Assembly: GCF_000300515.1 (NCBI RefSeq)
Contig: NZ_AMSI01000006.1
Location: 1 to 64,000, forward strand
Length of the DNA: 64,000 nt
DNA from: Nitratireductor indicus C115
GTDB lineage: Bacteria > Pseudomonadota > Alphaproteobacteria > Rhizobiales > Rhizobiaceae
Direction of reading: 5' to 3'
Part shown: in pieces, positions 1 through 64,000 of the stretch
How the letters are laid out: each line of letters starts with the position of its first letter
Position numbering within the stretch: position 1 is the stretch's first letter
Program-made: the position numbers and the translations under genes
Notes under the pieces: model-generated
Seen by the model: only the letters and a program-made list of their open reading frames with translations
Database searches by the model: none
What the model was told of the DNA's origin: nothing

Positions 1-45
1 CAACGACATTTTCTAAGTTTTTTTGACGAAAATCGCACCGCGCCC

Positions 46-72
46 CGAAAGCCTTTCGGCACAAGGCTTTCG
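46..72. repeat. Perfect 10-bp inverted repeat (hairpin)
   Basis: CGAAAGCCTT and AAGGCTTTCG face each other across a 7-nt loop. The minus strand runs from this stem into an A/T-rich stretch with seven T residues about 30 nt further on, so it could be the terminator of a minus-strand transcript or simply a hairpin at the start of the window. No gene to its left is visible, so its role is open. Confidence 0.45.
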
Positions 73-444
73 CCGGCGAAAAACCTTTTTCCACAGCCGC
101 TTACACCCCAATCCTCCTTATTTGTGACATCCACACGCTCAGAGGAAACCATCGGGGAGCAGCATTTGAAGCAGACTCAATCAAATATTCAGAATGTAAA
201 CATTAAAAATAAATATAAAATGGAACATAACATTAATGTCGGAAAATACAGTTTAAATAACAGATTAAGCGCCTTATTCTTGTCCAATTATATACCGTTT
301 AATATGCATACAGGTGTTGATCTTGATATTTCATCAAGGCATAAAGGTGATGCCTGGAAACGGTCATATTGTGATTTATTCACGGTCGCCCAGGCGGGAG
401 GTGGCTTCAAGACCGAAATAGTTTTTTGGAGAGTTTGATTAGTT
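73..444. other. AT-rich gene-free stretch upstream of marR
   Basis: About 370 bases with no convincing gene. Base composition from roughly 170 to 350 is far more AT-rich than the rest of the left arm, with many A/T runs. It probably holds the promoter and operator of the marR gene that starts at 445, and such AT-rich leaders are often bound by nucleoid proteins; that role is inference. A 104-codon open frame lies here but its composition does not resemble coding sequence. Confidence 0.5.
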
Positions 445-1023
445 ATGACGCATCCCAATATCAATTTCGGTATTTCATCGGACGCCGATGAGGAATGCAT
501 GGCTGTGCTCCGCCCCAGCGGAGTAGAGGCGAATTTACCGCTTCTTGCCACTGCCATCGGCCACAAGCTGAGGCGAGCTCAATTGCTCGTCTTCCAGGAT
601 TTTCATGAAACCTTCGCGGCCCTCAAGCTGAGGCCGACGGAATTCGCCGTTCTGGCGCTGATTGCCTCGAACCCCGGACAAAAGCAGACCGACATCGCCG
701 AGCAGCTCAGCATCAAGCGGGCGAACTTCGTCGCGCTGATGGACTGCCTCGAAAATCGAGGTCTGGCAGAGCGCCGCAAGGGCGATATCGATCGCCGGTC
801 ACACTCTCTTCATCTTACGGAGAAGGGCAATCTGTTCGTCACCAAGATGACCGAGTTGTGGAAGCAGCATGAGGCAAGGATCGTGAAGCGCCTTGGAGGA
901 GAGGAAAATCGAGATCATCTCATCAGCCTGCTCGACCTGCTTCTCGGCAGCGACTGCGAAACGGCGGGAGGCGAAGAGCGTTCGCCGACGGGCAGAACCG
1001 CAGCCAGAGGATCATTGACCTGA
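445..1023 (+). CDS. MarR family transcriptional regulator
   Basis: A 192-residue protein with a winged helix-turn-helix domain at about residues 60-140. The recognition-helix segment runs through KQTDIAEQLSIKRANFVALM and the wing contains the typical D-R-R-S (GDIDRRSHSLHLT). MarR proteins bind palindromic operators as dimers and usually respond to small phenolic or lipophilic ligands; the ligand here is unknown. About 40 residues precede the domain, longer than usual. The ATG at 445 has GGAGAG 11 nt upstream. The gene stands alone behind an AT-rich leader, so autoregulation is plausible. It could regulate the SCP2 gene downstream, but a gap and a separate ribosome site argue for separate units. 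Confidence 0.85.
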   Translation: MTHPNINFGISSDADEECMAVLRPSGVEANLPLLATAIGHKLRRAQLLVFQDFHETFAALKLRPTEFAVLALIASNPGQKQTDIAEQLSIKRANFVALMDCLENRGLAERRKGDIDRRSHSLHLTEKGNLFVTKMTELWKQHEARIVKRLGGEENRDHLISLLDLLLGSDCETAGGEERSPTGRTAARGSLT

Positions 1024-1122
1024 TCCTGCTTCCATGGCTAGCTGCCTGAAGCTGCGACGGGCTTCTGTGCAACAGCACCCCTCGCATTGCCCTCAATGAC
1101 CACACCAGGAGATGAATCGGGA

Positions 1123-1398
1123 ATGGAAGCACTCGCCGAGAAGATAAAGACGAAAGTCGCCGAAACCGGCTTCGACAATTCAGTGAAACTCAATTGCGGC
1201 AGTGACGGCGTCATCACCATCAACGGCTCTTCCGTTTCCACGCAGGACGGCCCGGCCGACTGCACGATCAGTCTCTCCAAGGACGATCTGGAATCCATGA
1301 TTGCTGGAGAACTTTCCCCGACCGCTGCCTTCATGCAGGGCAAGCTCAAGGTCGAGGGCGACATGTCCGTCGCCATGCAGCTCAGCCAGATTCTCTAA
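1123..1398 (+). CDS. SCP2 sterol-binding domain protein
   Basis: A 91-residue single-domain SCP2 protein. The family signature is visible as the tandem beta-strands around GVITINGSS, the DCTISLS strand, and the C-terminal GKLKVEGDMSVAMQLSQIL segment that closes the lipid pocket. SCP2 domains bind fatty acyl-CoA or other lipids in a hydrophobic cavity; in bacteria the substrate is usually unknown. Start codons TTG 1087 and ATG 1096 are in frame upstream, but ATG 1123 has AGGAG 11 nt before it and matches the usual domain start. A hairpin with a T run follows directly, so it is probably monocistronic. Confidence 0.85.
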   Translation: MEALAEKIKTKVAETGFDNSVKLNCGSDGVITINGSSVSTQDGPADCTISLSKDDLESMIAGELSPTAAFMQGKLKVEGDMSVAMQLSQIL

Positions 1399-1408
1399 AG
1401 CCATAAGA

Positions 1409-1435
1409 GCCCGCGTAAACGCGCCGGCTTTTTTT
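1409..1435 (+). terminator. Rho-independent terminator of SCP2 gene
   Basis: GCC-CGCG and CGCG-(CC)-GGC form an interrupted stem around TAAA, followed by seven T residues. It lies 11 bases after the SCP2 stop codon. Confidence 0.7.
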
Positions 1436-1486
1436 CAGGTCGCATTCGAAAACGACCGGCCTTCCTAAAAAGACAACCGAAAACCT

Positions 1487-1522
1487 GATGTATCCCGGCG
1501 CCGCGCGGCGCCGGGATACATC
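1487..1522. repeat. Perfect 36-bp palindrome
   Basis: The left half GATGTATCCCGGCGCCGC is followed at once by its exact reverse complement, with no loop at all; pairing ends at 1486/1523. It lies between the convergent SCP2 and GNAT genes, 12 bases past the GNAT stop codon. It may act as a terminator without a T run, a cruciform or a protein site. Compare copies elsewhere in the genome to see whether it is a dispersed element. Confidence 0.9.
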
Positions 1523-1534
1523 CCCCTGCCCTTT

Positions 1535-2113
1535 TCAGGCGGCCGCAAGCTTGCGAACCGCGCGGCGCGATTTCTCACGACGGCCAGCTGGGAAAAGACA
1601 CCCGGAGGCCCCTTCAAGCGCGCCGGCGATAAGCTCCAGCGCCAAAAAGCGATGCCGTTCATACGGCCCGGGCATGGAAAGCGCTGCCGTATGCGCGGCG
1701 TTGAATCCGAAGCGCTCGTAATAAGGAGCATCTCCGACCAGAAGAATAGCCCGATGCTCGAGCCGCGCCGCTTCCGCGATCGCATGCCGCATGAGGCTAC
1801 CGCCGACACCGCATCCTTCAGAAGAGGCGTCAACGGCGAGCGGTCCGAGAAGAAGCGCGGCGGAACCGTCAACCCCGAGCGAGACGTTCCAGAGACGCAC
1901 CGTACCGATCAGCCGCCCCTCCTTGTCGCGCGCGACAAAGGCGAGCCCGGCCGCGGGTAACCGGCCACGACGCAGCTTCTCGGACGATTTGCGCTTGCGC
2001 TTCGGCCCCATGGCACGATCAAGCAGAGCCTCGCGCTCGGCAAAATCCTGCTCGGTCTCCTGTGCAATGAAATAGGCAGGCGCGAACGCGCCCTCAGCCA
2101 GAGCATTTTTCAT
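1535..2113 (-). CDS. GNAT family N-acetyltransferase (YhbS-like)
   Basis: A 192-residue protein with a GNAT fold. After the strand GTVRLWNVSLG the acetyl-CoA loop region reads LAVDASSEGCGVGGSLMRHA, and the segment ILLVGDAPYYERFGFNAAH is typical of the COG3153 subgroup, where YYERFGF closes the domain. The substrate is unknown. An extra Lys/Arg-rich stretch (GPKRKRKSSEKLRRGR) lies near residues 36-51 and the C-terminus is also basic. The gene lies 83 bases downstream of the decarboxylase gene on the same strand, so the two are probably co-transcribed, which makes a polyamine or amino acid an attractive but untested substrate. Confidence 0.85.
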   Translation of the reverse strand: MKNALAEGAFAPAYFIAQETEQDFAEREALLDRAMGPKRKRKSSEKLRRGRLPAAGLAFVARDKEGRLIGTVRLWNVSLGVDGSAALLLGPLAVDASSEGCGVGGSLMRHAIAEAARLEHRAILLVGDAPYYERFGFNAAHTAALSMPGPYERHRFLALELIAGALEGASGCLFPAGRREKSRRAVRKLAAA

Positions 2114-2196
2114 GTCGGCATTCCTTCAAGCCGGCGATGCAATCCCCGCGCGGAAATTTCCCGCGCGGCGTGGCGTCAACGGCGGGCCTGTCCCGC

Positions 2197-3330
2197 TCAG
2201 ATCACATAGGATCGGAGCGGTTCGAACCCGTTGAAGGCGACCGAGGCATAGGTCGTGGTGTAGGCGCCCGTTCCCTCGATCAGCACCTCATCGCCAATGG
2301 TCAGCGAAAGAGGCAGCGGATAAGGCGTCTTCTCATAGAGCACATCCGCAGAATCGCAGGTCGGCCCGGCCAAAACGCAAGGTGCGGTTTCGCTGCCGTC
2401 GTGACGTGTCAGCAACGGATAACGGATCGCCTCGTCCATCGTCTCGGCCAGACCGCCAAACTTGCCGATGTCGAGAAAGACCCAGCGCACATTATCGTTG
2501 TCGGCCTTCTTGGAGATCAGCACGACTTCCGACTTGATGACGCCGGCATTGCCCACCATGCCGCGGCCCGGCTCGATGATCGTCTCGGGAATACGGTTGC
2601 CGAAATACTTGCGCAGCGCCGTGAAGATCGCCTGGCCATAGGCCTGAGCGGCAGGCACGTCCCGCAGGTAACGGGTCGGGAAACCGCCGCCCATGTTCAC
2701 CATGCGCAGAACGATGCCTTCTTCTGCAAGAGCGGCGAACACACGACGCGCATCGGCCAGAGCCCGGTCCCATGCGGTCAGATCGGTCTGCTGCGAGCCG
2801 ACATGGAAGGACACGCCGTAGGCATCAAGGCCGAGGGCGCGCGCCTGGCGCAGCACGTCGACAGCCATCTCCGGCACACAGCCGAACTTGCGCGACAGCG
2901 GCCAGTCCGCCCCCTCGCCATCGGTCAGAACGCGGCAGAACACGCGGGCGCCGGGTGCAACGCGGGCAATCTTCTCCACTTCCTCGACGCTGTCCACGGC
3001 GAAGAGACGGATACCCAGATCGAAGGCGCGTGCGATATCGCGCTCTTTCTTGATCGTGTTGCCAAAGGAAATGCGGTCGGCGGTGGCGCCGGCATTGAGG
3101 GCCATTTCGATCTCGGCCACCGAGGCCGTATCGAAGGACGAACCGAGCTGGGCCAGAAGGCGCAGGATCTCCGGCGCCGGGTTGGCCTTCACGGCATAAT
3201 AAATCCTGGAATCGGGCAGCGCCTTTTCAAAAGCGCAGTAATTTTCACGCACGACGTCGAGATCGACGACCAGGCACGGGCCTTCGGGACGTCGGGTGGC
3301 AAGGAAATCGAGGATGCGCTGCGTTGCCAT
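2197..3330 (-). CDS. odc: Type III PLP-dependent ornithine/lysine decarboxylase
   Basis: A 377-residue fold III decarboxylase of the eukaryotic-ODC/alanine-racemase type. It should convert ornithine (and possibly lysine) to putrescine (cadaverine). Visible motifs are YYAVKANP with the PLP lysine near residue 45, FHVGSQ, the GGGFP loop, EPGRGMVGNAG for phosphate binding, and GPTCDSADVL with the catalytic cysteine near residue 310. The frame is open upstream to 3567, but the ATG at 3330 is preferred: GGAGAGAC lies just upstream and family members begin at this point. With homospermidine synthase at 15259-16704 it forms the homospermidine route. Substrate preference between ornithine and lysine cannot be decided from sequence alone. 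Confidence 0.92.
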   Translation of the reverse strand: MATQRILDFLATRRPEGPCLVVDLDVVRENYCAFEKALPDSRIYYAVKANPAPEILRLLAQLGSSFDTASVAEIEMALNAGATADRISFGNTIKKERDIARAFDLGIRLFAVDSVEEVEKIARVAPGARVFCRVLTDGEGADWPLSRKFGCVPEMAVDVLRQARALGLDAYGVSFHVGSQQTDLTAWDRALADARRVFAALAEEGIVLRMVNMGGGFPTRYLRDVPAAQAYGQAIFTALRKYFGNRIPETIIEPGRGMVGNAGVIKSEVVLISKKADNDNVRWVFLDIGKFGGLAETMDEAIRYPLLTRHDGSETAPCVLAGPTCDSADVLYEKTPYPLPLSLTIGDEVLIEGTGAYTTTYASVAFNGFEPLRSYVI

Positions 3331-3768
3331 CATGTCTCTCCATGGTGCGGCATCTACGGCCGCGTCGCTGAAGCTCAAATCTGCGGATGAGAGCCATTCA
3401 TCCGCGGTGGACAAAGGGCGCGGCATGCACACCAGCGATCCGGCAGGTGGAGAGCACCGGAACCAGGCTGTGCGAGGACGCGCATCGATGCGTTCCCGCC
3501 TTGCGGCGAATACGCGCTTTGTCTGCCTCAGCTTTGGTATGGGAGACCCCAACCGCACTGCCGGCAATGAAGGTGTGCCTCTTCAGTAACCCCGGCTTTT
3601 GGACAGCCGGCAGACACCAGAAAGGCCCGCACCGTCGTTGCTTCAAGATGTCCTCGATCTAGCGGTTGGCCGTAAGATCGACTGGAGCGGTTAGGTCCAG
3701 GTACCGTACCGGTTTCCTCGCCATTTCGAGGTCCGGCGGACACCCACAGGCACGTGCGACTTTGGGCA
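3331..3768 (-). promoter_or_regulatory. Long 5' leader of odc; candidate speF-type RNA element
   Basis: The predicted minus-strand start near 3768 gives the decarboxylase an mRNA leader of about 440 nt, without another plausible gene in it. The leader contains several inverted segments, for example around 3590-3615 and the self-complementary GGTACCGTACCGG at about 3699-3711. Alphaproteobacterial ornithine decarboxylase genes are known to carry a conserved cis-acting leader, the speF RNA motif, of similar length; I infer but cannot prove that this is an instance. A covariance-model search would decide. Confidence 0.45.
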
Positions 3769-3774
3769 AGCGCG

Positions 3775-3803
3775 GATATAGGCGCGTTGCGTGTCACAAT
3801 CAA
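3775..3803 (-). promoter_or_regulatory. Sigma-70-type promoter for odc
   Basis: On the minus strand TTGATT is followed by exactly 17 bases and TATATC, a good match to -35/-10 boxes. It would start transcription near 3768, about 440 nt before the decarboxylase ATG. The divergent amidase gene begins at 3876, so its promoter must lie close by or overlap. Confidence 0.55.
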
Positions 3804-3875
3804 TGAAATTTTTTGTGCGCTTGAAAAAACTTTGTCGACACACGACCTTTGCCCAAACGAGAGCGGGAAACAACA

Positions 3876-5054
3876 ATGACGACACGCGATGCGTTGAATG
3901 CCTTCCTCGATTACGAGGATGTGCCGGTTGCGAATTCAGCGGACGGGCCACTTGCGGGAACGACGCTCGGTGTCAAGGACATCTTCGATGTTGCCGGCTA
4001 TCCGACGGTCGGCGGACAACCCTCCCGGCTCAAGGAATTCCCTCCCGCAGGCGAAACGGCCAGCGCAGTGCAAATCCTGCTCGATGCCGGCGCCCGCTTT
4101 ATCGGGAAGACACAGACGGACGAACTCACCTATTCGATGATGGGCATGAACGCCCACTATCCGGCCCCGGTCAACCGCGCAGCCCCGCAACGCGTCACCG
4201 GAGGGTCTTCCTCCGGTTCAGCCGCGGCCGTGGCCGGCGGCCTTGCCGACATTGCGGTCGGCTCGGACACCAACGGCTCCATCCGCGCTCCTGCATCTTT
4301 TTGCGGCCTTATCGGTTTGCGCACCACTCACGGGCGCATCCCATTGCAGGGCGCAATGCCTCTCGCGCCATCCTTCGATACGTTCGGCTGGTTCGCGCGC
4401 GATGCGGCAACCTACGCCAAAGTCGGCGAACTTTTGCTGGGTGAGGATCCGCACGAGGCTCCACTGACCCGGCCCGTGCGCATCGCCGAACTCGAGGCCT
4501 GCCTTTTCGGCGAGGCCGAACGCAGCGTCTATGCCGGCATGCTCGGGAAGGTGCTTCATCAGTTCGAACGGCAACCCGCGTTCCTCGCACTTCCCCTTGC
4601 GCCCGAGCGGCTCACCGCCGCTTTCCGTGAATTGCAGGCCTATGAAGCCTGGCAGACCCATGGCGACTTCATCACCCGCGCTGAACCCAAGCTCGGCCCC
4701 GGCGTGAAGGAGCGCTTCGAGGCGGCAAGCCGCATCGACAGGTCGGCTTTCGATATGGCGCGCGGAACGCGTGCGAATTTCATCCAGGACTTTGCCGCAC
4801 TGTTTGACGACGACATGGTTCTCATCATGCCGACGCAACCGACGGCAGCCCCCATGAAAAGCGCAACGGCAGCGGAACTGGACAGCTATCGCAGCCTGAC
4901 CGCGCCCCTTAGCGCCCTGGCCGGCATGCTTGGATGGCCTCAGATCACCATTCCATTGGGCAGGGTGCATGAGGCGCCTTTCGGCATCTCGCTCCTCGCC
5001 CCCGCCGGCAGCGACAGACAGCTCATCAGGCTTGCTGCTGCCATTCTGGCCTGA
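3876..5054 (+). CDS. Amidase (amidase signature family)
   Basis: A 392-residue amidase-signature hydrolase. The Ser-cisSer-Lys triad is visible: the lysine in GVKDIFDV near residue 31, the cis-serine in GGSSSGSAAAV near residue 110, and the nucleophile in SDTNGSIRAPA near residue 135. It hydrolyses an amide (or carries out a related ammonia-releasing reaction); the substrate cannot be inferred. It is shorter than the usual 450-500 residues. ATG 3876 is chosen; an in-frame TTG lies at 3849 but has no better ribosome site. The lysR gene follows after 17 bases in the same direction. Confidence 0.88.
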   Translation: MTTRDALNAFLDYEDVPVANSADGPLAGTTLGVKDIFDVAGYPTVGGQPSRLKEFPPAGETASAVQILLDAGARFIGKTQTDELTYSMMGMNAHYPAPVNRAAPQRVTGGSSSGSAAAVAGGLADIAVGSDTNGSIRAPASFCGLIGLRTTHGRIPLQGAMPLAPSFDTFGWFARDAATYAKVGELLLGEDPHEAPLTRPVRIAELEACLFGEAERSVYAGMLGKVLHQFERQPAFLALPLAPERLTAAFRELQAYEAWQTHGDFITRAEPKLGPGVKERFEAASRIDRSAFDMARGTRANFIQDFAALFDDDMVLIMPTQPTAAPMKSATAAELDSYRSLTAPLSALAGMLGWPQITIPLGRVHEAPFGISLLAPAGSDRQLIRLAAAILA

Positions 5055-5071
5055 ACCTGAAGGATACCCTC

Positions 5072-5974
5072 TTGGATACATTGAGCCGTATGCGAGCATT
5101 CGTGGACGTGGTGGAAGCAGAGGGATTTTCCGCCGCATCCCGTAAGGTTGGCCGTTCGAAGGCCCTCATGTCGAAATATGTCCGCGAGCTCGAAGATGAG
5201 CTCGGCGCCCTGCTTCTCAATCGCACGACGAGACAATTGTCCCTGACCGAAGCCGGCCACACCTATTTCGCCCGCGCGGTCGAGCTCCTGCGCGATATAG
5301 ACGACCTTGCCGATGTGGTGCGCCGGTCGTCCGGCGACGTACGCGGGCGCATCAAGCTCTCGGCTCCCCGCTCCTATGCCGACGCCCCGATAGGCCAGTC
5401 GCTGATAGACTTCGCCAAGGAAAACCCCGACATCACGCTTGAGATTCATCTCGACGACCGGTTTGTCGATCTCGTCGAAGAAGGCTTCGACCTTGCGATC
5501 CGGATCACCAAGCTCGCCGATTCCTCCCTGATCGCCAAAAGGCTTGCCCCTTTCCGCGTGATCCTGTGCGCCTCGCCGGAGGTGCTGGAGCGTCATGGAA
5601 CGCCGGCTGCCCCGCATGAGCTGACCCACTTGCCATGTATCGTCGACACCAACAGCCGCTATCGTCAGAACTGGCCTTTCCGCGATGACAATGGAGAAAC
5701 GATCAGCGTTCCCGTCACGGGGCGCATAGAGGTCAATTCGCCGCTCGCAGCGCGCACCGCCGCACTTTCAGGCCTGGGCTTCGCCGTCCTTCCGGACTTC
5801 ATCGCCGCGCCCGAAATCGAATCGGGCCAGCTCGTCCCCATCCTCGAAAAGCACTGCCCCAACGACACCGGCATCTACGCAGTCTACCCCCACCGGCGCT
5901 ATCTCCCGGCCAAGGTTCGCGCCCTCGTCGATTATCTTGCACGGTGGTTGAAGGAAAATTGTCCCTCAACTTAG
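5072..5974 (+). CDS. LysR family transcriptional regulator
   Basis: A 300-residue LysR-type regulator. The N-terminal winged helix-turn-helix (residues 1-60) contains FSAASRKVGRSKALMSKYVRELEDELGALLLNRTTR, quoted here only as its span from residue 19; the typical LNRTTRQLSLTEAG end of the DNA-binding domain is clear. A substrate-binding domain fills residues 90-295. The start is TTG 5072, with AAGGAT about 8 nt upstream; the next ATG at 5090 would cut into the first helix. Same direction and close spacing to the amidase suggest it controls that gene, though many LysR regulators are divergent from their targets. Confidence 0.88.
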   Translation: MDTLSRMRAFVDVVEAEGFSAASRKVGRSKALMSKYVRELEDELGALLLNRTTRQLSLTEAGHTYFARAVELLRDIDDLADVVRRSSGDVRGRIKLSAPRSYADAPIGQSLIDFAKENPDITLEIHLDDRFVDLVEEGFDLAIRITKLADSSLIAKRLAPFRVILCASPEVLERHGTPAAPHELTHLPCIVDTNSRYRQNWPFRDDNGETISVPVTGRIEVNSPLAARTAALSGLGFAVLPDFIAAPEIESGQLVPILEKHCPNDTGIYAVYPHRRYLPAKVRALVDYLARWLKENCPST

Positions 5975-6087
5975 TTTGCATGGTCCAAATTCCGCCGGCT
6001 TTGTCGTAAAGACAGCTTCAGGGCGAGGTGCATCCTTTTGGGGAGCCGGGGTATGCTCTGTCTTGTCGTTCTCCGCATTGTGCGGGC

Positions 6088-6107
6088 GTCAGGTGAAATC
6101 ATCTGAC
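6088..6107. promoter_or_regulatory. 20-bp inverted repeat, candidate metal-regulator operator
   Basis: GTCAGGTGAAATCATCTGAC is a near-perfect inverted repeat (one G/T mismatch pair) 37 bases before the DUF1007 gene of the nickel/cobalt export pair. Position and symmetry suit a dimeric repressor. The regulator is not encoded nearby, and the assignment is inference. Confidence 0.35.
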
Positions 6108-6143
6108 TTCACAATATTCTGGGTACGAGGCTGAGGGGTTTGC

Positions 6144-6800
6144 ATGCGCAAGGGAAGAGCACTCACCGCCGCGACAGCCGCAGGCATGGTCGCATTGTTC
6201 TTCCAGGCCGACGCCTATTCCCATCCCCATGTCTTTGCCGAAGCGCGCCTCGACGTGACCGTCGAGAATGACAATGTCGCCGCATTGCATCATGTGTGGC
6301 GCTTCGACGATCTCTTTTCGAGCACGGTTCTGGTCGAGTTCGACAAGAATGGCGACATGAAGCTCGATGCGGACGAGCTGAAGGATGTTGCCGACACCGT
6401 CTATGCCTCGCTGGCGGATTTCGGTTATTTCCAGCTTGTCACGCGGGACGGCAAGGATGTCGCCATGCAGGCGCCCGATAAGCTCATCGCGGACTTCGTC
6501 GACAACCAGCTCATCATCCTTTTCGAATCGAAGCCCAAAGATGCCCTCCCCCTGAAGGGAACGGTCGATTTCGGGGTCTATGACCCGACCTTCTACACGG
6601 CTATCGATTTCACTGAAGACGAATATATGGCCGTGGATGGCCTGCCCTCAGGCTGCCAACGCAGCGTCGTCCGACCCGATCCGGACGAAGCCATTGCACA
6701 AAACCAGAGCACATTGACGGACGCGTTCTTCAACGATCCGACCGGCAACGACATGAGCAAGATATTCGCCACGCGCCTGGAAGTGACCTGCCAAGGATAA
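6144..6800 (+). CDS. DUF1007 family periplasmic protein
   Basis: A 218-residue secreted protein. A signal peptide occupies about residues 1-26, ending before SHPHVFAEARLDV; the HPHVF motif at the mature N-terminus is characteristic of DUF1007 and probably binds metal. DUF1007 proteins are generally encoded next to NicO/RcnA-type nickel or cobalt transporters and are thought to be periplasmic accessory proteins. Here the transporter gene begins 7 bases downstream, so the two form an operon. No enzymatic motif is evident. Confidence 0.85.
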   Translation: MRKGRALTAATAAGMVALFFQADAYSHPHVFAEARLDVTVENDNVAALHHVWRFDDLFSSTVLVEFDKNGDMKLDADELKDVADTVYASLADFGYFQLVTRDGKDVAMQAPDKLIADFVDNQLIILFESKPKDALPLKGTVDFGVYDPTFYTAIDFTEDEYMAVDGLPSGCQRSVVRPDPDEAIAQNQSTLTDAFFNDPTGNDMSKIFATRLEVTCQG

Positions 6801-6807
6801 GCGATTT

Positions 6808-7953
6808 ATGCACAAGCACCGGGGCCATACGCTTTTGGCCATTGCCGTCATCTCCCTCGTCACTTTGGCAGCCGGGGCCGCTCTGGCGCAAAGTTCCCTC
6901 GGCATCGGCGCGGCTGAGCCTGCAATTCGGCCTGTCGGCCCCTTTGCCGGCATCCTCCAATGGATCAACACGGAACAACAGGCTTTCTACCGCTCGCTGA
7001 CGGGCGCGCTGAAAAGCATGCGCGAGGACGGCAGCGGCCTGTGGATGCTGATCGGCCTTTCCTTTGCCTATGGCGTGTTTCATGCAGCAGGCCCCGGCCA
7101 TGGCAAGGCAGTCATCTCCTCATACATGCTTGCCAATGAAGTGGCGTTGAGGCGCGGTGTCCTTCTTTCTTTCGCCTCAGCCCTTTTGCAGGGACTGACG
7201 GCCATCGTGCTGATGAGCCTCGTTTTCCTGGCCCTGCGCGGCACCTCGATCTCCATGACCAAGGCCACCTGGTTTCTGGAAAGCGTGAGTTTCGGCCTGA
7301 TTGCCCTGTTCGGCGCCTGGCTTCTATGGACCAAGATCCGGCAGTTTTTCTGGCGCCCCGCACCGGCCGAGATGCCGATGCACAGTCTTTCCGCCGCCCA
7401 CGCAGGAGCAGAGCCCCATCATCATGAGCATGCTCACGAGCACAAGCATGAGCACGACCATCACGATTGCGCACACGATCACGGACATGCCTGCGGACAC
7501 GATCATCATCATGACCATGCCCACGAGCATAGCCATGAACACGCCCATGAGCACCACCATCATGCGCCGGGCGAGGTCTGCCCCAGTTGTGGCCACGCCC
7601 ATGCGCCGGATCCTTCCATGCTGACAGCGGATAGGCTCGATTGGAAAACCGCAGCGTCTGCTGTCGCCGCGGTCGGCATCAGGCCATGCTCCGGCGCCCT
7701 GATCGTCCTGACCTTCGCCTTTCTCAACAGTCTCTGGCTCGGTGGCATCCTGTCGGTGATCGCCATGTCGATCGGCACGGCCATCACGGTTTCCGTGTTG
7801 GCGACACTTGCCGTAACGGCGAAAAACTGGGCCGTCGCGATTTCAGGCGGCAACGGCTTCGGTGCCGCAGTCGGTCATGTGATCGAAATTGGCGGGGCGC
7901 TGATGGTGATGCTGCTCGGCATCGCGCTTCTGGCGGCAAGCCTCTCCGCCTGA
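6808..7953 (+). CDS. NicO/RcnA family nickel-cobalt transporter with His-rich loop
   Basis: A 381-residue inner-membrane protein with about six to seven membrane segments and a likely signal or first helix at residues 8-28. The NicO signature FHAAGPGHGKAV lies at residues 91-102, and a second conserved stretch RPCSGALIVLTFA at about 293. Between them, residues 204-265 are a cytosolic or periplasmic loop very rich in His, Asp and Glu, with a CPSCGH pair of cysteines at its end, suited to metal capture. The family usually exports Ni(II)/Co(II). It follows the DUF1007 gene by 7 bases. Direction of transport cannot be proved from sequence. Confidence 0.88.
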   Translation: MHKHRGHTLLAIAVISLVTLAAGAALAQSSLGIGAAEPAIRPVGPFAGILQWINTEQQAFYRSLTGALKSMREDGSGLWMLIGLSFAYGVFHAAGPGHGKAVISSYMLANEVALRRGVLLSFASALLQGLTAIVLMSLVFLALRGTSISMTKATWFLESVSFGLIALFGAWLLWTKIRQFFWRPAPAEMPMHSLSAAHAGAEPHHHEHAHEHKHEHDHHDCAHDHGHACGHDHHHDHAHEHSHEHAHEHHHHAPGEVCPSCGHAHAPDPSMLTADRLDWKTAASAVAAVGIRPCSGALIVLTFAFLNSLWLGGILSVIAMSIGTAITVSVLATLAVTAKNWAVAISGGNGFGAAVGHVIEIGGALMVMLLGIALLAASLSA

Positions 7954-7982
7954 CCTGGATCGGCAGGTCACCGCGACGAAAG

Positions 7983-8006
7983 GGCGGGTTCAATCCCGTC
8001 TTTTTT
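7983..8006 (+). terminator. Terminator of the nickel/cobalt operon
   Basis: GGCGGG and CCCGTC pair around TTCAAT and are followed by six T residues. The stem overlaps the last codons of the convergent 66-residue gene. Confidence 0.65.
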
Positions 8007-8190
8007 GTACCCGGGCGCGCAGCCAGAAGATCATGAAGAAGCCGAGAACGAAGACCACCGCCACGGCCGCCGCGGCCACGGTGGAATAATCCCCCACCGC
8101 GAGCACGATCCGCGGCATGAGATATGCCACGATGCCGAAACCGATCAGGATGATGGCGGCCGCGATGGCCGACTTGCGATTATCCGTCAA
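7990..8190 (-). CDS. Small two-helix membrane protein, unknown function
   Basis: A 66-residue protein with two clear membrane segments (about residues 9-27 and 35-56) and a basic C-terminal tail ending KRRD. It starts 6 bases after the stop of the upstream GNAT gene, so the two are co-transcribed. The pattern is typical of short conserved rhizobial membrane proteins, but I recognise no family. Its last codons overlap the terminator of the convergent transporter gene. Confidence 0.7.
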   Translation of the reverse strand: MTDNRKSAIAAAIILIGFGIVAYLMPRIVLAVGDYSTVAAAAVAVVFVLGFFMIFWLRARVQKRRD

Positions 8191-8196
8191 ATGCCT

Positions 8197-8889
8197 CTAC
8201 CCGTTTGCACCGGCTCCACCCCGGAAGGTCTCAAGCCGTTTCTTCTGCTTGCCTTCCTTATCGAAATTGGACGGATCGAGCCATGCGTCAAATGCACTTT
8301 TCAGCGCAGGCCACTCGCTGTCGAGTATTGAAAACCACGCCGTGTCCCGGTTCTCGCCCTTCACAATGAGGTGCTGGCGAAAGGTTCCCTCATAGGTAAA
8401 CCCAAAGCGTGTCGCGGCGCGCCTGGAAGGCTCATTGCGCGCATTGCATTTCCATTCGAAGCGTCGGTAACCCAGATTGTCGAACACATGCCGCGCGAAT
8501 AGAAACAGCGCTTCCGTCGCCCCGATGGTTCGCGAGAGGCCCGGCCCCCAATAGATATTGCCCGCTTCGATGCATCCGTTGACAGGGTCTATACGCATCA
8601 GCGTCTGCCGCCCGCCTATGGCTCCCGTTTCCTGATCAATGACCGTGTAGAACAAGGGATCCGTGCTTGCCTCCGCCTTTTCGAGCCAGAGCTGGAACTC
8701 GCCCCGACTGCGCGGCGGATATTCCATGAGCCAGCGGAAGCGCTCGTCGGCATCCGCGACCGTCGACACCGCGTAAAGCCCCTCGCCATGTTTGGGCGCA
8801 CTGAGCGGCTCCAGGCGCACCGTACGCCCGACAAGCGCCTCGCGTGCAGGCCGTGGCCTTTCGGCCCAATGGGAAAGATCGACGGACAT
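8197..8889 (-). CDS. GNAT acetyltransferase, RimJ/RimL type
   Basis: A 230-residue GNAT enzyme. Residues about 20-200 hold the RimJ/RimL-like domain (Acetyltransf_3): the RLEPLS start, the IEAGNIYWGPGLSRTIGATE acetyl-CoA region, and the NEPSRRAATRFGFTYEG segment with conserved Asn and the RxxxGF end. It could acetylate a protein N-terminus or a small amine. ATG 8889 is preceded by CGGAGGGG and is preferred to an upstream in-frame start at 8946. It heads a short operon with the 66-residue membrane protein. Confidence 0.88.
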   Translation of the reverse strand: MSVDLSHWAERPRPAREALVGRTVRLEPLSAPKHGEGLYAVSTVADADERFRWLMEYPPRSRGEFQLWLEKAEASTDPLFYTVIDQETGAIGGRQTLMRIDPVNGCIEAGNIYWGPGLSRTIGATEALFLFARHVFDNLGYRRFEWKCNARNEPSRRAATRFGFTYEGTFRQHLIVKGENRDTAWFSILDSEWPALKSAFDAWLDPSNFDKEGKQKKRLETFRGGAGANG

Positions 8890-9028
8890 ATGCCCCTCCG
8901 TTTTATGTCTCTTATCTGAAAGAGCATGAAAGCGTGGAGCCACCAAGGCCCAGCGGGACCATCGCCGGTGCGCCAGCGCCGATAGGCGCTGCGCCGCAAG
9001 AATGAACGGATGTTCCGGGAAATGGCCC

Positions 9029-9055
9029 GGGGCGACCCTGGTCTGCGGTCGCCCC
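9029..9055. repeat. 9-bp perfect hairpin downstream of dctM
   Basis: GGGGCGACC and GGTCGCCCC enclose 9 bases. It lies about 100 bases past the dctM stop on the minus strand. There is no T run, so it may be a mRNA-stabilising or Rho-related structure rather than an intrinsic terminator. Confidence 0.45.
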
Positions 9056-9153
9056 GTTCGAACCGTGCTTGGGAGGAGGAAAAGCCGATCCGACCTCCAG
9101 ATGCTAAGCCCGAAATCGTTAACGTTTACTTAACGCAAAGCCTCGAATTGAAC

Positions 9154-10773
9154 CTATCTCGCAATGATTTCAGGCCCCATCAGGCTATAGGGAAGCCAGG
9201 TGGAAAGGACCGGAACATAGGTCACGATGATGAGGAACAGGAACAGCACCAGCACGAAGGGGGCAGCCGCGCGAACCACCTGAATGAGGCTCATTCCCGT
9301 AATTCCGCTCGTCACGAAAAGATTCAGCCCGATAGGTGGGGTGATCATGCCGATTTCCATGTTCACCACCATAATGATGCCGAGATGGATCGGGTCCACC
9401 CCAAGCTCCATCGCGATGGGAAACACCACCGGCGCGACGATCAGGAGAAGGCCCGACGGCTCCATGAACTGCCCGCCCAGAAGCAACAGAAGGTTCACCG
9501 CGATCAGGAACGTAAACCACGTAAACCCGGCATCCACCATCACGCTGGTGATGGTCTGAGGAATGCGCTCTGCCGTCAGAACATGGGCGAAGAGAAGCGC
9601 ATTGACGATGATGAACATCAACATCACCGTGGTTCGCGCGGCATCCACCGTCGTCTTGCGAGTTTCCTCATTGAAGAAGGCCCGCAGGAAATTGCGCGCC
9701 ATCAAAGCGAGATTGCGCCGCCAGATAGGCAGACCAGCCACGAGCAGGCCCGGCAAGCCGGCAATCCCGGCCTCGCCGCCACGCCACAGCGCATAGGCGA
9801 TCATGATGGCCAGCGAGGCTGCAAGCCCTGTCCATGCGCGGCCTGCAAGCGTCACATTCTCCCATTCGGAGGTGAGGAAGAAAGTGAGGATCATCCAGAT
9901 GAAGAAGAAGGCGAGCCCATAGACGCTTGCGGAAAAACCGATGCGCGCACGGTCGCCGTCGCGCGCCTCCACCCAGCGCACTCCTTTCATCGGCCCCATG
10001 TCGCGATAGACGAAGAGAGCGACCAGAAACGCGTAGACCGCCGCCACGGCAGCCGCCTCGGTGGGCGTGAAGACACCGCCATAGATACCGCCAAGAATGA
10101 TGACGATCAGGAACAGGCCCCAGCCGGCTTCCTTGCCACCCTCGAGTATTTCGCCAAAGCCCTTCCACTCCTCCGCCGGCAGGTTTCGGATGCGGGCCAT
10201 CACGTAGATGGCAACCATCAGCATGAGGCCGGCGACAATGCCCGGAACGACGCCCGCCAGGAACATGCGGCCCACCGAGACGTCGGTGGCAGCCGAATAG
10301 ACCACCATGACGATGGACGGCGGGATGAGGATGCCGAGCGTTCCTGCGTTGGCAATGATGCCTGCTGCGAAATCCTTCGAATACCCCACCTGGCGCATGC
10401 CGGCGATGGCAATGGTTCCGATCGCAACGACGGTTGCTGGCGAGGAGCCGGAAAGAGCCGCGAACATCATGCAAGCCAGCACCGAGGCCATGGCAAGCCC
10501 GCCGCGAAAATGGCCGACCGCGGCAATCGCGAAGCGGATGATGCGGCGGGCAACGCCGCCCGTCGACATGAACGCCGAGGCGAGCACGAAGAAGGGGATT
10601 GCAAGAAGCGTATAGTTCTGCGCCGCAGTGAAAAGCTGTAGCGCCACCGAGGAGACCGAATCGTTCGAGAAGAACGCGATGATCAGTAGTGAGGAAAGGC
10701 CAAGCGAAACCGCCACCGGCACGCCCAGGAAAAGCAGCAAGAGAACGAGAACGAAGAGAATTGCCGGTTCCAT
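9154..10773 (-). CDS. dctM: TRAP transporter large permease (DctM)
   Basis: A 539-residue inner-membrane protein with some 13 or more hydrophobic segments. The N-terminal half shows the DctM pattern AIPFFVLASAFMSTGG and GSSPATVVAIGT; the C-terminal half has the GIIMVVNMEIGMITPPIGLN signature. The protein is about 110 residues longer than a typical DctM because of a central insertion (about residues 260-370) with added membrane helices. It forms the Na+-driven uptake channel with DctQ, fed by DctP. The gene begins 6 bases after dctQ and is the last of the dctPQM order. Confidence 0.93.
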   Translation of the reverse strand: MEPAILFVLVLLLLFLGVPVAVSLGLSSLLIIAFFSNDSVSSVALQLFTAAQNYTLLAIPFFVLASAFMSTGGVARRIIRFAIAAVGHFRGGLAMASVLACMMFAALSGSSPATVVAIGTIAIAGMRQVGYSKDFAAGIIANAGTLGILIPPSIVMVVYSAATDVSVGRMFLAGVVPGIVAGLMLMVAIYVMARIRNLPAEEWKGFGEILEGGKEAGWGLFLIVIILGGIYGGVFTPTEAAAVAAVYAFLVALFVYRDMGPMKGVRWVEARDGDRARIGFSASVYGLAFFFIWMILTFFLTSEWENVTLAGRAWTGLAASLAIMIAYALWRGGEAGIAGLPGLLVAGLPIWRRNLALMARNFLRAFFNEETRKTTVDAARTTVMLMFIIVNALLFAHVLTAERIPQTITSVMVDAGFTWFTFLIAVNLLLLLGGQFMEPSGLLLIVAPVVFPIAMELGVDPIHLGIIMVVNMEIGMITPPIGLNLFVTSGITGMSLIQVVRAAAPFVLVLFLFLIIVTYVPVLSTWLPYSLMGPEIIAR

Positions 10774-10779
10774 CTCCGC

Positions 10780-11475
10780 CTACTCCTTCAGCGCGTCTTT
10801 GTTTTCGGCAACGAGGTCTTCCGCCTCATGACTGGCGATGATCATCTCGCGCTGGCCCTTCGCAATGGCAACGACGCCCTGTAAGGCGCGAAAGGCGAGC
10901 AGCGCCAGGCCGATCGGCAGCATCAGATACGCCACCCATCGTTGCACCCGGTCCTGAAGACCGAACGCATCCTGCATCCAGAGCGGATAGCGCAGATCGT
11001 CGAGCCCGGTGCCCCGGTCGAACATGAATTTCCAGTAGCCGATGGCTCCTGTCTGCCGCCAATTGGTGGAGACGGGTGCCCCGAAAAAGCTGAGCCACGC
11101 CGCATAAAGCAGAATGAAGGCGTAGAGAAAGACGCACACAGCTCCGAAGATCGCGACGATACGGAACAGGCCCGAAGGCATCATGCGCACAAAGGCATCG
11201 ACCCCCAGATGAATGCCTTGCTTCACCCCATACCCCATACCGAACAGTATCATCCAGGCAAAGAGAATGCGGGTCAGCTCCAACGCCCCGCCCCAACCGC
11301 TGTTGAAGCCATAGCGCGCGATGACCTGGGTGAAGGAAACAAAGGTTATCGCTGCCAGAAGGAGCGCCAGCACATTTTCCTCGAACCGTCCGACGGTGTC
11401 GGGAAAGCGCCGTTCCAGCGCGAACAAAAGGATTACAAGCGCGACAAGCCCCGCGACGGGCCACAACAGGACCAT
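10780..11475 (-). CDS. dctQ: TRAP transporter small permease (DctQ)
   Basis: A 231-residue membrane protein with four main helices and the DctQ core (VIARYGFNSGWGGALELTRILFAW, quoted only in part here: the RYGF and E-L-T-R segments near residues 53-68 are diagnostic). It is longer than most DctQ proteins (about 160-180) with a hydrophilic stretch near residues 130-160. It pairs with DctM. ATG 11475 has GGAGGAG about 7 nt upstream. The following dctM gene is 6 bases away. Confidence 0.88.
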   Translation of the reverse strand: MVLLWPVAGLVALVILLFALERRFPDTVGRFEENVLALLLAAITFVSFTQVIARYGFNSGWGGALELTRILFAWMILFGMGYGVKQGIHLGVDAFVRMMPSGLFRIVAIFGAVCVFLYAFILLYAAWLSFFGAPVSTNWRQTGAIGYWKFMFDRGTGLDDLRYPLWMQDAFGLQDRVQRWVAYLMLPIGLALLAFRALQGVVAIAKGQREMIIASHEAEDLVAENKDALKE

Positions 11476-11522
11476 GAACGTCTCCTCCGAAAGGCCGACA
11501 GAACTTCCCGGTCAGGAAGCAC

Positions 11523-11547
11523 GGCGCGGAAAGAAGCTTTCCGCGCC
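11523..11547 (-). promoter_or_regulatory. 11-bp stem-loop between dctP and dctQ
   Basis: GGCGCGGAAAG and CTTTCCGCGCC pair perfectly around AAG. In many transporter operons such a structure behind the binding-protein gene limits read-through and protects the upstream mRNA, so that more binding protein than permease is made. That function is inferred from position. Confidence 0.6.
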
Positions 11548-11559
11548 GCCATCGTCAGC

Positions 11560-12555
11560 TCAGGAGCCGCTCTTCACGGCGGAATCGATCAAATCCTTGC
11601 CGATATCGCCTTCGAACTTCGCCCAGACGGGCTTCATGGTCTCAACCCATTTCGCGCGCTGCTCGGGCGTGAGTTCGCGAATCTTGCCACCCGCGTCGAT
11701 GATGTTCTGGCGGCAGGTTGCTTCCTGCGCGGCCACATCCTCGTTTGCCTTCTGGGTGACTTCTTCCGCAATCTTCAGGAACTGGTCGCGAACGGCCGGA
11801 TCGAGGCCCTCCAGCCACTCGGTCGAAGTCACGAGCAGATAGGCGAGAAGCTGGTGGTTGGTTTCGCTGATTCCATCCTGCACCTCGAAGAATTTCTGAG
11901 TGTAGGTGTTGCACCAGCTGTTTTCCTGTCCGTCCACAACGCCGGTCTGCAAGGCACCGTAGACTTCCTTGAAGGCGAGCTTCTGGGCGGACGCTCCCAT
12001 CGCCTCGATCATGGCGACAGCCACATCCGAGGTCTGCACGCGGAACTTGAGGCCCGCAGCATCCTGCGGCTCCAGAAGCGGCTTGTTGGCGGAGAATTGT
12101 TTGAGCCCCGACGACCAGAAACCCAGCCCCGTATAGCCTTCGTCTTCCGTGACCTTGAGCAGGGCCTTGCCGTCATCGGAGGTGGTGAACTTGTTCACCG
12201 CATCGAGCGAGGGGAAGAGGAAAGGCAGATCGAACAGCCTATATTTGAGTGTATAGGCTTCGAATTTGGCGAGCGACGGAGCGGCAAGCTGCACGTCGCC
12301 CAGAAGCAGGGCTTCCATCACCTTGTCGTCGTCATAAAGGGTCGAATTCGGGAACACTTCCATACAGGCCGTCCCGTTCATCTCCTCGTTGACACGCTCA
12401 GCGAGAAGCCGCGCCGCATCGCCCTTCGGGTGCCCCTTGTCGGCCACCACATGGCTGAACTTGATGACCATCTCGCCATCGTCGCATTGCGCCTGCGCCT
12501 GGGTCGCCAGAGCGGTGAGAGCGAGCGCGGAAAGAGTACCGATCAAAAGTTTCAT
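11560..12555 (-). CDS. dctP: TRAP transporter solute-binding protein (DctP)
   Basis: A 331-residue periplasmic binding protein. A signal peptide covers residues 1-23 (ending ATQAQAQ). The mature protein has the DctP start FSHVVADKGHPKG, the carboxylate-binding arginine in LKFRVQTSDV near residue 170, and GALQTGVVDGQEN with the conserved asparagine. The substrate is a carboxylate-containing compound; the neighbouring CoA ligase hints at an aromatic or aryl-acetic acid, which is inference. ATG 12555 has GGAGG 8 nt upstream; longer in-frame starts lack a signal sequence at the right place. Confidence 0.92.
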   Translation of the reverse strand: MKLLIGTLSALALTALATQAQAQCDDGEMVIKFSHVVADKGHPKGDAARLLAERVNEEMNGTACMEVFPNSTLYDDDKVMEALLLGDVQLAAPSLAKFEAYTLKYRLFDLPFLFPSLDAVNKFTTSDDGKALLKVTEDEGYTGLGFWSSGLKQFSANKPLLEPQDAAGLKFRVQTSDVAVAMIEAMGASAQKLAFKEVYGALQTGVVDGQENSWCNTYTQKFFEVQDGISETNHQLLAYLLVTSTEWLEGLDPAVRDQFLKIAEEVTQKANEDVAAQEATCRQNIIDAGGKIRELTPEQRAKWVETMKPVWAKFEGDIGKDLIDSAVKSGS

Positions 12556-12744
12556 GCATTTTCCTCCACTGACATGATGGGTCCATCCCCCGATAGACCG
12601 CCCGGCGACATGGCGCCACCAGCTGCTGGGTTTCGTGGGACGCGGCAATCGCCCGTGCCCACGGGTTCCTTATCGCAGCATTTCCGGCATCCTGAGACAC
12701 CGCTCTCGCGAAATCAAGCAACACCTGCCCAACGGCATTATGCT

Positions 12745-13998
12745 TTAGTCTGAGTAATCCCGCTCATCGGCGATCACCTTGCCGTCGCGCGGCAGGGAGC
12801 CGGGCTCCGCGATCCGCACCTTGCCGCCGATTTTGGTGATTTCGCGCAGGCTTGCCTCAAGCGCCCCGACATCGGGGGTCCCTCCCCGGATGGCTTCCGC
12901 ATGCAGCACCATCGCATCGGTCGCCCCGTCACGGATCACCACTAGCCGGGCCCTTTCGATATCGGCATGGCGCTTGAGCAGTTCGGCGATCTGCTTGGGA
13001 TCGACGAACATGCCCTTGACCTTCGTACGCTGGTCGGCACGGCCCATCCAACCCTTGATGCGGGTGTTGGTGCGCCCGCATGGGCTCTGCCCCGGCAGAA
13101 CCGCAGAGAGGTCGCCCGTCCCCAGCCTGACCAGCGGATAGGCGGGGTTGAGACAGGTCACCACGACTTCGCCGACCTCTCCCTCCGGCACCGGATCGTC
13201 AGTCCCCGGCCGCACGATCTCCACAAGCAGGTTCTCGTTAACCACCATCCCCGGCAAGGGCAGCCCGTCGGACCCCACCGCCTCATAGGCGATAATGCCG
13301 AATTCCGCGGTAGCGTAACACTGCATCACCGTGATGCCGCGATTGCGATATTCCTCCCTGAGGGAAGGAAAGAGAGCGCCGCCCGAGACCAAGCCTATGC
13401 GGAAGGAAGACAGGTCCGCGCCCTCCCGCTCCGCGCGATCAAGAAGGATTTTCAGGAAATCGGGCGTTCCCGCGAAAACCTGTGGGCGCAGGGCAGCGGC
13501 AGCCTCCACCTGCATCTCCGTATTGCCGGTGCCGGCGGGAAACACGGTGCAGCCAAGCGCCCGCGCCCCCGTATCCAGCATGAAACCGCCCGGCGTCATG
13601 TGATAGGAAAAAGCATTGTGCACCCGGTCGCCAGGCCGCGCTCCCGCAGCAAAGAAGGCGCGCGCCGCCTGCCATGGATCGGCCCCTGCCCCCTGGATCT
13701 CCCAGATTGGACCGGGTGACATGAAGGCGCGAGCTCCGTTCAGTGCATCGGGATTGACGAAGCCACCAAAGGGCGGTCGCGCAAGCTGCCTCTCGAGCAG
13801 TTCGGGCTTACGCAAGACGGGGAGCCGTGCCAGCGCCGCCCGGTCGGTCAGTGAAGAAAGGTCATGACCGGAGAGCCATTCCGAAAGCCCCTTCACCTTT
13901 GCCGTTGCTTCCTTCAGGAAACCCGGCAGGCGCAAAAAGAAGTCTTTCTCGCGTTCCACCGGATCGCGCGTTTCCAATGCGTCGAAATGCTCAGCCAT
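12745..13998 (-). CDS. Phenylacetate-CoA-ligase-like AMP-forming enzyme
   Basis: A 417-residue adenylate-forming enzyme of the PaaK family. Visible motifs are the NAFSYHMTPGG segment, GLVSGGALFPSLREEY, CYATAEFGIIAYE (the Y-x-T-E motif), VRLGTGDLSAVL with the ATP-ribose Asp, and GRADQRTKVKGMFV with the hinge region. It should form a CoA thioester from a carboxylic acid. The glycine-rich P-loop of PaaK is not obvious, where AFMSPGPIWEIQG is seen instead, so the substrate or activity may differ. ATG 13998 has GGGGAGGA upstream. It lies upstream of dctP on the same strand, linking import and CoA activation. Confidence 0.82.
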   Translation of the reverse strand: MAEHFDALETRDPVEREKDFFLRLPGFLKEATAKVKGLSEWLSGHDLSSLTDRAALARLPVLRKPELLERQLARPPFGGFVNPDALNGARAFMSPGPIWEIQGAGADPWQAARAFFAAGARPGDRVHNAFSYHMTPGGFMLDTGARALGCTVFPAGTGNTEMQVEAAAALRPQVFAGTPDFLKILLDRAEREGADLSSFRIGLVSGGALFPSLREEYRNRGITVMQCYATAEFGIIAYEAVGSDGLPLPGMVVNENLLVEIVRPGTDDPVPEGEVGEVVVTCLNPAYPLVRLGTGDLSAVLPGQSPCGRTNTRIKGWMGRADQRTKVKGMFVDPKQIAELLKRHADIERARLVVIRDGATDAMVLHAEAIRGGTPDVGALEASLREITKIGGKVRIAEPGSLPRDGKVIADERDYSD

Positions 13999-14024
13999 GG
14001 ATCCTCCCCGGCGTGTTTTCGGAT

Positions 14025-14705
14025 TTATCGCAGCATTCGCACCCATCGGGCAAGATTGACGAGCGACATCAGCGATGCAGCCAGATAGGTGAAGGCAGCA
14101 GCCCGCAGGATGGAACGCACCGCCGGCATATCGTTGTCAGCCACATAGCTACCCTGCCGCAAAATCGGCAGGGCCTTTGAAAAACTCGCATCGAATTCGA
14201 GCGGCAAGCTCACCAGCGTCACGATCACCCGCACGGAAAGAAGCGCAATGCCAGCGCCGATCAGCGCCACCAGCGCAAGGGGCGTTCGGGCGAGAATGGC
14301 CAGAAACGGTGCGGCGATGAAGAAGACCCCCGCCATGCGATCAGTCACCCGCGCCAGCGAAGCGAGTTGCTGCCAAACCCGAAAGGAGCGCTCGCCGTAA
14401 GCGTCCTGCAAGGCATGGGAGACCTCATGGGCGGCCACCGCGACAGCAGTCAGGGACCGCCCGGCGTAGTTGTCGCTGGAAAGGCGCACGGCCTTTTCGG
14501 CGGGATCGTAATGATCGCCTTGTTCGGTCTGTTCAACGCTGACGCCATCCAGCTTGAAACGTTCGATGAGATGCCGGGCAAGTTCACCGCCGGTGCCCGG
14601 AATATCCGCGCGCTCATGCGCATGCCGGGCGAATACGTGCCGCACCCAGACCTGCGGAAGCAGGATCGCGCCGAGCAACAAAATGGCGGCCAGCGCGATC
14701 AGCAT
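14025..14705 (-). CDS. YugP-type zinc membrane protease
   Basis: A 226-residue membrane metallopeptidase of the YugP/COG2738 family. A hydrophobic N-terminal segment (residues 2-20) is followed by the zinc motif HEVSHALQD at residues 93-101 (HExxH), then two or three more membrane helices. Family members also carry DNYAGRSLTAVAVAAHE before the motif, as here. Its substrates are unknown. The CoA-ligase gene starts 26 bases after its stop codon and omp10 ends 27 bases upstream of its start, so a long minus-strand transcript is possible. It is shorter at the C-terminus than some homologues, but the zinc site is intact. Confidence 0.88.
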   Translation of the reverse strand: MLIALAAILLLGAILLPQVWVRHVFARHAHERADIPGTGGELARHLIERFKLDGVSVEQTEQGDHYDPAEKAVRLSSDNYAGRSLTAVAVAAHEVSHALQDAYGERSFRVWQQLASLARVTDRMAGVFFIAAPFLAILARTPLALVALIGAGIALLSVRVIVTLVSLPLEFDASFSKALPILRQGSYVADNDMPAVRSILRAAAFTYLAASLMSLVNLARWVRMLR

Positions 14706-14732
14706 ACAGCACCTCCCCTGAAGAGGCGGGGT

Positions 14733-15116
14733 TTAGGAGGTCTGGCCGCTACGCGTCAGAACGAAATTCTGTCCAGAAGCGTTCGTACAGTTCATGCGAT
14801 CCGGAGAAACCAACAAACAATTGACCTTGGTGGTGGTCTGCCGAACCAACGAAGTCATTGAAATTTCGACGCTGTTTCCAGATTTATTGACGTAGGTCCC
14901 TTCAGAAAGCTTGTTTCTCGTATCGCTTGCGATAGAGGTGAACCGGCCGCTTGAGAAGGTTGAAATGCCTACTCCCTGCTGATCTGTCCACTGACCTTCG
15001 ACCCCGGTCTGGCGCGCCATGCGCGGGCCGCCGCCCATTTCTGTCTGACAACCGGCCAGAGCCAGAACCAGGGCTGCACCGCCGAGCGTGCGGATAAGAA
15101 TCTTGTGTGCCGTCAT
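14733..15116 (-). CDS. omp10: Omp10-like outer-membrane lipoprotein
   Basis: A 127-residue lipoprotein. The signal peptide ends in a lipobox (ALVLALAGC, cysteine near residue 22). The rest matches the small Brucella Omp10 pattern: GVEGQWTDQQGVGISTFSSG, the SEGTYV segment, TTKVNCLLVSPDRMNCTNASG and a C-terminal FVLTR strand. Omp10 is an immunogenic outer-membrane lipoprotein related in fold to protease-inhibitor-like barrels. Two cysteines in the mature part could form a disulfide. ATG 15116 has GGAGG 9 nt upstream and removes a basic extension that would precede the signal peptide. Confidence 0.82.
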   Translation of the reverse strand: MTAHKILIRTLGGAALVLALAGCQTEMGGGPRMARQTGVEGQWTDQQGVGISTFSSGRFTSIASDTRNKLSEGTYVNKSGNSVEISMTSLVRQTTTKVNCLLVSPDRMNCTNASGQNFVLTRSGQTS

Positions 15117-15258
15117 ATGCCCGCCTCCTCTGCTCCGCCGGAAAATCCGGCGGTTGTCGCGTTGGGAATAACCATCCGGCCACGCCGCGCGGTCCGGACG
15201 GTTCAGATTCAATCACCCGATTTTGGCGTCAATGCAAGCACTGCGCGCCTTATAACAA

Positions 15259-16704
15259 TTAGCGCACGAGAATGTTGCGGAACTGCCACGGGTCGGATTC
15301 ATCGATATCCTCGGGGAAAAACCCCGGCCTGCCCTCAAGCGGGGTCCAATCCGTGTAGTGCCCCTTCACCGGCCCCAGATAGGGTAACTGCACTTCGAGG
15401 CAGCGCCGGTAGTCCATCTCGTCGGTCTCGACGATACCGGCTTCGGGATTTTCCAAGGCCCAGACCATACCGGCCAGAACGGCGGAAGTAACCTGAAGAC
15501 CCGTCGCATTCTGATAGGGAGCAAGCTCGCGCGCTTCCTCAAGAGAAAGCTGCGACCCATACCAATAGGCATTCTTGTCATGGCCGTAGAGAAGAACGCC
15601 CAGTTCGTCGACGCCGTCCACCAACTCGTTCTCATCGAGCACATGTTGCACGGGCTGCGCCTTGCCACCTGCTCCGAACAGCTCATCCAGGGAGAGCATC
15701 GCGTCATCGCAAGGGTGATAGGCGTAGTGACAGGTCGGGCGGTAAGTCACCTCGCCCTTCTTGTCCTTCACGCTGAAGAATTCAGCGATGGAAATGGACT
15801 CATTGTGCGTGACGAGGAAGCCATATTGGGCGCCCGGCGTCGGGCACCAGGTGCGCACACGCGTGTTGGCCCCCGGCTGTTCCAGGAAGATCGCCGATTT
15901 ATGCCCCTTCTTCTGCTTGCGGGCATTCTTGGGCATCCATTTCTCATGCGTGCCCCAGCCTAGTTCCGCCGGCTGAACCCCTTCAGCGATGAAACCTTCG
16001 ACCGACCAGGTGTTCCAGAACACGTTCATCGGCTTCGGATTCTTGGTCCGCTGGGTATCGCGCTCTGCGATATGAATACCCTTCACACCGCATTTCTTCA
16101 TGAACTTGGCCCATGCCTCGCGGTCGTAGGGCGCAGGCTCGTCGAGCCCGAGCTTCAGGTCTTTCGAAAGATTGACCAGCGCCTGTTTGACGAACCAGGA
16201 AACCATGCCCGGATTGGCACCGCAGGTGGAAACGGCAGTCGTGCCGCCGGGATTCTTCGCCTTTTCCTGGCGCACAGTCTCGCGCAGCGCATAATTGGTG
16301 CGCGATGCATTGTCCGCATCCGCATCGAAATAGAAGCCGGCCCACGGCTCGACCACCGTGTCGATGTAAAGCACGCCGAGCTTGCGGCACAATTTCATGA
16401 TGTCCAGAGAGGACGTGTCGACCGACAGGTTCACACAGAAGCCTTGTCCCTCGCCTTCCGTCAGAAGCGGCTTGAGAACGTCCTTGTAATTGTCCTTGGT
16501 GATATGGCTCTGAATGAACCTGATGCCCCGCTCGTCGAGCAACTTGCGGTCGGTATCCACCGGGTCGATCACCACCATGCGGGCGCGGTCGAACTTGAAA
16601 TGACGTTCGATCAGCGGCAGGGTTCCCCGACCGATCGAGCCAAAGCCGATCATGACGATAGGGCCGGTGATTTCACCATGGATAGGCCAGTCGTTCTGAG
16701 CCAT
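15259..16704 (-). CDS. hss: Homospermidine synthase
   Basis: A 481-residue NAD-dependent homospermidine synthase of the saccharopine-dehydrogenase-like type. The Rossmann loop IVMIGFGSIGRGTLPLIERH is near residues 17-36, followed by VVIDPVDTD. NPGMVSWFVKQAL and the VEPWAGFYFDAD segment are family features. It joins two putrescines (or putrescine with spermidine) to make sym-homospermidine, the main long polyamine of many rhizobia. Putrescine would come from the decarboxylase at 2197-3330. ATG 16704 with AGAGG upstream is chosen over a start 22 codons earlier. Confidence 0.95.
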   Translation of the reverse strand: MAQNDWPIHGEITGPIVMIGFGSIGRGTLPLIERHFKFDRARMVVIDPVDTDRKLLDERGIRFIQSHITKDNYKDVLKPLLTEGEGQGFCVNLSVDTSSLDIMKLCRKLGVLYIDTVVEPWAGFYFDADADNASRTNYALRETVRQEKAKNPGGTTAVSTCGANPGMVSWFVKQALVNLSKDLKLGLDEPAPYDREAWAKFMKKCGVKGIHIAERDTQRTKNPKPMNVFWNTWSVEGFIAEGVQPAELGWGTHEKWMPKNARKQKKGHKSAIFLEQPGANTRVRTWCPTPGAQYGFLVTHNESISIAEFFSVKDKKGEVTYRPTCHYAYHPCDDAMLSLDELFGAGGKAQPVQHVLDENELVDGVDELGVLLYGHDKNAYWYGSQLSLEEARELAPYQNATGLQVTSAVLAGMVWALENPEAGIVETDEMDYRRCLEVQLPYLGPVKGHYTDWTPLEGRPGFFPEDIDESDPWQFRNILVR

Positions 16705-16804
16705 TTTGCGCCTCTCTGCAACCAAACACCCAAGCGTCAAAACACATAACGGTGTCACAATAAAGCGCAAATCCGCCGCAGGGGCCGGCGCCCCGGCCCC
16801 AGTC

Positions 16805-17095
16805 TCAGCTCTTCAGCGCCTCCATCCCTGGAATGGCCGTGGAAACGCTGAACTCGACGATCTCACAATCGGCGAGCTTGTGGATGGCGAACGGGTCTTC
16901 CGCGAGACAGGCTTCCAGCACCGCCCGTTCTCCACGTGCAAAAATGACGCCACCCGTGCGCGGAACCTTGCGCCCGGAAGCCATGAACACTCCGGCATCA
17001 TAATATTTCTTCAGCCATTCCATATGGCCGGCCATATGCGGCTCCACCTCTTCGAGCGGTACCCGATAGGTCAGCGAAACGAAGAACATGGTCAC
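16805..17095 (-). CDS. YciI-like protein
   Basis: A 96-residue single-domain YciI protein with the ferredoxin-like core and the conserved pattern HMEWLKKYYDAGVFMASGR, in which the His and Asp belong to the putative active site, and the end LAEDPFAIHKLADCEIVEF. The family resembles muconolactone isomerase-type dimers; its enzymatic role is generally unknown. The gene starts 6 bases after the pabB stop, with GAGGAGGAG in that gap and the end of pabB, so the two are translationally linked. Confidence 0.87.
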   Translation of the reverse strand: MTMFFVSLTYRVPLEEVEPHMAGHMEWLKKYYDAGVFMASGRKVPRTGGVIFARGERAVLEACLAEDPFAIHKLADCEIVEFSVSTAIPGMEALKS

Positions 17096-17101
17096 TCCTC
17101 C

Positions 17102-18241
17102 TCACCCGAGGTTGTTGTCGAAAGCCGCAAAACGCCCCTTCAGAAGCGCTTCCTGATATTCGGATTGCGCGTCGGAATCGAGCACCACTCCGCCCCCCAC
17201 ATTGTAGACCGCACGACCGTCCTCAAAGAGCGATATCGTGCGTATCGCAACGCTGAAACGCATGCTTCCATCGGGGGCAGCCCAGCCAATGGCCCCGCAA
17301 TAGGCCTCGCGCGGGCATCCTTCCAGATCCTGCAATATCTCCATTGCGCGGATTTTCGGCGCACCGGTCACCGAACCACAGGGAAAGAGGGCTGAGAAAA
17401 GCGTTTTCAGTGAAGGCGCACCCGAAAGCCGCGCGCGCACCCTGCTCACCATCTGATGCACGGTCGGATAGCTTTCGACATGGAAGAGCTCCGGCACATC
17501 CAGCGTCCCGACTTCGCTGATGCGCGAAATGTCATTGCGAAGAAGATCGACGATCATCCGGTTCTCGGCCTGATTCTTCGGGTCGTTGCGCAGGAATTCG
17601 CGCAATGCCTCGTCTTCTTCCTTCGTCGCTCCGCGCCGCACCGTTCCCTTCATCGGAAGCGCCTCGATCCAACCGTCGCGCGACACCTGGAAGAAGAGCT
17701 CGGGCGAACGGGACACGATGACCGGCCAGCCGAGATCGACCACCGCGCCATAGCGCACCGGCTGGCGGCTCCCAAGAGCATCGAACAGGCCGAGAGGCGT
17801 GCCTTCCCATTGTGCGAAAACCGGGAAGGTCAGGTTCGCCTGATAGCAGTCTCCGGCCATCAGATGCGCATGCAGCCGCTCGAAGCGCTCCCGGTAGTCA
17901 ACCAGACTCCAAAGGGGTCTGGCATCCTTCAAAACAGCGCCGTCGGGATCGGCGTGCGTGCTGCTTTCGCGCTCTTCCGGTGGATCGAAAATACCCAGGC
18001 ACAGCAGCGGCCCATTCCTCTCCTTCGGCAGGTTCGGCCGCAATTTGGGGTCAAGAAGATAACCGGCTTCATAGGAGACATAGCCCGCCACCCAGCAGCC
18101 GCCGTGGCGCGCGCGGTCGGCGGCCTCGAACGCCGCCAGCATGGCATCCTCATCTTCGGCACGCAGGAGAGCGCGCGGCCTGGAAAACACCGTCTCCCGG
18201 CCTTCCGCGTCATTGCGAAACAGAATGGAGCCTTCGCGCAC
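17102..18241 (-). CDS. pabB: Aminodeoxychorismate synthase component I
   Basis: A 379-residue chorismate-binding enzyme. The fold covers about residues 110-370, with AGDCYQANLTFP, LPMKGTVRRG (the catalytic lysine region), NRMIVDLLRNDISR, FPCGSVTGAPKIRAMEIL and GAIGWAAPDGSMRFSVAIRT. The PIAGT-type signature appears as PMKGT, characteristic of PabB rather than TrpE. It makes 4-amino-4-deoxychorismate for folate synthesis, using ammonia from a PabA partner that is not in this window. The start is GTG 18241. No C-terminal lyase (PabC) domain is fused. Confidence 0.9.
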   Translation of the reverse strand: MREGSILFRNDAEGRETVFSRPRALLRAEDEDAMLAAFEAADRARHGGCWVAGYVSYEAGYLLDPKLRPNLPKERNGPLLCLGIFDPPEERESSTHADPDGAVLKDARPLWSLVDYRERFERLHAHLMAGDCYQANLTFPVFAQWEGTPLGLFDALGSRQPVRYGAVVDLGWPVIVSRSPELFFQVSRDGWIEALPMKGTVRRGATKEEDEALREFLRNDPKNQAENRMIVDLLRNDISRISEVGTLDVPELFHVESYPTVHQMVSRVRARLSGAPSLKTLFSALFPCGSVTGAPKIRAMEILQDLEGCPREAYCGAIGWAAPDGSMRFSVAIRTISLFEDGRAVYNVGGGVVLDSDAQSEYQEALLKGRFAAFDNNLG

Positions 18242-18366
18242 CGTTGCACCCTCGCCAGAGCATCGCGCGGCGGGGTGGAATCACCCGCACCGCAACGATG
18301 CATATAAAACAAAGGGATGAGCTGCGTCGCGTTTTCCCGAGGGACCTCCCTCGATCCTGCGTCGCA

Positions 18367-20226
18367 TCAACCGTCGAGCATTTCCAGCTCGTCGATCAGC
18401 CCTTCGATCACAGACAGGCCCTTGCTCCAGAAATCGGGATCGGCCGCATCGAGCCCGAATGGCTTCAGAAGCTCGGAATGATGCTTGGTTCCACCCGCCT
18501 CGAGCATCGCGAAATACTTGTCCTGGAAGCCGTCCGGCATCTGCTGGTAGACGGCAAAAAGCGAATTCACCAGGCAATCCCCGAAGGCATAGGCATAGAC
18601 ATAGAAGGGCGAGTGGATGAAATGCGGGATATAGGCCCAGAAGGTTTCATATCCCTCGCGCAATTGCACGGACGGCCCGAGACACTCGGCCTGAACCTCA
18701 AGCCACAATGCGCCGATCTGGTCAGAGGTCAGTTCACCCTCGCTGCGACGCCTGGAATGCACCTTGCGTTCGAATTCGTAGAAAGCAATCTGGCGGACGA
18801 CCGTGTTCAGCATGTCCTCCACCTTCTGCGCCAGCATCGCCTTGCGCTCGCGTGGCTCCGTGGTCTTGGCGAGCAGGGAGCGGAAGGTCAGCATCTCGCC
18901 GAAAACCGAGGCTGTCTCGGCAAGTGTGAGTGGCGTCGGGGCCATCAGCGCGCCCTGCTTGCCAGCCAGCACCTGGTGGATGCCATGCCCCATTTCATGG
19001 GCAAGCGTCATCACGTCTCGCGGCTTACCCAGATAGTTGAGCAGGAGATAAGGATGCGCCGAGGGCACGGTGGGATGGGCAAACGCCCCCGGTGACTTGC
19101 CAGCCCTCACCGGCGCATCGATCCAGTTTCGGTCGAAGAAACGCTGCGCGATTTCGGCCATTTGCGGCGCAAAAGCGCCATAGGCATCGAGCACGGTCTT
19201 CTTCGCATCGTCCCAGCCAATCACTGCCTGCGGCGTTTCCGGCAGCGGCGCATTGCGATCCCAGTGGCACAGCTTTTCCATGCCGAGCCATTTCGCCTTC
19301 ATCGCATAATACCGGTGCGAAAGCCGCGGATAGGCCTCTCGCACGGCCTTCGCCAGGGCATCGACAACCGGTTTTTCGACACGGTTCGCCAAATGGCGGG
19401 AATCAGCAATATCCCCGAAGCCCCGCCAGCGGTCGGAGATCTCCTTGTCCTTGGCGAGCGTGTTGGTGATGAGCGTGAAAACGCGCAGATTGTTGCGGAA
19501 CGTATCGGCCAGCGCCTCGGCAGCGCGGCGGCGCTTTTCGCCATCGGCATCCTGAAGCAGATTGAGTGTCTGCTCCAGCGCCAGGTCCTCACCGTCGACC
19601 GAGAAGCGCAGACTGGTCATCGTCTCGTCGAAAAGCCGGTTCCAGGCGCCCCGCCCCGTCACGGACTTCTCATGGAAAAGCTGCTCGATACGGTCTTCCA
19701 GCTGGTAAGGCTTATCACGCCGCAGATCGAGAACCCATGACTTGTAATGCGCAAGCCTTTCATCGGCGGCAAGCGCCGCCTCCAGAACCTTGTCCTCGAT
19801 ATTGTTCATTTCCAGTGTGAAGAAGATGAGATGCGCGCTCGCATCGGTCAGCTTCTCCTGCACATCGCCATAAAGCTTGGCCCGTACCGGATCGGAGGTA
19901 TCCCCCGCGTAGAGAAGCCCCGAATAGGACACGATGCGCCCCATCAGTTCCTCAAGCGTTTCATAGGCGGCGACCGCTTCTCCGAGGCGCCCGTCGGCGC
20001 CCTTGCCTGCCTCTTCGGCGAGCTTGCCTTTCCACTCGGCTTCGAAGGCGGCGGCATCCTTCGCCGCACGCTCCAGATCGCTCTTCAATTCCGGAGCGTC
20101 AGGTGCGGCATAAAGATCGCCGAGGTTCCACTCGGGCAGGTCGCCCAGCCCATTGGTGTTCTCATTTGCAGCCAGAGCCGTGTCGATTGCCGCTGCGAAA
20201 CCGCGGCTACCCTGAAATTGGGCCAT
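18367..20226 (-). CDS. pepF: Oligoendopeptidase F (M3 family)
   Basis: A 619-residue cytosolic metallopeptidase. The zinc motif HEMGHGIHQ lies near residue 410, followed by the glutamate region LAETASVFGEML. The N-terminal half is the helical PepF domain (about residues 120-190). The C-terminal segment SPFYVYAYAFGDCLVNSLF is typical of the family, which degrades peptides of roughly 6-20 residues. ATG 20226 has GAGGA 8 nt upstream. The gene is divergent from the response regulator at 20386, with 159 bases between them. Confidence 0.93.
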   Translation of the reverse strand: MAQFQGSRGFAAAIDTALAANENTNGLGDLPEWNLGDLYAAPDAPELKSDLERAAKDAAAFEAEWKGKLAEEAGKGADGRLGEAVAAYETLEELMGRIVSYSGLLYAGDTSDPVRAKLYGDVQEKLTDASAHLIFFTLEMNNIEDKVLEAALAADERLAHYKSWVLDLRRDKPYQLEDRIEQLFHEKSVTGRGAWNRLFDETMTSLRFSVDGEDLALEQTLNLLQDADGEKRRRAAEALADTFRNNLRVFTLITNTLAKDKEISDRWRGFGDIADSRHLANRVEKPVVDALAKAVREAYPRLSHRYYAMKAKWLGMEKLCHWDRNAPLPETPQAVIGWDDAKKTVLDAYGAFAPQMAEIAQRFFDRNWIDAPVRAGKSPGAFAHPTVPSAHPYLLLNYLGKPRDVMTLAHEMGHGIHQVLAGKQGALMAPTPLTLAETASVFGEMLTFRSLLAKTTEPRERKAMLAQKVEDMLNTVVRQIAFYEFERKVHSRRRSEGELTSDQIGALWLEVQAECLGPSVQLREGYETFWAYIPHFIHSPFYVYAYAFGDCLVNSLFAVYQQMPDGFQDKYFAMLEAGGTKHHSELLKPFGLDAADPDFWSKGLSVIEGLIDELEMLDG

Positions 20227-20385
20227 GAAAGGTCCTCGTCATGCTTGCTTCGTCCGGCCAGAGCCGAAACGAAAGATTTCGTTCACCGGAATCCTTGAAC
20301 CCTTGTTTAGAAGCCTATGCGATGATGATCCACCCCGTTCGCAGCCGGCGGACGGGATATCGAGAGACCATTGCACAAATGCGAC

Positions 20386-21885
20386 ATGTCTGAAGCCATT
20401 CTCATAGTCGACGACGACCCGGTGCAGCGCCGGCTCCTTCAGGCTGCGGTCGAAAAACTCGGCCACACGCCGCTTCTCGCCGAGAATGGCGCTGACGCGC
20501 TCCACCTCCTGGACCGCACCCAGCCCGACACGCGCGCCGTCATTCTCGACCTGATGATGCCTGGAATGACGGGTATTGAAGTGCTTGACCGGCTACGCGA
20601 CAGCGGCAACCCGCTGCCCGTTATCGTCCAGACCTCGCGCGGCAGCATCGATACCGCCGTTGAAGCCATGCGGGCCGGCGCTTTCGATTTCATCGTCAAG
20701 CCGGTCGCTCCCGCTCGTCTGGCAGGCGCCATCGCCGGCGCGCTCAAGGTCGCGGCCATGCAAAGCCGGCAGAACCACGAAGACAAGCGCAAAGAAACCT
20801 TCTCGTTCCGCGACATCACCACCAACAGCCCAGCCATGCGCCGCGCTATTGAACTGGCGCGCAAGGCCTCTGCGACGAACATCCCCGTTCTGATCGAAGG
20901 AGAATCCGGTGTCGGCAAGGAATTGATCGCGCGCGCCATTCAAGGGGCGAGCGACCGCAGGCGCAAGCCTTTCGTCACGGTCAATTGCGGAGCAATTCCC
21001 GACACGCTTGTCGAGAGCATCCTGTTCGGGCATGAGAAGGGCGCCTTTACCGGCGCCACCGAAAAGCGCTCCGGCAAATTCGTTGATGCGGACACAGGAA
21101 CCCTGTTCCTCGACGAGATCGGCGATCTGCCGCTCGATGTACAGGTCAAGCTGCTGCGCGCCGTGCAGGAGGGTGAAGTCGATCCCGTCGGCGGTCGCGC
21201 CACGCGCACCGTCGACATTCGTCTCATCTCCGCAACCAATCACGATCTCATACGGCGCGTGAAGGAAGGGCGCTTCCGCGAGGATTTGTTCTACCGGCTC
21301 AACGTCTTCCCGATAATGGTGCCCCCACTGCGGGACCGTCGCGAGGATATTCCGCTTCTCGTTCAGAACTTTATCGCGCGTTTCGCCCACACGCACCAGA
21401 ACCGCGTCACCGGGATTTCCCCCGATGCCCTTGCGCTTCTTGCCGCGCACGATTGGCCGGGCAATGTCCGCCAGCTCGAGAATGCCGTCTTCCGCGCCGT
21501 CGTCCTTTGCGAAAGCGGGATGCTTGGCAGCGTTAACTTCCCCCAGATTCGAGCTCAGGTGGAGGGAATATCCGTCGACGATGCGACCTCCACGCCTCCC
21601 GTTGCGGAGCCGGCCTCAAATCCGCGGGAGACACATACGAGCACAACGCTTGAGCCAACTTCGCAAACCGATTTCCTGCGCGTGATCGACGAAAGCGGCA
21701 ACATTCGCCCGATGGGCGCTATAGAGCAGGACGTGATCCGACTTGCCATCGAACATTATGGCGGCCAGATGAGCGAGGTGGCTCGCAGGCTTGGCATCGG
21801 CCGGTCAACGCTCTATCGCAAGCTGCATGAAATGGGCCTCGACACATCGGGCAAGGCACCGCCTTCCGGCACTGCGAACGACTGA
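20386..21885 (+). CDS. Sigma-54-dependent response regulator (NtrC family)
   Basis: A 499-residue regulator with three domains. The receiver (residues 1-120) has D10/D11 and the phospho-acceptor D55 in VILDLMMPG, with the lysine in IVKPVAP. The AAA+ domain (about 140-375) has GESGVGKELIAR, the GAFTGA loop for sigma-54 contact and GTLFLDEIGDLP. The C-terminal Fis-type helix-turn-helix (about 450-490) contains RRLGIGRSTLYRKL. It activates sigma-54 promoters after phosphorylation. No sensor kinase gene is adjacent, so it is an orphan here. ATG 20386 is chosen; an in-frame TTG lies 15 bases upstream. Confidence 0.92.
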   Translation: MSEAILIVDDDPVQRRLLQAAVEKLGHTPLLAENGADALHLLDRTQPDTRAVILDLMMPGMTGIEVLDRLRDSGNPLPVIVQTSRGSIDTAVEAMRAGAFDFIVKPVAPARLAGAIAGALKVAAMQSRQNHEDKRKETFSFRDITTNSPAMRRAIELARKASATNIPVLIEGESGVGKELIARAIQGASDRRRKPFVTVNCGAIPDTLVESILFGHEKGAFTGATEKRSGKFVDADTGTLFLDEIGDLPLDVQVKLLRAVQEGEVDPVGGRATRTVDIRLISATNHDLIRRVKEGRFREDLFYRLNVFPIMVPPLRDRREDIPLLVQNFIARFAHTHQNRVTGISPDALALLAAHDWPGNVRQLENAVFRAVVLCESGMLGSVNFPQIRAQVEGISVDDATSTPPVAEPASNPRETHTSTTLEPTSQTDFLRVIDESGNIRPMGAIEQDVIRLAIEHYGGQMSEVARRLGIGRSTLYRKLHEMGLDTSGKAPPSGTAND

Positions 21886-22183
21886 GCGTGTCGCCTCCCA
21901 GCCCTTCGCCCACATGGTCTCTGCGTAGATTTGAACCTTGGCCGCAGGTGTGATTCGGTCACCTGCCCCGCTCAAAAGCGCAAGCCTCGCGAAAGCGTCA
22001 TTTAATAAACCATTCACCACATGTGGTTTCGACGCGTTTTGCCACGTTATCGCCATCCTCTTCCCCCATTCCTGCTTTAATAAGACCGGGTTAACCATTA
22101 GATTGGATAATCGGAAGAGTGGGACGAGGTAGTTCCGGGCAGAGGCTCGGGGGACATTCATCAAGCCTACAAGGCCACGGATC
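21886..22183. other. Intergenic region upstream of the DUF882 gene
   Basis: Nearly 300 bases without a convincing gene. It contains TTAACCAT at 22091-22098, the half-site recognised by CtrA in Rhizobiales, about 85 bases before the DUF882 start, and a GANTC site at 21952. Cell-cycle control of a cell-wall gene would make sense, but one half-site can occur by chance. The downstream half is GC-rich leader. Confidence 0.35.
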
Positions 22184-24022
22184 TTGAGACAAAGTAACCT
22201 TCACCTATTGGGATGGCGCTTGCCTTCGCTCGCGGGAGTGAAGCTGCTCGCCGGTTTGATGCTTGCGATGGGAGCGCTGACGGTCGCCGTACCGGCAGCC
22301 CATGCCGAAACGCGAACGCTCAAGCTGTATTTCATCCATACGAAGGAACGCGCCGAAATCACTTTCAAGAGGAACGGGCGCTACATCGACAGCGGCCTCA
22401 AGCAGGTCAACCGTTTCCTGCGCGACTGGCGGCGCAACGAGCCGACCAAGATGAGCCCGCAGCTTCTCGACCTGTTGTGGGAAGTCTACCGGGCCAGCGG
22501 CTCGCGCGATTATATCCACGTCGTCTCCGCATATCGCTCCCCCGCGACCAATTCCATGCTGCGCAGCCGCTCAAGCGGCGTCGCGAAGAAAAGCCAGCAT
22601 ATGCTCGGCAAGGCGATCGACTTCTATCTGCCCGACGTCAAGCTTGCGAAGCTGCGCGCGACCGCGCTGAAGTTCCAGGCTGGCGGCGTCGGCTACTATC
22701 CGCGCTCGGGTTCGCCCTTCGTCCATCTTGATGTTGGCAGTGTCCGCCACTGGCCGCGCATGAGCCGGCAGGAGCTTCTGGCCCTGTTCCCGGATGGCAA
22801 GACCATCCATGTCCCCACGGATGGCAAGCCGCTGCCGGGTTACAAGCAGGCTCTCGCGGCCTATGAATCCCGCAAGCGCAGCGGCGGTACCGTTCAGGTC
22901 GCCCGCGACAACACCGGTGGCAGCAACCGCAAGGGCGGCGGCGGCTTTCTGGCAGCCCTCTTCGGAGGCGGCGCCGACGAGGAAGAGGACAATGCCGACG
23001 TAGCGGTGGCCGCGGCTCCCGCTCCCCGTCAGGCAGCGCCTGCACCGCAAGCTGCACCGGCGGTCCAGCCCGCGCCGGCTCCAGCAGCACCCGTTGCACC
23101 GGCCGAAACGCCTGCCACGATCATCGCCGCGCTGCCTGAGAGAAATCTCCCGCTGCCGCGTTCGGCGCCGCGCCCGGATGTCGCTGTCGGCGAATCCCTG
23201 CCCTTCCAGGTCAAGCCGGTCGAGAACGGCCCTGTCATCCAGGAGGCGCCGGCCGCTCAGGAAGAGAGCACCACTTTGCTGGTTGCCTCCAACGTGCCGC
23301 TTCCCACGCATCGCCCGAACTACACGCCGGCGCCCGCCGACGACGCCACGCGCGATGCCATGATCCAGATCGCGTCCGCCCGCACCGAAGCGCCGGATGC
23401 CATTGCCAGTGTGCTGGCGGAAGCCGACAGCGAGCCGGATGAGCCCGTCACGACGGCAGCCTATATGCCGCTTCCCACGCATCGCCCGCAGCAGGGCAGC
23501 GCACAGGACTTCACGGTTGCCGCCCTTCAGGAAACCGCGCCGGTTCCCGCGCCTGTCCCGCAGATACAGACGATCCAGAAGCCGACCCTTGCAGCTGCGG
23601 ATGAGGAAGCTTTCGTCCCGCAGGCAGCAGCAGAGCCGGCAGCCCGCCCGGTATCGGCTTCGCCGCGTCTGGCGATGCTCGCCAAGGCCGAAGCCGAACA
23701 GAGCGCCCTGCGCATGGCCAGCCGCTCCGTCAGCACCGGCAAATCCGCCAAGCCGGGACCGAAAGACGTTACTCCTGAAGCCCAACCGATGGTCGTCGCG
23801 GCTAAGGTCGATAACGGAGCTCGCCGCGCCCTCAGCAGCCGCTCCATGCTGACCGAGGCCACCCATGTGACGCATCCGCCCGCATTCGGCAGCGAGTTCG
23901 TCCGCGCACCCAACGCCGTCTACACCGCTGGCTTCCAGCAGACGGAGACGGTCGCCGACGCCACCCGCTTCACGGGCAAGGCCGTGAACTTCCTCTCCAT
24001 GGCGAAGTTCCGGACCAACTGA
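22184..24022 (+). CDS. DUF882 (MepK/YcbK-like) peptidoglycan hydrolase with long Pro/Ala-rich tail
   Basis: A 612-residue exported protein. Signal peptide residues 1-41 end in PAAHAE. The peptidase M15-like DUF882 domain (about 45-215) has zinc ligands in SQHMLGKAIDFYLPD (His and Asp) and FVHLDVG (His), as in E. coli MepK, which cuts meso-DAP cross-links. From residue 230 the chain is Pro/Ala-rich and disordered and carries the repeated motif PLPTHRP twice plus a related PLPRSAPRP. The last 30 residues (FTGKAVNFLSMAKF region) look conserved. TTG 22184 is the only start that keeps the signal peptide. A strong terminator follows. Confidence 0.85.
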   Translation: MRQSNLHLLGWRLPSLAGVKLLAGLMLAMGALTVAVPAAHAETRTLKLYFIHTKERAEITFKRNGRYIDSGLKQVNRFLRDWRRNEPTKMSPQLLDLLWEVYRASGSRDYIHVVSAYRSPATNSMLRSRSSGVAKKSQHMLGKAIDFYLPDVKLAKLRATALKFQAGGVGYYPRSGSPFVHLDVGSVRHWPRMSRQELLALFPDGKTIHVPTDGKPLPGYKQALAAYESRKRSGGTVQVARDNTGGSNRKGGGGFLAALFGGGADEEEDNADVAVAAAPAPRQAAPAPQAAPAVQPAPAPAAPVAPAETPATIIAALPERNLPLPRSAPRPDVAVGESLPFQVKPVENGPVIQEAPAAQEESTTLLVASNVPLPTHRPNYTPAPADDATRDAMIQIASARTEAPDAIASVLAEADSEPDEPVTTAAYMPLPTHRPQQGSAQDFTVAALQETAPVPAPVPQIQTIQKPTLAAADEEAFVPQAAAEPAARPVSASPRLAMLAKAEAEQSALRMASRSVSTGKSAKPGPKDVTPEAQPMVVAAKVDNGARRALSSRSMLTEATHVTHPPAFGSEFVRAPNAVYTAGFQQTETVADATRFTGKAVNFLSMAKFRTN

Positions 24023-24037
24023 GAAACCGGACGGTGA

Positions 24038-24073
24038 AACAAAAAAGCGGGGCCAGAGCCCCGCTTTTTTGTT
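24038..24073. terminator. Bidirectional Rho-independent terminator
   Basis: AAAAAAGCGGGGC and GCCCCGCTTTTTT pair around CAGA, symmetrical in both directions. It ends the DUF882 gene on the plus strand and eda on the minus strand. Confidence 0.92.
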
Positions 24074-24091
24074 GTTCATAAGTTCTGCGCA

Positions 24092-24742
24092 TCAGGCTTT
24101 GAGGGTGCTTGCCTGCCGGGCCAGTTCCTCGATTGCCTGCCAGTTACCCGATGCGATTTCCGCGTCGGGTGCAACCCACGACCCGCCCACACAGACGACA
24201 TTCGGCAAGGACAGATAGTCCCCCACATTCTTCGGGGAGATTCCGCCCGTCGGGCAGAAGCGGATCGTGGCGAGCGGCGAAGCAAGTGCCTTGAGGAAAG
24301 GCGCACCGCCAGCCTGCTCCGCCGGAAAGAACTTCAAAAGACGATATCCTTCCTCGCGTGCGGCCATCACCTCGCTGGGCGTTGCGGCTCCCGGCAGGAA
24401 CGGCACCTCAGACAGCGAAGCCGCGTCGAGCAATTCCTGTGTGATGCCCGGGCTGACGATGAAGCGCGCGCCGGCCGAAACCGCACTGGAAAAATCCTTG
24501 CCGGTGAGGATCGTGCCCGCACCGACAATCGCTTCCGGCACTTCCTCGCAGACGAGGCGAATGGCATCGATGGCATCGGGTGTGCGCAATGTGATCTCGA
24601 TTGCCGGGAGCCCTCCGCGCACCAGCGCCTGTGCCAGCGGCACCGCGTCGGCAAGACGGTCGATCTTCAACACCGGAATGACGGGCTGCCCCGTAAGGAC
24701 AGCTTCCAGCGCATCCTGCTTCCTTTGCATTGCCGCTTTCAT
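24092..24742 (-). CDS. eda: KDPG/KHG aldolase
   Basis: A 216-residue class I aldolase that splits 2-keto-3-deoxy-6-phosphogluconate (and 4-hydroxy-2-oxoglutarate) into pyruvate and an aldehyde. The catalytic Glu lies in IEITLRT near residue 48, and the Schiff-base lysine in RLLKFFPAE near residue 138. The phosphate site is seen in FCPTGGIS and GGSWVAP. This is the final step of the Entner-Doudoroff path; edd and zwf are not in this window. ATG 24742 has GGAGA upstream. The gene ends at the shared terminator with the DUF882 gene. Confidence 0.94.
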   Translation of the reverse strand: MKAAMQRKQDALEAVLTGQPVIPVLKIDRLADAVPLAQALVRGGLPAIEITLRTPDAIDAIRLVCEEVPEAIVGAGTILTGKDFSSAVSAGARFIVSPGITQELLDAASLSEVPFLPGAATPSEVMAAREEGYRLLKFFPAEQAGGAPFLKALASPLATIRFCPTGGISPKNVGDYLSLPNVVCVGGSWVAPDAEIASGNWQAIEELARQASTLKA

Positions 24743-24833
24743 TCTGATCGGTCTCCTTCAGAAGCACGCCGTGAACGGAACGACCGTTCTTGAGCACATT
24801 TCACTTCCTTGGCGCAAGGGCAGCTTCTCCCGC

Positions 24834-25706
24834 TCATATCCGGAAGCGACGTAGAATCCCGGCGGCCCAGCGCCACAGAAAACCGGCGAGCCCGTCCAGT
24901 GGCACACGCGCACGAAGAGCCGCCATCGTAGCACCATCCGTTTCGCCGCTCACCGCAAGGCCACGCTCCCGTTGGAAACGCTCCACCGCCTCTGCGGTGC
25001 GGACACCGAATATACCGTCCAGTTCGAGCGGATATCCCTGAGCCGAAAGTAGCAGTTGTAGCTCCCTCACCGCCTCGCCCCGCATACCGATAGCAAGCCT
25101 GTCACCGGCAGCGTCGCCGCCCGCCGCAGCATAGCTTCTATAGGCGCGGGCAAGCTTGCGATCATAGCCATTCGCCGCATAGGCGGGACCGTTATATCCA
25201 CGCGCGACCGCTGCCCAGTCATGCCGCCCCAAGGCGTCTCGCAGGCCCGTTTTCTCCAGATAGCGCAGCATCAGCCGCGCCTGTCCCGCAAGGCCCGAAC
25301 GGGCTTCCTCGACAAGGGCTGCCACATTGTCATATCCGAGCATCCGCCAATGCGCCCCCATAACCTGCCCGACACCCCACGACACCGATTCATAGGCTGC
25401 ATCCGGGGCGAGGGCGGCCGCCTGGCGTAAAAGCGCCCAGCGCCCAGCCTGGCTTGCAGGATTGGCGATGCCGCCCGCCTTGGGGGAGGAGAGCCCTGCC
25501 AGGCGAGCTCTTTCACGCATGCTTCCCGAAAGCCTCCGGTCAAAATAATGGCCTTCGAAGCGGATCAGAGGTTCGGCACGGCCATCGATCATGGCGTGAA
25601 CCCGGCCCCCGCTTTCTATCTGGATGATGGCGAGCAACGACGCTGCCTCCACCCCTTCTTCGCGGGCCATCCGCGTTATCGTCTCCACTGCATCCGGCGC
25701 AAGCAT
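24834..25706 (-). CDS. N-acetylmuramidase (DUF3380) with peptidoglycan-binding domain
   Basis: A 290-residue cell-wall hydrolase. Residues about 1-175 form the endolysin-type N-acetylmuramidase domain: LLAIIQIESGGRVHA with the catalytic Glu near residue 30, FEGHYFDRRL, and VSWGVGQVMGAHWRMLGY. Residues about 205-265 are a PG_binding_1 domain (GMRGEAVRELQLLLSAQGYP, DGIFGVRTAEAVERFQ). No signal peptide is seen, as for phage endolysins; a hydrophobic C-terminus (LAGFLWRWAAGILRRFRI) may attach to or cross the membrane. It may be a domesticated phage lysin. ATG 25706 has GAGGA 7 nt upstream. Confidence 0.82.
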   Translation of the reverse strand: MLAPDAVETITRMAREEGVEAASLLAIIQIESGGRVHAMIDGRAEPLIRFEGHYFDRRLSGSMRERARLAGLSSPKAGGIANPASQAGRWALLRQAAALAPDAAYESVSWGVGQVMGAHWRMLGYDNVAALVEEARSGLAGQARLMLRYLEKTGLRDALGRHDWAAVARGYNGPAYAANGYDRKLARAYRSYAAAGGDAAGDRLAIGMRGEAVRELQLLLSAQGYPLELDGIFGVRTAEAVERFQRERGLAVSGETDGATMAALRARVPLDGLAGFLWRWAAGILRRFRI

Positions 25707-25859
25707 TGGCTTTCCTCGCAACAGTTATGATGCATCATCATCGCCAACCCCGCATCGACGGGGACAAAAGAGGGAAGATGCGGATTGCAGCACCCATGCC
25801 CATCCCCGGATGCACTGCTTTTTCTTGCAAGGCGCAGCGCGCAAGCGTAGGAGACGCCT

Positions 25860-26801
25860 ATGGTTCCGTCCCCTGAAGATCTACCGGTTCGCGTTGCGGC
25901 TCTCTATCGCTTCGCAGCCCTTCCCGACCACGAGGCGTTGCGTGCGCCTCTTGCTGCATTCTGCTGCGAGCGCGGTATTCGCGGCACGCTTCTTCTGGCC
26001 GCCGAAGGCATCAACGGGACCGTGGCCGGCACGCCTGACGCAGTTTCCAGCCTTGTTGCCTATCTGGAAGCGATCCCGGCCCTTTCGGGCCTCGACGTTA
26101 AATACAGCCACGCCGAAACGCTCCCCTTTCATCGCATGAAAGTCAGGCTGAAAAAGGAAATCGTCACAATGGGCGTGGAGGGCATAGATCCCGAGCGCCA
26201 CGCCGGCACCTATGTCGACCCGGCCGACTGGAACGCGCTGATTTCGGACCCCGATACATTGGTGATAGACACCCGAAACGCATATGAAACCGCCATCGGT
26301 ACGTTTTCTGGCGCGGAAGATCCCCACACGGAGACATTCCGCGAGTTCCCCGCCTGGGCCGAACGCAACCTCAACAGGCTCAAGGGACGCAAGGTCGCCA
26401 TGTTCTGCACCGGCGGCATACGGTGCGAGAAGGCCACCGCCTTCATGAAACTGCAGGGTGTCGAGGAGGTCTATCACCTCAAGGGCGGCATCCTGAAATA
26501 TCTGGAGGAAGTGCCCTCCTCCGAAAGCCTGTGGCAGGGCGAATGTTTCGTGTTCGATGAACGCGTTTCGGTGGGGCACGGCCTTGAGATCGGGGAAGCC
26601 TCCCTGTGCCGAGCCTGCCGGCATCCCCTGACGCCTGAGGAACGATCTTCTCCTCAATTCGAGGAAGGCGTCTCCTGCCCGCACTGTTGCGAAACGCGCA
26701 GCGTGAAGGATCGTGCCCGCTATGCCGAACGCCAGCGTCAGGTCGAACTCGCGGAAAAGCGTGGAACGCCTTTCCCAATAGGCACAAGCACTCACCGCTG
26801 A
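25860..26801 (+). CDS. trhO: tRNA uridine(34) hydroxylase (rhodanese family)
   Basis: A 313-residue TrhO/YceA protein. The N-terminal acylphosphatase-like domain (1-95) includes [13 protein letters not shown]; the rhodanese domain (about 120-220) has IDTRNAYE and the catalytic cysteine in [12 protein letters not shown] near residue 182. A Cys-rich C-terminal stretch ([21 protein letters not shown]) may bind zinc. It makes 5-hydroxyuridine at the tRNA wobble position without oxygen-dependent cofactors. ATG 25860 has AGGAGA 6 nt upstream. Confidence 0.92.
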
Positions 26802-26958
26802 CGCGACAGCCCGCCGCCCGCATTAGCGCGTCGGAATCCATTCGCGATGCCTGCTTTCATTCCGGTCGCCGATACACGCTGTCATTGCAATGCCACGATG
26901 CCGCTCCTACCTTTGCGCATGACGGCCGAACGGGCCGATGCCAAAAGAGGAGAAGCGG

Positions 26959-27654
26959 ATGATCGATCCAAAAAAGCTGCTAGACGATTTGCTGGGCTCT
27001 CAGGTCCCCGGAACGCAGGGCACCGTGCGCGAGAAAGCCGGCCAGGCCGTCCAGCTCGCCAAGGACAATCCGCTTGCAACGGGCGCCATCGCTGCGGTTC
27101 TGCTCGGCACCAAGGCCGGCCGCTCTGTGACCGGAAGCGCCTTGAAGCTCGGTGGCCTCGCCGCCGTTGCGGGCCTCGCCTACAAGGCCTACCAGAATTA
27201 CCAGTCAGGCAAGGAGCCAAATGAAGCCGCCCGTGACGGCGAGCTTCTTCCTCCACCTGCGGACACAACTTTCGATCCGGCCCAGGCTCCCCAGGGCGAG
27301 ACCGAGTTTGCGCTGACCCTGGTGCGCGCGATGATCGCTGCAGCCCGCGCTGACGGCAAGATCGATGACGCAGAGCGCACCAAGATCGCTGACCGTCTGA
27401 AACTGGCCGGCATTGGCGATGAAGCCGAGACTTTCCTGCTGCGCGAGCTTGAAGAGCCGGTGGACCTCGACGCACTGGTATCGGCAGCCAGGACCGATGC
27501 TCAAAAGATCGAGCTCTACACGGCCTCGCGTCTCACGATCGAACCGAAGACGCGCGCCGAACGTGGCTATCTGGACATGTTGGCCGGCAGGCTCGGCCTA
27601 CCCGATTCGCTCATTGATCACGTCGAAGCCACGGTGTCCGAGGCGACTGCCTGA
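26959..27654 (+). CDS. DUF533/TerB-like protein
   Basis: A 231-residue protein. The N-terminal part has a short amphipathic start (DPKKLLDDLLGSQ), a Gly/Ala-rich hydrophobic stretch at about residues 35-75 (TGAIAAVLLGTKAGR; GGLAAVAGLAYKAYQNYQ), then the TerB-like helical domain at about 110-225 with MIAAARADGKIDDAERTKI and the acidic metal-binding pattern. DUF533 (YebE-like) proteins are inner-membrane associated with unknown role. ATG 26959 has AGAGGAGA 7 nt upstream and is preferred to ATG 26938. A strong hairpin follows 9 bases after the stop. Confidence 0.86.
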   Translation: MIDPKKLLDDLLGSQVPGTQGTVREKAGQAVQLAKDNPLATGAIAAVLLGTKAGRSVTGSALKLGGLAAVAGLAYKAYQNYQSGKEPNEAARDGELLPPPADTTFDPAQAPQGETEFALTLVRAMIAAARADGKIDDAERTKIADRLKLAGIGDEAETFLLRELEEPVDLDALVSAARTDAQKIELYTASRLTIEPKTRAERGYLDMLAGRLGLPDSLIDHVEATVSEATA

Positions 27655-27663
27655 CGATTGAAG

Positions 27664-27705
27664 AGAGCGTTCAGGTGAAGAAACCTGAACGCTCTTCCTT
27701 TCTGT
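27664..27705. terminator. Terminator between DUF533 gene and cytochrome b561
   Basis: AGAGCGTTCAGGT and ACCTGAACGCTCT form a perfect 13-bp stem with a GAAGAA loop; TCCTTTCTGTTTTT follows on the plus strand. It separates two convergent genes. Confidence 0.88.
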
Positions 27706-27755
27706 TTTTGACGTTTATGCGGCGCTCGGGCGCTTCCACCTGAAGCCAAGATGCT

Positions 27756-28274
27756 TCAGGCCGCGCTGCGTGGCCCCGGTTTCAACATCCGCATAAGCAC
27801 GTTCGAGCGCACGACGAAATGCTGCCACAGCGCGCCTGCCGCATGCAGCGCAACCGCGATAACGATCACCGGCTTTGCCAGTTCGTGGATTTCACCCATC
27901 GTGCCGATCCCCAGAAACCATGCCATGCCGCCGGTAATCGGCATCCCGAAGATCACCGCATAGAGAATGACATGCACCACAGCGGCCAGCCGCCGCTGGA
28001 AAACGCTCTCGTCCGCCGGCGGCTGAGGCACGCCGCGGATCATGCGGATGGAAAGACGGATCACGGCCAGAACCAGGATCGCGATCCCGACATAGATATG
28101 AATATTCGCGCTTGCCAGCGCATCCGCTGCCGGCTCCTGTCCCTGCCGCAGCACACGATAGGCAGGCACGATCTCCTCCCCGAATATCACCTGAAATATG
28201 ACGAGTGCGGCAATCAGCCAGTGAAGAACGATCTGCGTGGCCGAATAACCGGCCGGAGAAACCCGTGCAGCCAT
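27756..28274 (-). CDS. Cytochrome b561 family protein
   Basis: A 172-residue membrane protein with four helices and the haem-ligand histidines placed as in bacterial b561: IVLHWLIAALV near residue 15, IHIYVGIAILVLAVIRL, VVHVILYAVIFGMPITGG, and LHAAGALWQHF near residue 150. It should carry electrons between quinol and a periplasmic or membrane acceptor, and some members act as superoxide:quinone oxidoreductases. ATG 28274 with TGGAG 9 nt upstream is chosen; earlier in-frame starts only add hydrophilic residues with no ribosome site. It is divergent from the 5'-nucleotidase gene. Confidence 0.9.
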   Translation of the reverse strand: MAARVSPAGYSATQIVLHWLIAALVIFQVIFGEEIVPAYRVLRQGQEPAADALASANIHIYVGIAILVLAVIRLSIRMIRGVPQPPADESVFQRRLAAVVHVILYAVIFGMPITGGMAWFLGIGTMGEIHELAKPVIVIAVALHAAGALWQHFVVRSNVLMRMLKPGPRSAA

Positions 28275-28522
28275 TGTTGCAGCTCCAGAAAAATGGGCCC
28301 TCACCATCGATCCGCGTTTTGTGCCTGTCCTTGATCCAGCGCAAGACGGCCCGTCCGTTGCATCTGAATGGTGATTTGATGTGAAACGCGAGCTCGATAC
28401 ATACCCAAGTTTCACTTGCATCGCCTGGGGGCCGATGAAAACATGCCGCATCCGCGTCTTTAACCGGACGTCACGATGCGGCGATAGAAATCGCGCCAGA
28501 TCCTTCCGTGGGAGACTTCACA

Positions 28523-30763
28523 ATGCAGAAACGCCTTGCCCTTGCCTCACTGACCGTATCGGCCTTGGCCCTCAGCGCCAGCGCAGCCCTTGCGGACTAC
28601 ACCTTGAACATTCTGCACATCAACGATTGGCACAGCCGCATAGAATCCATCAATAAATACGATTCCACCTGCTCGTCCGAAGACGAAACGGAAGGCAAGT
28701 GTTTCGGCGGCGCCGCCCGGCTGGTCACCGCCGTTGCCGATGCCCGCAAGGCGCTCGACGGCCAGAACGTCGTGTTCCTCAACGCCGGCGACAATTTTCA
28801 GGGATCCTTGTTCTACACGACCTATAAGGGCTCGGTTGAAGCCGAATTCCTGAACCTGATGAAGACCGACGCGATGGTGGTCGGCAATCACGAATTCGAC
28901 GATGGCGAGGACGGCCTTGCCACCTTCCTCGACAAGGTCGAATTCCCCGTGCTTGGCTCCAACGTCAAGGCGCAGTCAGCCTCCAAGCTCGGCGACCGGG
29001 TCAAATCCTATGTGGTTCTCGACGTCGGCGGCCAGAAAGTGGCCATCGTCGGCGCGGTGGCCAACGACACGGCCGAACTCTCCTCCCCCGGCGAGCACGT
29101 CCACATCATCGAGGATGTGGAGGGCATCACGGAAGCGGTAAAGGCCGCGACTGCCGACGGGGTCAACAAGGTGATTGCGCTGACCCATGTCGGCTACCCG
29201 CGCGATCTGGCGGCCATCGCCAAGATCCCAGGTGTCGACGTAGTCGTGGGCGGTCACACCAACACGCTTCTGTCCAACACGGTCGAGGGTGCGGAAGGCC
29301 CTTACCCGACGATGGTGGACAACCCGGACGGCTACAAGGTGCCGGTTGTCCAGGCCGCTTCCTATTCAAAATACCTTGGCGATCTCAAGGTCGTCTTCAA
29401 CGATGAAGGCGTCGTCACACAAGCTGCCGGCGATGTGAAGCTCATCGATTCCTCCGTCGTTCCCGATGAAGCGGTGACAGCCCGCGTCAAGGAGCTCGGG
29501 GGGCCCATCGAAGAGCTGAAGAACAAGGTCGTGGCGGAAACCGCTGCTCCCGTCGACGGCGGGCGTGAAACCTGCCGCGCCGCCGAATGCGAGATGGGCA
29601 ATCTCGTGACCGATGCCATGCTCGACCGCGTCAAAGCGCAGGGCGTTCAGTTCGCCATTACCAATGGCGGCGGTCTGCGCGCCTCAATCGACCAGGGCGA
29701 GGTCACCATGGGCGAGGTCCTTGCGGTGCTCCCCTTCCAGAACACGCTCGCCACCTTCCAGCTGAAAGGCGCCGATGTCGTTGCATCGCTTGAAAGCGGC
29801 GTCAGCCTCATCGAGGAAGGCGCCGGTCGCTTCCCTCAGGTTTCGGGCCTGCGCTACAGCTTCGACCCTTCGGTCGCCCCCAATGAAGGCCGCATTAAAT
29901 CGGTCGAGGTCAAGGACGGCGACGGCTGGAAGGCCATCGACCCGGACGCCACCTACACCATTGCCACGAACAACTTCATGCGCAATGGCGGCGATGGCTA
30001 CAAGCTCTTCGCCGAGAAGGCCGAAAACGCCTATGACTTCGGTCCCGGCCTCGAAACGGTGCTGGCCGACTACATGGTCGCCCACAATCCCTACAAGCCC
30101 TTCGTGGAAGGCCGCGTAACCATGATCAAATCGGATCAGGCCGGCAGTTCCATGGCGAAGGATGCGGCCACCGCCGTCGGTAATGCCGCACAGAAAGCCG
30201 GAGAAGCCATGAAGAACATGGCCGCCGACGCAAAGACCAAGGTCGAGGCAACGGTCGACAAGCTCAAGGGCGATGCCGGAACCATGGCCAAGGATGCCGG
30301 CACCGCCGCCAAGGAAGGCGCCGACAAGACCGGCGAAGCCATGAAGACGATGGCGGACGACGCAAAGACCATGGCTGGCGAAGCGGTGAAGAAAGCCGAC
30401 GACGCGATGAAGGGCGCAGCCGAGGGCGCAAAGACCATGATGGACGATGCCGCCAAGAAGGCGGATGAGGCCATGAAGGGCGCCGCGGACGATGCAAAAT
30501 CCATGGCGGATGATGCCAAGGGCATGATGGACAAGGCGAAGGACGAAGCCGCCAGTGCCATGCAGAAGATGGAGGGCGACGGAAAGGCCGCCATGGCCGA
30601 AATCAAGACGCACACCATCGCGGCGGGCGATACGCTGTGGGACATCGCCAAGAGCTACTATGGTGACCCCGGCAAATGGCAGGACATTGCCAAGGCCAAT
30701 CCTTCGGTCAAGGCGCGCAAACTGGAAGTCGGCTCCACGCTGAACCTCCCCGCCGCCAACTGA
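28523..30763 (+). CDS. 5'-nucleotidase/metallophosphatase with helical repeat and LysM tail
   Basis: A 746-residue periplasmic protein. Signal peptide residues 1-24 end SAALAD. The metallophosphatase domain (about 25-290) has LHINDWHSR, NAGDNFQGS, VGNHEFDDG and GGHTN; the 5'-nucleotidase C-terminal domain (about 330-510) has ITNGGGLRASI and TNNFMRNGGDGY. Residues about 530-685 are a low-complexity Ala/Lys/Asp/Met-rich stretch of repeated units such as MADDAK and AMKGAA, likely an amphipathic helix like LEA or phasin proteins. A LysM domain (about 692-740; TIAAGDTLWDIAKSYYG) ends it. ATG 28523 has GGGAG upstream. It should release nucleosides or phosphate while bound to the wall. Confidence 0.9.
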   Translation: MQKRLALASLTVSALALSASAALADYTLNILHINDWHSRIESINKYDSTCSSEDETEGKCFGGAARLVTAVADARKALDGQNVVFLNAGDNFQGSLFYTTYKGSVEAEFLNLMKTDAMVVGNHEFDDGEDGLATFLDKVEFPVLGSNVKAQSASKLGDRVKSYVVLDVGGQKVAIVGAVANDTAELSSPGEHVHIIEDVEGITEAVKAATADGVNKVIALTHVGYPRDLAAIAKIPGVDVVVGGHTNTLLSNTVEGAEGPYPTMVDNPDGYKVPVVQAASYSKYLGDLKVVFNDEGVVTQAAGDVKLIDSSVVPDEAVTARVKELGGPIEELKNKVVAETAAPVDGGRETCRAAECEMGNLVTDAMLDRVKAQGVQFAITNGGGLRASIDQGEVTMGEVLAVLPFQNTLATFQLKGADVVASLESGVSLIEEGAGRFPQVSGLRYSFDPSVAPNEGRIKSVEVKDGDGWKAIDPDATYTIATNNFMRNGGDGYKLFAEKAENAYDFGPGLETVLADYMVAHNPYKPFVEGRVTMIKSDQAGSSMAKDAATAVGNAAQKAGEAMKNMAADAKTKVEATVDKLKGDAGTMAKDAGTAAKEGADKTGEAMKTMADDAKTMAGEAVKKADDAMKGAAEGAKTMMDDAAKKADEAMKGAADDAKSMADDAKGMMDKAKDEAASAMQKMEGDGKAAMAEIKTHTIAAGDTLWDIAKSYYGDPGKWQDIAKANPSVKARKLEVGSTLNLPAAN

Positions 30764-30802
30764 CGCGGCCCTGCATTGGTGCACAGCGCCGAAACCCGAT
30801 CA

Positions 30803-30836
30803 GAAAAACCCCGCTCTCCTCGAGCGGGGTTTTTTG
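30803..30836 (+). terminator. Terminator of the 5'-nucleotidase gene
   Basis: CCCCGCTC and GAGCGGGG pair around TCCTC, preceded by five A and followed by six T residues. Confidence 0.9.
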
Positions 30837-31008
30837 CTAAGGAACTGATATCGGTCGGTGCCGTCCGGCCCTGGCATGAACAATGAAAATAACCAAGTGA
30901 AGCTCCCTCTGCGCGATCGGGAGAACGCGCGTCCCAGCCTGCGGCTACAAGTTCCATTGAAAACCTGTCTGCCTTCGCTAGCTATGCGAGGATGATCGGA
31001 GACAAAGA

Positions 31009-32073
31009 ATGACCCTCCCCACGAAAATAAGTTCCGAAGCAGCCAAGGCCATCGGCCCGCTGCCAAGCGGACATCCACAAGTGCGGGTCGGCAAGGTCGG
31101 CGTGCTGCTTGTGAACCTTGGCACACCCGACGGCACCGACTTCCAGCCCATGCGGCGCTATCTGAAGGAATTCCTGTCCGACAAGCGCGTCATCGAATGG
31201 CCGCGCGCCATTTGGTTCCCGATCCTGTACGGCATCGTGCTCAACACGCGTCCGAAGAAATCGGGCGCTGCCTACAAGCAGATATGGAACCACGAGCGCA
31301 ACGAATCGCCCTTACGCACCTTCACCCGTGCCCAGGGCGAAAAACTGGCGCAGGCACTCGGCGAATATGAGCATGTGATCGTCGACTGGGCGATGCGCTA
31401 TGGCAATCCGTCCATCGAAAGCGTCACGAAGAGCATGATGGAGCGCGGCTGCGACCGGATCGTGATGTTCCCGCTCTACCCGCAATATTCGGCGACCACC
31501 ACGGCCACCGTGAACGATTCCTTCTTCGAAACGCTGATGAAGATGCGCTTCCAGCCAGCGATCCGGACGATCCCCTCCTATCAGGATGAGCCTGCTTATA
31601 TCGAAGCCCTGGCGCGCTCCATAGAGAAGCATCTTGCGGGGCTCGATTTCGAGCCGGAAGTGGTCATCGCCTCCTATCACGGCATTCCTGAAAGTTATTT
31701 CAAGCGCGGCGATCCCTATCACTGCCACTGCCAGAAAACCTCGCGTCTTCTGCGCGAGCGGCTTGGCTGGGACGAAAAGAAGCTGATGACCTGCTTCCAG
31801 TCCCGCTTTGGCCCCGAGGAATGGCTGCAACCCTATACGGACAAGACCGTGGAAAAGCTGGCGAGGGAAGGCGTGAAATCCATCGCTGTCTTCAATCCCG
31901 GTTTCGTATCGGACTGCCTTGAAACGCTGGAGGAGATCGCCGGGGAAGCGGGCGAGATATTCCATCATGCCGGCGGCAAGAATTTCACCCATATCCCCTG
32001 CCTGAACGATTCCGAAGAAGGCATGGCGGTGATAGAAACCCTGGTGCGCCGAGAGCTTTCCGGCTGGGTTTGA
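31009..32073 (+). CDS. hemH: Ferrochelatase
   Basis: A 354-residue enzyme that inserts Fe(II) into protoporphyrin IX, the last step of haem synthesis. It shows VGVLLVNLGTPDGTD at the N-terminus, YPQYSATTTATV, SYHGIPESYFKRGDPYHCHCQKTSR with the catalytic histidine near residue 225, and FNPGFVSDCLETLEEI with the conserved Glu, spans typical of the family. The CHCQKT motif of the Cys-containing type is present. ATG 31009 has GGAG 8 nt upstream. It is monocistronic. Confidence 0.96.
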   Translation: MTLPTKISSEAAKAIGPLPSGHPQVRVGKVGVLLVNLGTPDGTDFQPMRRYLKEFLSDKRVIEWPRAIWFPILYGIVLNTRPKKSGAAYKQIWNHERNESPLRTFTRAQGEKLAQALGEYEHVIVDWAMRYGNPSIESVTKSMMERGCDRIVMFPLYPQYSATTTATVNDSFFETLMKMRFQPAIRTIPSYQDEPAYIEALARSIEKHLAGLDFEPEVVIASYHGIPESYFKRGDPYHCHCQKTSRLLRERLGWDEKKLMTCFQSRFGPEEWLQPYTDKTVEKLAREGVKSIAVFNPGFVSDCLETLEEIAGEAGEIFHHAGGKNFTHIPCLNDSEEGMAVIETLVRRELSGWV

Positions 32074-32105
32074 GCCATGGCGAAAAGTGTCGGGTCTCTG
32101 CATTC

Positions 32106-32123
32106 AGGCGGAAGATTCCGCCT
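32106..32123. repeat. Short perfect hairpin after hemH
   Basis: AGGCGGAA and TTCCGCCT face each other across two bases, 33 bases beyond the hemH stop. A weak T-containing stretch follows, so it may be the hemH terminator; the rest of the 240-base gap before the SPFH gene shows nothing definite. Confidence 0.5.
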
Positions 32124-32314
32124 TGTGTAGACGGGCCGGCGTGTCGTTGTAGGATATGGTCCAACTCGCGCCTAAACTGAGGCGCAAAGAGCGAATCGCG
32201 CATTCCGCATTGCCCTCTGTGTCCTGGGGCGAATAACGCCGCCCGCCGCGGTGAACATTTGAGATAGAGCGTTTCATCCTTCCCCTGAAGAGATGGAACG
32301 GAATAGGAGATGAA

Positions 32315-33280
32315 ATGCCCTTTTCCGGTTTCGACATCGTCATCCCCGTTCTGGTGGTTCTTGTCCTGCTTCTGCTCTTCTCGGGCATCAAGACGGTGCC
32401 GCAGGGCTTCAACTTCACAGTGGAGCGGTTCGGGCGCTATACGCGCACTTTGACCCCCGGTCTCAATCTCATCGTGCCGTTCATCGACCGGATCGGTGCG
32501 AAGATGAACATGATGGAGCAGGTGCTCGACGTTCCCACCCAGGAAGTCATCACCCGCGACAACGCCATCGTCGCCGTTGACGGCGTGGCTTTTTATCAGG
32601 TTCTTACCGCCGCGCAGGCCGCCTATCAGGTGTCGGGCCTCCAGAACGCCATCCTCAACCTCACCATGACGAACATCCGTTCCGTCATGGGCTCCATGGA
32701 TCTGGACGAGCTTCTGTCCAACCGCGACACGATCAACGAGAAGCTGCTGCATATCGTCGACGATGCGGCGAGCCCCTGGGGCATCAAGATGACCCGCGTC
32801 GAGATCAAGGACATCAACCCGCCGGCAAATCTCGTCGAATCCATGGCCCGCCAGATGATGGCCGAGCGCAACAAGCGCGCGCAGATCCTTGAAGCCGAAG
32901 GCCTGAAGCAGGCCGAGATCCTGCAGGCCGAAGGCCGCCGCGAGGCCGCCTTCCGCGACGCCGAGGCCCGCGAGCGCGCCGCCGAAGCCGAAGCCCGCGC
33001 CACACAGGTGGTGTCCGAGGCGATCGCTGCCGGCGACGTACAGGCCGTAAACTACTTCGTGGCACAGAAATACACCGACGCCATCGCCAAGATCGGCTCC
33101 TCCAACAACAACAAGATCGTGCTGATGCCCTTCGAGGCTTCATCCCTGATCGGTTCTCTGGGCGGTATCGGCTCCATCGCGCGCGAGGTCTTCGGCGAGG
33201 GGGGCGGCCAGCAATCCGCACAACGCCAACCCCGCGTCTCTACAGGCCGCCCGCCACGCACAGGGCCGGAACAGGGATAA
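32315..33280 (+). CDS. qmcA: SPFH/band-7 membrane protein (QmcA-like)
   Basis: A 321-residue stomatin-like protein. One membrane helix (residues 7-25) is followed by the SPFH domain (about 28-200) with the pattern [24 protein letters not shown], given here by position, and [12 protein letters not shown]-like strands. Residues 190-240 are a long Ala/Glu/Arg coiled coil ([20 protein letters not shown]). Such proteins form large membrane-bound cages involved in membrane microdomains and protease control. The nfeD gene starts 9 bases after its stop, the classical stomatin-NfeD operon. Confidence 0.93.
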
Positions 33281-33289
33281 GGCCTGACC

Positions 33290-33754
33290 ATGTTGATGAA
33301 AATCCTGGCAGAGCTCGGCCCCTGGAACTGGATGCTGCTAGGCTTCGTGCTGCTCGCAGCCGAAATCCTCGTGCCCGGCGTTTTCCTTCTCTGGATCGGC
33401 ATTGCCGCCATCCTCGTCGGCGCACTGTCGCTTCAGCTCTGGGAGCTGACGTTCTGGAGCTGGCAGGTGCAGGTCCTTCTGTTCCTGGCCCTGTCACTCG
33501 TCTCTGCCTATGTCGGCAAGCGGATGATGGATTCGCGCCGCAACGAAGAAACAGACCAGCCGCTTCTCAACCGAAGGGCCGAGCAGTTGGTCGGTCGCAC
33601 GGCACGGCTTGAAAGCGCCATCGACAACGGTTTCGGTCGCATCAAGATCGATGACACCTTGTGGCGCGTCACCGGCCCGGATCTGCCCACCGGCACGCAG
33701 GTGCGCATCGTGGCCGTCCAGAACGGCACTCTGGAAGTCGCACCCTTGCAATAA
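33290..33754 (+). CDS. NfeD family membrane protein
   Basis: A 154-residue short NfeD protein. Two to three membrane helices occupy residues 5-75 (MLLGFVLLAAEILVPGVFLLW; IAAILVGALSLQ), and a C-terminal OB-fold of the NfeD type fills about 90-152 (GRTARLESAIDNGFGRIKID, DTLWRVTGPDLPTGTQVRIV). It lacks the serine-protease domain of long NfeD proteins. It pairs with the SPFH protein encoded 9 bases upstream and probably anchors to it. Confidence 0.92.
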   Translation: MLMKILAELGPWNWMLLGFVLLAAEILVPGVFLLWIGIAAILVGALSLQLWELTFWSWQVQVLLFLALSLVSAYVGKRMMDSRRNEETDQPLLNRRAEQLVGRTARLESAIDNGFGRIKIDDTLWRVTGPDLPTGTQVRIVAVQNGTLEVAPLQ

Positions 33755-33763
33755 AATGGGCTT

Positions 33764-33788
33764 GGCCAGCTCACAACTTGGGCTGGCC
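33764..33788. terminator. Hairpin between convergent nfeD and kdsD
   Basis: GGCCAGC and GCTGGCC pair around 11 bases, in the 66-base gap between two convergent genes. A T/C-rich stretch follows on the plus strand. Probably a terminator, though the T run is poor. Confidence 0.45.
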
Positions 33789-33820
33789 GCTCCTCTTCTC
33801 CCTGCTTTCGGGAAGAAGGG

Positions 33821-34816
33821 TCAGGCTGCGCCGATGCGCAACAAGTCGTGCAGATGCACAACGCCACACGGCTTGCCTTCATCCACGACCATCAGTGTCG
33901 TAATCGCCGATGAATTGATGATCTGAAGTGCACTTTCGGCAAGCGTTTCGGGCCCAATCGTCTTGGGATTGCGCGTCATCACCTGATCCACGCTCATCGA
34001 CAGGAGTTCGCTGTCGATATGCCGCCTGAGATCGCCATCGGTGATGATGCCGATCAACATGCCAGCCGGATCCGTGATCCCCACGCAGCCGAACCCTTTC
34101 TGCGTCATCACCAGGATGGCTTCGCGCATCAGCGTGCCGCTGGCGGCAAGCGGCAGCTTCTCGCCCTGATGCATGATGTTGCGCACCTGGGTCAGCTTCG
34201 CACCCAGCTGGCCGCCGGGATGGAAGGTGCGGAAATGATCCGCCGTGAAACCCCGTGCCTCGAGCAGCGCAACAGCCAGCGCATCCCCCATCACGAGTTG
34301 CAGCACGGTCGAGGTGGTGGGTGCCAGCCCGTGCGGGCAGGCCTCCGCGGCACGCGGCAGGCCCAGAACGATGGCAGCCTCCCTGGCAAGTGCCGAGGTC
34401 TTGCCGGCCGTGACGGCAATGATGGGAATGGCAAAACGCCGTGCATAGGCCACGATACCGTGCAGTTCGGACGTCTCACCCGACCAGGACATGGCGATGA
34501 TCACGTCATCCGGGGCGATCATGCCGAGATCGCCGTGATTGGCTTCCGCCGGATGCACAAAAAAGGCCGGAGTTCCGGTGGAAGCAAGCGTCGCCGCGAT
34601 CTTGGACCCGATATGGCCGCTCTTGCCGACACCCGTGACGATCACCCGCCCCTTGCTGGCTATGATGGTCTGCACTGCAGCGGCGAATGGCTCAGCCAAT
34701 CCGTTATCGAGAGCTTCGGCAAGCGCCTTGAGGCCTGCGCGTTCCGTTTCCAGGGTGCGTACCGCCGATGCGATCACGCTGCGCCGGTCAATGGTCAATG
34801 TGGTGTCTCTGAGCAT
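33821..34816 (-). CDS. kdsD: Arabinose-5-phosphate isomerase (KpsF/GutQ family)
   Basis: A 331-residue enzyme with an N-terminal SIS domain (about 40-175) and two CBS domains (about 205-325). SIS motifs are VTGVGKSGHIGSKIAATLASTGTPAFF, by position near residue 57, HPAEANHGDLGMI and SWSGETSELHGIV. It converts ribulose-5-phosphate to arabinose-5-phosphate for Kdo, the lipid A-linked sugar of LPS. The CBS part has FGCVGITDPAGMLIGIITDGDLRRH. ATG 34816 starts just upstream of a divergent outer-membrane gene. Confidence 0.93.
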   Translation of the reverse strand: MLRDTTLTIDRRSVIASAVRTLETERAGLKALAEALDNGLAEPFAAAVQTIIASKGRVIVTGVGKSGHIGSKIAATLASTGTPAFFVHPAEANHGDLGMIAPDDVIIAMSWSGETSELHGIVAYARRFAIPIIAVTAGKTSALAREAAIVLGLPRAAEACPHGLAPTTSTVLQLVMGDALAVALLEARGFTADHFRTFHPGGQLGAKLTQVRNIMHQGEKLPLAASGTLMREAILVMTQKGFGCVGITDPAGMLIGIITDGDLRRHIDSELLSMSVDQVMTRNPKTIGPETLAESALQIINSSAITTLMVVDEGKPCGVVHLHDLLRIGAA

Positions 34817-34971
34817 GGTGTTGCCCTTAGCGTTTCCGCGTCCGGCTGTCCAATCCTGATTGTCGGTGCCAAACAGCCTTGCACATGCCCGTCAACCTTC
34901 CGTTAACCGCACTCTTTTACCCTTTGCTAAGCAAAAATGTCGGCTTGCGTGTCGAATTGTTCGGAACATCC

Positions 34972-36699
34972 ATGTCTCGTACCGGTGATGCATTAATGGT
35001 TCGTGCGCGTGGCCTGCGCCTCACAACCGCGCTTGGAGCGCTGGGGATCGGCCTTGCTTGCTCCTCGATGCACGCCTCGGCCCAGGATGCCGGTGCCGGA
35101 GCAGGTCTTCGCGGCGCCGTGCTCGAATCGGAAATCAATGAAATCCTCCTGCCCGGCTCACAGGCCCGCGCAGCAGAGCGCGCGGCAGCCGCCGCATCGA
35201 ATACGGGCATCCCAACGCCTTCCTACCGCCCAGCAACAGCAAGCCCTCTGGATAACGGCCAGGACGGAAATCCCGACAGTCGATCCGCGTCGTCTTCCAC
35301 GCAAACCGGCAATGCCGCGCCCCTGCGCCCTCTTTCAACCGCAGCTGCTCGCGAGCGGGCCCGGCGGGAACGCGCAAACCCCAGCCTGGCCGAAGAGCCG
35401 GTCACGGCCACAACAGCCGAACAGCAACCCGCCGAAACCGACCCTCTCTCCACCGGTTCGCTCAGAACGCCTGCAGCCGACGCGGAGGAGCGCCGTTCGC
35501 TCGCCCGCGCAGAAGCGCTCAATCCCCGCGCGACCGCGCTGGAACGGGAATTGGCGAACCCGGAAGAAAATCCATACGCACCTGTGGGGCTGAGGCTCGG
35601 CACATTCACGGTCGTGCCTACCCTTGAACAGGGTCTCACATGGACCTCGAACGCCGATTCGAGCCCCGGCGGAAGCGAGGCCATCCTTTCCGAAACGACC
35701 TTGCGGTTGAATGCGGCGTCGGACTGGTCGCTCCACGCGGCGAGCGGCGAGGCCTATGGTACGTTTCGAAAGTCGCTTTCCGGTGACGAAGTCTCCGAGC
35801 TTCAGGGCGGCATCAACGGCAGCCTGAGGCTCGACCTTTCGCATGAATACACCGCTCTTGCCCGCCTAGGGTATACGATACGGCCCGAATCGGCTTCCTC
35901 TCCCGTCATCATCGCCGGGGTCGAGGACCAACCTCTGCGTCACACGATCGATGGAAGCCTGGGCCTTGCAAAGGACCTCGGCAAGCTGCGCCTTAGCGCG
36001 ACCGGCGAAGTGACCCGCGATCAGTATGCGGATGCGAAACTGATCGGCGGCGGCACACTCTCCCAGGAAGAGCGCAACGCGACACTCGCCACGCTGCGCC
36101 TGCGCACGGGCTACCAGATATCGCCCGCCCTCACGCCTTTCGTGGAAGGCGAGATCGGCCGCCGCTTCTATGACCTGAAAGAAGACAGCGCCGGTTATCA
36201 GCGCTCGGCCAACCGCTATGCCTTGCGCGCTGGTGTCATGGTCGACATAGAGGAAAAACTGTCGGGCGAAGCATCGCTCGGCTGGATCACCGAAGATCTC
36301 GACGACAAGCGTCTCGATTCCATATCCGGCCTCGCGCTTGCCGCCAGCCTGGATTGGTCGCCGATCCGCGGCACAACCGTAAGCCTTGATGGCTCGACCA
36401 TCATCGAAGGCACGACCGACGCCGGACGAAGCGGATCGATACTCTACGCCGGAACGGTCGGCATCGAACGCCAGATCCGCGATAACTTGACAGCAGAAGC
36501 CATTGCCGGGCTTTCCTGGCGCGACTACAGCGCCGGTGGCAGCGAGCTGACCTGGAGCGGACAGGCAGGCATGACCTGGTGGCTGAACCGCACCCTCGGC
36601 ATTACCGGGCGGGCTCGCTACGAAAGCCGTTCGAGCGAGCTGCCTGGCCGCGATTACGATGCCACAAGCGTCTTTCTGGGCATGAAGATGCAGCGCTGA
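34972..36699 (+). CDS. Outer-membrane beta-barrel protein, unknown function
   Basis: A 575-residue exported protein. After a signal peptide (to about residue 38, ending SMHASAQD) comes a low-complexity Ala/Arg/Pro/Thr-rich region (about 45-190), then a C-terminal half (about 195-575) made of alternating strands with glycine and aromatic residues, such as GLRLGTFTVVPTLEQGLTWTSNAD, given by position, and the terminal barrel strand ATSVFLGMKMQR. This matches the rhizobial outer-membrane barrel (BBP2-like) family sometimes tied to exopolysaccharide export; the role here is unknown. The start is uncertain: ATG 34972 and ATG 34996 both keep a signal peptide and neither has a strong ribosome site. 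Confidence 0.78.
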   Translation: MSRTGDALMVRARGLRLTTALGALGIGLACSSMHASAQDAGAGAGLRGAVLESEINEILLPGSQARAAERAAAAASNTGIPTPSYRPATASPLDNGQDGNPDSRSASSSTQTGNAAPLRPLSTAAARERARRERANPSLAEEPVTATTAEQQPAETDPLSTGSLRTPAADAEERRSLARAEALNPRATALERELANPEENPYAPVGLRLGTFTVVPTLEQGLTWTSNADSSPGGSEAILSETTLRLNAASDWSLHAASGEAYGTFRKSLSGDEVSELQGGINGSLRLDLSHEYTALARLGYTIRPESASSPVIIAGVEDQPLRHTIDGSLGLAKDLGKLRLSATGEVTRDQYADAKLIGGGTLSQEERNATLATLRLRTGYQISPALTPFVEGEIGRRFYDLKEDSAGYQRSANRYALRAGVMVDIEEKLSGEASLGWITEDLDDKRLDSISGLALAASLDWSPIRGTTVSLDGSTIIEGTTDAGRSGSILYAGTVGIERQIRDNLTAEAIAGLSWRDYSAGGSELTWSGQAGMTWWLNRTLGITGRARYESRSSELPGRDYDATSVFLGMKMQR

Positions 36700-36795
36700 A
36701 CCAGCGCTGCAAAAGTCCCGGAAAACGGGAACAGCTTGCGGTCACAAGGTATCCCTGGCGTCGTATGCTTGGCGTCCACATGGTGGCACGCCACT

Positions 36796-37668
36796 TCAGT
36801 TCCCCGCTGCCGATCCCATCACCTTCAGCACATGCTCACGCAGATCCGAGCGCTCCAGTGCGAAGGCGATATTCGCCTCGACAAAGCCTTCCGGCGAGCC
36901 GCAGTCGAATGTGCGTCCGGTGAAGTGATAGCCGTGGAAGGATTGGTTCCCCATCAGCTTGAGCATGGCGTCGGTGAGCTGGATTTCACCGCCGGTCCCG
37001 CGTTCATGGTGACCAAGCAATGTGAAAATCTCCGGCTGAAGGATATAGCGGCCATTGATATAGAAATTGGATGGCGCCTCGCCCGGTTTCGGTTTCTCCA
37101 CCATCGCGTTGATCTCAAACCCGCCGGCCACATCGTTTCCACGCCCCACAATGCCGTATTTGTGGGCCTGTGAGGGGTCGCATTCTTCAACTGAAAGAAT
37201 ATTGCCGCCGGTTTCGTTGAACACCTTGACCATGCGGCTGAGGCATCCCTCTTCGGACTGCATGATCATGTCCGGCAAGAGCAGTGCAAACGGTTCGTCG
37301 CCCACCAGTTCGCGGGCACACCAGACGGCATGGCCAAGACCGAGAGGCTCCTGCTGGCGCGTGAAGCTGGTCTGCCCCGGCTCCGGCTGGAGGCTGCGCA
37401 GCCGGGCCAGAACGTCGTCCTTGCCGCGTTGCGCGAGCGTGTCATAGAGCTCGACCTGGATATCGAAATGGTCTTCGATGACCGCCTTGTTACGCCCGGT
37501 GACGAAGATGAAGTGCTCGATCCCCGCAGCACGCGCTTCATCGACCACATATTGGATGACCGGGCGGTCGACCACCGTCAGCATCTCCTTCGGGATGGCC
37601 TTCGTGGCGGGAAGAAAACGGGTTCCCAGACCGGCAACGGGAAAGACTGCCTTGCGAAGCTTTTTCAT
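36796..37668 (-). CDS. galU: UTP-glucose-1-phosphate uridylyltransferase
   Basis: A 290-residue nucleotidyltransferase making UDP-glucose for surface polysaccharides. The N-terminal [18 protein letters not shown] is the nucleotide loop (residues 13-30) with the conserved Lys, followed by [22 protein letters not shown] holds the metal-binding Asp, and [13 protein letters not shown] and [13 protein letters not shown] complete the family pattern. ATG 37668 follows GGGGGT, a moderate ribosome site. It is divergent from the MltB-type gene. Confidence 0.95.
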
Positions 37669-37971
37669 GATGCATTACCCCCGGGGAGATTGAACGTCGG
37701 ATACGGACGCCGGTCTTAACAACGCCCGATTGATGTTTCCTGAATGAATGCGCAGATTTCGAGGCAGTTCCTATTCTGCATGAAAGTTATGCAGATCACT
37801 CATGGTAAACGATTTTCTAACATCCTCATGCGATTGTCCGGGCAAAGTGTCCTTCAACCGGTGGGTTCGAAGGACACAGACATGTTGTTAGTGCCGCATC
37901 GGTGACATTCCCGTTCAAACCGATTCCGGTTTCGGAACCGATGCGCTAGAATGTTTGTAACGGAGGTACCG
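37669..37971. promoter_or_regulatory. Divergent regulatory region between galU and mltB-type gene
   Basis: About 300 bases with no gene. It holds promoters for both flanking genes and a strong inverted repeat at 37847-37877 (GTGTCCTTC and GAAGGACAC around 13 bases, with AACC/GGTT continuing the stem after a one-base bulge). The repeat may be an operator or a hairpin in the mltB leader. A second imperfect repeat, CCGATTCCGGTTTCGGAACCG, is centred near 37930; I give it only as a short motif. Confidence 0.45.
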
Positions 37972-39198
37972 ATGTTGTCCCGCTTTCCCGTGCGAAAACT
38001 GTCTCTCGCCGTGATCGCTTGTTCTGCGGCAATGGTGATGGCCACCCCGCTGCCCGCCTTCGCCGATGCCGGATTTCAGCGCTGGATTTCCCAGTTCCGT
38101 TCCGTCGCCATGCAGAACGGCATTTCAGGCTCCACCTACGACCGCGCCTTCCGAGGCGTCAGCGAGCCCGACCCGGAAGTTCTCGAAAAGGCGCGCTACC
38201 AGCCCGAATTCCGCGCCGAGGCCTGGGAATATTTCGACAACCGCGTCCAGCAGGACACCATCGAAACAGGCCGGCGCATGGCCCGCCAATGGAAGCCCTG
38301 GCTCGACCGCATCGAGCGCCAGTTCGGTGTCAGCCGTTATGTGCTGCTGGCCATCTGGTCCATCGAATCCAATTACGGTGAGGTACTGAAGAACGAGCGC
38401 GTGATGCGCAGCCTTCCCCGCTCGCTCGCAACACTCGCTTATGCCGACAAGCGCCGCGCGAAATTCGCCCGCCAGCAGCTTATCGCCGCCCTCAAGATTC
38501 TGCAGACCGGCGACATCGATGTCGGCCATCTGACAAGTTCGTGGGCGGGCGCCATGGGCCACACCCAATTCATACCGACCAGCTATCAGGCCTATGCCGT
38601 CGACATGGATGGCGATGGCCGTCGCGATATCTGGAGCTCGGTGCCTGACGCGCTGGCCACCGCCGCGAACCTTCTGCGCAAGAATGGCTGGCGCGGCGGC
38701 GAGACATGGGGTTATGAGACCGCCGCATTGCCTTCCGGCCGCAAGTTCCCAGGCGGAAAAATGGCGCTGTCGCGCTGGCAATCCATCGGCGTGGTGCGTG
38801 CCAATGGCAAGCCCTTCCCCCGCCCCTCCGATACCGCCGAGCTGAAGGTGCCGGATGGCCGCGCCGGGCCCATCTTCCTGGTGACGAAGAATTTCGATGT
38901 CATCAAGCGCTACAACAATTCCGACAAATATGCCCTCGCCGTCGGCCTTCTGGCGGATGAGATCGCCGGTTATGGCGGGCTTGTGCGTGACTGGGACCGG
39001 CCTTTCGAGCGCCTTTCCTATTCCGAAACGGAAGAATTGCAGAAACGCCTCGGCGCGCTCGGCTATTACGACGGACCTATTGACGGCAAGATCGGCAGCG
39101 GGTCACGCGACGCAATCCGTGCCTTTCAGGCCCGCAGCGGCATGCAACAGGATGGCCACCCCGGCAAGGAAGTGCTACGCCGTTTGCGAAGCAACTGA
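37972..39198 (+). CDS. Lytic murein transglycosylase (MltB family)
   Basis: A 408-residue exported transglycosylase. A signal peptide (1-32) ends PLPAFADAG. The SLT_2 domain (about 35-330) carries the catalytic glutamate in AIWSIESNYGEVLKNERV near residue 133 and SWAGAMGHTQFIPTSYQ. Residues about 345-405 are a PG_binding_1 domain (LQKRLGALGYYDGPIDGKIGS). It cuts glycan strands with 1,6-anhydro ends. ATG 37972 has GGAGG 6 nt upstream, better than ATG 37951. The DUF459 gene follows 23 bases later. Confidence 0.92.
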   Translation: MLSRFPVRKLSLAVIACSAAMVMATPLPAFADAGFQRWISQFRSVAMQNGISGSTYDRAFRGVSEPDPEVLEKARYQPEFRAEAWEYFDNRVQQDTIETGRRMARQWKPWLDRIERQFGVSRYVLLAIWSIESNYGEVLKNERVMRSLPRSLATLAYADKRRAKFARQQLIAALKILQTGDIDVGHLTSSWAGAMGHTQFIPTSYQAYAVDMDGDGRRDIWSSVPDALATAANLLRKNGWRGGETWGYETAALPSGRKFPGGKMALSRWQSIGVVRANGKPFPRPSDTAELKVPDGRAGPIFLVTKNFDVIKRYNNSDKYALAVGLLADEIAGYGGLVRDWDRPFERLSYSETEELQKRLGALGYYDGPIDGKIGSGSRDAIRAFQARSGMQQDGHPGKEVLRRLRSN

Positions 39199-39221
39199 CA
39201 AGGCGCAGGAACGCACCTGAA

Positions 39222-40430
39222 ATGAGGCAGGAAGGAACTCCAGGAAAGGCCACTCGCAGGCGCAATGTCCTGCTTGCTGCCCTGGCGTTGTTCCTTCTGC
39301 CTGCAATCTTTCAGGCGGCTGGTGAAGCTCAGGCGCAGGAATATCGGCGCGAGCAACGTGGCCTGCTGGATTTTCTCTTCGGCGGCGCGCTGCGCAACCG
39401 CCAGCAGCCTGCTCCAGCACACGAGGCGCGCCCTCAGAAACCCAGCACATCGCGTCAGCGCTCCTATCGTCCGGCAGCTGCCGCTCCAAGCCAGCCGCCG
39501 ACACCTCCAGCCGCCGAAAAGCTGGAGAGCGCCCGCACCGTTCTAGTGGTCGGCGACTTTCTTGCCGGCGGCCTCGCAGAGGGACTTGAAGCCGCCTACG
39601 CGCAATCGCCGGGGGTGCGCATCATCGACGCGAGCAACGGATCGTCGGGTTTCGTGCGCGACGACTATTACAACTGGGATGCCGAGATCGCCCCGCTCTT
39701 GGACGAGCACAAACCTGCCATCGTGGTGGTCATGATCGGCTCAAACGATCGCCAGCAGATGACGGTCGGTGAAAATCGCGAGACACCGCGTTCTGAAGCC
39801 TGGCTGAAAGAGTATCGCCAGCGGGTCGATGACTTTGCCGACACCATCCGTGAGAAAAACATTCCGCTGATATGGAGCGGCCTGCCTTCCTTCAAGTCCC
39901 CAAGCATGTCATCCGACATGCTGGCCTTCAACGATATCTACAAGACCGAGGCGGAATCTGCCGACGGCACGTTCGTCGATATATGGGACGGATTTGTCGA
40001 TGAAAACGGCGCATTCATCTTCACCGGGCCGGATATGAACGGGCAACCTGCCCGCCTGCGCGGCAGTGATGGCATCAACCTTACCCGAGCCGGCAAGCGC
40101 AAGCTCGCCTTCTACGTTGAAAAGCCCCTCAACAAGCTTCTCGGCCAAGCCGTGGCGCCCGATATCGGCGAAGTGGCCTTGCAAAACCTTCCAGAGGAGC
40201 AGCAAGCTGCCGCTCCCGCAGGGCCGGTCTTCGTTAACCGAACCGCTCCCATTGCCCTGACCGACCCTGTGCTCGATGGCGGCACGAACCTGCTTGGCGC
40301 CGAGGTGAAGCCCATTGGCAAGCTGATTAAGGAAGGCAGCCCCGAGCGCCCCACGATCGATGAAGCTCAGCCCGGCAGGGCGGATGATTTCGCACTGCGT
40401 CCGGTCGAGCAAAACGGCAGCCTGCAATAG
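39222..40430 (+). CDS. DUF459 SGNH-hydrolase-like exported protein
   Basis: A 402-residue exported protein. A signal anchor spans about residues 10-38 (ending EAQAQE). Residues about 103-300 form the SGNH fold: VVGDFLAGGLAEGL is block I with Asp in place of the usual GDSL context, VVVMIGSNDRQQM is block III, and GSDGINLTRAGKRKLAFYVE holds the C-terminal Asp/His-like region, where Arg-Ala replaces the usual His. An acyl- or acetyl-esterase role on peptidoglycan or polysaccharide is possible, but the missing catalytic Ser in the first block makes activity doubtful. It follows the MltB-type gene, suggesting a wall-related job. Confidence 0.78.
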   Translation: MRQEGTPGKATRRRNVLLAALALFLLPAIFQAAGEAQAQEYRREQRGLLDFLFGGALRNRQQPAPAHEARPQKPSTSRQRSYRPAAAAPSQPPTPPAAEKLESARTVLVVGDFLAGGLAEGLEAAYAQSPGVRIIDASNGSSGFVRDDYYNWDAEIAPLLDEHKPAIVVVMIGSNDRQQMTVGENRETPRSEAWLKEYRQRVDDFADTIREKNIPLIWSGLPSFKSPSMSSDMLAFNDIYKTEAESADGTFVDIWDGFVDENGAFIFTGPDMNGQPARLRGSDGINLTRAGKRKLAFYVEKPLNKLLGQAVAPDIGEVALQNLPEEQQAAAPAGPVFVNRTAPIALTDPVLDGGTNLLGAEVKPIGKLIKEGSPERPTIDEAQPGRADDFALRPVEQNGSLQ

Positions 40431-40434
40431 TAAG

Positions 40435-40460
40435 AACGCCCGCAGGGAAGGAAGGGCGTT
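40435..40460 (+). terminator. Terminator after DUF459 gene
   Basis: AACGCCC and GGGCGTT pair around 12 bases, right behind the stop codon; only three T residues follow. Confidence 0.5.
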
Positions 40461-40476
40461 TCAAGCTTCACCGAAA

Positions 40477-40508
40477 ACGACAAAGCCGCGCATCCAAGAT
40501 ACGCGGCT
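40477..40508 (-). terminator. Terminator after gltD
   Basis: On the minus strand AGCCGCG and CGCGGCT pair around 11 bases and are followed by TTGTCGTTTT. It lies 28 bases after the gltD stop. Confidence 0.65.
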
Positions 40509-40536
40509 CTGCAAAAACATGTCGGATCGGATCGCC

Positions 40537-41991
40537 TCAGCGCGGCAGAAGCGTCGTCCCCATCAGAAACTCGTCAATTGCATGAGCCGCCTGACGGCCC
40601 TCCCGGATCGCCCAGACCACCAGGGACTGGCCGCGACGGACATCGCCCGCCGAGAAAAGGCGATCCACACTGGTGCGGTAGTCGCGATCGTTGGCGACAA
40701 CATTCACCGAATTACGCCGATCCGTATTGGTTTTGAGCCTCTCGCCGAATTCATTGAGCACCCCTTCATCCAGCGGACCGGAGAAACCGATGGCGATAAA
40801 AGCCAGATCCGCCTTGATGATGAATTCCGTGCCGGCAATCGGCTTGCGCTTCTCATCCACCTCACAGCATTTCACACCCGTGAGCACGCCATCCTCGCCG
40901 ATGAACTCAAGCGTCGCCACCTGGAACTCGCGGTCGGCACCCTCCGCCTGCGAGGAAGAGGTCCGCATCTTGGTTGCCCAATAGGGCCACACGGCGAGCT
41001 TATCCTCCTTCTCCGGCGGGCGGGGACGGATATCGAGCTGCGTCACCCGGACCGCGCCCTGACGGAAGGCCGTTCCCACGCAGTCGGATGCGGTATCGCC
41101 GCCGCCGACGACCACCACATGCTTGCCGCCGGCCAGGATCGGATCGGCAGCCCAGGCGACCGACTGGATGTCCTCACCGCCGACGCGGCGGTTCTGCTGC
41201 ACCAGATACGGCATGGCGTCGTGAACGCCCTCCAGGCCCGCACCCGGAATGCCCGCCGGGCGCGGGCGTTCCGAACCGCCGCAATAAAGCACCGCATCAT
41301 ATTCCGTAAGAAGCTCTTCGACCGGTTTGTCGACGCCGACATTCACCCCGCAATGGAAGGTCACGCCCTCGCCCTGCATCTGCTCGATGCGGCGGTCGAT
41401 ATAATGCTTCTCGATCTTGAAATCGGGAATGCCATAGCGCATCAGCCCGCCCGGCTTGCTCTCGCGCTCGAAGACATGCACCTGATGGCCGGCGCGTCCG
41501 AGCTGCTGTGCGGCGGCCATGCCGGCCGGTCCTGAACCGATGATCGCAACCTTCTTGCCGGTCTTGCGCTCGGACGGATAGGGCCGCACGAAGCCCGTTT
41601 CATAGGCCTTGTCGGCAATCGCCTGCTCGATGGTCTTGATCGCCACCGGAATGTCTTCGAGATTGAGCGTGCAGGCTTCCTCGCACGGCGCCGGGCAGAT
41701 GCGTCCGGTCCATTCGGGGAAGTTGTTGGTGGAGTGCAGATTGCGGATCGCCGTTTCCCACTCGCCATTGTAGACAAGGTCGTTCCAGTCCGGAATCTGG
41801 TTGTGCACGGGGCAACCCGTTGGCCCATGGCAATAGGGAATGCCGCAATCCATGCATCGGGCAGCCTGTTTCTCGACTTCCGTATCCGACATCGGCAGCG
41901 TGAATTCGCGGAAATGGCGAATGCGGTCGGATGCCGGCTGGTACTTGTGCACCTGCCGGTCGATTTCGAGAAAGCCTGTAACCTTACCCAT
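40537..41991 (-). CDS. gltD: Glutamate synthase small subunit
   Basis: A 484-residue flavoprotein subunit of NADPH-dependent glutamate synthase. N-terminal iron-sulfur cysteines are seen in CMDCGIPYCHGPTGCPVHNQ and CPAPCEEACTLN (residues 43-110). FAD-binding GSGPAGMAAAQQLGRAGH lies near 152 and the NADPH loop VVGGGDTASDCVG near 290. FSAGDVRRGQSLVVWAI closes the FAD site. It passes electrons from NADPH to the large subunit encoded two genes upstream. The GST gene ends 18 bases before its start, so gltB, GST and gltD form one operon. Confidence 0.96.
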   Translation of the reverse strand: MGKVTGFLEIDRQVHKYQPASDRIRHFREFTLPMSDTEVEKQAARCMDCGIPYCHGPTGCPVHNQIPDWNDLVYNGEWETAIRNLHSTNNFPEWTGRICPAPCEEACTLNLEDIPVAIKTIEQAIADKAYETGFVRPYPSERKTGKKVAIIGSGPAGMAAAQQLGRAGHQVHVFERESKPGGLMRYGIPDFKIEKHYIDRRIEQMQGEGVTFHCGVNVGVDKPVEELLTEYDAVLYCGGSERPRPAGIPGAGLEGVHDAMPYLVQQNRRVGGEDIQSVAWAADPILAGGKHVVVVGGGDTASDCVGTAFRQGAVRVTQLDIRPRPPEKEDKLAVWPYWATKMRTSSSQAEGADREFQVATLEFIGEDGVLTGVKCCEVDEKRKPIAGTEFIIKADLAFIAIGFSGPLDEGVLNEFGERLKTNTDRRNSVNVVANDRDYRTSVDRLFSAGDVRRGQSLVVWAIREGRQAAHAIDEFLMGTTLLPR

Positions 41992-42009
41992 CGAATAAAC
42001 CCCGTTATT

Positions 42010-42600
42010 CTAGTGAAGCGCAGGAAGTCCGAGAACTTCCTCGCATCGTGCAATCCAGCGGGTGAGCGCCGTGCGCCCGTCGAAGTCGAAGCCGCCCTGC
42101 GGGGCGAGCCGCGTGTAGCCGAGCAGCGCGATATCCGCGATCGTCAGGGACGAACCGACGAAGAAATCGCGCCGCTCAAGCGCCATATTCATGAAGTCGA
42201 GAGCCGCTTGCGCCTTCTCGACTTTTTCGGGAGCCCGCGTTTCGACGGGCTCTCTGCGATAGACCACGTGGAACCGCGCACCGGCCACGTTGGGTTCGTG
42301 AAAATTCTGTTCCCAGAACATCCACTGGTCGATTTCGGCCTGCGTAAAGGCATCTTCCGGCAGAAGCGCGCTTCCACGCGCCAGATAGCGCATGATCGCA
42401 CCCGACTGCGCGATTGTCCTTCCGTCGACGAGCCGCACCACCGGCACCTGGCCGAAGGGCGACATGGCGAGGAATTCCGCCGTGCGGCTTTCCCCGGCCA
42501 TGATGTCGACCTCGTGCCAGCGATAAGGCAGGCCCAGAAAGTCGGCCGTGTATTTGACCTTCAGGCAATTGCCCGAGTTCAGGTCTCCAAACACATCCAC
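42010..42600 (-). CDS. Glutathione S-transferase family protein
   Basis: A 196-residue GST. The thioredoxin-like N-terminal domain (1-78) has NSGNCLKVKY at the active-site loop, where Ser or Asn would contact glutathione, then FGQVPVVRL with the cis-proline and IAQSGAIMRYLA with the Gln-Ser glutathione-binding pair. The C-terminal helical domain has LTIADIALLGY (N-capping motif). The start is GTG 42600, with GGGGAG 8 nt upstream. It sits between gltB (24 bases before) and gltD (18 bases after), so it is co-expressed with glutamate synthase; why is unknown. Confidence 0.9.
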   Translation of the reverse strand: MDVFGDLNSGNCLKVKYTADFLGLPYRWHEVDIMAGESRTAEFLAMSPFGQVPVVRLVDGRTIAQSGAIMRYLARGSALLPEDAFTQAEIDQWMFWEQNFHEPNVAGARFHVVYRREPVETRAPEKVEKAQAALDFMNMALERRDFFVGSSLTIADIALLGYTRLAPQGGFDFDGRTALTRWIARCEEVLGLPALH

Positions 42601-42624
42601 TGAAGCGTCTCCCCGGCCCGGCGC

Positions 42625-47355
<4,731 letters not shown>

Positions 47356-47465
47356 CGCAACTTCCTTCATAAATTCTGCCCTGGAGCGGTTGCCCGCGGG
47401 CGGTCGTTAAATCTCCGGGCAGCCAGACTGCGGCCAACCGGGGTTTATGCACGGCGTTTCTTTTT

Positions 47466-47511
47466 AAGAAGCCGGAGGAACGCTTCACCGGTCCGCTCCG
47501 GTGCGCTTCTT
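47466..47511 (-). promoter_or_regulatory. Nested inverted repeats in gltB leader
   Basis: AAGAAGC (47466-47472) pairs with GCTTCTT (47505-47511), and inside it CACCGG pairs with CCGGTG around six bases. In the gltB mRNA this makes a two-level stem about 110-155 nt before the start codon; T runs flank it on both sides. It may be an attenuator or a stabilising fold. Confidence 0.45.
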
Positions 47512-47650
47512 TTAATTGGGCGGCGCATCCTTGACGAACGCGATTTTTACGACCGTTGCCGGCCCGCCGATTTCGCACCCTTCTGCCGTCGCGTTGCGGC
47601 GGCCGGACGGGCCGATTGTAACGCATATTCGGTGATCATTGCGCGATTAA

Positions 47651-47681
47651 ATAAGACAGCACTACTGTCCTATCTAGTCAA
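47651..47681 (-). promoter_or_regulatory. Putative gltB promoter with overlapping operator
   Basis: On the minus strand TTGACT is followed after 17 bases by TGTCTT as a weak -10. The spacer and -10 are covered by an inverted repeat, ATAGGACAG-TAGTG-CTGTCTTAT (one mismatch), well placed for a repressor. The factor is unknown. Confidence 0.4.
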
Positions 47682-47904
47682 ATGCCAGAAATCCACGCGC
47701 GACACAAGACAAAAATGCAAATTTTATGCGCAAGAAGCGTAAGAAAGTTTCGCTGATCCGACTTTAGGCGTAATTTTCAACCGCAACCTGAAATCCTTCT
47801 CCTGCCGTTGAAATTCGCATCCCGCAAGGGTTGCGATGCCTTCCTCCCTCGGCCAATCTGACGCCCGATTTTCCAGCACGAAATCCTGAAAGGCAAGATG
47901 CAGC

Positions 47905-48954
47905 ATGATCTTCGCTTCCGACAACTGGGCCGGCGCGCATCCCAAAATCGCGGCAGCGCTTTCGGCAGGCGCCCAGGGCTATGCCTCCGCCTATGGCACG
48001 GGGGAACTCGACCGCAAGGTGGAGCAACGCTTCTGTGAATTGTTCGAACGCGATGTGGCTGTCTTCTTTGTCGGAACCGGCACGGCGGCCAACTCCATCG
48101 CCCTTGCTTCGCTCTCCAGGCCCGGCGGCGTCGCCTTCTGCCACACGGAAGCCCATGTGATCGAGGACGAGGGTGGTGCGCCCGAATTCCTGACGGGCGG
48201 CGCGCGTTTGCGGGGCGTTACCGGTGACCTCGGGCGCATGGATCCGAAAGCCCTCGATGCAGCAATTCGGCTCCACCCCGCCCAGTTCGTTCACTCGGGC
48301 CAGCCCATGGCGGCCACCATTACCCAGGCGACCGAGATCGGCACGCTCTATGGCCTTGATCAGATCGCGGTCATTGGCGAAGTCTGCCGCGAACACGCAA
48401 TCCCTCTCCATCTCGACGGCGCACGTTTTGCAAATGCGCTTGTCGCCCTTGAAACGACGCCCGCCGAAATGACATGGAAACGCGGCGTCGACATCGTCTC
48501 CTTCGGAGGCACGAAAAACGGCTGCTGGTGCGCGGAAGCCGTGGTCGTGATGGATCCGGCGAAGGCATCCGACCTGCCGTTCCTGCGCAAACGTTCGGCT
48601 CATCTCTTCTCGAAGTCGCGTTTCATCGCAGCCCAGTTCGATGCTTATTTCGAGGATGGTCTCTGGCTCGAAACCGCCCGCCATGCCAATGCAATGGCGG
48701 CAACGCTTGCAGATCGTCTTGAAGAGAGTCCAGCCGTACGCCTCGCCTGGAAACCGCAGGCCAATGAGGTCTTTGCGCTCATCCACACTCAGATTGCTTC
48801 CGAATTACAAGCAAGGGGCGCCCGTTTCCATCAATGGAACCTGCCTCAGGGCTTCTCTCAGACGCTGAACGACGGCGAGGCTCTCTATCGTTTCGTCACC
48901 AGCTTCGCCACGACGCCCGCCGACATCGAAGCGTTCGGCGCACTGCTGCCCTGA
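47905..48954 (+). CDS. ltaE: Low-specificity L-threonine aldolase
   Basis: A 349-residue fold I PLP enzyme that cleaves threonine or allo-threonine to glycine and acetaldehyde. The start FASDNWAGAHPKIAAALS, PLHLDGARFANALVAL with the PLP-binding Asp, and IVSFGGTKNGCWCAEAVV with the Schiff-base lysine near residue 204 are typical. H-substrate pocket residues appear in CHTEAHVIEDEGGAPEF. ATG 47905 is chosen; the region before it is non-coding. It is monocistronic. Confidence 0.93.
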   Translation: MIFASDNWAGAHPKIAAALSAGAQGYASAYGTGELDRKVEQRFCELFERDVAVFFVGTGTAANSIALASLSRPGGVAFCHTEAHVIEDEGGAPEFLTGGARLRGVTGDLGRMDPKALDAAIRLHPAQFVHSGQPMAATITQATEIGTLYGLDQIAVIGEVCREHAIPLHLDGARFANALVALETTPAEMTWKRGVDIVSFGGTKNGCWCAEAVVVMDPAKASDLPFLRKRSAHLFSKSRFIAAQFDAYFEDGLWLETARHANAMAATLADRLEESPAVRLAWKPQANEVFALIHTQIASELQARGARFHQWNLPQGFSQTLNDGEALYRFVTSFATTPADIEAFGALLP

Positions 48955-49114
48955 TCGGGCAGCACAGCCCGTCAGGTAACGCACGACCTCACGGTCGCGT
49001 GACGGCGACGCGATGAACGGTAGCACGCGCTTGATTTCCAAGTGAGCGCTCCCTCTGGGACAAGGATGACGCCGGGAGAGAGGCCCGGCACACCGAACCC
49101 CAGAGGAGAAATCC

Positions 49115-49417
49115 ATGACCACGAAAACCATCCTGAGCGCCGCCTATATTGCGGGCTCTGTCGCTGCTGCCCTGTCGGCCGGAACGCTTGCCACGGGCAC
49201 CGCCCAGGCTCAATCGAAAGAGAAATGCTACGGCGTGGCCATGGCCGGCAAGAACGATTGCGCCGCCGGCCCCGGCACCACCTGCGCAGGCACCTCCAAG
49301 GTCGATTACCAGGGCAATTCCTGGAAGTATGTCGAAGCGGGCACCTGCGCCAAGATGGAACTGCCCGGCAACCGCATGGGTTCGCTCGAGCCGCTCGAAC
49401 GCGACATGCCGTCCTGA
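49115..49417 (+). CDS. DUF2282 (bufferin BufA1-like) small exported protein
   Basis: A 100-residue protein. A signal peptide spans about 1-33 (ending GTAQAQS). The mature part is the DUF2282 pattern with four cysteines: [36 protein letters not shown]. Proteins of this family were recently described as bufferins, copper-binding modified peptides whose genes normally sit with bufB (DUF692) and bufC (DUF2063). No such partner is present on either side here. AGAGGAGA lies 6 nt upstream of ATG 49115. Downstream, the chromosome is broken up 30 bases after the stop by transposon-end-like repeats. Confidence 0.87.
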
Positions 49418-49447
49418 TCCACTCACATCGCGATAACGAATGCCGGG

Positions 49448-49562
49448 TGTCGATTGCCACGGTATTTTGCTCCAAGGCAATTTCTAAGTAATTGAAAATA
49501 AACAAGTCTGGTTCGGGCGCTTTCAGTTATTTTGCCCTTATTGCCACGGTAATTTGCCCTTG
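49448..49562. repeat. Transposon-end-like direct repeats
   Basis: ATTGCCACGGTATTTTGC (49453-49470) recurs as ATTGCCACGGTAATTTGC (49540-49557), 17 of 18 bases identical, with a third partial copy GTTATTTTGCCCTT at 49526-49539. The first copy follows TGTCG at 49448, a TGT terminus as in Tn7-like and IS21-like elements, whose ends carry several such transposase-binding repeats. It is either the left end of the Tn7-like element or the remnant of an IS21-type element. The inverted mate is not in the window. Confidence 0.6.
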
Positions 49563-49592
49563 GGTTGAATGGTGCGCCGACGTGTACCCTAG

Positions 49593-49780
49593 CATGTCCA
49601 CGACGTCGAGGCGGCGTTCGAGTCGTTGAAGGCGATGGGGGTGACCGAGTATAATCCGATTACCCGGCGCGGCGTCACCGGTTTCGTCACCGCCTCGATT
49701 ATCGACCCTTCGGCAATGGGCTGGGGATCATATCCAATCCGCACTATCCGGAAGTGCTGGCCAATAGAGAGGCTCACTGA
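49593..49780 (+). pseudogene. VOC/glyoxalase-family gene fragment
   Basis: Only the C-terminal third is present. In frame from 49593 it reads HVHDVEAAFESLKAMG and GVTGFVTASIIDP; after one lost base at about 49708 the normal end FGNGLGIISNPHYPEVL continues to a stop at 49778-49780. A stop codon lies directly before the readable part. The VOC fold needs two such modules, so it is non-functional. Its stop overlaps the ATG of the next broken gene, showing that they once formed an operon. Confidence 0.75.
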
Positions 49781-50380
49781 TGGCCCCCGTTGTCGTCGAT
49801 CCTGCCAAAGTCCGCGAGTCCCGGATGCGAACGCCTTTTACGCGTGGCTCGGCGAGAACCACACAGAGCCGATGAGATCTGGATCAAGATCCACAAGAAG
49901 GCATCGGGGCTGAAATCGATCACGCCGGTCGAGGCGATCGATGTGTGCCTGTGCTTCGGCTGGATCGACGGCATCCGCAAGGGTTTCGACGACAGAAGCT
50001 TCCTCCAGCGCTACACGCCGCGCGGGAAAAAAAGCATCTGGAGCCGGATCAATGTCGACAACGTCGCCCGGCTGATCGGGGAAGGCCGGATGACCGAACA
50101 CGGGCTGGCCGAGGCCGAGGCCGCAAAAGCCGAGGGGCGCTGGGACCGTGCCTATGCGAGCGTCAGGGAGATGACGCTGCCCGACGACCTGCTTTCAGCG
50201 ATCGAGGCGGAGCCGCGGGCGAAGGAAACGCTTGCCACGCTCAACTCGCAGAACCGCTACGCGCTTGCCTTCCGCCTGCACAACATGAAGACCGAGGCCG
50301 GACGCAGGAAGAAGATCGAGAGCTTCGTCGCCATGCTCAAGCCCGGCGAGACGATCTACCCGCAGAAGCGGAAGACCTAG
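49780..50380 (+). pseudogene. YdeI-family gene broken by two frameshifts
   Basis: With two single-base losses repaired, at about 49819 and 49869, the gene encodes about 200 residues of the YdeI/OmpD-associated family: MAPVVVDPAKVRE, then DANAFYAWLGENH, then the long intact frame ADEIWIKIHKK, CLCFGWIDGIRKGF, RYTPRGKKSIWSRIN, ending KPGETIYPQKRKT. The part after 49870 is fully open. Family members are linked to resistance to peptides or are of unknown role. The breaks may be true decay or sequencing errors; three losses in 165 bases including the VOC fragment need checking. Confidence 0.75.
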
Positions 50381-50675
50381 AGCAGTAAGTAACTCGCCGT
50401 TCCAATTTTGCTTTTAGGCAGAATTCACTCAAAAGAATCCACGATTGGAGAACGCTCGAACGAACTCCCGCCGTAGGAGAAAAGTGACGTTATGCTCGCA
50501 ATCGTGCAGCTTGAGCGACATGGCTGCTCACCGGACGCAAATAGACCCGGACTAACTGGCTAGTGAGAGCCCGGGTCTTTGTTTGCTCTAGGAAACGGGG
50601 GCCGGAAACCAGCATCCCACTCCGTGAATAAGATAACAACTTTCAGCCGGAAGTCGATTCGCCTGGACTCGGTAA
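50381..50675. other. Gene-free stretch before tniQ
   Basis: About 295 bases with no gene. It contains a stem at 50543-50578 (AGACCCGG and CCGGGTCT, followed by TTGTTTG on the plus strand), which could end the ydeI transcript. The sequence is where one transposon end would be expected if the repeats at 49448 belong to another element, but I see no clear terminal repeats. Confidence 0.45.
50543..50585 (+). terminator. Hairpin with T-rich tail
   Basis: AGACCCGG and CCGGGTCT pair around 20 bases, with TTGTTTGC following on the plus strand. On the other strand it would sit about 90 bases beyond the tniQ stop, where it could also work, though the T run is weaker. Confidence 0.5.
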
Positions 50676-52514
50676 TCATTCAAGAGTGGTTCGCGAGGTC
50701 CGCTGCAGATCCAGATCGAAAGCCTGTTCGATATCAGCACGCCGATAAATCCGACGGACGCGTCTGGGAACTTTCCTCGGACGCAGGCCCATGGCATCCA
50801 GTTTGATGGCGAGCGGCCCCGAAAGTATTCCGAGGATAGCGCTCAGTTCCCCGACCGTTATGAATTCCTTCTGAAACCGCCGCAGCTCAACCGCCCCTAC
50901 AAAGCAGCGCTGGCCCCGCATGTATGGGTGCCGTGCACTGTAAATGCGAAGTTCACCGCGTTTTTCGAGGTAGCGAATAGTTCGTGTGTCCAATCTCAAC
51001 TGTCGGGCAACATGGGCCATTGGAGGGTCGCCGGCCGACGGGGGCGCCAGACACCGCATGACTTCCTCGGGCTCCAACAACAAGGCTTCGATGCCTGTCT
51101 TCGTCGGGTCCCGACGCGCGGACGTCAGCCGGCCTTCCAGAAAGTGATGGAATATTTCGTGAACGGATGCCTGTGTTGCTTTGTAGACACTCGCCAATGG
51201 ACTCAGTTTCGGCCCAGGACGTGCGGCTTTGAGATCGCGCACGGGAGCGACGAGTGCTTCGACTTCCATTCTTGAAAGGTAGGGAACAGCAGCTTTGTCC
51301 CTCCTTTGAACCAGCAGGCCTGCACGAATGAAACGAACCACCTGCTCATAGCGGCAGCCCAGAGTGCAACTGGCCTCCACGATTGTCATCATATCGTTCG
51401 CTTTCGCTTGGAGCGCCTCCATCTGCTGCTGTGTCAGATTCGCCGGCTGGTTGGCTTCATCATCGGAAACCGCAGTCGTTGAAGCGATCAGCCGGGCGAA
51501 TTTTTCTCGCCGCACACCAAGGCTCCTTCTGCTGCGAGTTAGGCTGTAACAACGTGGATTATCGATGCGCCGACCAAGGATCCTCACGCCTGGTTCAAGC
51601 GGATAGTTCTCCACAATATGCTCTCGAACGAGATCCGCGAGTGCCTTTGCATCACGCGAGGAACGAAAATGGCAGTTCAGCCAGGCAAAGAACATGCCCA
51701 AGTCACGATTATGATAAGCAAAACGCCCGGCGAACTCGGCCTTAAGGTCCAACAGGACGCCGCGTAAATGATCGGCGCCAGCTTGCAGGATTTCGAATCC
51801 GGTGCCGCCGGCAACGTGGAGTTTGGGCTCGCTCAGGTCAGAGAACCTGAGATCAGTTCCGAACTCGACACGTGCGCCTAGCGTTTCAGAGGCTTTGCAC
51901 ACGACCGGCAATGACAACCGGTCGATCAAGGCTTCCCCCCTCCAGCCGGACAGGCGCTTTCGCAGATAGTGCTCGAGATCTGAGGGGGCACGATCGGTCG
52001 CAATGTTTGCGATATTTGTGATCTGCGGCCAATGTTTCCGGACAATCGCAGCGAAATCGTAGTTCTCTTTCGAATGCTGCTCACTCGGCAATGACAGCAG
52101 CGGGATATGGTGAAGTTCGCATGTCCTGTTCGAGACAAGCCGCCAGTCTGCGCGACAGAACGCCCCAGCAAATCCATTCTCGGCAATGCTGTCCCTTAGG
52201 CAATACGGACAAGCCCTGGGGCGCGTTCTGATAATGGAGCCACGAATCAGCGTCTCACGGCCAATTCTCATACGGCCGCCTGCCACGACTCTACAAGCAA
52301 ACCGTTGCAGCGTAGATGCATGGGCGCCCGAAAGTTCGGCCAGCCGCGCAATTTCCGAAGCGTCTCCCCTGATCAGCGCATTCCATTCTAGCCCCATGTC
52401 GAGACAGAATTCGATTGCGCCGCCCGAATTGTTTCGGATCGCGAGGCGGGAGGCGAATGATGTCGGTGTTTCCCGCTCTGCAAGATCGCAGCTTAGACCC
52501 AGTACCGGGTTCAT
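50676..52514 (-). CDS. tniQ: TniQ/TnsD-family target-selection protein
   Basis: A 612-residue protein. The N-terminal TniQ domain (about 1-170) has RETPTSFASRLA, the zinc finger CPYCLRDSI then C-x-A-D-W-R and CELHHIPLL (Cys/His ligands near residues 110-145). Two further helix-turn-helix-like parts follow: near residue 385 (EASCTLGCRYEQVVRFIRAG) and near 510-600 (MerR-like TRTIRYLEKRGELRIYS). Family members bind an attachment site or guide and recruit TnsC. Its length, beyond short TniQ forms, suggests site-specific targeting as with TnsD. It overlaps tnsC by 4 bases (ATGA). Confidence 0.85.
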   Translation of the reverse strand: MNPVLGLSCDLAERETPTSFASRLAIRNNSGGAIEFCLDMGLEWNALIRGDASEIARLAELSGAHASTLQRFACRVVAGGRMRIGRETLIRGSIIRTRPRACPYCLRDSIAENGFAGAFCRADWRLVSNRTCELHHIPLLSLPSEQHSKENYDFAAIVRKHWPQITNIANIATDRAPSDLEHYLRKRLSGWRGEALIDRLSLPVVCKASETLGARVEFGTDLRFSDLSEPKLHVAGGTGFEILQAGADHLRGVLLDLKAEFAGRFAYHNRDLGMFFAWLNCHFRSSRDAKALADLVREHIVENYPLEPGVRILGRRIDNPRCYSLTRSRRSLGVRREKFARLIASTTAVSDDEANQPANLTQQQMEALQAKANDMMTIVEASCTLGCRYEQVVRFIRAGLLVQRRDKAAVPYLSRMEVEALVAPVRDLKAARPGPKLSPLASVYKATQASVHEIFHHFLEGRLTSARRDPTKTGIEALLLEPEEVMRCLAPPSAGDPPMAHVARQLRLDTRTIRYLEKRGELRIYSARHPYMRGQRCFVGAVELRRFQKEFITVGELSAILGILSGPLAIKLDAMGLRPRKVPRRVRRIYRRADIEQAFDLDLQRTSRTTLE

Positions 52515-53461
52515 CGCACGGTCTCCACCTGGAGGAGTTCCCGCACGTTAATGCGTTCGAAGTCGTCTGCAAGGAATGGATTGAGCCCGTCAATACATCC
52601 CGAACGTCGACGAAACGCACATGTAAAATGTTGCCGGTCGAGGCGCCGGTCACCGGCAATCAGTGCTTCTTCGATTGCGCCAATAATCAGTTCAATGACG
52701 AGACCGAATTCTCCGTCAGCAGCGCGGATGAGGCGGGCGGCAAAATCATCTCCAACGGTATTTCCCGTTTCCATGCTTGTGCGGTCTGCATATGACGCGA
52801 CGATCTCGATAACCCGCTCGCCATCGAGCCCCGCACGCAGTCTAGGAAATTCAACTGGATAGAAACGCCGAGCAAGTTGAGGATCGTGATTAAGCAGATC
52901 CTTGACTTCCGGCATGCCCGACAGGATAAGCCCGACCGGCCATTCCTTGGTCTGCATCAGCGATTTCAGCGTTCTGACCACAGATTGCAGCATCTTGGGT
53001 GTCTGATAGCGCAGCAGATCTTGAGCCTCATCCAAATGAAGGAATAGTGTCTTTCTCTGCTGCAAATGGTGTCTGACCATCTCCCAGATGATCATTTCAG
53101 TTCTGTTGCGGCGAAGCGGATAACCGAGAGCTTCCAGGGCGGTCTGACCGACAAACTTCAGCGTAGCGGGCGATGGCACCTGGAAGCTGACGACGTCCCT
53201 GCGTGAATCCTTCTGGTTTTCTGATACCAATCCAGGTGTGTGAGACAGAAGTCGGGCAATGGCAGTGGTCTTGCCACTACCTGACGCTCCAACAACAGCA
53301 ATGCCCCGCGCCTCTGTAATCAAGCCGGCCGCAAGTTCAGCACGCCGTCTGTCGAGGAGCAGTCGAAACTGCTCCTCAAGCTGTAGGAATGCCGGATGAT
53401 GCGCAAAAATGCGCCGCAGAACGACCACCCGGGCGGCAACCTCTGCTTGCTTGTCAGTCAT
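52511..53461 (-). CDS. tnsC: TnsC/TniB-family AAA+ transposition ATPase
   Basis: A 316-residue ATPase. Walker A is GASGSGKT (residues 58-65), Walker B LFLHLDEAQ (138-146), followed by a sensor region in GLILSGMPEVKDLL and an arginine finger-like QLARRFYPVEF. It links target selection by TniQ to the transposase and provides target immunity in Tn7. The start ATG 53461 overlaps the end of tnsB by 8 bases, and the end overlaps tniQ by 4, so the genes are translationally coupled. Confidence 0.9.
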   Translation of the reverse strand: MTDKQAEVAARVVVLRRIFAHHPAFLQLEEQFRLLLDRRRAELAAGLITEARGIAVVGASGSGKTTAIARLLSHTPGLVSENQKDSRRDVVSFQVPSPATLKFVGQTALEALGYPLRRNRTEMIIWEMVRHHLQQRKTLFLHLDEAQDLLRYQTPKMLQSVVRTLKSLMQTKEWPVGLILSGMPEVKDLLNHDPQLARRFYPVEFPRLRAGLDGERVIEIVASYADRTSMETGNTVGDDFAARLIRAADGEFGLVIELIIGAIEEALIAGDRRLDRQHFTCAFRRRSGCIDGLNPFLADDFERINVRELLQVETVR

Positions 53462-55574
53462 CGGACAGCTTCCACGGTTTCGCGTCCCGCGGCTTGGGCG
53501 TCTGTGACTCGTCGTGAGGTGGGGAGGCTGGCTGATCGCCAATTGCATCGCCCAAAAGACCATCGACCTGAGGCAGCTCCTCGTCAGATGGATCAGCACC
53601 AGGTTTGATGCGCAGCCCCAGGAACAGTTCGCGTTCGCATCGCTCCAGGTCTGCAGCTGTGAGCGTAGGTGGCTGAACCCGCCTGAGTTCCCGGGCCCCC
53701 TGATCGATTGCTCGGATCCTGTTGCGCGCCCGCTGAACCATGTCTTCAGTCAGAACGGCATCATCCCGGTGTTTGGTCCGAAGATCACGCACGGTTTCTC
53801 GCCATTCTGAAAGGGACAAGCCCCACACGGCCTTCGATACTGCCTCGGCAGGGTGCCAGTGTGCGTGGAGGCAAACAGAAATGTGCGTCAAATCATGTGG
53901 ATCAACTCGAATTTGGATCTCGCGCGCCTGACCGGTGAGCAAAGCTCTCTGAAGTTCCGGGCTGTTGTAGCTGATGCCGTGAACAAGGACACCGTGTCGG
54001 CCAAGCTTTCTGGTCAGTGGAATGCCGAACACCACGCGCCGGGTGTTGGAGTCCGGCGGAGGTGTGGCGCCTTGTTCGGCCTTCAAGCGTTTCCAGGCAT
54101 TTGCTGGGGTTTCCCCCTTGAGGCCAGCGTGAGGTGAATTGTGATAGATGTCGACGATGAAGTTGATGAATATCTCGGCAAGTTCGTCATCAGTCAGCGC
54201 TGCCCATTGCTCTGAAGGATAGTCACCCCGCTCGCTGGGATTCGAGAAGGTGCGCCCAGTGAGCATTGGGGCCAGTTGCTGACCGAAGGTTCCGAATATC
54301 CGCTCAATTGTCGAGCGCAGTTTTGGTACGCCGGCCGGAGGCGCTTCGTAAGTAGCGCCGAGGTCGGTGACGGCAGTCCGAAATTCGACCGAGGCGAAAG
54401 CGGATCCCTGATCAGTCACGAGCGAACCAATGCCGCCCCAGAAGTCCCACGGGGATTCGCAGCCGGCCGCTTGCGCAATAGCCGTCTTGTCGAGAGCGAT
54501 GAGTTCGAGGGCTCGTACAGCACCCTCAGCGGACGGATTCGCAACGAGGCGGAAGGCCACAATGCAGCGAGTGGCACAATCGATCGCTACGTAGATCCAG
54601 CGCCGGCCTATCTCGAAGCGGGCCCTGTCGCTCGATTCAAGTGCATCGAGGGCGCCAGAGTTTCCGAAAAGAGAGGCCACATCGACCTGCCATTCGTCCA
54701 TCTCGATGCGCTCCAGCGGATAGCTGGCGGGAATACCGTTCTCGTAGAATGAGAATTTCCGTTTGGCGGCGTCGATCCCCTCTCGATGGGCCACGACGTG
54801 GAATGGATCAAATTTCCTGATGCGACGATGAATGGTCCGACCAGAAGGTATCTGGAAGGAAGGCAAACCGACTCCTATGCGACGTCTGTTTTCTTCTTTG
54901 AACCGGCTGTGTGTGTCCCTGACGATCTCCTGAACGGTGGGTTTGTTTCGGGAGAGATAACCTGCAATGCATTCCGCCAGGAGCGCATCTGCCTCGGCTG
55001 CGAACTTCCGGGTGTACGTCAAGACGCTTCGTCTCTTGCGGAGGAAAGCGAGAGGGCTAAGTCCACAGGCCTCAAACCTGCGGGTCCAGTTCCGCAATGT
55101 CCATGCGGAAGGGGGCAATCGGCGCCTGACCGTCACACCCGCCAGGTTCTTTCGGTCCAAAACCTGCCATTCTGTCTCACGAGAATCGACCAGAGCTGAT
55201 AACCTGGGCATGGCACTGCGAATGGAATCAATTGTGCGACAGACTGTGCCCCTTGTTTCGGCGTCAAGAAATGCGTTGCAGTAAGCAGCCTTCCACAACA
55301 GGTCTTCACGCGTATCCGCGGGAAGCGTGTTGAGATATTGATGGTCGCATCGCAGTCGAAGCGCCGCCCGCCCGCAAGAAAAATGGTCTCGTTTGAACCG
55401 GATGTCTGGCGATGCGAGCAACCCGACAAGTTGTTCGTGAGTGAACGACAGGCGCACTGCACTATCGTCGATTCGCCATAGAACGACGCCTTTGTCGTCC
55501 TGGCTTTGAAGAAGATGATCGGCACCATTGATCGTGATGCAGTCTGTTTCGGACAACCGGAACCGGGAAGTCAT
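53454..55574 (-). CDS. tnsB: TnsB/TniA-family DDE transposase
   Basis: A 706-residue DDE transposase. The Mu-type rve core lies at about 285-440: Asp 293 in IEMDEWQV, Asp 388 in VTDQGSAFA, Glu 424 in RSTIERIFG. N-terminal helix-turn-helix segments near 150-255 (WTLRNWTRRFEACGLSPL) bind end repeats; a beta-barrel Mu C-terminal domain follows (about 480-560, FGIPLTRKLGRHGVLVHGI). An acidic/proline tail (about 670-706) may contact TnsC. It joins 3' ends to target. It overlaps tnsA by 4 bases. Confidence 0.93.
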   Translation of the reverse strand: MTSRFRLSETDCITINGADHLLQSQDDKGVVLWRIDDSAVRLSFTHEQLVGLLASPDIRFKRDHFSCGRAALRLRCDHQYLNTLPADTREDLLWKAAYCNAFLDAETRGTVCRTIDSIRSAMPRLSALVDSRETEWQVLDRKNLAGVTVRRRLPPSAWTLRNWTRRFEACGLSPLAFLRKRRSVLTYTRKFAAEADALLAECIAGYLSRNKPTVQEIVRDTHSRFKEENRRRIGVGLPSFQIPSGRTIHRRIRKFDPFHVVAHREGIDAAKRKFSFYENGIPASYPLERIEMDEWQVDVASLFGNSGALDALESSDRARFEIGRRWIYVAIDCATRCIVAFRLVANPSAEGAVRALELIALDKTAIAQAAGCESPWDFWGGIGSLVTDQGSAFASVEFRTAVTDLGATYEAPPAGVPKLRSTIERIFGTFGQQLAPMLTGRTFSNPSERGDYPSEQWAALTDDELAEIFINFIVDIYHNSPHAGLKGETPANAWKRLKAEQGATPPPDSNTRRVVFGIPLTRKLGRHGVLVHGISYNSPELQRALLTGQAREIQIRVDPHDLTHISVCLHAHWHPAEAVSKAVWGLSLSEWRETVRDLRTKHRDDAVLTEDMVQRARNRIRAIDQGARELRRVQPPTLTAADLERCERELFLGLRIKPGADPSDEELPQVDGLLGDAIGDQPASPPHDESQTPKPRDAKPWKLSDD

Positions 55575-56260
55575 TGTGCGACCTCCCTGACTACACGGGT
55601 GGTTGGTTCGATATCTCCATGATCCAGTGCCCGCGCATATCCGGCGTAGATTGCCCGAAACACCGCGCGAAAGCCTCTTCCCTTCAGGCCGCTCAACGAT
55701 ACGATCTCTGCGATAGTCGTCTCACCCGAAAGGGTGTTGATGATTGACTGAACCCCGGAATCAGCTTCCGGATCGGGGCTGCGCCGGAACTCGTGAAGCC
55801 GGGCCGCATTGCGGGCCGCGGAGGACGTGAACGATCGGTCGGTCACCAGGTCAACACGATGTGCGAATGCAAGGCTGGTCGCCGCACGGATCAATACAAA
55901 CTCGCTGCGAAACCTGGGCCTTGCAGCAAGCGCTGCGGGCTTCACGGCAATCGCTATCCGCTGCCCGCTTGTCAGAGTGATCAGATAGTCAAATACGTGC
56001 TGCCTTTGGCGTCCGCCAGTCGATTCATATGAAATCGCCGGCGGCTGATCCCAGATATCGTGGATGTCAGGCCGCGCCAGCAGCAGGTGCAAAACCCGCT
56101 GCTCCAGTTTGCTCTCGAATACGATCCGCCGTGGATGCCTGTCCGCGGGCAACCGGGCGACAAGTACTCCCCTGAGGCTTGCTCGTGACCGGGGAGATAT
56201 ATGCCGGATCGACCGGCTTGAAAGCGGAGGTCTGAAATTCTCGTTGTGGTGATGTGTCAT
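55571..56260 (-). CDS. tnsA: TnsA-family endonuclease
   Basis: A 229-residue restriction-like nuclease. Residues about 45-110 match TnsA: VFESKLEQRVLHLLL with Glu 49/53, HVFDYLITL with Asp 91 and IAIAVKP with Lys 107, the E-D-K catalytic set. The C-terminal part (about 160-229) has a helix-turn-helix-like segment (IAEIVSLSGLKGRGFRAVFR). With TnsB it makes cut-and-paste transposition possible by cutting the 5' strands. The annotation rests on these motifs and its position; overall similarity to known TnsA is moderate. No clear ribosome site precedes ATG 56260. Confidence 0.8.
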   Translation of the reverse strand: MTHHHNENFRPPLSSRSIRHISPRSRASLRGVLVARLPADRHPRRIVFESKLEQRVLHLLLARPDIHDIWDQPPAISYESTGGRQRQHVFDYLITLTSGQRIAIAVKPAALAARPRFRSEFVLIRAATSLAFAHRVDLVTDRSFTSSAARNAARLHEFRRSPDPEADSGVQSIINTLSGETTIAEIVSLSGLKGRGFRAVFRAIYAGYARALDHGDIEPTTRVVREVAQ

Positions 56261-56470
56261 TGTCTGTCAGCCAAGGACATGCGGGCACCAACGGCCTGCC
56301 GCCCAGGCAGCTCCTTTCCGGGGTTTGCAACGGCCTCCCCGCTCGCCGTGCTGGCAGGCAGGCTTGACTCTTTGTTCTGTTCGCGGGAGAAAGGAGCATC
56401 GGTGGAAATCGATATTCCTTACGGCCTTGAGGGGTGCAACTCTCAGGGCCGTTTCCCGTTTGGATGCCGG

Positions 56471-56707
56471 TTACCGTTTCATCTGCCCCTCCCGTTTTGC
56501 ATATTTGCCAGGCCAGAGATGACATGGCTCGACGCCGAGCTTGTCGGCGATCGCCTGTTGAACTCTTTGGGAACTTCGGTGCCCCTGGCAGACCATGGTC
56601 ACTGAAACGCACGAGACGCCGAGCTCTTCGGCGATTTTGGCAAAAGTGATTTTCCTTCTGCGCAACTGGCGTTTGATCCAGTCGTGACGCTCGATGTCGA
56701 CGTGCAT
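56471..56707 (-). CDS. Ner/Nlp-like helix-turn-helix regulator
   Basis: A 78-residue DNA-binding protein of the Ner type: HDWIKRQLRRRKITFAKIAE begins the helix-turn-helix, and the LGVEPCHLWPGKY end is characteristic of the family (phage Mu Ner, Nlp/SfsB). Ner proteins repress transposition operons. It lies 210 bases upstream of tnsA on the same strand. GAGAG is just before ATG 56707. A control role for the transposition operon is inferred from position. Confidence 0.85.
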   Translation of the reverse strand: MHVDIERHDWIKRQLRRRKITFAKIAEELGVSCVSVTMVCQGHRSSQRVQQAIADKLGVEPCHLWPGKYAKREGQMKR

Positions 56708-57103
56708 CTCTCGGCACCTTCAGATGAAGCAGGCGAATCAGCTAATACTTCGCTACCTGCTTAGAATCTCCGGGGCAACAGAGCATCGAGAGTGACGTTG
56801 GGGATAATTCTAATCTATTTCCGTTACCTTATTGGCAACGTAGTAGAGGTGGATCCTCTTTTGGGAGAAAATGCGAAACAATTTCTAATGCGCAGTTCTG
56901 GCGCTTGTTTTTGTCTTAAGTCGCAAGAAATTTAATTTTGGGCAGTTTACCGAAATTGATACATTTGACCGCGGCACGCGCATGCTTTCTAGGGTATGGA
57001 AATCTGCACTGAATCCAGTTTTCCACAGATTTTCCATGAAATGAAGTCACTGCGCTCGCCGCGTCTGTAGGCAAGAAAACAAGTGTTCGTCATCCATCGC
57101 AAA
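56708..57103. other. AT-rich gene-free stretch between Ner-like gene and cargo
   Basis: About 400 bases, clearly more AT-rich than neighbours (for example around 56900-56960). It should hold the promoter for the Ner-like gene and the tns operon. A 9-base match, AGTGACGTT, and a 10-base match, CAATTTCTAA, to sequences left of tniQ (near 50487 and 49479) are too short to call transposon ends. No gene is seen. Confidence 0.4.
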
Positions 57104-57874
57104 TCAGTTTCCGATCTCGACAACATGAGCTTCATCGAAGGCAGGGTTGCTGAACATCGACCCAGCTGGGTTGCAAAGGATACGCGTCCCGTTTGGTCTG
57201 ATCATGTCAACGCTGGCGTGAATATGCCCGTGCACCCACAAAGCGATCCGGCCGCTGTCGGTCAAATGCGACAGGTCGGAAGCTGAATTGCCGGCACTCC
57301 ACGTGTTGCGATGCGCAAAAGGCAAGCATTCGGGGTGCGGTGCGTGGTGGGTGATCACGACAACTGGCAGGTCGCCATCTGCTTCCGCAATCGACTTTTC
57401 CAGATTCGCTCTCGCGTCGGCGTGCAGCATAATCGCGTCGCCCACAGTGATCGGGCGCCTGCCGCCATCATGCTTGATGTCGATCTGCTCACCAGTTTCA
57501 GCGCGTGGATCGACTGCTTCAGGGGATAATGCATAGTCGGTCCACAGCGTCGTGCCGATGAAACGGCAGCCAGCAATCGAAATAGTCTCGCCTTCGAGCA
57601 GTGTTACGCCATGCTCGATGGCGAGCGTCCTGGCCATTGCCAAACCGTCGCTCAGCGCACCGTTCCAGTGTTCGTGATTGCCCAACACAAAAACCACAGG
57701 CTTGCCGCCAGAAAGCTGCGCCAGAAACTGGAATGCACGCCGGCAATCCCCCTGCCATACGTCGCCGGCGACAACCATCACGTCGAAATCTGGCCGCTGC
57801 GGCTGAAAGGCATTTGGATAGGGGATGGTTTCAAGATGAAGGTCGGACAAGACCCAAAGCCTAGGCACGTTCAT
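57104..57874 (-). CDS. Calcineurin-like metallophosphoesterase
   Basis: A 256-residue metallophosphoesterase. All metal motifs are present: VLSDLHLE (residues 8-15), VVAGDVWQGD, VLGNHEHWNG, VITHHAPHP and VHGHIHASVD. The substrate may be a phosphodiester, nucleotide or protein. AAGGAGGGGGG directly before ATG 57874 is a very strong ribosome site. It sits between the transposition genes and the SIR2 gene, so it is probably cargo. Related enzymes occur singly in defence islands, but a link to the neighbours is unproved. Confidence 0.88.
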   Translation of the reverse strand: MNVPRLWVLSDLHLETIPYPNAFQPQRPDFDVMVVAGDVWQGDCRRAFQFLAQLSGGKPVVFVLGNHEHWNGALSDGLAMARTLAIEHGVTLLEGETISIAGCRFIGTTLWTDYALSPEAVDPRAETGEQIDIKHDGGRRPITVGDAIMLHADARANLEKSIAEADGDLPVVVITHHAPHPECLPFAHRNTWSAGNSASDLSHLTDSGRIALWVHGHIHASVDMIRPNGTRILCNPAGSMFSNPAFDEAHVVEIGN

Positions 57875-58027
57875 CCCCCCTCCTTGAAGAAAGGCGGCCG
57901 ATTTTAGGGTAATGCTCGAGGCGTTTGTGCTGGAATTCGCGAGGCATTCTGAAATCGTATGACATGCAACGGGATACTTGAAGCGCTCTTTGCTTAGCTA
58001 AGGGATAGGAACGCAGTCGCTTTGCTT

Positions 58028-61000
58028 TCAGCGCGAGTCCGATTGGATGGAGATCACGTTCATTGCCATCGGCCCGCGGAATGTGAAGGCGATGTTGAAA
58101 TTGACTTCATCATAGAGCTGTATCGCCTCCCAATGGTCACGGGAGCTGTTGTACTCATGCGCGAAAATATCTCGTCCGTGCTGGTGGCTTGCTATGAACA
58201 CGTACCCAACTTCCTGCTTGACGACTTGGCCCTTGAAGACCGTTGGAGCCCCACCCGGATCGGTCAAGCAGGCATTCGGCGTCCTTTTTGCCGAAGGGGA
58301 AATCGGAGCGTCCTGCAAGCTGTCAAATATGCTGTCGCTGCCAGCATAGTCGCCTGCAAGGAACAATTCTCGGCCATACCAAAGCTGAGCGTCATAGTTG
58401 TTATCCCCGTTCGAGAAGCCCGAACGGAAGTGCTGTATTGCGGAACGGCGCTCGGCAACATCGGACGATCGCGCCTGCAGCACGCCTAACTGAAAATGCG
58501 CCGTTTTCGCCGTTGGGTGCTCAGTGATGACCTTCTGCAGAATGGTCTTCGCGGAGGCAACATCGTCTCCTTCGAGATAGAGGTTTGCCAACCTGACAGC
58601 GATCCACTCTTGCCGCGGATTCGCCCTAAAGGCTTTTTCCAAGGCGATCTTTGCGTTAGGGTTGTCGCTTATGGCAGTCCGGTAGTTCGCCTCGGTGGTC
58701 AAGATGTACTCATCGTTCGGGAAGAGCCGCTGGCCAGTCGACAGTTCACTTTCAACTTCCTTCATGCGCTCCAGAAGGACGCGGTCCCGCCCGCTTGCTC
58801 CCTGCTCTTCCCGCAGCATGTCCTTCAGTTCGTCTATCAGAACGAGCAGCCTAGTGTTTACCTCGTAGGCATGTCGGCGGGAACCGGACCTAAGTCGGCT
58901 GAGTGAACGGCGGCGATACTCAGCCCGGAGAAGCGGGTTGGATTCATCCAGGGCCTTCTTCCGATAGAGAACCGCTATCGAGTGCTGAATGCTTGCATCG
59001 TGCCCTGCGATCTCCTCGGCCTTCCCTAGCAATTTCTCGGCGCGCGGCAGGTTGCCTCCGCCGTGGTTGATCTCGAAGATCGCTTCCTGCTGAAGTATAT
59101 AGGGATCGTCCTGTCCCACCGCTTGCTGAGCGACTCTGTAGAGTGATCGGCCCATTTCCACTGACGGGAACGTGTCCGCCACGACGCGTCCGCGCGTCAT
59201 TTGGTCAAACGCCTCTTTGTCCACGGAGAAGCTAATGTTCAGACCGCCTAGAATGCGCAGGATCTGGTTCAGCTTGTCTTCGTGGTTTGACAGCGTCTCC
59301 GAAAATACAATCTCTGCGACATGCGGGTGCCTAGCGCGGTACACGCGATCGCCGATGTATCGGTCATATTCACTGTAGACGATCTTTTCCAGCGGCTGGA
59401 ATAGCTCTTTCTCAAACTCCTCAAAGTGGATGCCGGACACCCGGGCGATTAAGCCGGCACGTACCGGAACACCAAACCGGTTGAGGGTGCAAATGTCGAG
59501 ATAGAGAAGTTTCGCCGCTTCGGGCGTTATGCGAGCATATTCGTCGACCACGATCTCTTCGAACGGTCGGCCGAGGGTGGCTTCGTGAAGTGCTACAAGA
59601 ATCTGTCGTTGGGCCCGGTCCTTGAAGGCCCTCACCCGATCATCGGGCTTCATCTCCGCGAGCAGGCCGAGAGCTCGGTGCGTCCCCAGCTTCTCGAGGA
59701 GCTCGCCAATTTCAAGATCGGTGAGGTAGCGGACGGGGTAGGAATTCACAACGAACTCTTCAAGAGCCTCGCAACGCGTGTTCCATTCGTTATCGCGCTC
59801 CGCAGTTATGACGCTCAGCTGCACCTTCCTTGTCTGCATCTGCCTAAGGAAAAGTGATAGTTCCGAGGCACGAAGCGATGGACGATCGACAATCAGGAAG
59901 ATGCGGCGATTCGTCAGTTCATGGATTTCCTGAAATCGGTCGGCACGGAGGGCACCCATGTCGGAAAGATAGAAGACCAATGCGTCATAGTCGGTCGCTG
60001 CGTCCCACGCCGTTCGCTTGAGAGCCGTGGTCTTGCCGTTGCCGGCCGCACCCTTAAGCACGAAGAGCTCGACGGGTTTTCTACTGGCCGTCTCTTCCTC
60101 CAGAACGGCGTCTACGAGAACAGTGTCCGAGACCTTGCGGCGGACGTCCAGCTTTGCCAAAACGCCTGCAAATCCACGGTCATAGCCCTTGTAGTAGTCG
60201 ACCGGTTCAACCTGCTCAATAGGCATACCGGCCCTAACGTGCAGGATGTCAGTAGCAAGATACTGGACTGTCGCCTCACCGTAGGTGCGATCGGCTAGCA
60301 CACGGAAACGATCGATCGATGGTGCGCCGGATTGTCTGAAGCTGGAAAGTCTGCGGCTGTTGGCGGGAATCTGCCGGTCCAGCTCCCGAAGAAAAGTCTC
60401 GAAGGTCGCCTTGATCGGGGTGATCCGGTTAGATTGCCAAAGACGTGCTTCGATATCTTCGAACTTTGGCGACACCACATAGTATTGCGGTCGCCTTTCG
60501 TTCGCGTTGAACAGGTCGAAGAGCACGGTCCGTATGTTCGGGTCGTCGATGGAGTAGCCGCAGAAGATTAGGGGAAATTCGTGCGCCATGCCCCGAAGCA
60601 TGTCGAACAGGCGAGATCGATGCTGCGCAAAGGTGACGTACTGGTCCGAGGTTATGATTAACGGCGCTTCGGCGTCGTTCGAGTGATTCAAGCAACCGTG
60701 CAGCTTTAGGAACTTCAGCGGATTTTCGACCTTCTTCGCCTCCCGTTCCACAAGCTGGTCGTTCTTGATGAAAGGCACCAGCGTCTGCAGTGGCTTTTCC
60801 GTGGACTGGTATGCTCGGTCAATGATGAGATCGTAGTTGGTGGTCGCGACAGCGTGCCAATGAAACTCCGGAATCAGCAGGTGAAAATCGGCGGGTGAAA
60901 AATCGAGCAGGAGTTCCTTGAGATAGGCCTGCAATTGCAGTAGGCCCGCCTCCGAGACACAGAACTGCGCTACAGCCGCAAGCGACCGATCTTTGAGCCT

Positions 61001-61201
61001 GCCCCCCAGAAATTTGTCTGAAAGTAGGATCTTGAGATCGTCTCCCTTGGGAGCGGATCTTTGCGGATTTGGATGTTTAGCTCCTATGGAGGCGCCTGAC
61101 CCGAGGAAAAGGATGGCATTGCCTTCGCGCACAGCATCTACGAGTGCGGCCGGTAGTTCTAGCGGCGTCTGAACCAAGATCCCCCCTTTGGTCTGCGCCA
61201 T
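58028..61201 (-). CDS. SIR2-STAND-TPR protein with cold-shock-like C-terminus (probable defence)
   Basis: A 1057-residue multidomain protein. SIR2-like NADase domain (about 20-275): LFLGSGAS at 31-38, VATTNYDLII at 118-127, and LKLHG with the catalytic His 168. P-loop ATPase domain (about 375-640): GAAGNGKTT (384-392) and Walker B IFLIVD (434-439). TPR-like helices fill about 690-985. The last 70 residues resemble a cold-shock OB-fold, with VGYVFI and DIFAH at RNP1/RNP2 positions. SIR2-STAND proteins of the Avs5 kind deplete NAD on phage sensing. ATG 61201 is chosen; TTG 61240 is in frame upstream. Confidence 0.85.
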   Translation of the reverse strand: MAQTKGGILVQTPLELPAALVDAVREGNAILFLGSGASIGAKHPNPQRSAPKGDDLKILLSDKFLGGRLKDRSLAAVAQFCVSEAGLLQLQAYLKELLLDFSPADFHLLIPEFHWHAVATTNYDLIIDRAYQSTEKPLQTLVPFIKNDQLVEREAKKVENPLKFLKLHGCLNHSNDAEAPLIITSDQYVTFAQHRSRLFDMLRGMAHEFPLIFCGYSIDDPNIRTVLFDLFNANERRPQYYVVSPKFEDIEARLWQSNRITPIKATFETFLRELDRQIPANSRRLSSFRQSGAPSIDRFRVLADRTYGEATVQYLATDILHVRAGMPIEQVEPVDYYKGYDRGFAGVLAKLDVRRKVSDTVLVDAVLEEETASRKPVELFVLKGAAGNGKTTALKRTAWDAATDYDALVFYLSDMGALRADRFQEIHELTNRRIFLIVDRPSLRASELSLFLRQMQTRKVQLSVITAERDNEWNTRCEALEEFVVNSYPVRYLTDLEIGELLEKLGTHRALGLLAEMKPDDRVRAFKDRAQRQILVALHEATLGRPFEEIVVDEYARITPEAAKLLYLDICTLNRFGVPVRAGLIARVSGIHFEEFEKELFQPLEKIVYSEYDRYIGDRVYRARHPHVAEIVFSETLSNHEDKLNQILRILGGLNISFSVDKEAFDQMTRGRVVADTFPSVEMGRSLYRVAQQAVGQDDPYILQQEAIFEINHGGGNLPRAEKLLGKAEEIAGHDASIQHSIAVLYRKKALDESNPLLRAEYRRRSLSRLRSGSRRHAYEVNTRLLVLIDELKDMLREEQGASGRDRVLLERMKEVESELSTGQRLFPNDEYILTTEANYRTAISDNPNAKIALEKAFRANPRQEWIAVRLANLYLEGDDVASAKTILQKVITEHPTAKTAHFQLGVLQARSSDVAERRSAIQHFRSGFSNGDNNYDAQLWYGRELFLAGDYAGSDSIFDSLQDAPISPSAKRTPNACLTDPGGAPTVFKGQVVKQEVGYVFIASHQHGRDIFAHEYNSSRDHWEAIQLYDEVNFNIAFTFRGPMAMNVISIQSDSR

Positions 61202-61365
61202 CGTAATCGGAACACCTTGTGCGCGACCTGTAGTATCCAACCTGCAGATTATGCCAGCATCGTTGTGCAGCCCTCAAACACACAACCACTTTTTCACAAA
61301 ATTCAACTACCGAATACTCTGCTACGTACAGGCAGGTCACGCTGATTCAGGACATGGCTGTGAAT

Positions 61366-62415
61366 TTATGCCCGGCCAGAATAGTCGCTGAACAAATCCT
61401 GCTGCCCATCATCGGCTGTCGAATAGGCGCCGAGAATCGCATCCAAGGCATTCTTATTAAGCGCTTCGGACAGGATTTCTCCGTTGAATTCGAGCACTCT
61501 GAGCACCCGAATATTCTTTGGAGCGTTTGCCTTCCCTTGGTAGGCCCACTGCACCCTGATCGTATCGATGATATGGATACTCAAACGCTCGGCCTTTACA
61601 AGCTGCCAGAAATGCTCGTCCTCTATCCGGAAGAACCGCTCCCGACCTTTCACATCCTTCCCTTTCCAGAACCGGTGCCGATCCTCCCGATCCCAGTTTG
61701 GCGACGTGACTTTCAGATCGACAATTCCCGTTGTCCACGGTTCATCATCCTCGTCCTCCGCTGGCGGAAGCGCGACCTGGAGGCGGGCAAAATCGGAACG
61801 GTCTATCGGAAAAACCGGCTCGTCCTCGAAACCCACAGCGCGAAGATCGCGGGTGTCTGCGCAAGCCTGATAAAACTCGTTTCGGGCTTCATAGACGTCC
61901 CGGAAGCGGATCGTGGTGATCCCGGCCTGTTCGAGATCAGATGTACCCCGCTGAAGGATTGATTTCGTTGCCTCCACGACAATCCGGGCGCTGGTCTGGC
62001 ACTTGATCTCGTCGCTGGGCTGCTTTTCCGATTCCTCTTTATCATCCGGCGCTGAAAAACCGTCCCGGATCGACGCTCCGATGACTTCCGCCCAATGCGC
62101 AGGTGTCTGCTCCGTCAGACCCTTTATGAAGCCTTGTCCGACATCACTCTCGGTAAACGTCCAGACGGCAAGCCAGCCGCCAAAGATGTAGATGCCGATT
62201 TTGCTCTTGAAGGAACCGGCCTGCGGCGGGAGCACCAGGATTTCATATTTCAGCTTCCCGTCGAATACCTCCCTGTTGAGGGAAGCCACGATCGCAGCTG
62301 TCTGCTGTGCCGTGCGAACAAAGGTTGCCAAGGGTATTTCATGGCCGGGCAGATCAAAGTGGATCGGCAGGACCGCAACCGCGCCACCCGTCTCCTGTTC
62401 CGATCTTTCTGCCAT
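61366..62415 (-). CDS. Unknown protein, third gene of unrecognised operon
   Basis: A 349-residue protein that I do not recognise. The N-terminal part (about 15-125) has an HFDLPGHEIPLATFVRTAQQ start, a strand-rich stretch ending SFKSKIGIYIFGGWLAVW, which could be membrane-associated or a buried hairpin, then an acidic linker (about 120-140). The C-terminal half is charged and aromatic, with ERFFRIEDEHFWQLVKAERL and RVLRVLEFNGEILSEALNK. It ends DLFSDYSGRA. It starts 21 bases after the previous gene. No nuclease or ATPase motif is visible. Confidence 0.72.
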   Translation of the reverse strand: MAERSEQETGGAVAVLPIHFDLPGHEIPLATFVRTAQQTAAIVASLNREVFDGKLKYEILVLPPQAGSFKSKIGIYIFGGWLAVWTFTESDVGQGFIKGLTEQTPAHWAEVIGASIRDGFSAPDDKEESEKQPSDEIKCQTSARIVVEATKSILQRGTSDLEQAGITTIRFRDVYEARNEFYQACADTRDLRAVGFEDEPVFPIDRSDFARLQVALPPAEDEDDEPWTTGIVDLKVTSPNWDREDRHRFWKGKDVKGRERFFRIEDEHFWQLVKAERLSIHIIDTIRVQWAYQGKANAPKNIRVLRVLEFNGEILSEALNKNALDAILGAYSTADDGQQDLFSDYSGRA

Positions 62416-62436
62416 TCTGCCCCCTTACAGCCCCGT

Positions 62437-63186
62437 TCAGGCGGCTTTTACCTGCCCCGCAGTCATGAGTTTCCGCCACTTCTCAAATTCATCGGGCAGA
62501 ATTCCAATGAATGCACTGTCAGCCATGCATTCCGGATCATAGGTCAGGTCCAGCTGGCGGAGGACGAGCCCAAAGCGTCGGGCACTGCCTCGACCGTTGC
62601 CCGCAACGCCGGTGCGCGGGCGCGACTTCCCGTTATCAAAATACAGCTTGTTTGCCGCCTTGATGATGGGCCTGCTCCCAAGGACCTGCTGCCGGCCGCC
62701 AAACTGTTCGAGTATTTCCCCATGCACACTGAGGGGGTGCGCCGACTTACGCGGCGCAATCAGAAGAAAGCGCGACGCTTCACCGTGGTCTTTTACAAGC
62801 TGCCAGGGGGAGCGTACCAGGTGACGGTAATAGTGGCGGTAATCAGAGCTGAGTGCGTACAGATACTCCTGCTTCGGTGACCGGTTTCCACCGGCATCCG
62901 GCGGGCAAAGCCTGTCGAACCAATGCAGGGCGAGAGCACTCCACAGCCCTTTATCGCCGCTGATGGCGGCGGCGTCGAATTGCTTAAGCAGCGTATTCAG
63001 ATAGACGCCGAACATGTACCGGTCATCGAACTGTCCGGTTCCGGGTTCAATATGGAAGTCAAGCGGCGCAGACGTTTCCGGACTCTCAAGAAGGTGATAC
63101 GGTGGCGGTCCTTCTGCCCCGTCTCTGATGTAATCGGTGAACGCAGCGATCCCGGCTTCGTTAAGCTTTCTGAATTTCCCCGCCAT
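62437..63186 (-). CDS. Unknown protein, second gene of unrecognised operon (possibly DUF6339-like)
   Basis: A 249-residue protein. The opening KFRKLNEAGIAAFTDYIRDG recalls the DUF6339 family, a guess that needs a profile search. The middle (about 60-180) has LYALSSDYRHYYRHLVRSPW, rich in Tyr, Arg and His, and the C-terminal part has RRFGLVLRQLDLTYDPECM. No membrane helix or catalytic triad is evident. Its ATG overlaps the previous stop (TAATG), implying coupled translation and probably a fixed complex. Confidence 0.72.
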   Translation of the reverse strand: MAGKFRKLNEAGIAAFTDYIRDGAEGPPPYHLLESPETSAPLDFHIEPGTGQFDDRYMFGVYLNTLLKQFDAAAISGDKGLWSALALHWFDRLCPPDAGGNRSPKQEYLYALSSDYRHYYRHLVRSPWQLVKDHGEASRFLLIAPRKSAHPLSVHGEILEQFGGRQQVLGSRPIIKAANKLYFDNGKSRPRTGVAGNGRGSARRFGLVLRQLDLTYDPECMADSAFIGILPDEFEKWRKLMTAGQVKAA

Positions 63187-63962
63187 TAATGTTCCTCCGC
63201 AGCAGTTCTGATCCTGTCCACCAGTGACAGGTTTTCACAAAACCGCATTGCAACGTCATCAATCCAGTTTTCTTTCGAAATCTCATCGGGAAGTTCGCGC
63301 GGATCGTCTGCCGCTCCGAGTTCGTTCCGGCAGTACTCGAGCCATTCTTCCTTCCATCCAGGTTCGTCGTCCTCCTCACCCGTGTCGGACACTCTGACAA
63401 GGTCCTTGAGGACGAAACGCAAAGCTGCCGGAAGTAAAAGTCCCTGCATCATAGGACTTTCCAAAAGCTTGTGTGAAAACCCCGGAATTCGCTTGTTCAC
63501 AACAAGGACGGGGCGGTCTCCCTGCTCGATCTCAACCTTCCAGACATCGTGGCGAAGATCGCTGTAGAGTATCGGAAAGATACTGCGACGACCGTCGCTG
63601 TCGTCTTCACTTTTGGGTTTCAGACGTTCTGCCGACCCAAGCAGTTTTCCCGGCTCTGCATCATTATCGACCACCTTCAGCCGGAACAGAACGGAACCGC
63701 TCTTGTCCACTTCGCTTAGGACCAGTACATCCGGAACATTCAGCGCGTTTACAGTTCCGCAATCGAACCGCATTCCGGACGAGCGATGATACGCTTCAAC
63801 AGCAACCGTCGCGTCTCCGGGGAAATTCTGATTGTCGAGTTTCAGTGAAACTTTCGCTTTCAACGGCTCGTCGGGTGCAGTTTCAAGCATACTGATCTCG
63901 ATACATTCGCGCCCTATGCGCTTGCGGCCCGTTGAGTTAATGCGTCTCTTCGCCGTGCTCAT
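63186..63962 (-). CDS. Unknown protein, first complete gene of unrecognised operon
   Basis: A 258-residue acidic protein. The first 130 residues look like beta-sandwich strands (VSLKLDNQNFPGDATVAVEAY, by position near 37; SGSVLFRLKVVDNDAE), followed by IFPILYSDLRHDVWKVEIEQ and a mainly helical C-terminal part (LLLPAALRFVLKDLV; EEWLEYCRNELG). I recognise no family. ATG 63962 overlaps the stop of a further gene (TAATG), and its own stop overlaps the next ATG in the same way. Confidence 0.72.
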   Translation of the reverse strand: MSTAKRRINSTGRKRIGRECIEISMLETAPDEPLKAKVSLKLDNQNFPGDATVAVEAYHRSSGMRFDCGTVNALNVPDVLVLSEVDKSGSVLFRLKVVDNDAEPGKLLGSAERLKPKSEDDSDGRRSIFPILYSDLRHDVWKVEIEQGDRPVLVVNKRIPGFSHKLLESPMMQGLLLPAALRFVLKDLVRVSDTGEEDDEPGWKEEWLEYCRNELGAADDPRELPDEISKENWIDDVAMRFCENLSLVDRIRTAAEEH

Positions 63963-64000
63963 TACAAGGCCCTCGCATCCACGATCAGATCACGCACGAC
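63962..64000 (-). CDS. C-terminal end of a further operon gene (partial)
   Basis: The last 12 codons, reading VVRDLIVDARAL, end in TAA that shares its final A with the ATG of the following gene. The rest lies beyond the window. It is likely the larger, possibly catalytic, member of the operon. Confidence 0.65.
   Translation of the reverse strand, partial: VVRDLIVDARAL

What the first reader, a model, noticed from the sequence alone, without database searches (positions are those of the whole stretch)
61366..64000. Unrecognised coupled operon of at least four genes in Tn7-like cargo
Three complete genes (258, 249 and 349 residues) and the end of a fourth are read on the minus strand with TAATG overlaps at 63962 and 63186 and a 21-base gap at 62416-62436. 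Such tight coupling usually means subunits of one complex. None shows a motif I recognise, and they sit beside a SIR2-STAND gene behind a Tn7-like module, where anti-phage systems are common. The missing upstream gene may be the enzyme. This is the best candidate for an undescribed system.
Basis: partly seen in the sequence, partly recalled or inferred. Interest (0 to 1): 0.8.

Follow-up and report, generated by a model that had tools for sequence, protein, structure and literature searches.

The report
ATPase defence module beside DNA methylase
A jumping element carries an operon in which a DNA-marking enzyme is followed by a tiny protein, a GHKL ATPase and two unnamed proteins that travel together through many bacterial phyla, probably as a way of blocking unmarked foreign DNA.

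Summary
Read past 64000, the operon is Phd-like, C5 cytosine methylase, Vsr, a 75-aa protein (P75), a GHKL ATPase (606 aa, A), B (258 aa), C (249 aa), then the 349-aa protein. It is cargo of a 19,292-bp Tn7-like element (49448-68739) with inverted ends, 5-bp target duplication and an empty site in 4 of 4 relatives fetched. A-B-C is a real module: collinear in 75 of 76 testable loci from many phyla including archaea; seeded with C, 5 of 5 hits lie beside B and A sequence (A a fragment in one). Window B and C match no Pfam, NCBIfam or PADLOC model. C has a confident predicted fold unmatched in the PDB. A has GHKL motifs plus the ExxxH published for paraMORC2. The Gram-positive sister (P75-A-B'-DUF6339) corresponds to PADLOC candidate PDC-M33. 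The 349-aa protein is not core (1 of 85 loci). Best reading: A-B-C is the ATP-driven restriction arm of a 5mC-marked system. Defence is inferred, not shown, and some related loci also carry classical nucleases. Unexpected: P75 stands before a GHKL or GHKL-like ATPase gene in 9 of 9 genomes that carry it.

The parts
63962..64000 (-). 3' end of A, the GHKL (paraMORC2-like) ATPase gene, 606 aa; continues to contig position 65782, followed upstream by P75 (65785-66012), Vsr (66111-66539), C5 methylase (66536-68092) and a Phd-like regulator (68085-68267)
63186..63962 (-). B (258 aa): N-terminal Fn3/Ig-like beta sandwich plus C-terminal helical domain; core subunit
   Evidence: 84 of 85 loci; AlphaFold mean pLDDT 90.9; Foldseek fn3 matches, best E 4.8e-3, none under 0.001
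62437..63186 (-). C (249 aa): mostly helical protein, no fold match; core subunit; distant resemblance to DUF6339
   Evidence: 82 of 85 loci; mean pLDDT 95.6; best PDB E 3.5, best BFVD E 1.5; hhalign to a DUF6339 set E 0.0015, probability 17%
61366..62415 (-). 349-aa accessory protein, distant relative of LAPAL NF053583 and of proteins that match PDC-S42; not part of the conserved core
   Evidence: NCBIfam E 6e-9 below cut-off; 1 of 85 loci; relatives beside other defence genes
58028..61240 (-). neighbouring SIR2-nSTAND-TPR-cold-shock-domain protein (1070 aa), separate cargo gene
   Evidence: Pfam SIR2_2, nSTAND_NTPase5, TPR_19 over cut-off, CSD just below it; phmmer found no homologue in the other 85 loci scanned
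49448..64000 (.). window part of the Tn7-like element 49448-68739 (19,292 bp) that carries the operon; ends TGTCGATTGCCACGGTATTTTGC, target duplication CCGGG
53454..55574 (-). TnsB transposase
   Evidence: phmmer to Tn6677 TnsB E 2.7e-28
52511..53599 (-). TnsC ATPase
   Evidence: phmmer to VchTnsC E 1.1e-6
55571..56260 (-). TnsA-like endonuclease
   Evidence: phmmer to TnsA-TnsB fusion E 0.0038, weak
50676..52514 (-). TniQ-like protein
   Evidence: by position and reading only; not profiled

Best explanation
A, B and C form one ATP-driven complex that serves as the restriction arm of a 5-methylcytosine self-marking system. The C5 methylase marks host DNA and Vsr repairs the T:G mismatches that 5mC causes. 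The GHKL ATPase A, a MutL/MORC-type clamp, loads on DNA that lacks the mark. B (beta sandwich plus helices) is the adaptor. C (new helical fold) is the effector that blocks or destroys the foreign DNA. P75 acts on A itself, as loader, cofactor or safety catch. SHOWN by computation: the genes, their order, the ATPase motifs, the module's conservation, the methylase/Vsr link, the mobile element. INFERRED: physical complex, DNA as target, recognition of missing 5mC, effector role of C, anti-phage outcome.
For: A-B-C collinear in 75 of 76 testable loci; 5 of 5 when seeded with C, one of these with only a fragment of A. GHKL motif residues named in the membership table kept in 82-85 of 85 rows. C5 methylase within 7 kb in 46 of 85 loci, 23 of 35 with full flanks; Vsr in 35 of 85 and 19 of 35. 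Methylase-type split (with 84, 85): 0 of 30 loci with a window-type methylase (at least 95 bits to it) have an EcoRII or MvaI/BcnI nuclease, against 10 of 16 other methylase loci, so in window-type systems A-B-C is the obvious candidate for the restriction arm. In 5 loci without Vsr (L006, L036, L037, L052, L074) an HhH-GPD glycosylase-like gene directly follows the methylase (Pfam confirmed for L052 only), consistent with a 5mC mark. Mobile: Tn7-like cargo with empty site in 4 of 4 relatives fetched. Precedent: VcSduA (paraMORC3) stops phage and needs its ATPase (passages of PMC12137116).
Against: All three Gram-positive sister loci that I opened with annotated DUF6339 also carry a classical restriction nuclease gene (MutH/Sau3AI, AlwI, type II), so A-B-C need not replace one, and these are families that my two nuclease profiles would miss in window-type loci. 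12 of 35 loci with full flanks have no C5 methylase within 7 kb, and a 17-row clade has none in sight (12 of the 17 have short flanks), so A-B-C can work without a linked methylase. Near relatives of the same A lineage (L020, L023) carry the other methylase type plus an EcoRII nuclease. No nuclease fold was found for B or C. No phage assay exists. The module is rare: 5 of 398 genomes.
Confidence: 0.45

Rival explanations
1. A-B-C is a DNA repair or mutation-avoidance machine, analogous to MutL working with Vsr, that deals with damage at 5mC sites or, in unlinked copies, with other lesions.
For: Vsr in 35 of 85 loci, a glycosylase-like gene directly behind a C5 methylase in 6; unlinked copies form a clade that largely sorts by phylum, many among genes that look like housekeeping; Iyer 2008 suggested repair for versions in non-R-M contexts (PMC2292703).
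Against: Low frequency (5 of 398 genomes), phylum-mixed clades for methylase-linked copies, carriage on a transposon: defence behaviour rather than housekeeping repair.
Confidence: 0.2
2. A-B-C is an abortive-infection alarm that kills or stalls the cell when self-marking is lost or DNA is being attacked; C is a toxin and P75 or the methylase keeps it off.
For: C is a compact helical protein of unknown fold with invariant Gly12 and Arg204 and near-invariant Trp82, His122, Tyr182, Gln211 and Glu233. The cargo also holds a SIR2-STAND gene, a class often abortive (recalled). Some paraMORCs carry HEPN toxin domains (passage of PMC3710099).
Against: No HEPN, nuclease or other toxin fold was found for C; unlinked copies exist without a methylase.
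Confidence: 0.18
3. Ordinary type II restriction-modification: A-B-C merely helps or regulates a classical nuclease, linked in some loci and unlinked or unrecognised in the window's genome.
For: 10 of 46 methylase-linked loci contain an EcoRII or MvaI/BcnI nuclease; 3 of 3 opened Gram-positive loci with annotated DUF6339 have a nuclease of another family.
Against: An EcoRII or MvaI/BcnI nuclease was found in 0 of 30 window-type loci; no gene of the window operon matched a restriction nuclease; A-B-C also stands with no C5 methylase near.
Confidence: 0.17

Closest known systems
paraMORC2 GHKL ATPases in R-M operons (Iyer, Abhiman and Aravind 2008, PMC2292703)
   Same: GHKL ATP-binding motifs, conserved ExxxH in the C-terminal part, neighbourhood with C5 methylase and Vsr
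   Different: Described as mainly in cyanobacteria and Gram-positives; the text that I read (parts 1-3 of 4, figures not held) does not describe B, C or P75
PADLOC candidate PDC-M33 (GHKL, B', DUF6339)
   Same: Gene order P75, GHKL, second protein, third protein, near dcm, with Vsr in two of these three; A matches the PDC-M33A model; a haloarchaeal DUF6339 protein matches PDC-M33C
   Different: 0 of 79 B and 0 of 72 C proteins match any PDC-M33 model; profile comparison of C with DUF6339 only suggestive, of B with B' not significant
DISARM
   Same: Window methylase's best PADLOC match is the DISARM methylase DrmMII (4.9e-86)
   Different: No PADLOC match to DrmA, DrmB or DrmC among the operon's proteins
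VcSduA / paraMORC3 Shedu (PMC12137116, passages)
   Same: GHKL ATPase used for anti-phage defence
   Different: Single protein with a fused PD-(D/E)xK nuclease; none seen here
PDC-S42 / LAPAL NF053583
   Same: Three relatives of the 349-aa protein (L017, L110, L111) match PDC-S42; the protein itself matches NF053583 below cut-off
   Different: The window copy and the Paracoccus copy have no PADLOC match; no relative found in phage records or viral contigs

Membership tests
GHKL ATPase superfamily | N-box E..N..D, G1 D..G..G, G2 G..G.GK | tested here: met
   E39 N43 D46 84/84; D104 84/85; G109 and G112 85/85; G140 G143 G145 85/85; K146 82/85
paraMORC2 | ExxxH motif in C-terminal part of the S5 domain | tested here: met
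   E419 and H423 in 85 of 85 rows; definition from PMC2292703. S5 fold itself not modelled
paraMORC2 | Mainly cyanobacteria and Gram-positives (descriptive) | tested here: inconclusive
   This branch: Pseudomonadota, Planctomycetota, Nitrospirota, archaea and others; the Gram-positive sister exists
PDC-M33 (PADLOC) | A matches PDC-M33A | tested here: met
   6.2e-32, best stretch residues 33-289
PDC-M33 (PADLOC) | B and C match the further PDC-M33 models | tested here: not met
   0 of 79 and 0 of 72 at E 0.1
Type II restriction-modification | Cognate methylase | tested here: met
   PF00145 5.8e-43; activity and target site not tested
Type II restriction-modification | Cognate restriction endonuclease | tested here: not met
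   None recognised in the operon by Pfam, PADLOC or NCBIfam; an unlinked one elsewhere in the genome was not looked for
DISARM | DrmA, DrmB, DrmC | tested here: not met
   No PADLOC match among the operon's proteins
Tn7-like transposon | TnsA/B/C homologues, TGT...ACA ends, 5-bp target duplication | tested here: met
   TnsB, TnsC significant, TnsA weak; ends and CCGGG duplication
PDC-S42 | Match to PADLOC model by the 349-aa protein | tested here: not met
   Window copy 0 matches; three relatives match
Anti-phage system | Protects cells against phage | not testable with these tools
   needs a bench assay

The most novel reading that the evidence does not exclude
P75 plus a GHKL ATPase is a general ATP-driven immune core on which unrelated effectors are swapped: B and C here, B' and DUF6339 in Gram-positives, other partners with other GHKL families. 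Here the effector pair stops unmarked DNA without a nuclease, by MORC-like clamping or compaction of the DNA, with C as a new-fold effector.
Probability: 0.27. Interest if true: 0.86.

Novelty: new variant of a known kind. Interest (0 to 1): 0.62.

Why it matters
GHKL/MORC ATPases in restriction operons were predicted in 2008 (PMC2292703), but what the multi-gene versions do is, as far as my searches show, open; that paper derives eukaryotic MORCs, some of which silence transposons, from them. This report defines a compact set (P75, A, B, C, with or without a methylase) that can be cloned and tested, with two conserved proteins that match no Pfam or PADLOC family (one with an apparently new fold) and a 75-aa protein that seems to be a dedicated partner of several GHKL ATPase families.

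Tried and rejected
The 349-aa protein as core subunit: rejected (1 of 85 loci). The 349-aa protein as membrane protein: not supported for the window copy (best 19-residue hydropathy 0.97; five relatives 1.34-2.21). As phage structural protein, as its NCBIfam relative is named: no relative in phage records or viral contigs. C as HEPN RNase (an R-x4-H stretch at residues 117-122): rejected because there is no fold match and Arg117 is not among the columns conserved in at least 80%. DISARM: no DrmA/B/C. Vsr as obligatory nuclease: found in only 19 of 35 full-flank loci. SIR2-STAND as part of the module: no homologue in the other loci scanned. PF19866 (DUF6339) in 31 relatives found nothing, and its 14 control genomes did not ring either, so that search says nothing. 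PDB sequence searches with B, C and A gave nothing meaningful. PDB searches with the other P75-linked ATPase-like families gave no GHKL hit, only a probably spurious RNA-binding-protein match at E 1.9e-4. Counts of linkage come from the 80 best of 306 relatives of A plus five loci found earlier, so they lean to near kin. No random-locus control was run for methylase linkage.
Full report
OBSERVATION. The three ORFs, both TAATG junctions and the 21-base gap are as described. The window is the start of contig G000:C6 (306,498 bases), so I read on. In contig coordinates, minus strand, 5' to 3': a Phd/YefM-like gene 68267-68085 (PF02604), overlapping by 8 bases the C5 methylase 68092-66536 (PF00145 5.8e-43); Vsr 66539-66111 (TIGR00632 1.3e-42), overlapping the methylase by four bases; P75 66012-65785, with an AGGAG upstream; A 65782-63962 (606 aa); B; C; the 349-aa gene. 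P75 had no Pfam or PADLOC match; NCBIfam was not tried for it.

MOBILE ELEMENT. Ten same-genus genomes gave a match to the DNA right of the operon; I fetched four of them. In four of four (L125-L128), window position about 49420 is followed directly by about 68790. The inserted DNA begins and ends with TGTCGATTGCCACGGTATTTTGC in inverted orientation, flanked by CCGGG on both sides: 49448-68739, 19,292 bp. It encodes TnsB (E 2.7e-28 to Tn6677 TnsB), TnsC (1.1e-6), a weakly matched TnsA (0.0038) and a TniQ-like protein by reading only.

WHAT A IS. A has the GHKL ATP-binding motifs. Its only PADLOC match is PDC-M33A (6.2e-32); it has none in Pfam and no significant one in NCBIfam (best E 0.057). 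Glu419 and His423 are invariant in 85 of 85 rows; Iyer et al. 2008 give an ExxxH in this part of the protein as the mark of paraMORC2 (PMC2292703, parts 1-3 of 4 read). That paper places such ATPases with C5 methylases and Vsr.

THE MODULE. One scan of genome contigs with a five-sequence profile of A gave 306 relatives among 400 pattern matches; the best 80 loci were kept. With five loci found earlier this makes 85 with A. B is in 84 of 85, C in 82 of 85; A-B-C is collinear in 75 of the 76 loci with at least 1.8 kb downstream. The exception is the haloarchaeal L006, where the two following genes are a 356-aa protein and DUF6339. Nine loci were too short to test. The B-C junction overlaps by 1 or 4 bases in 45 of 71 loci and lies within 30 bases in 70 of 71, with C's start taken as the first start codon from 30 bases before B's end. 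Search seeded with C instead: 5 of 398 Pseudomonadota genomes, all five with B and A sequence beside C; in G538 A is only a fragment. B and C of the window have no Pfam, NCBIfam or PADLOC match at E 1, and 0 of 79 B and 0 of 72 C family members match PDC-M33 at E 0.1.

STRUCTURES. B: mean pLDDT 90.9, beta strands then helices; Foldseek finds fn3-like domains, best E 4.8e-3, none under 0.001. C: mean pLDDT 95.6, mostly helical; best PDB E 3.5 and best BFVD E 1.5, that is, no match. A, P75 and the 349-aa protein were not modelled (two jobs only).

METHYLATION LINK. C5 methylase within 7 kb in 46 of 85 loci and 23 of 35 with full 7-kb flanks; Vsr in 35 and 19. Neighbours include EcoRII-type nucleases in 7 loci and MvaI/BcnI-type in 3, by profiles that I made from the clusters; Pfam was run on three of these ten and agreed (L020, L024, L028). 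An HhH-GPD glycosylase-like gene was hit in seven loci; in six it directly follows a C5 methylase (L006, L035, L036, L037, L052, L074), five of them without Vsr; in L031 it lies away and looks like MutY by reading; Pfam was run on the L052 gene only. All ten loci with such a nuclease have a methylase scoring at most 56 bits to the window's; the 30 loci with a methylase at 95 bits or more, the window included, have none; of the 16 others 10 have one. Some methylases counted are cut by contig ends. This suggests that A-B-C takes the nuclease's place in window-type systems. Against it: near relatives of the same A lineage (L020, L023) carry the other type with EcoRII; only two nuclease families were sought; and the three Gram-positive sister loci that I opened with annotated DUF6339 all have a nuclease of another family (MutH/Sau3AI, AlwI, type II).

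COPIES WITHOUT METHYLASE. 12 of 35 full-flank loci have no C5 methylase within 7 kb. I looked at the neighbours of 14 loci without one, some with short flanks: many look like housekeeping genes by reading, but L081 has a SNF2-type helicase-like and an Eco57I-type methylase gene nearby, and L072, not among the 14, has a C5 methylase just beyond 7 kb. On a quick tree of A, a 17-row clade (support 95) has no methylase in sight, although 12 of its 17 members have short flanks, and largely sorts by phylum; methylase-linked clades mix phyla; the least number of changes of state is 7. The tree is a fast one with warnings about long rows.

P75. The profile hit 24 of the 85 loci, 23 within 7 kb of A; 22 of the 24 hits lie on A's strand directly before A (up to 172 bases, or overlapping by over-called starts). 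In L046 the methylase lies between; in L060 the hit is some 7 kb downstream on the other strand, in a longer ORF. Among full-flank loci it occurs in 11 of 23 with a methylase and 0 of 12 without (Fisher p 0.0055). Seeded with P75, 9 of 398 genomes hit. In all nine the next large gene on that strand is a GHKL or GHKL-like ATPase, with Vsr between in G364: five match my profile of A, two are family X (G558, G655) and two are family Y (G582, G066). Family X is supported as GHKL by profile comparison with HtpG (E 1.1e-5, probability 82%); family Y only by motifs in register, not significant. PDB searches with X and Y did not bring up GHKL proteins. Of 13 plasmid records with P75 I opened nine: Priestia, Planococcus and Arthrobacter have P75, GHKL, B', DUF6339 near dcm (two of the three with Vsr); Deinococcus has P75 and GHKL beside methylase and Vsr; Dinoroseobacter, Agrobacterium and Rhizobium RCAM2802 have P75 and family X; Ensifer has an 800-aa protein of unproven kind; Rhizobium SU303 has a short P75 next to an IS element and no ATPase.

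RELATION TO PDC-M33. The Gram-positive order P75-A-B'-DUF6339 equals P75-A-B-C. Profile comparison of C with four DUF6339 proteins gives E 0.0015 over 165 columns but probability 17%; B with B' E 0.18. I therefore call them sister systems with corresponding parts, not one family.

THE 349-aa PROTEIN. Relatives are rare (3 of 289 genomes of the class and 4 of 398 of the phylum, own included, one of the latter a fragment): one between a type III methylase and a large protein with a weak type III restriction-enzyme match, beside SIR2-HerA; one beside an AriA/OLD-like ATPase; one on a 12-kb Paracoccus plasmid that also has Vsr and a methylase; one (G237) among genes that look like housekeeping. 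It looks like a mobile defence accessory.

VIRUSES. A has no relative in 50,697 phage records. One IMG/VR contig of 64 kb (L112) carries P75, a methylase, a relative of A and Vsr.

LITERATURE. Searches for DUF6339, PDC-M33 and PDC-S42 found no paper; GHKL ATPase with Vsr, methyltransferase and anti-phage none; GHKL, anti-phage, methyltransferase and operon since 2020 one jumbo-phage paper (listing only); very short patch repair with GHKL and phage only papers of 2008 and 2013. Most subscription papers and bioRxiv are not in the library. PMC12137116 was seen in passages, PMC3710099 in one passage, PMC8011034 in passages. That a MORC can entrap and condense DNA is from an abstract in a listing (PMC8277788).

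VERDICT. A real, widespread but rare, little-described module of a known kind, most likely defence. The mechanism is inferred.

Noticed in passing
contig C6:65785-66012 (beyond the window); L148, L149, L150, L151, L141, L142, L144: P75, a 75-aa protein with no Pfam or PADLOC match, lies directly before GHKL or GHKL-like ATPase genes of several families (9 of 9 genomes, one with Vsr between).
   Followed up: partly
window 58028-61240: SIR2-nSTAND-TPR protein ends in a cold-shock-like domain (1 bit below Pfam's cut-off); an unusual domain combination.
   Followed up: no
window 57104-57874: Metallophosphoesterase-like gene (by reading) in the same transposon, next to the SIR2-STAND gene.
   Followed up: no
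contig C6:68085-68267: Phd/YefM-like gene with no toxin gene seen beside it, overlapping the methylase start by 8 bases; among the loci scanned found only here and in the nearest relative L018. Possibly the operon's repressor.
   Followed up: partly
window 49443-49447 and contig 68740-68744: Tn7-like element sits just upstream of a DUF692/BufB-like gene (by reading); 5-bp duplication CCGGG.
   Followed up: yes
L110:1242-15773: Relative of the 349-aa protein inside a type III methylase operon beside a SIR2-HerA pair.
   Followed up: partly
L108:6974-9003: In genome G538 the A gene is reduced to a 112-aa end piece next to a partial Vsr: apparently a decayed copy.
   Followed up: no
L145:11939-13084: Arthrobacter plasmid has a Shedu nuclease gene annotated directly after P75-A-B'-DUF6339.
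   Followed up: no
L112:6608-11831: An IMG/VR viral contig carries P75, a C5 methylase, a relative of A and Vsr; whether it is truly viral was not checked.
   Followed up: no
L141:11583-14727 and L142:10150-13291: Behind P75 and a family-X ATPase, two plasmids have an annotated ATP-binding protein and a UvrD-helicase pair, reminiscent of Gabija (recalled).
   Followed up: no
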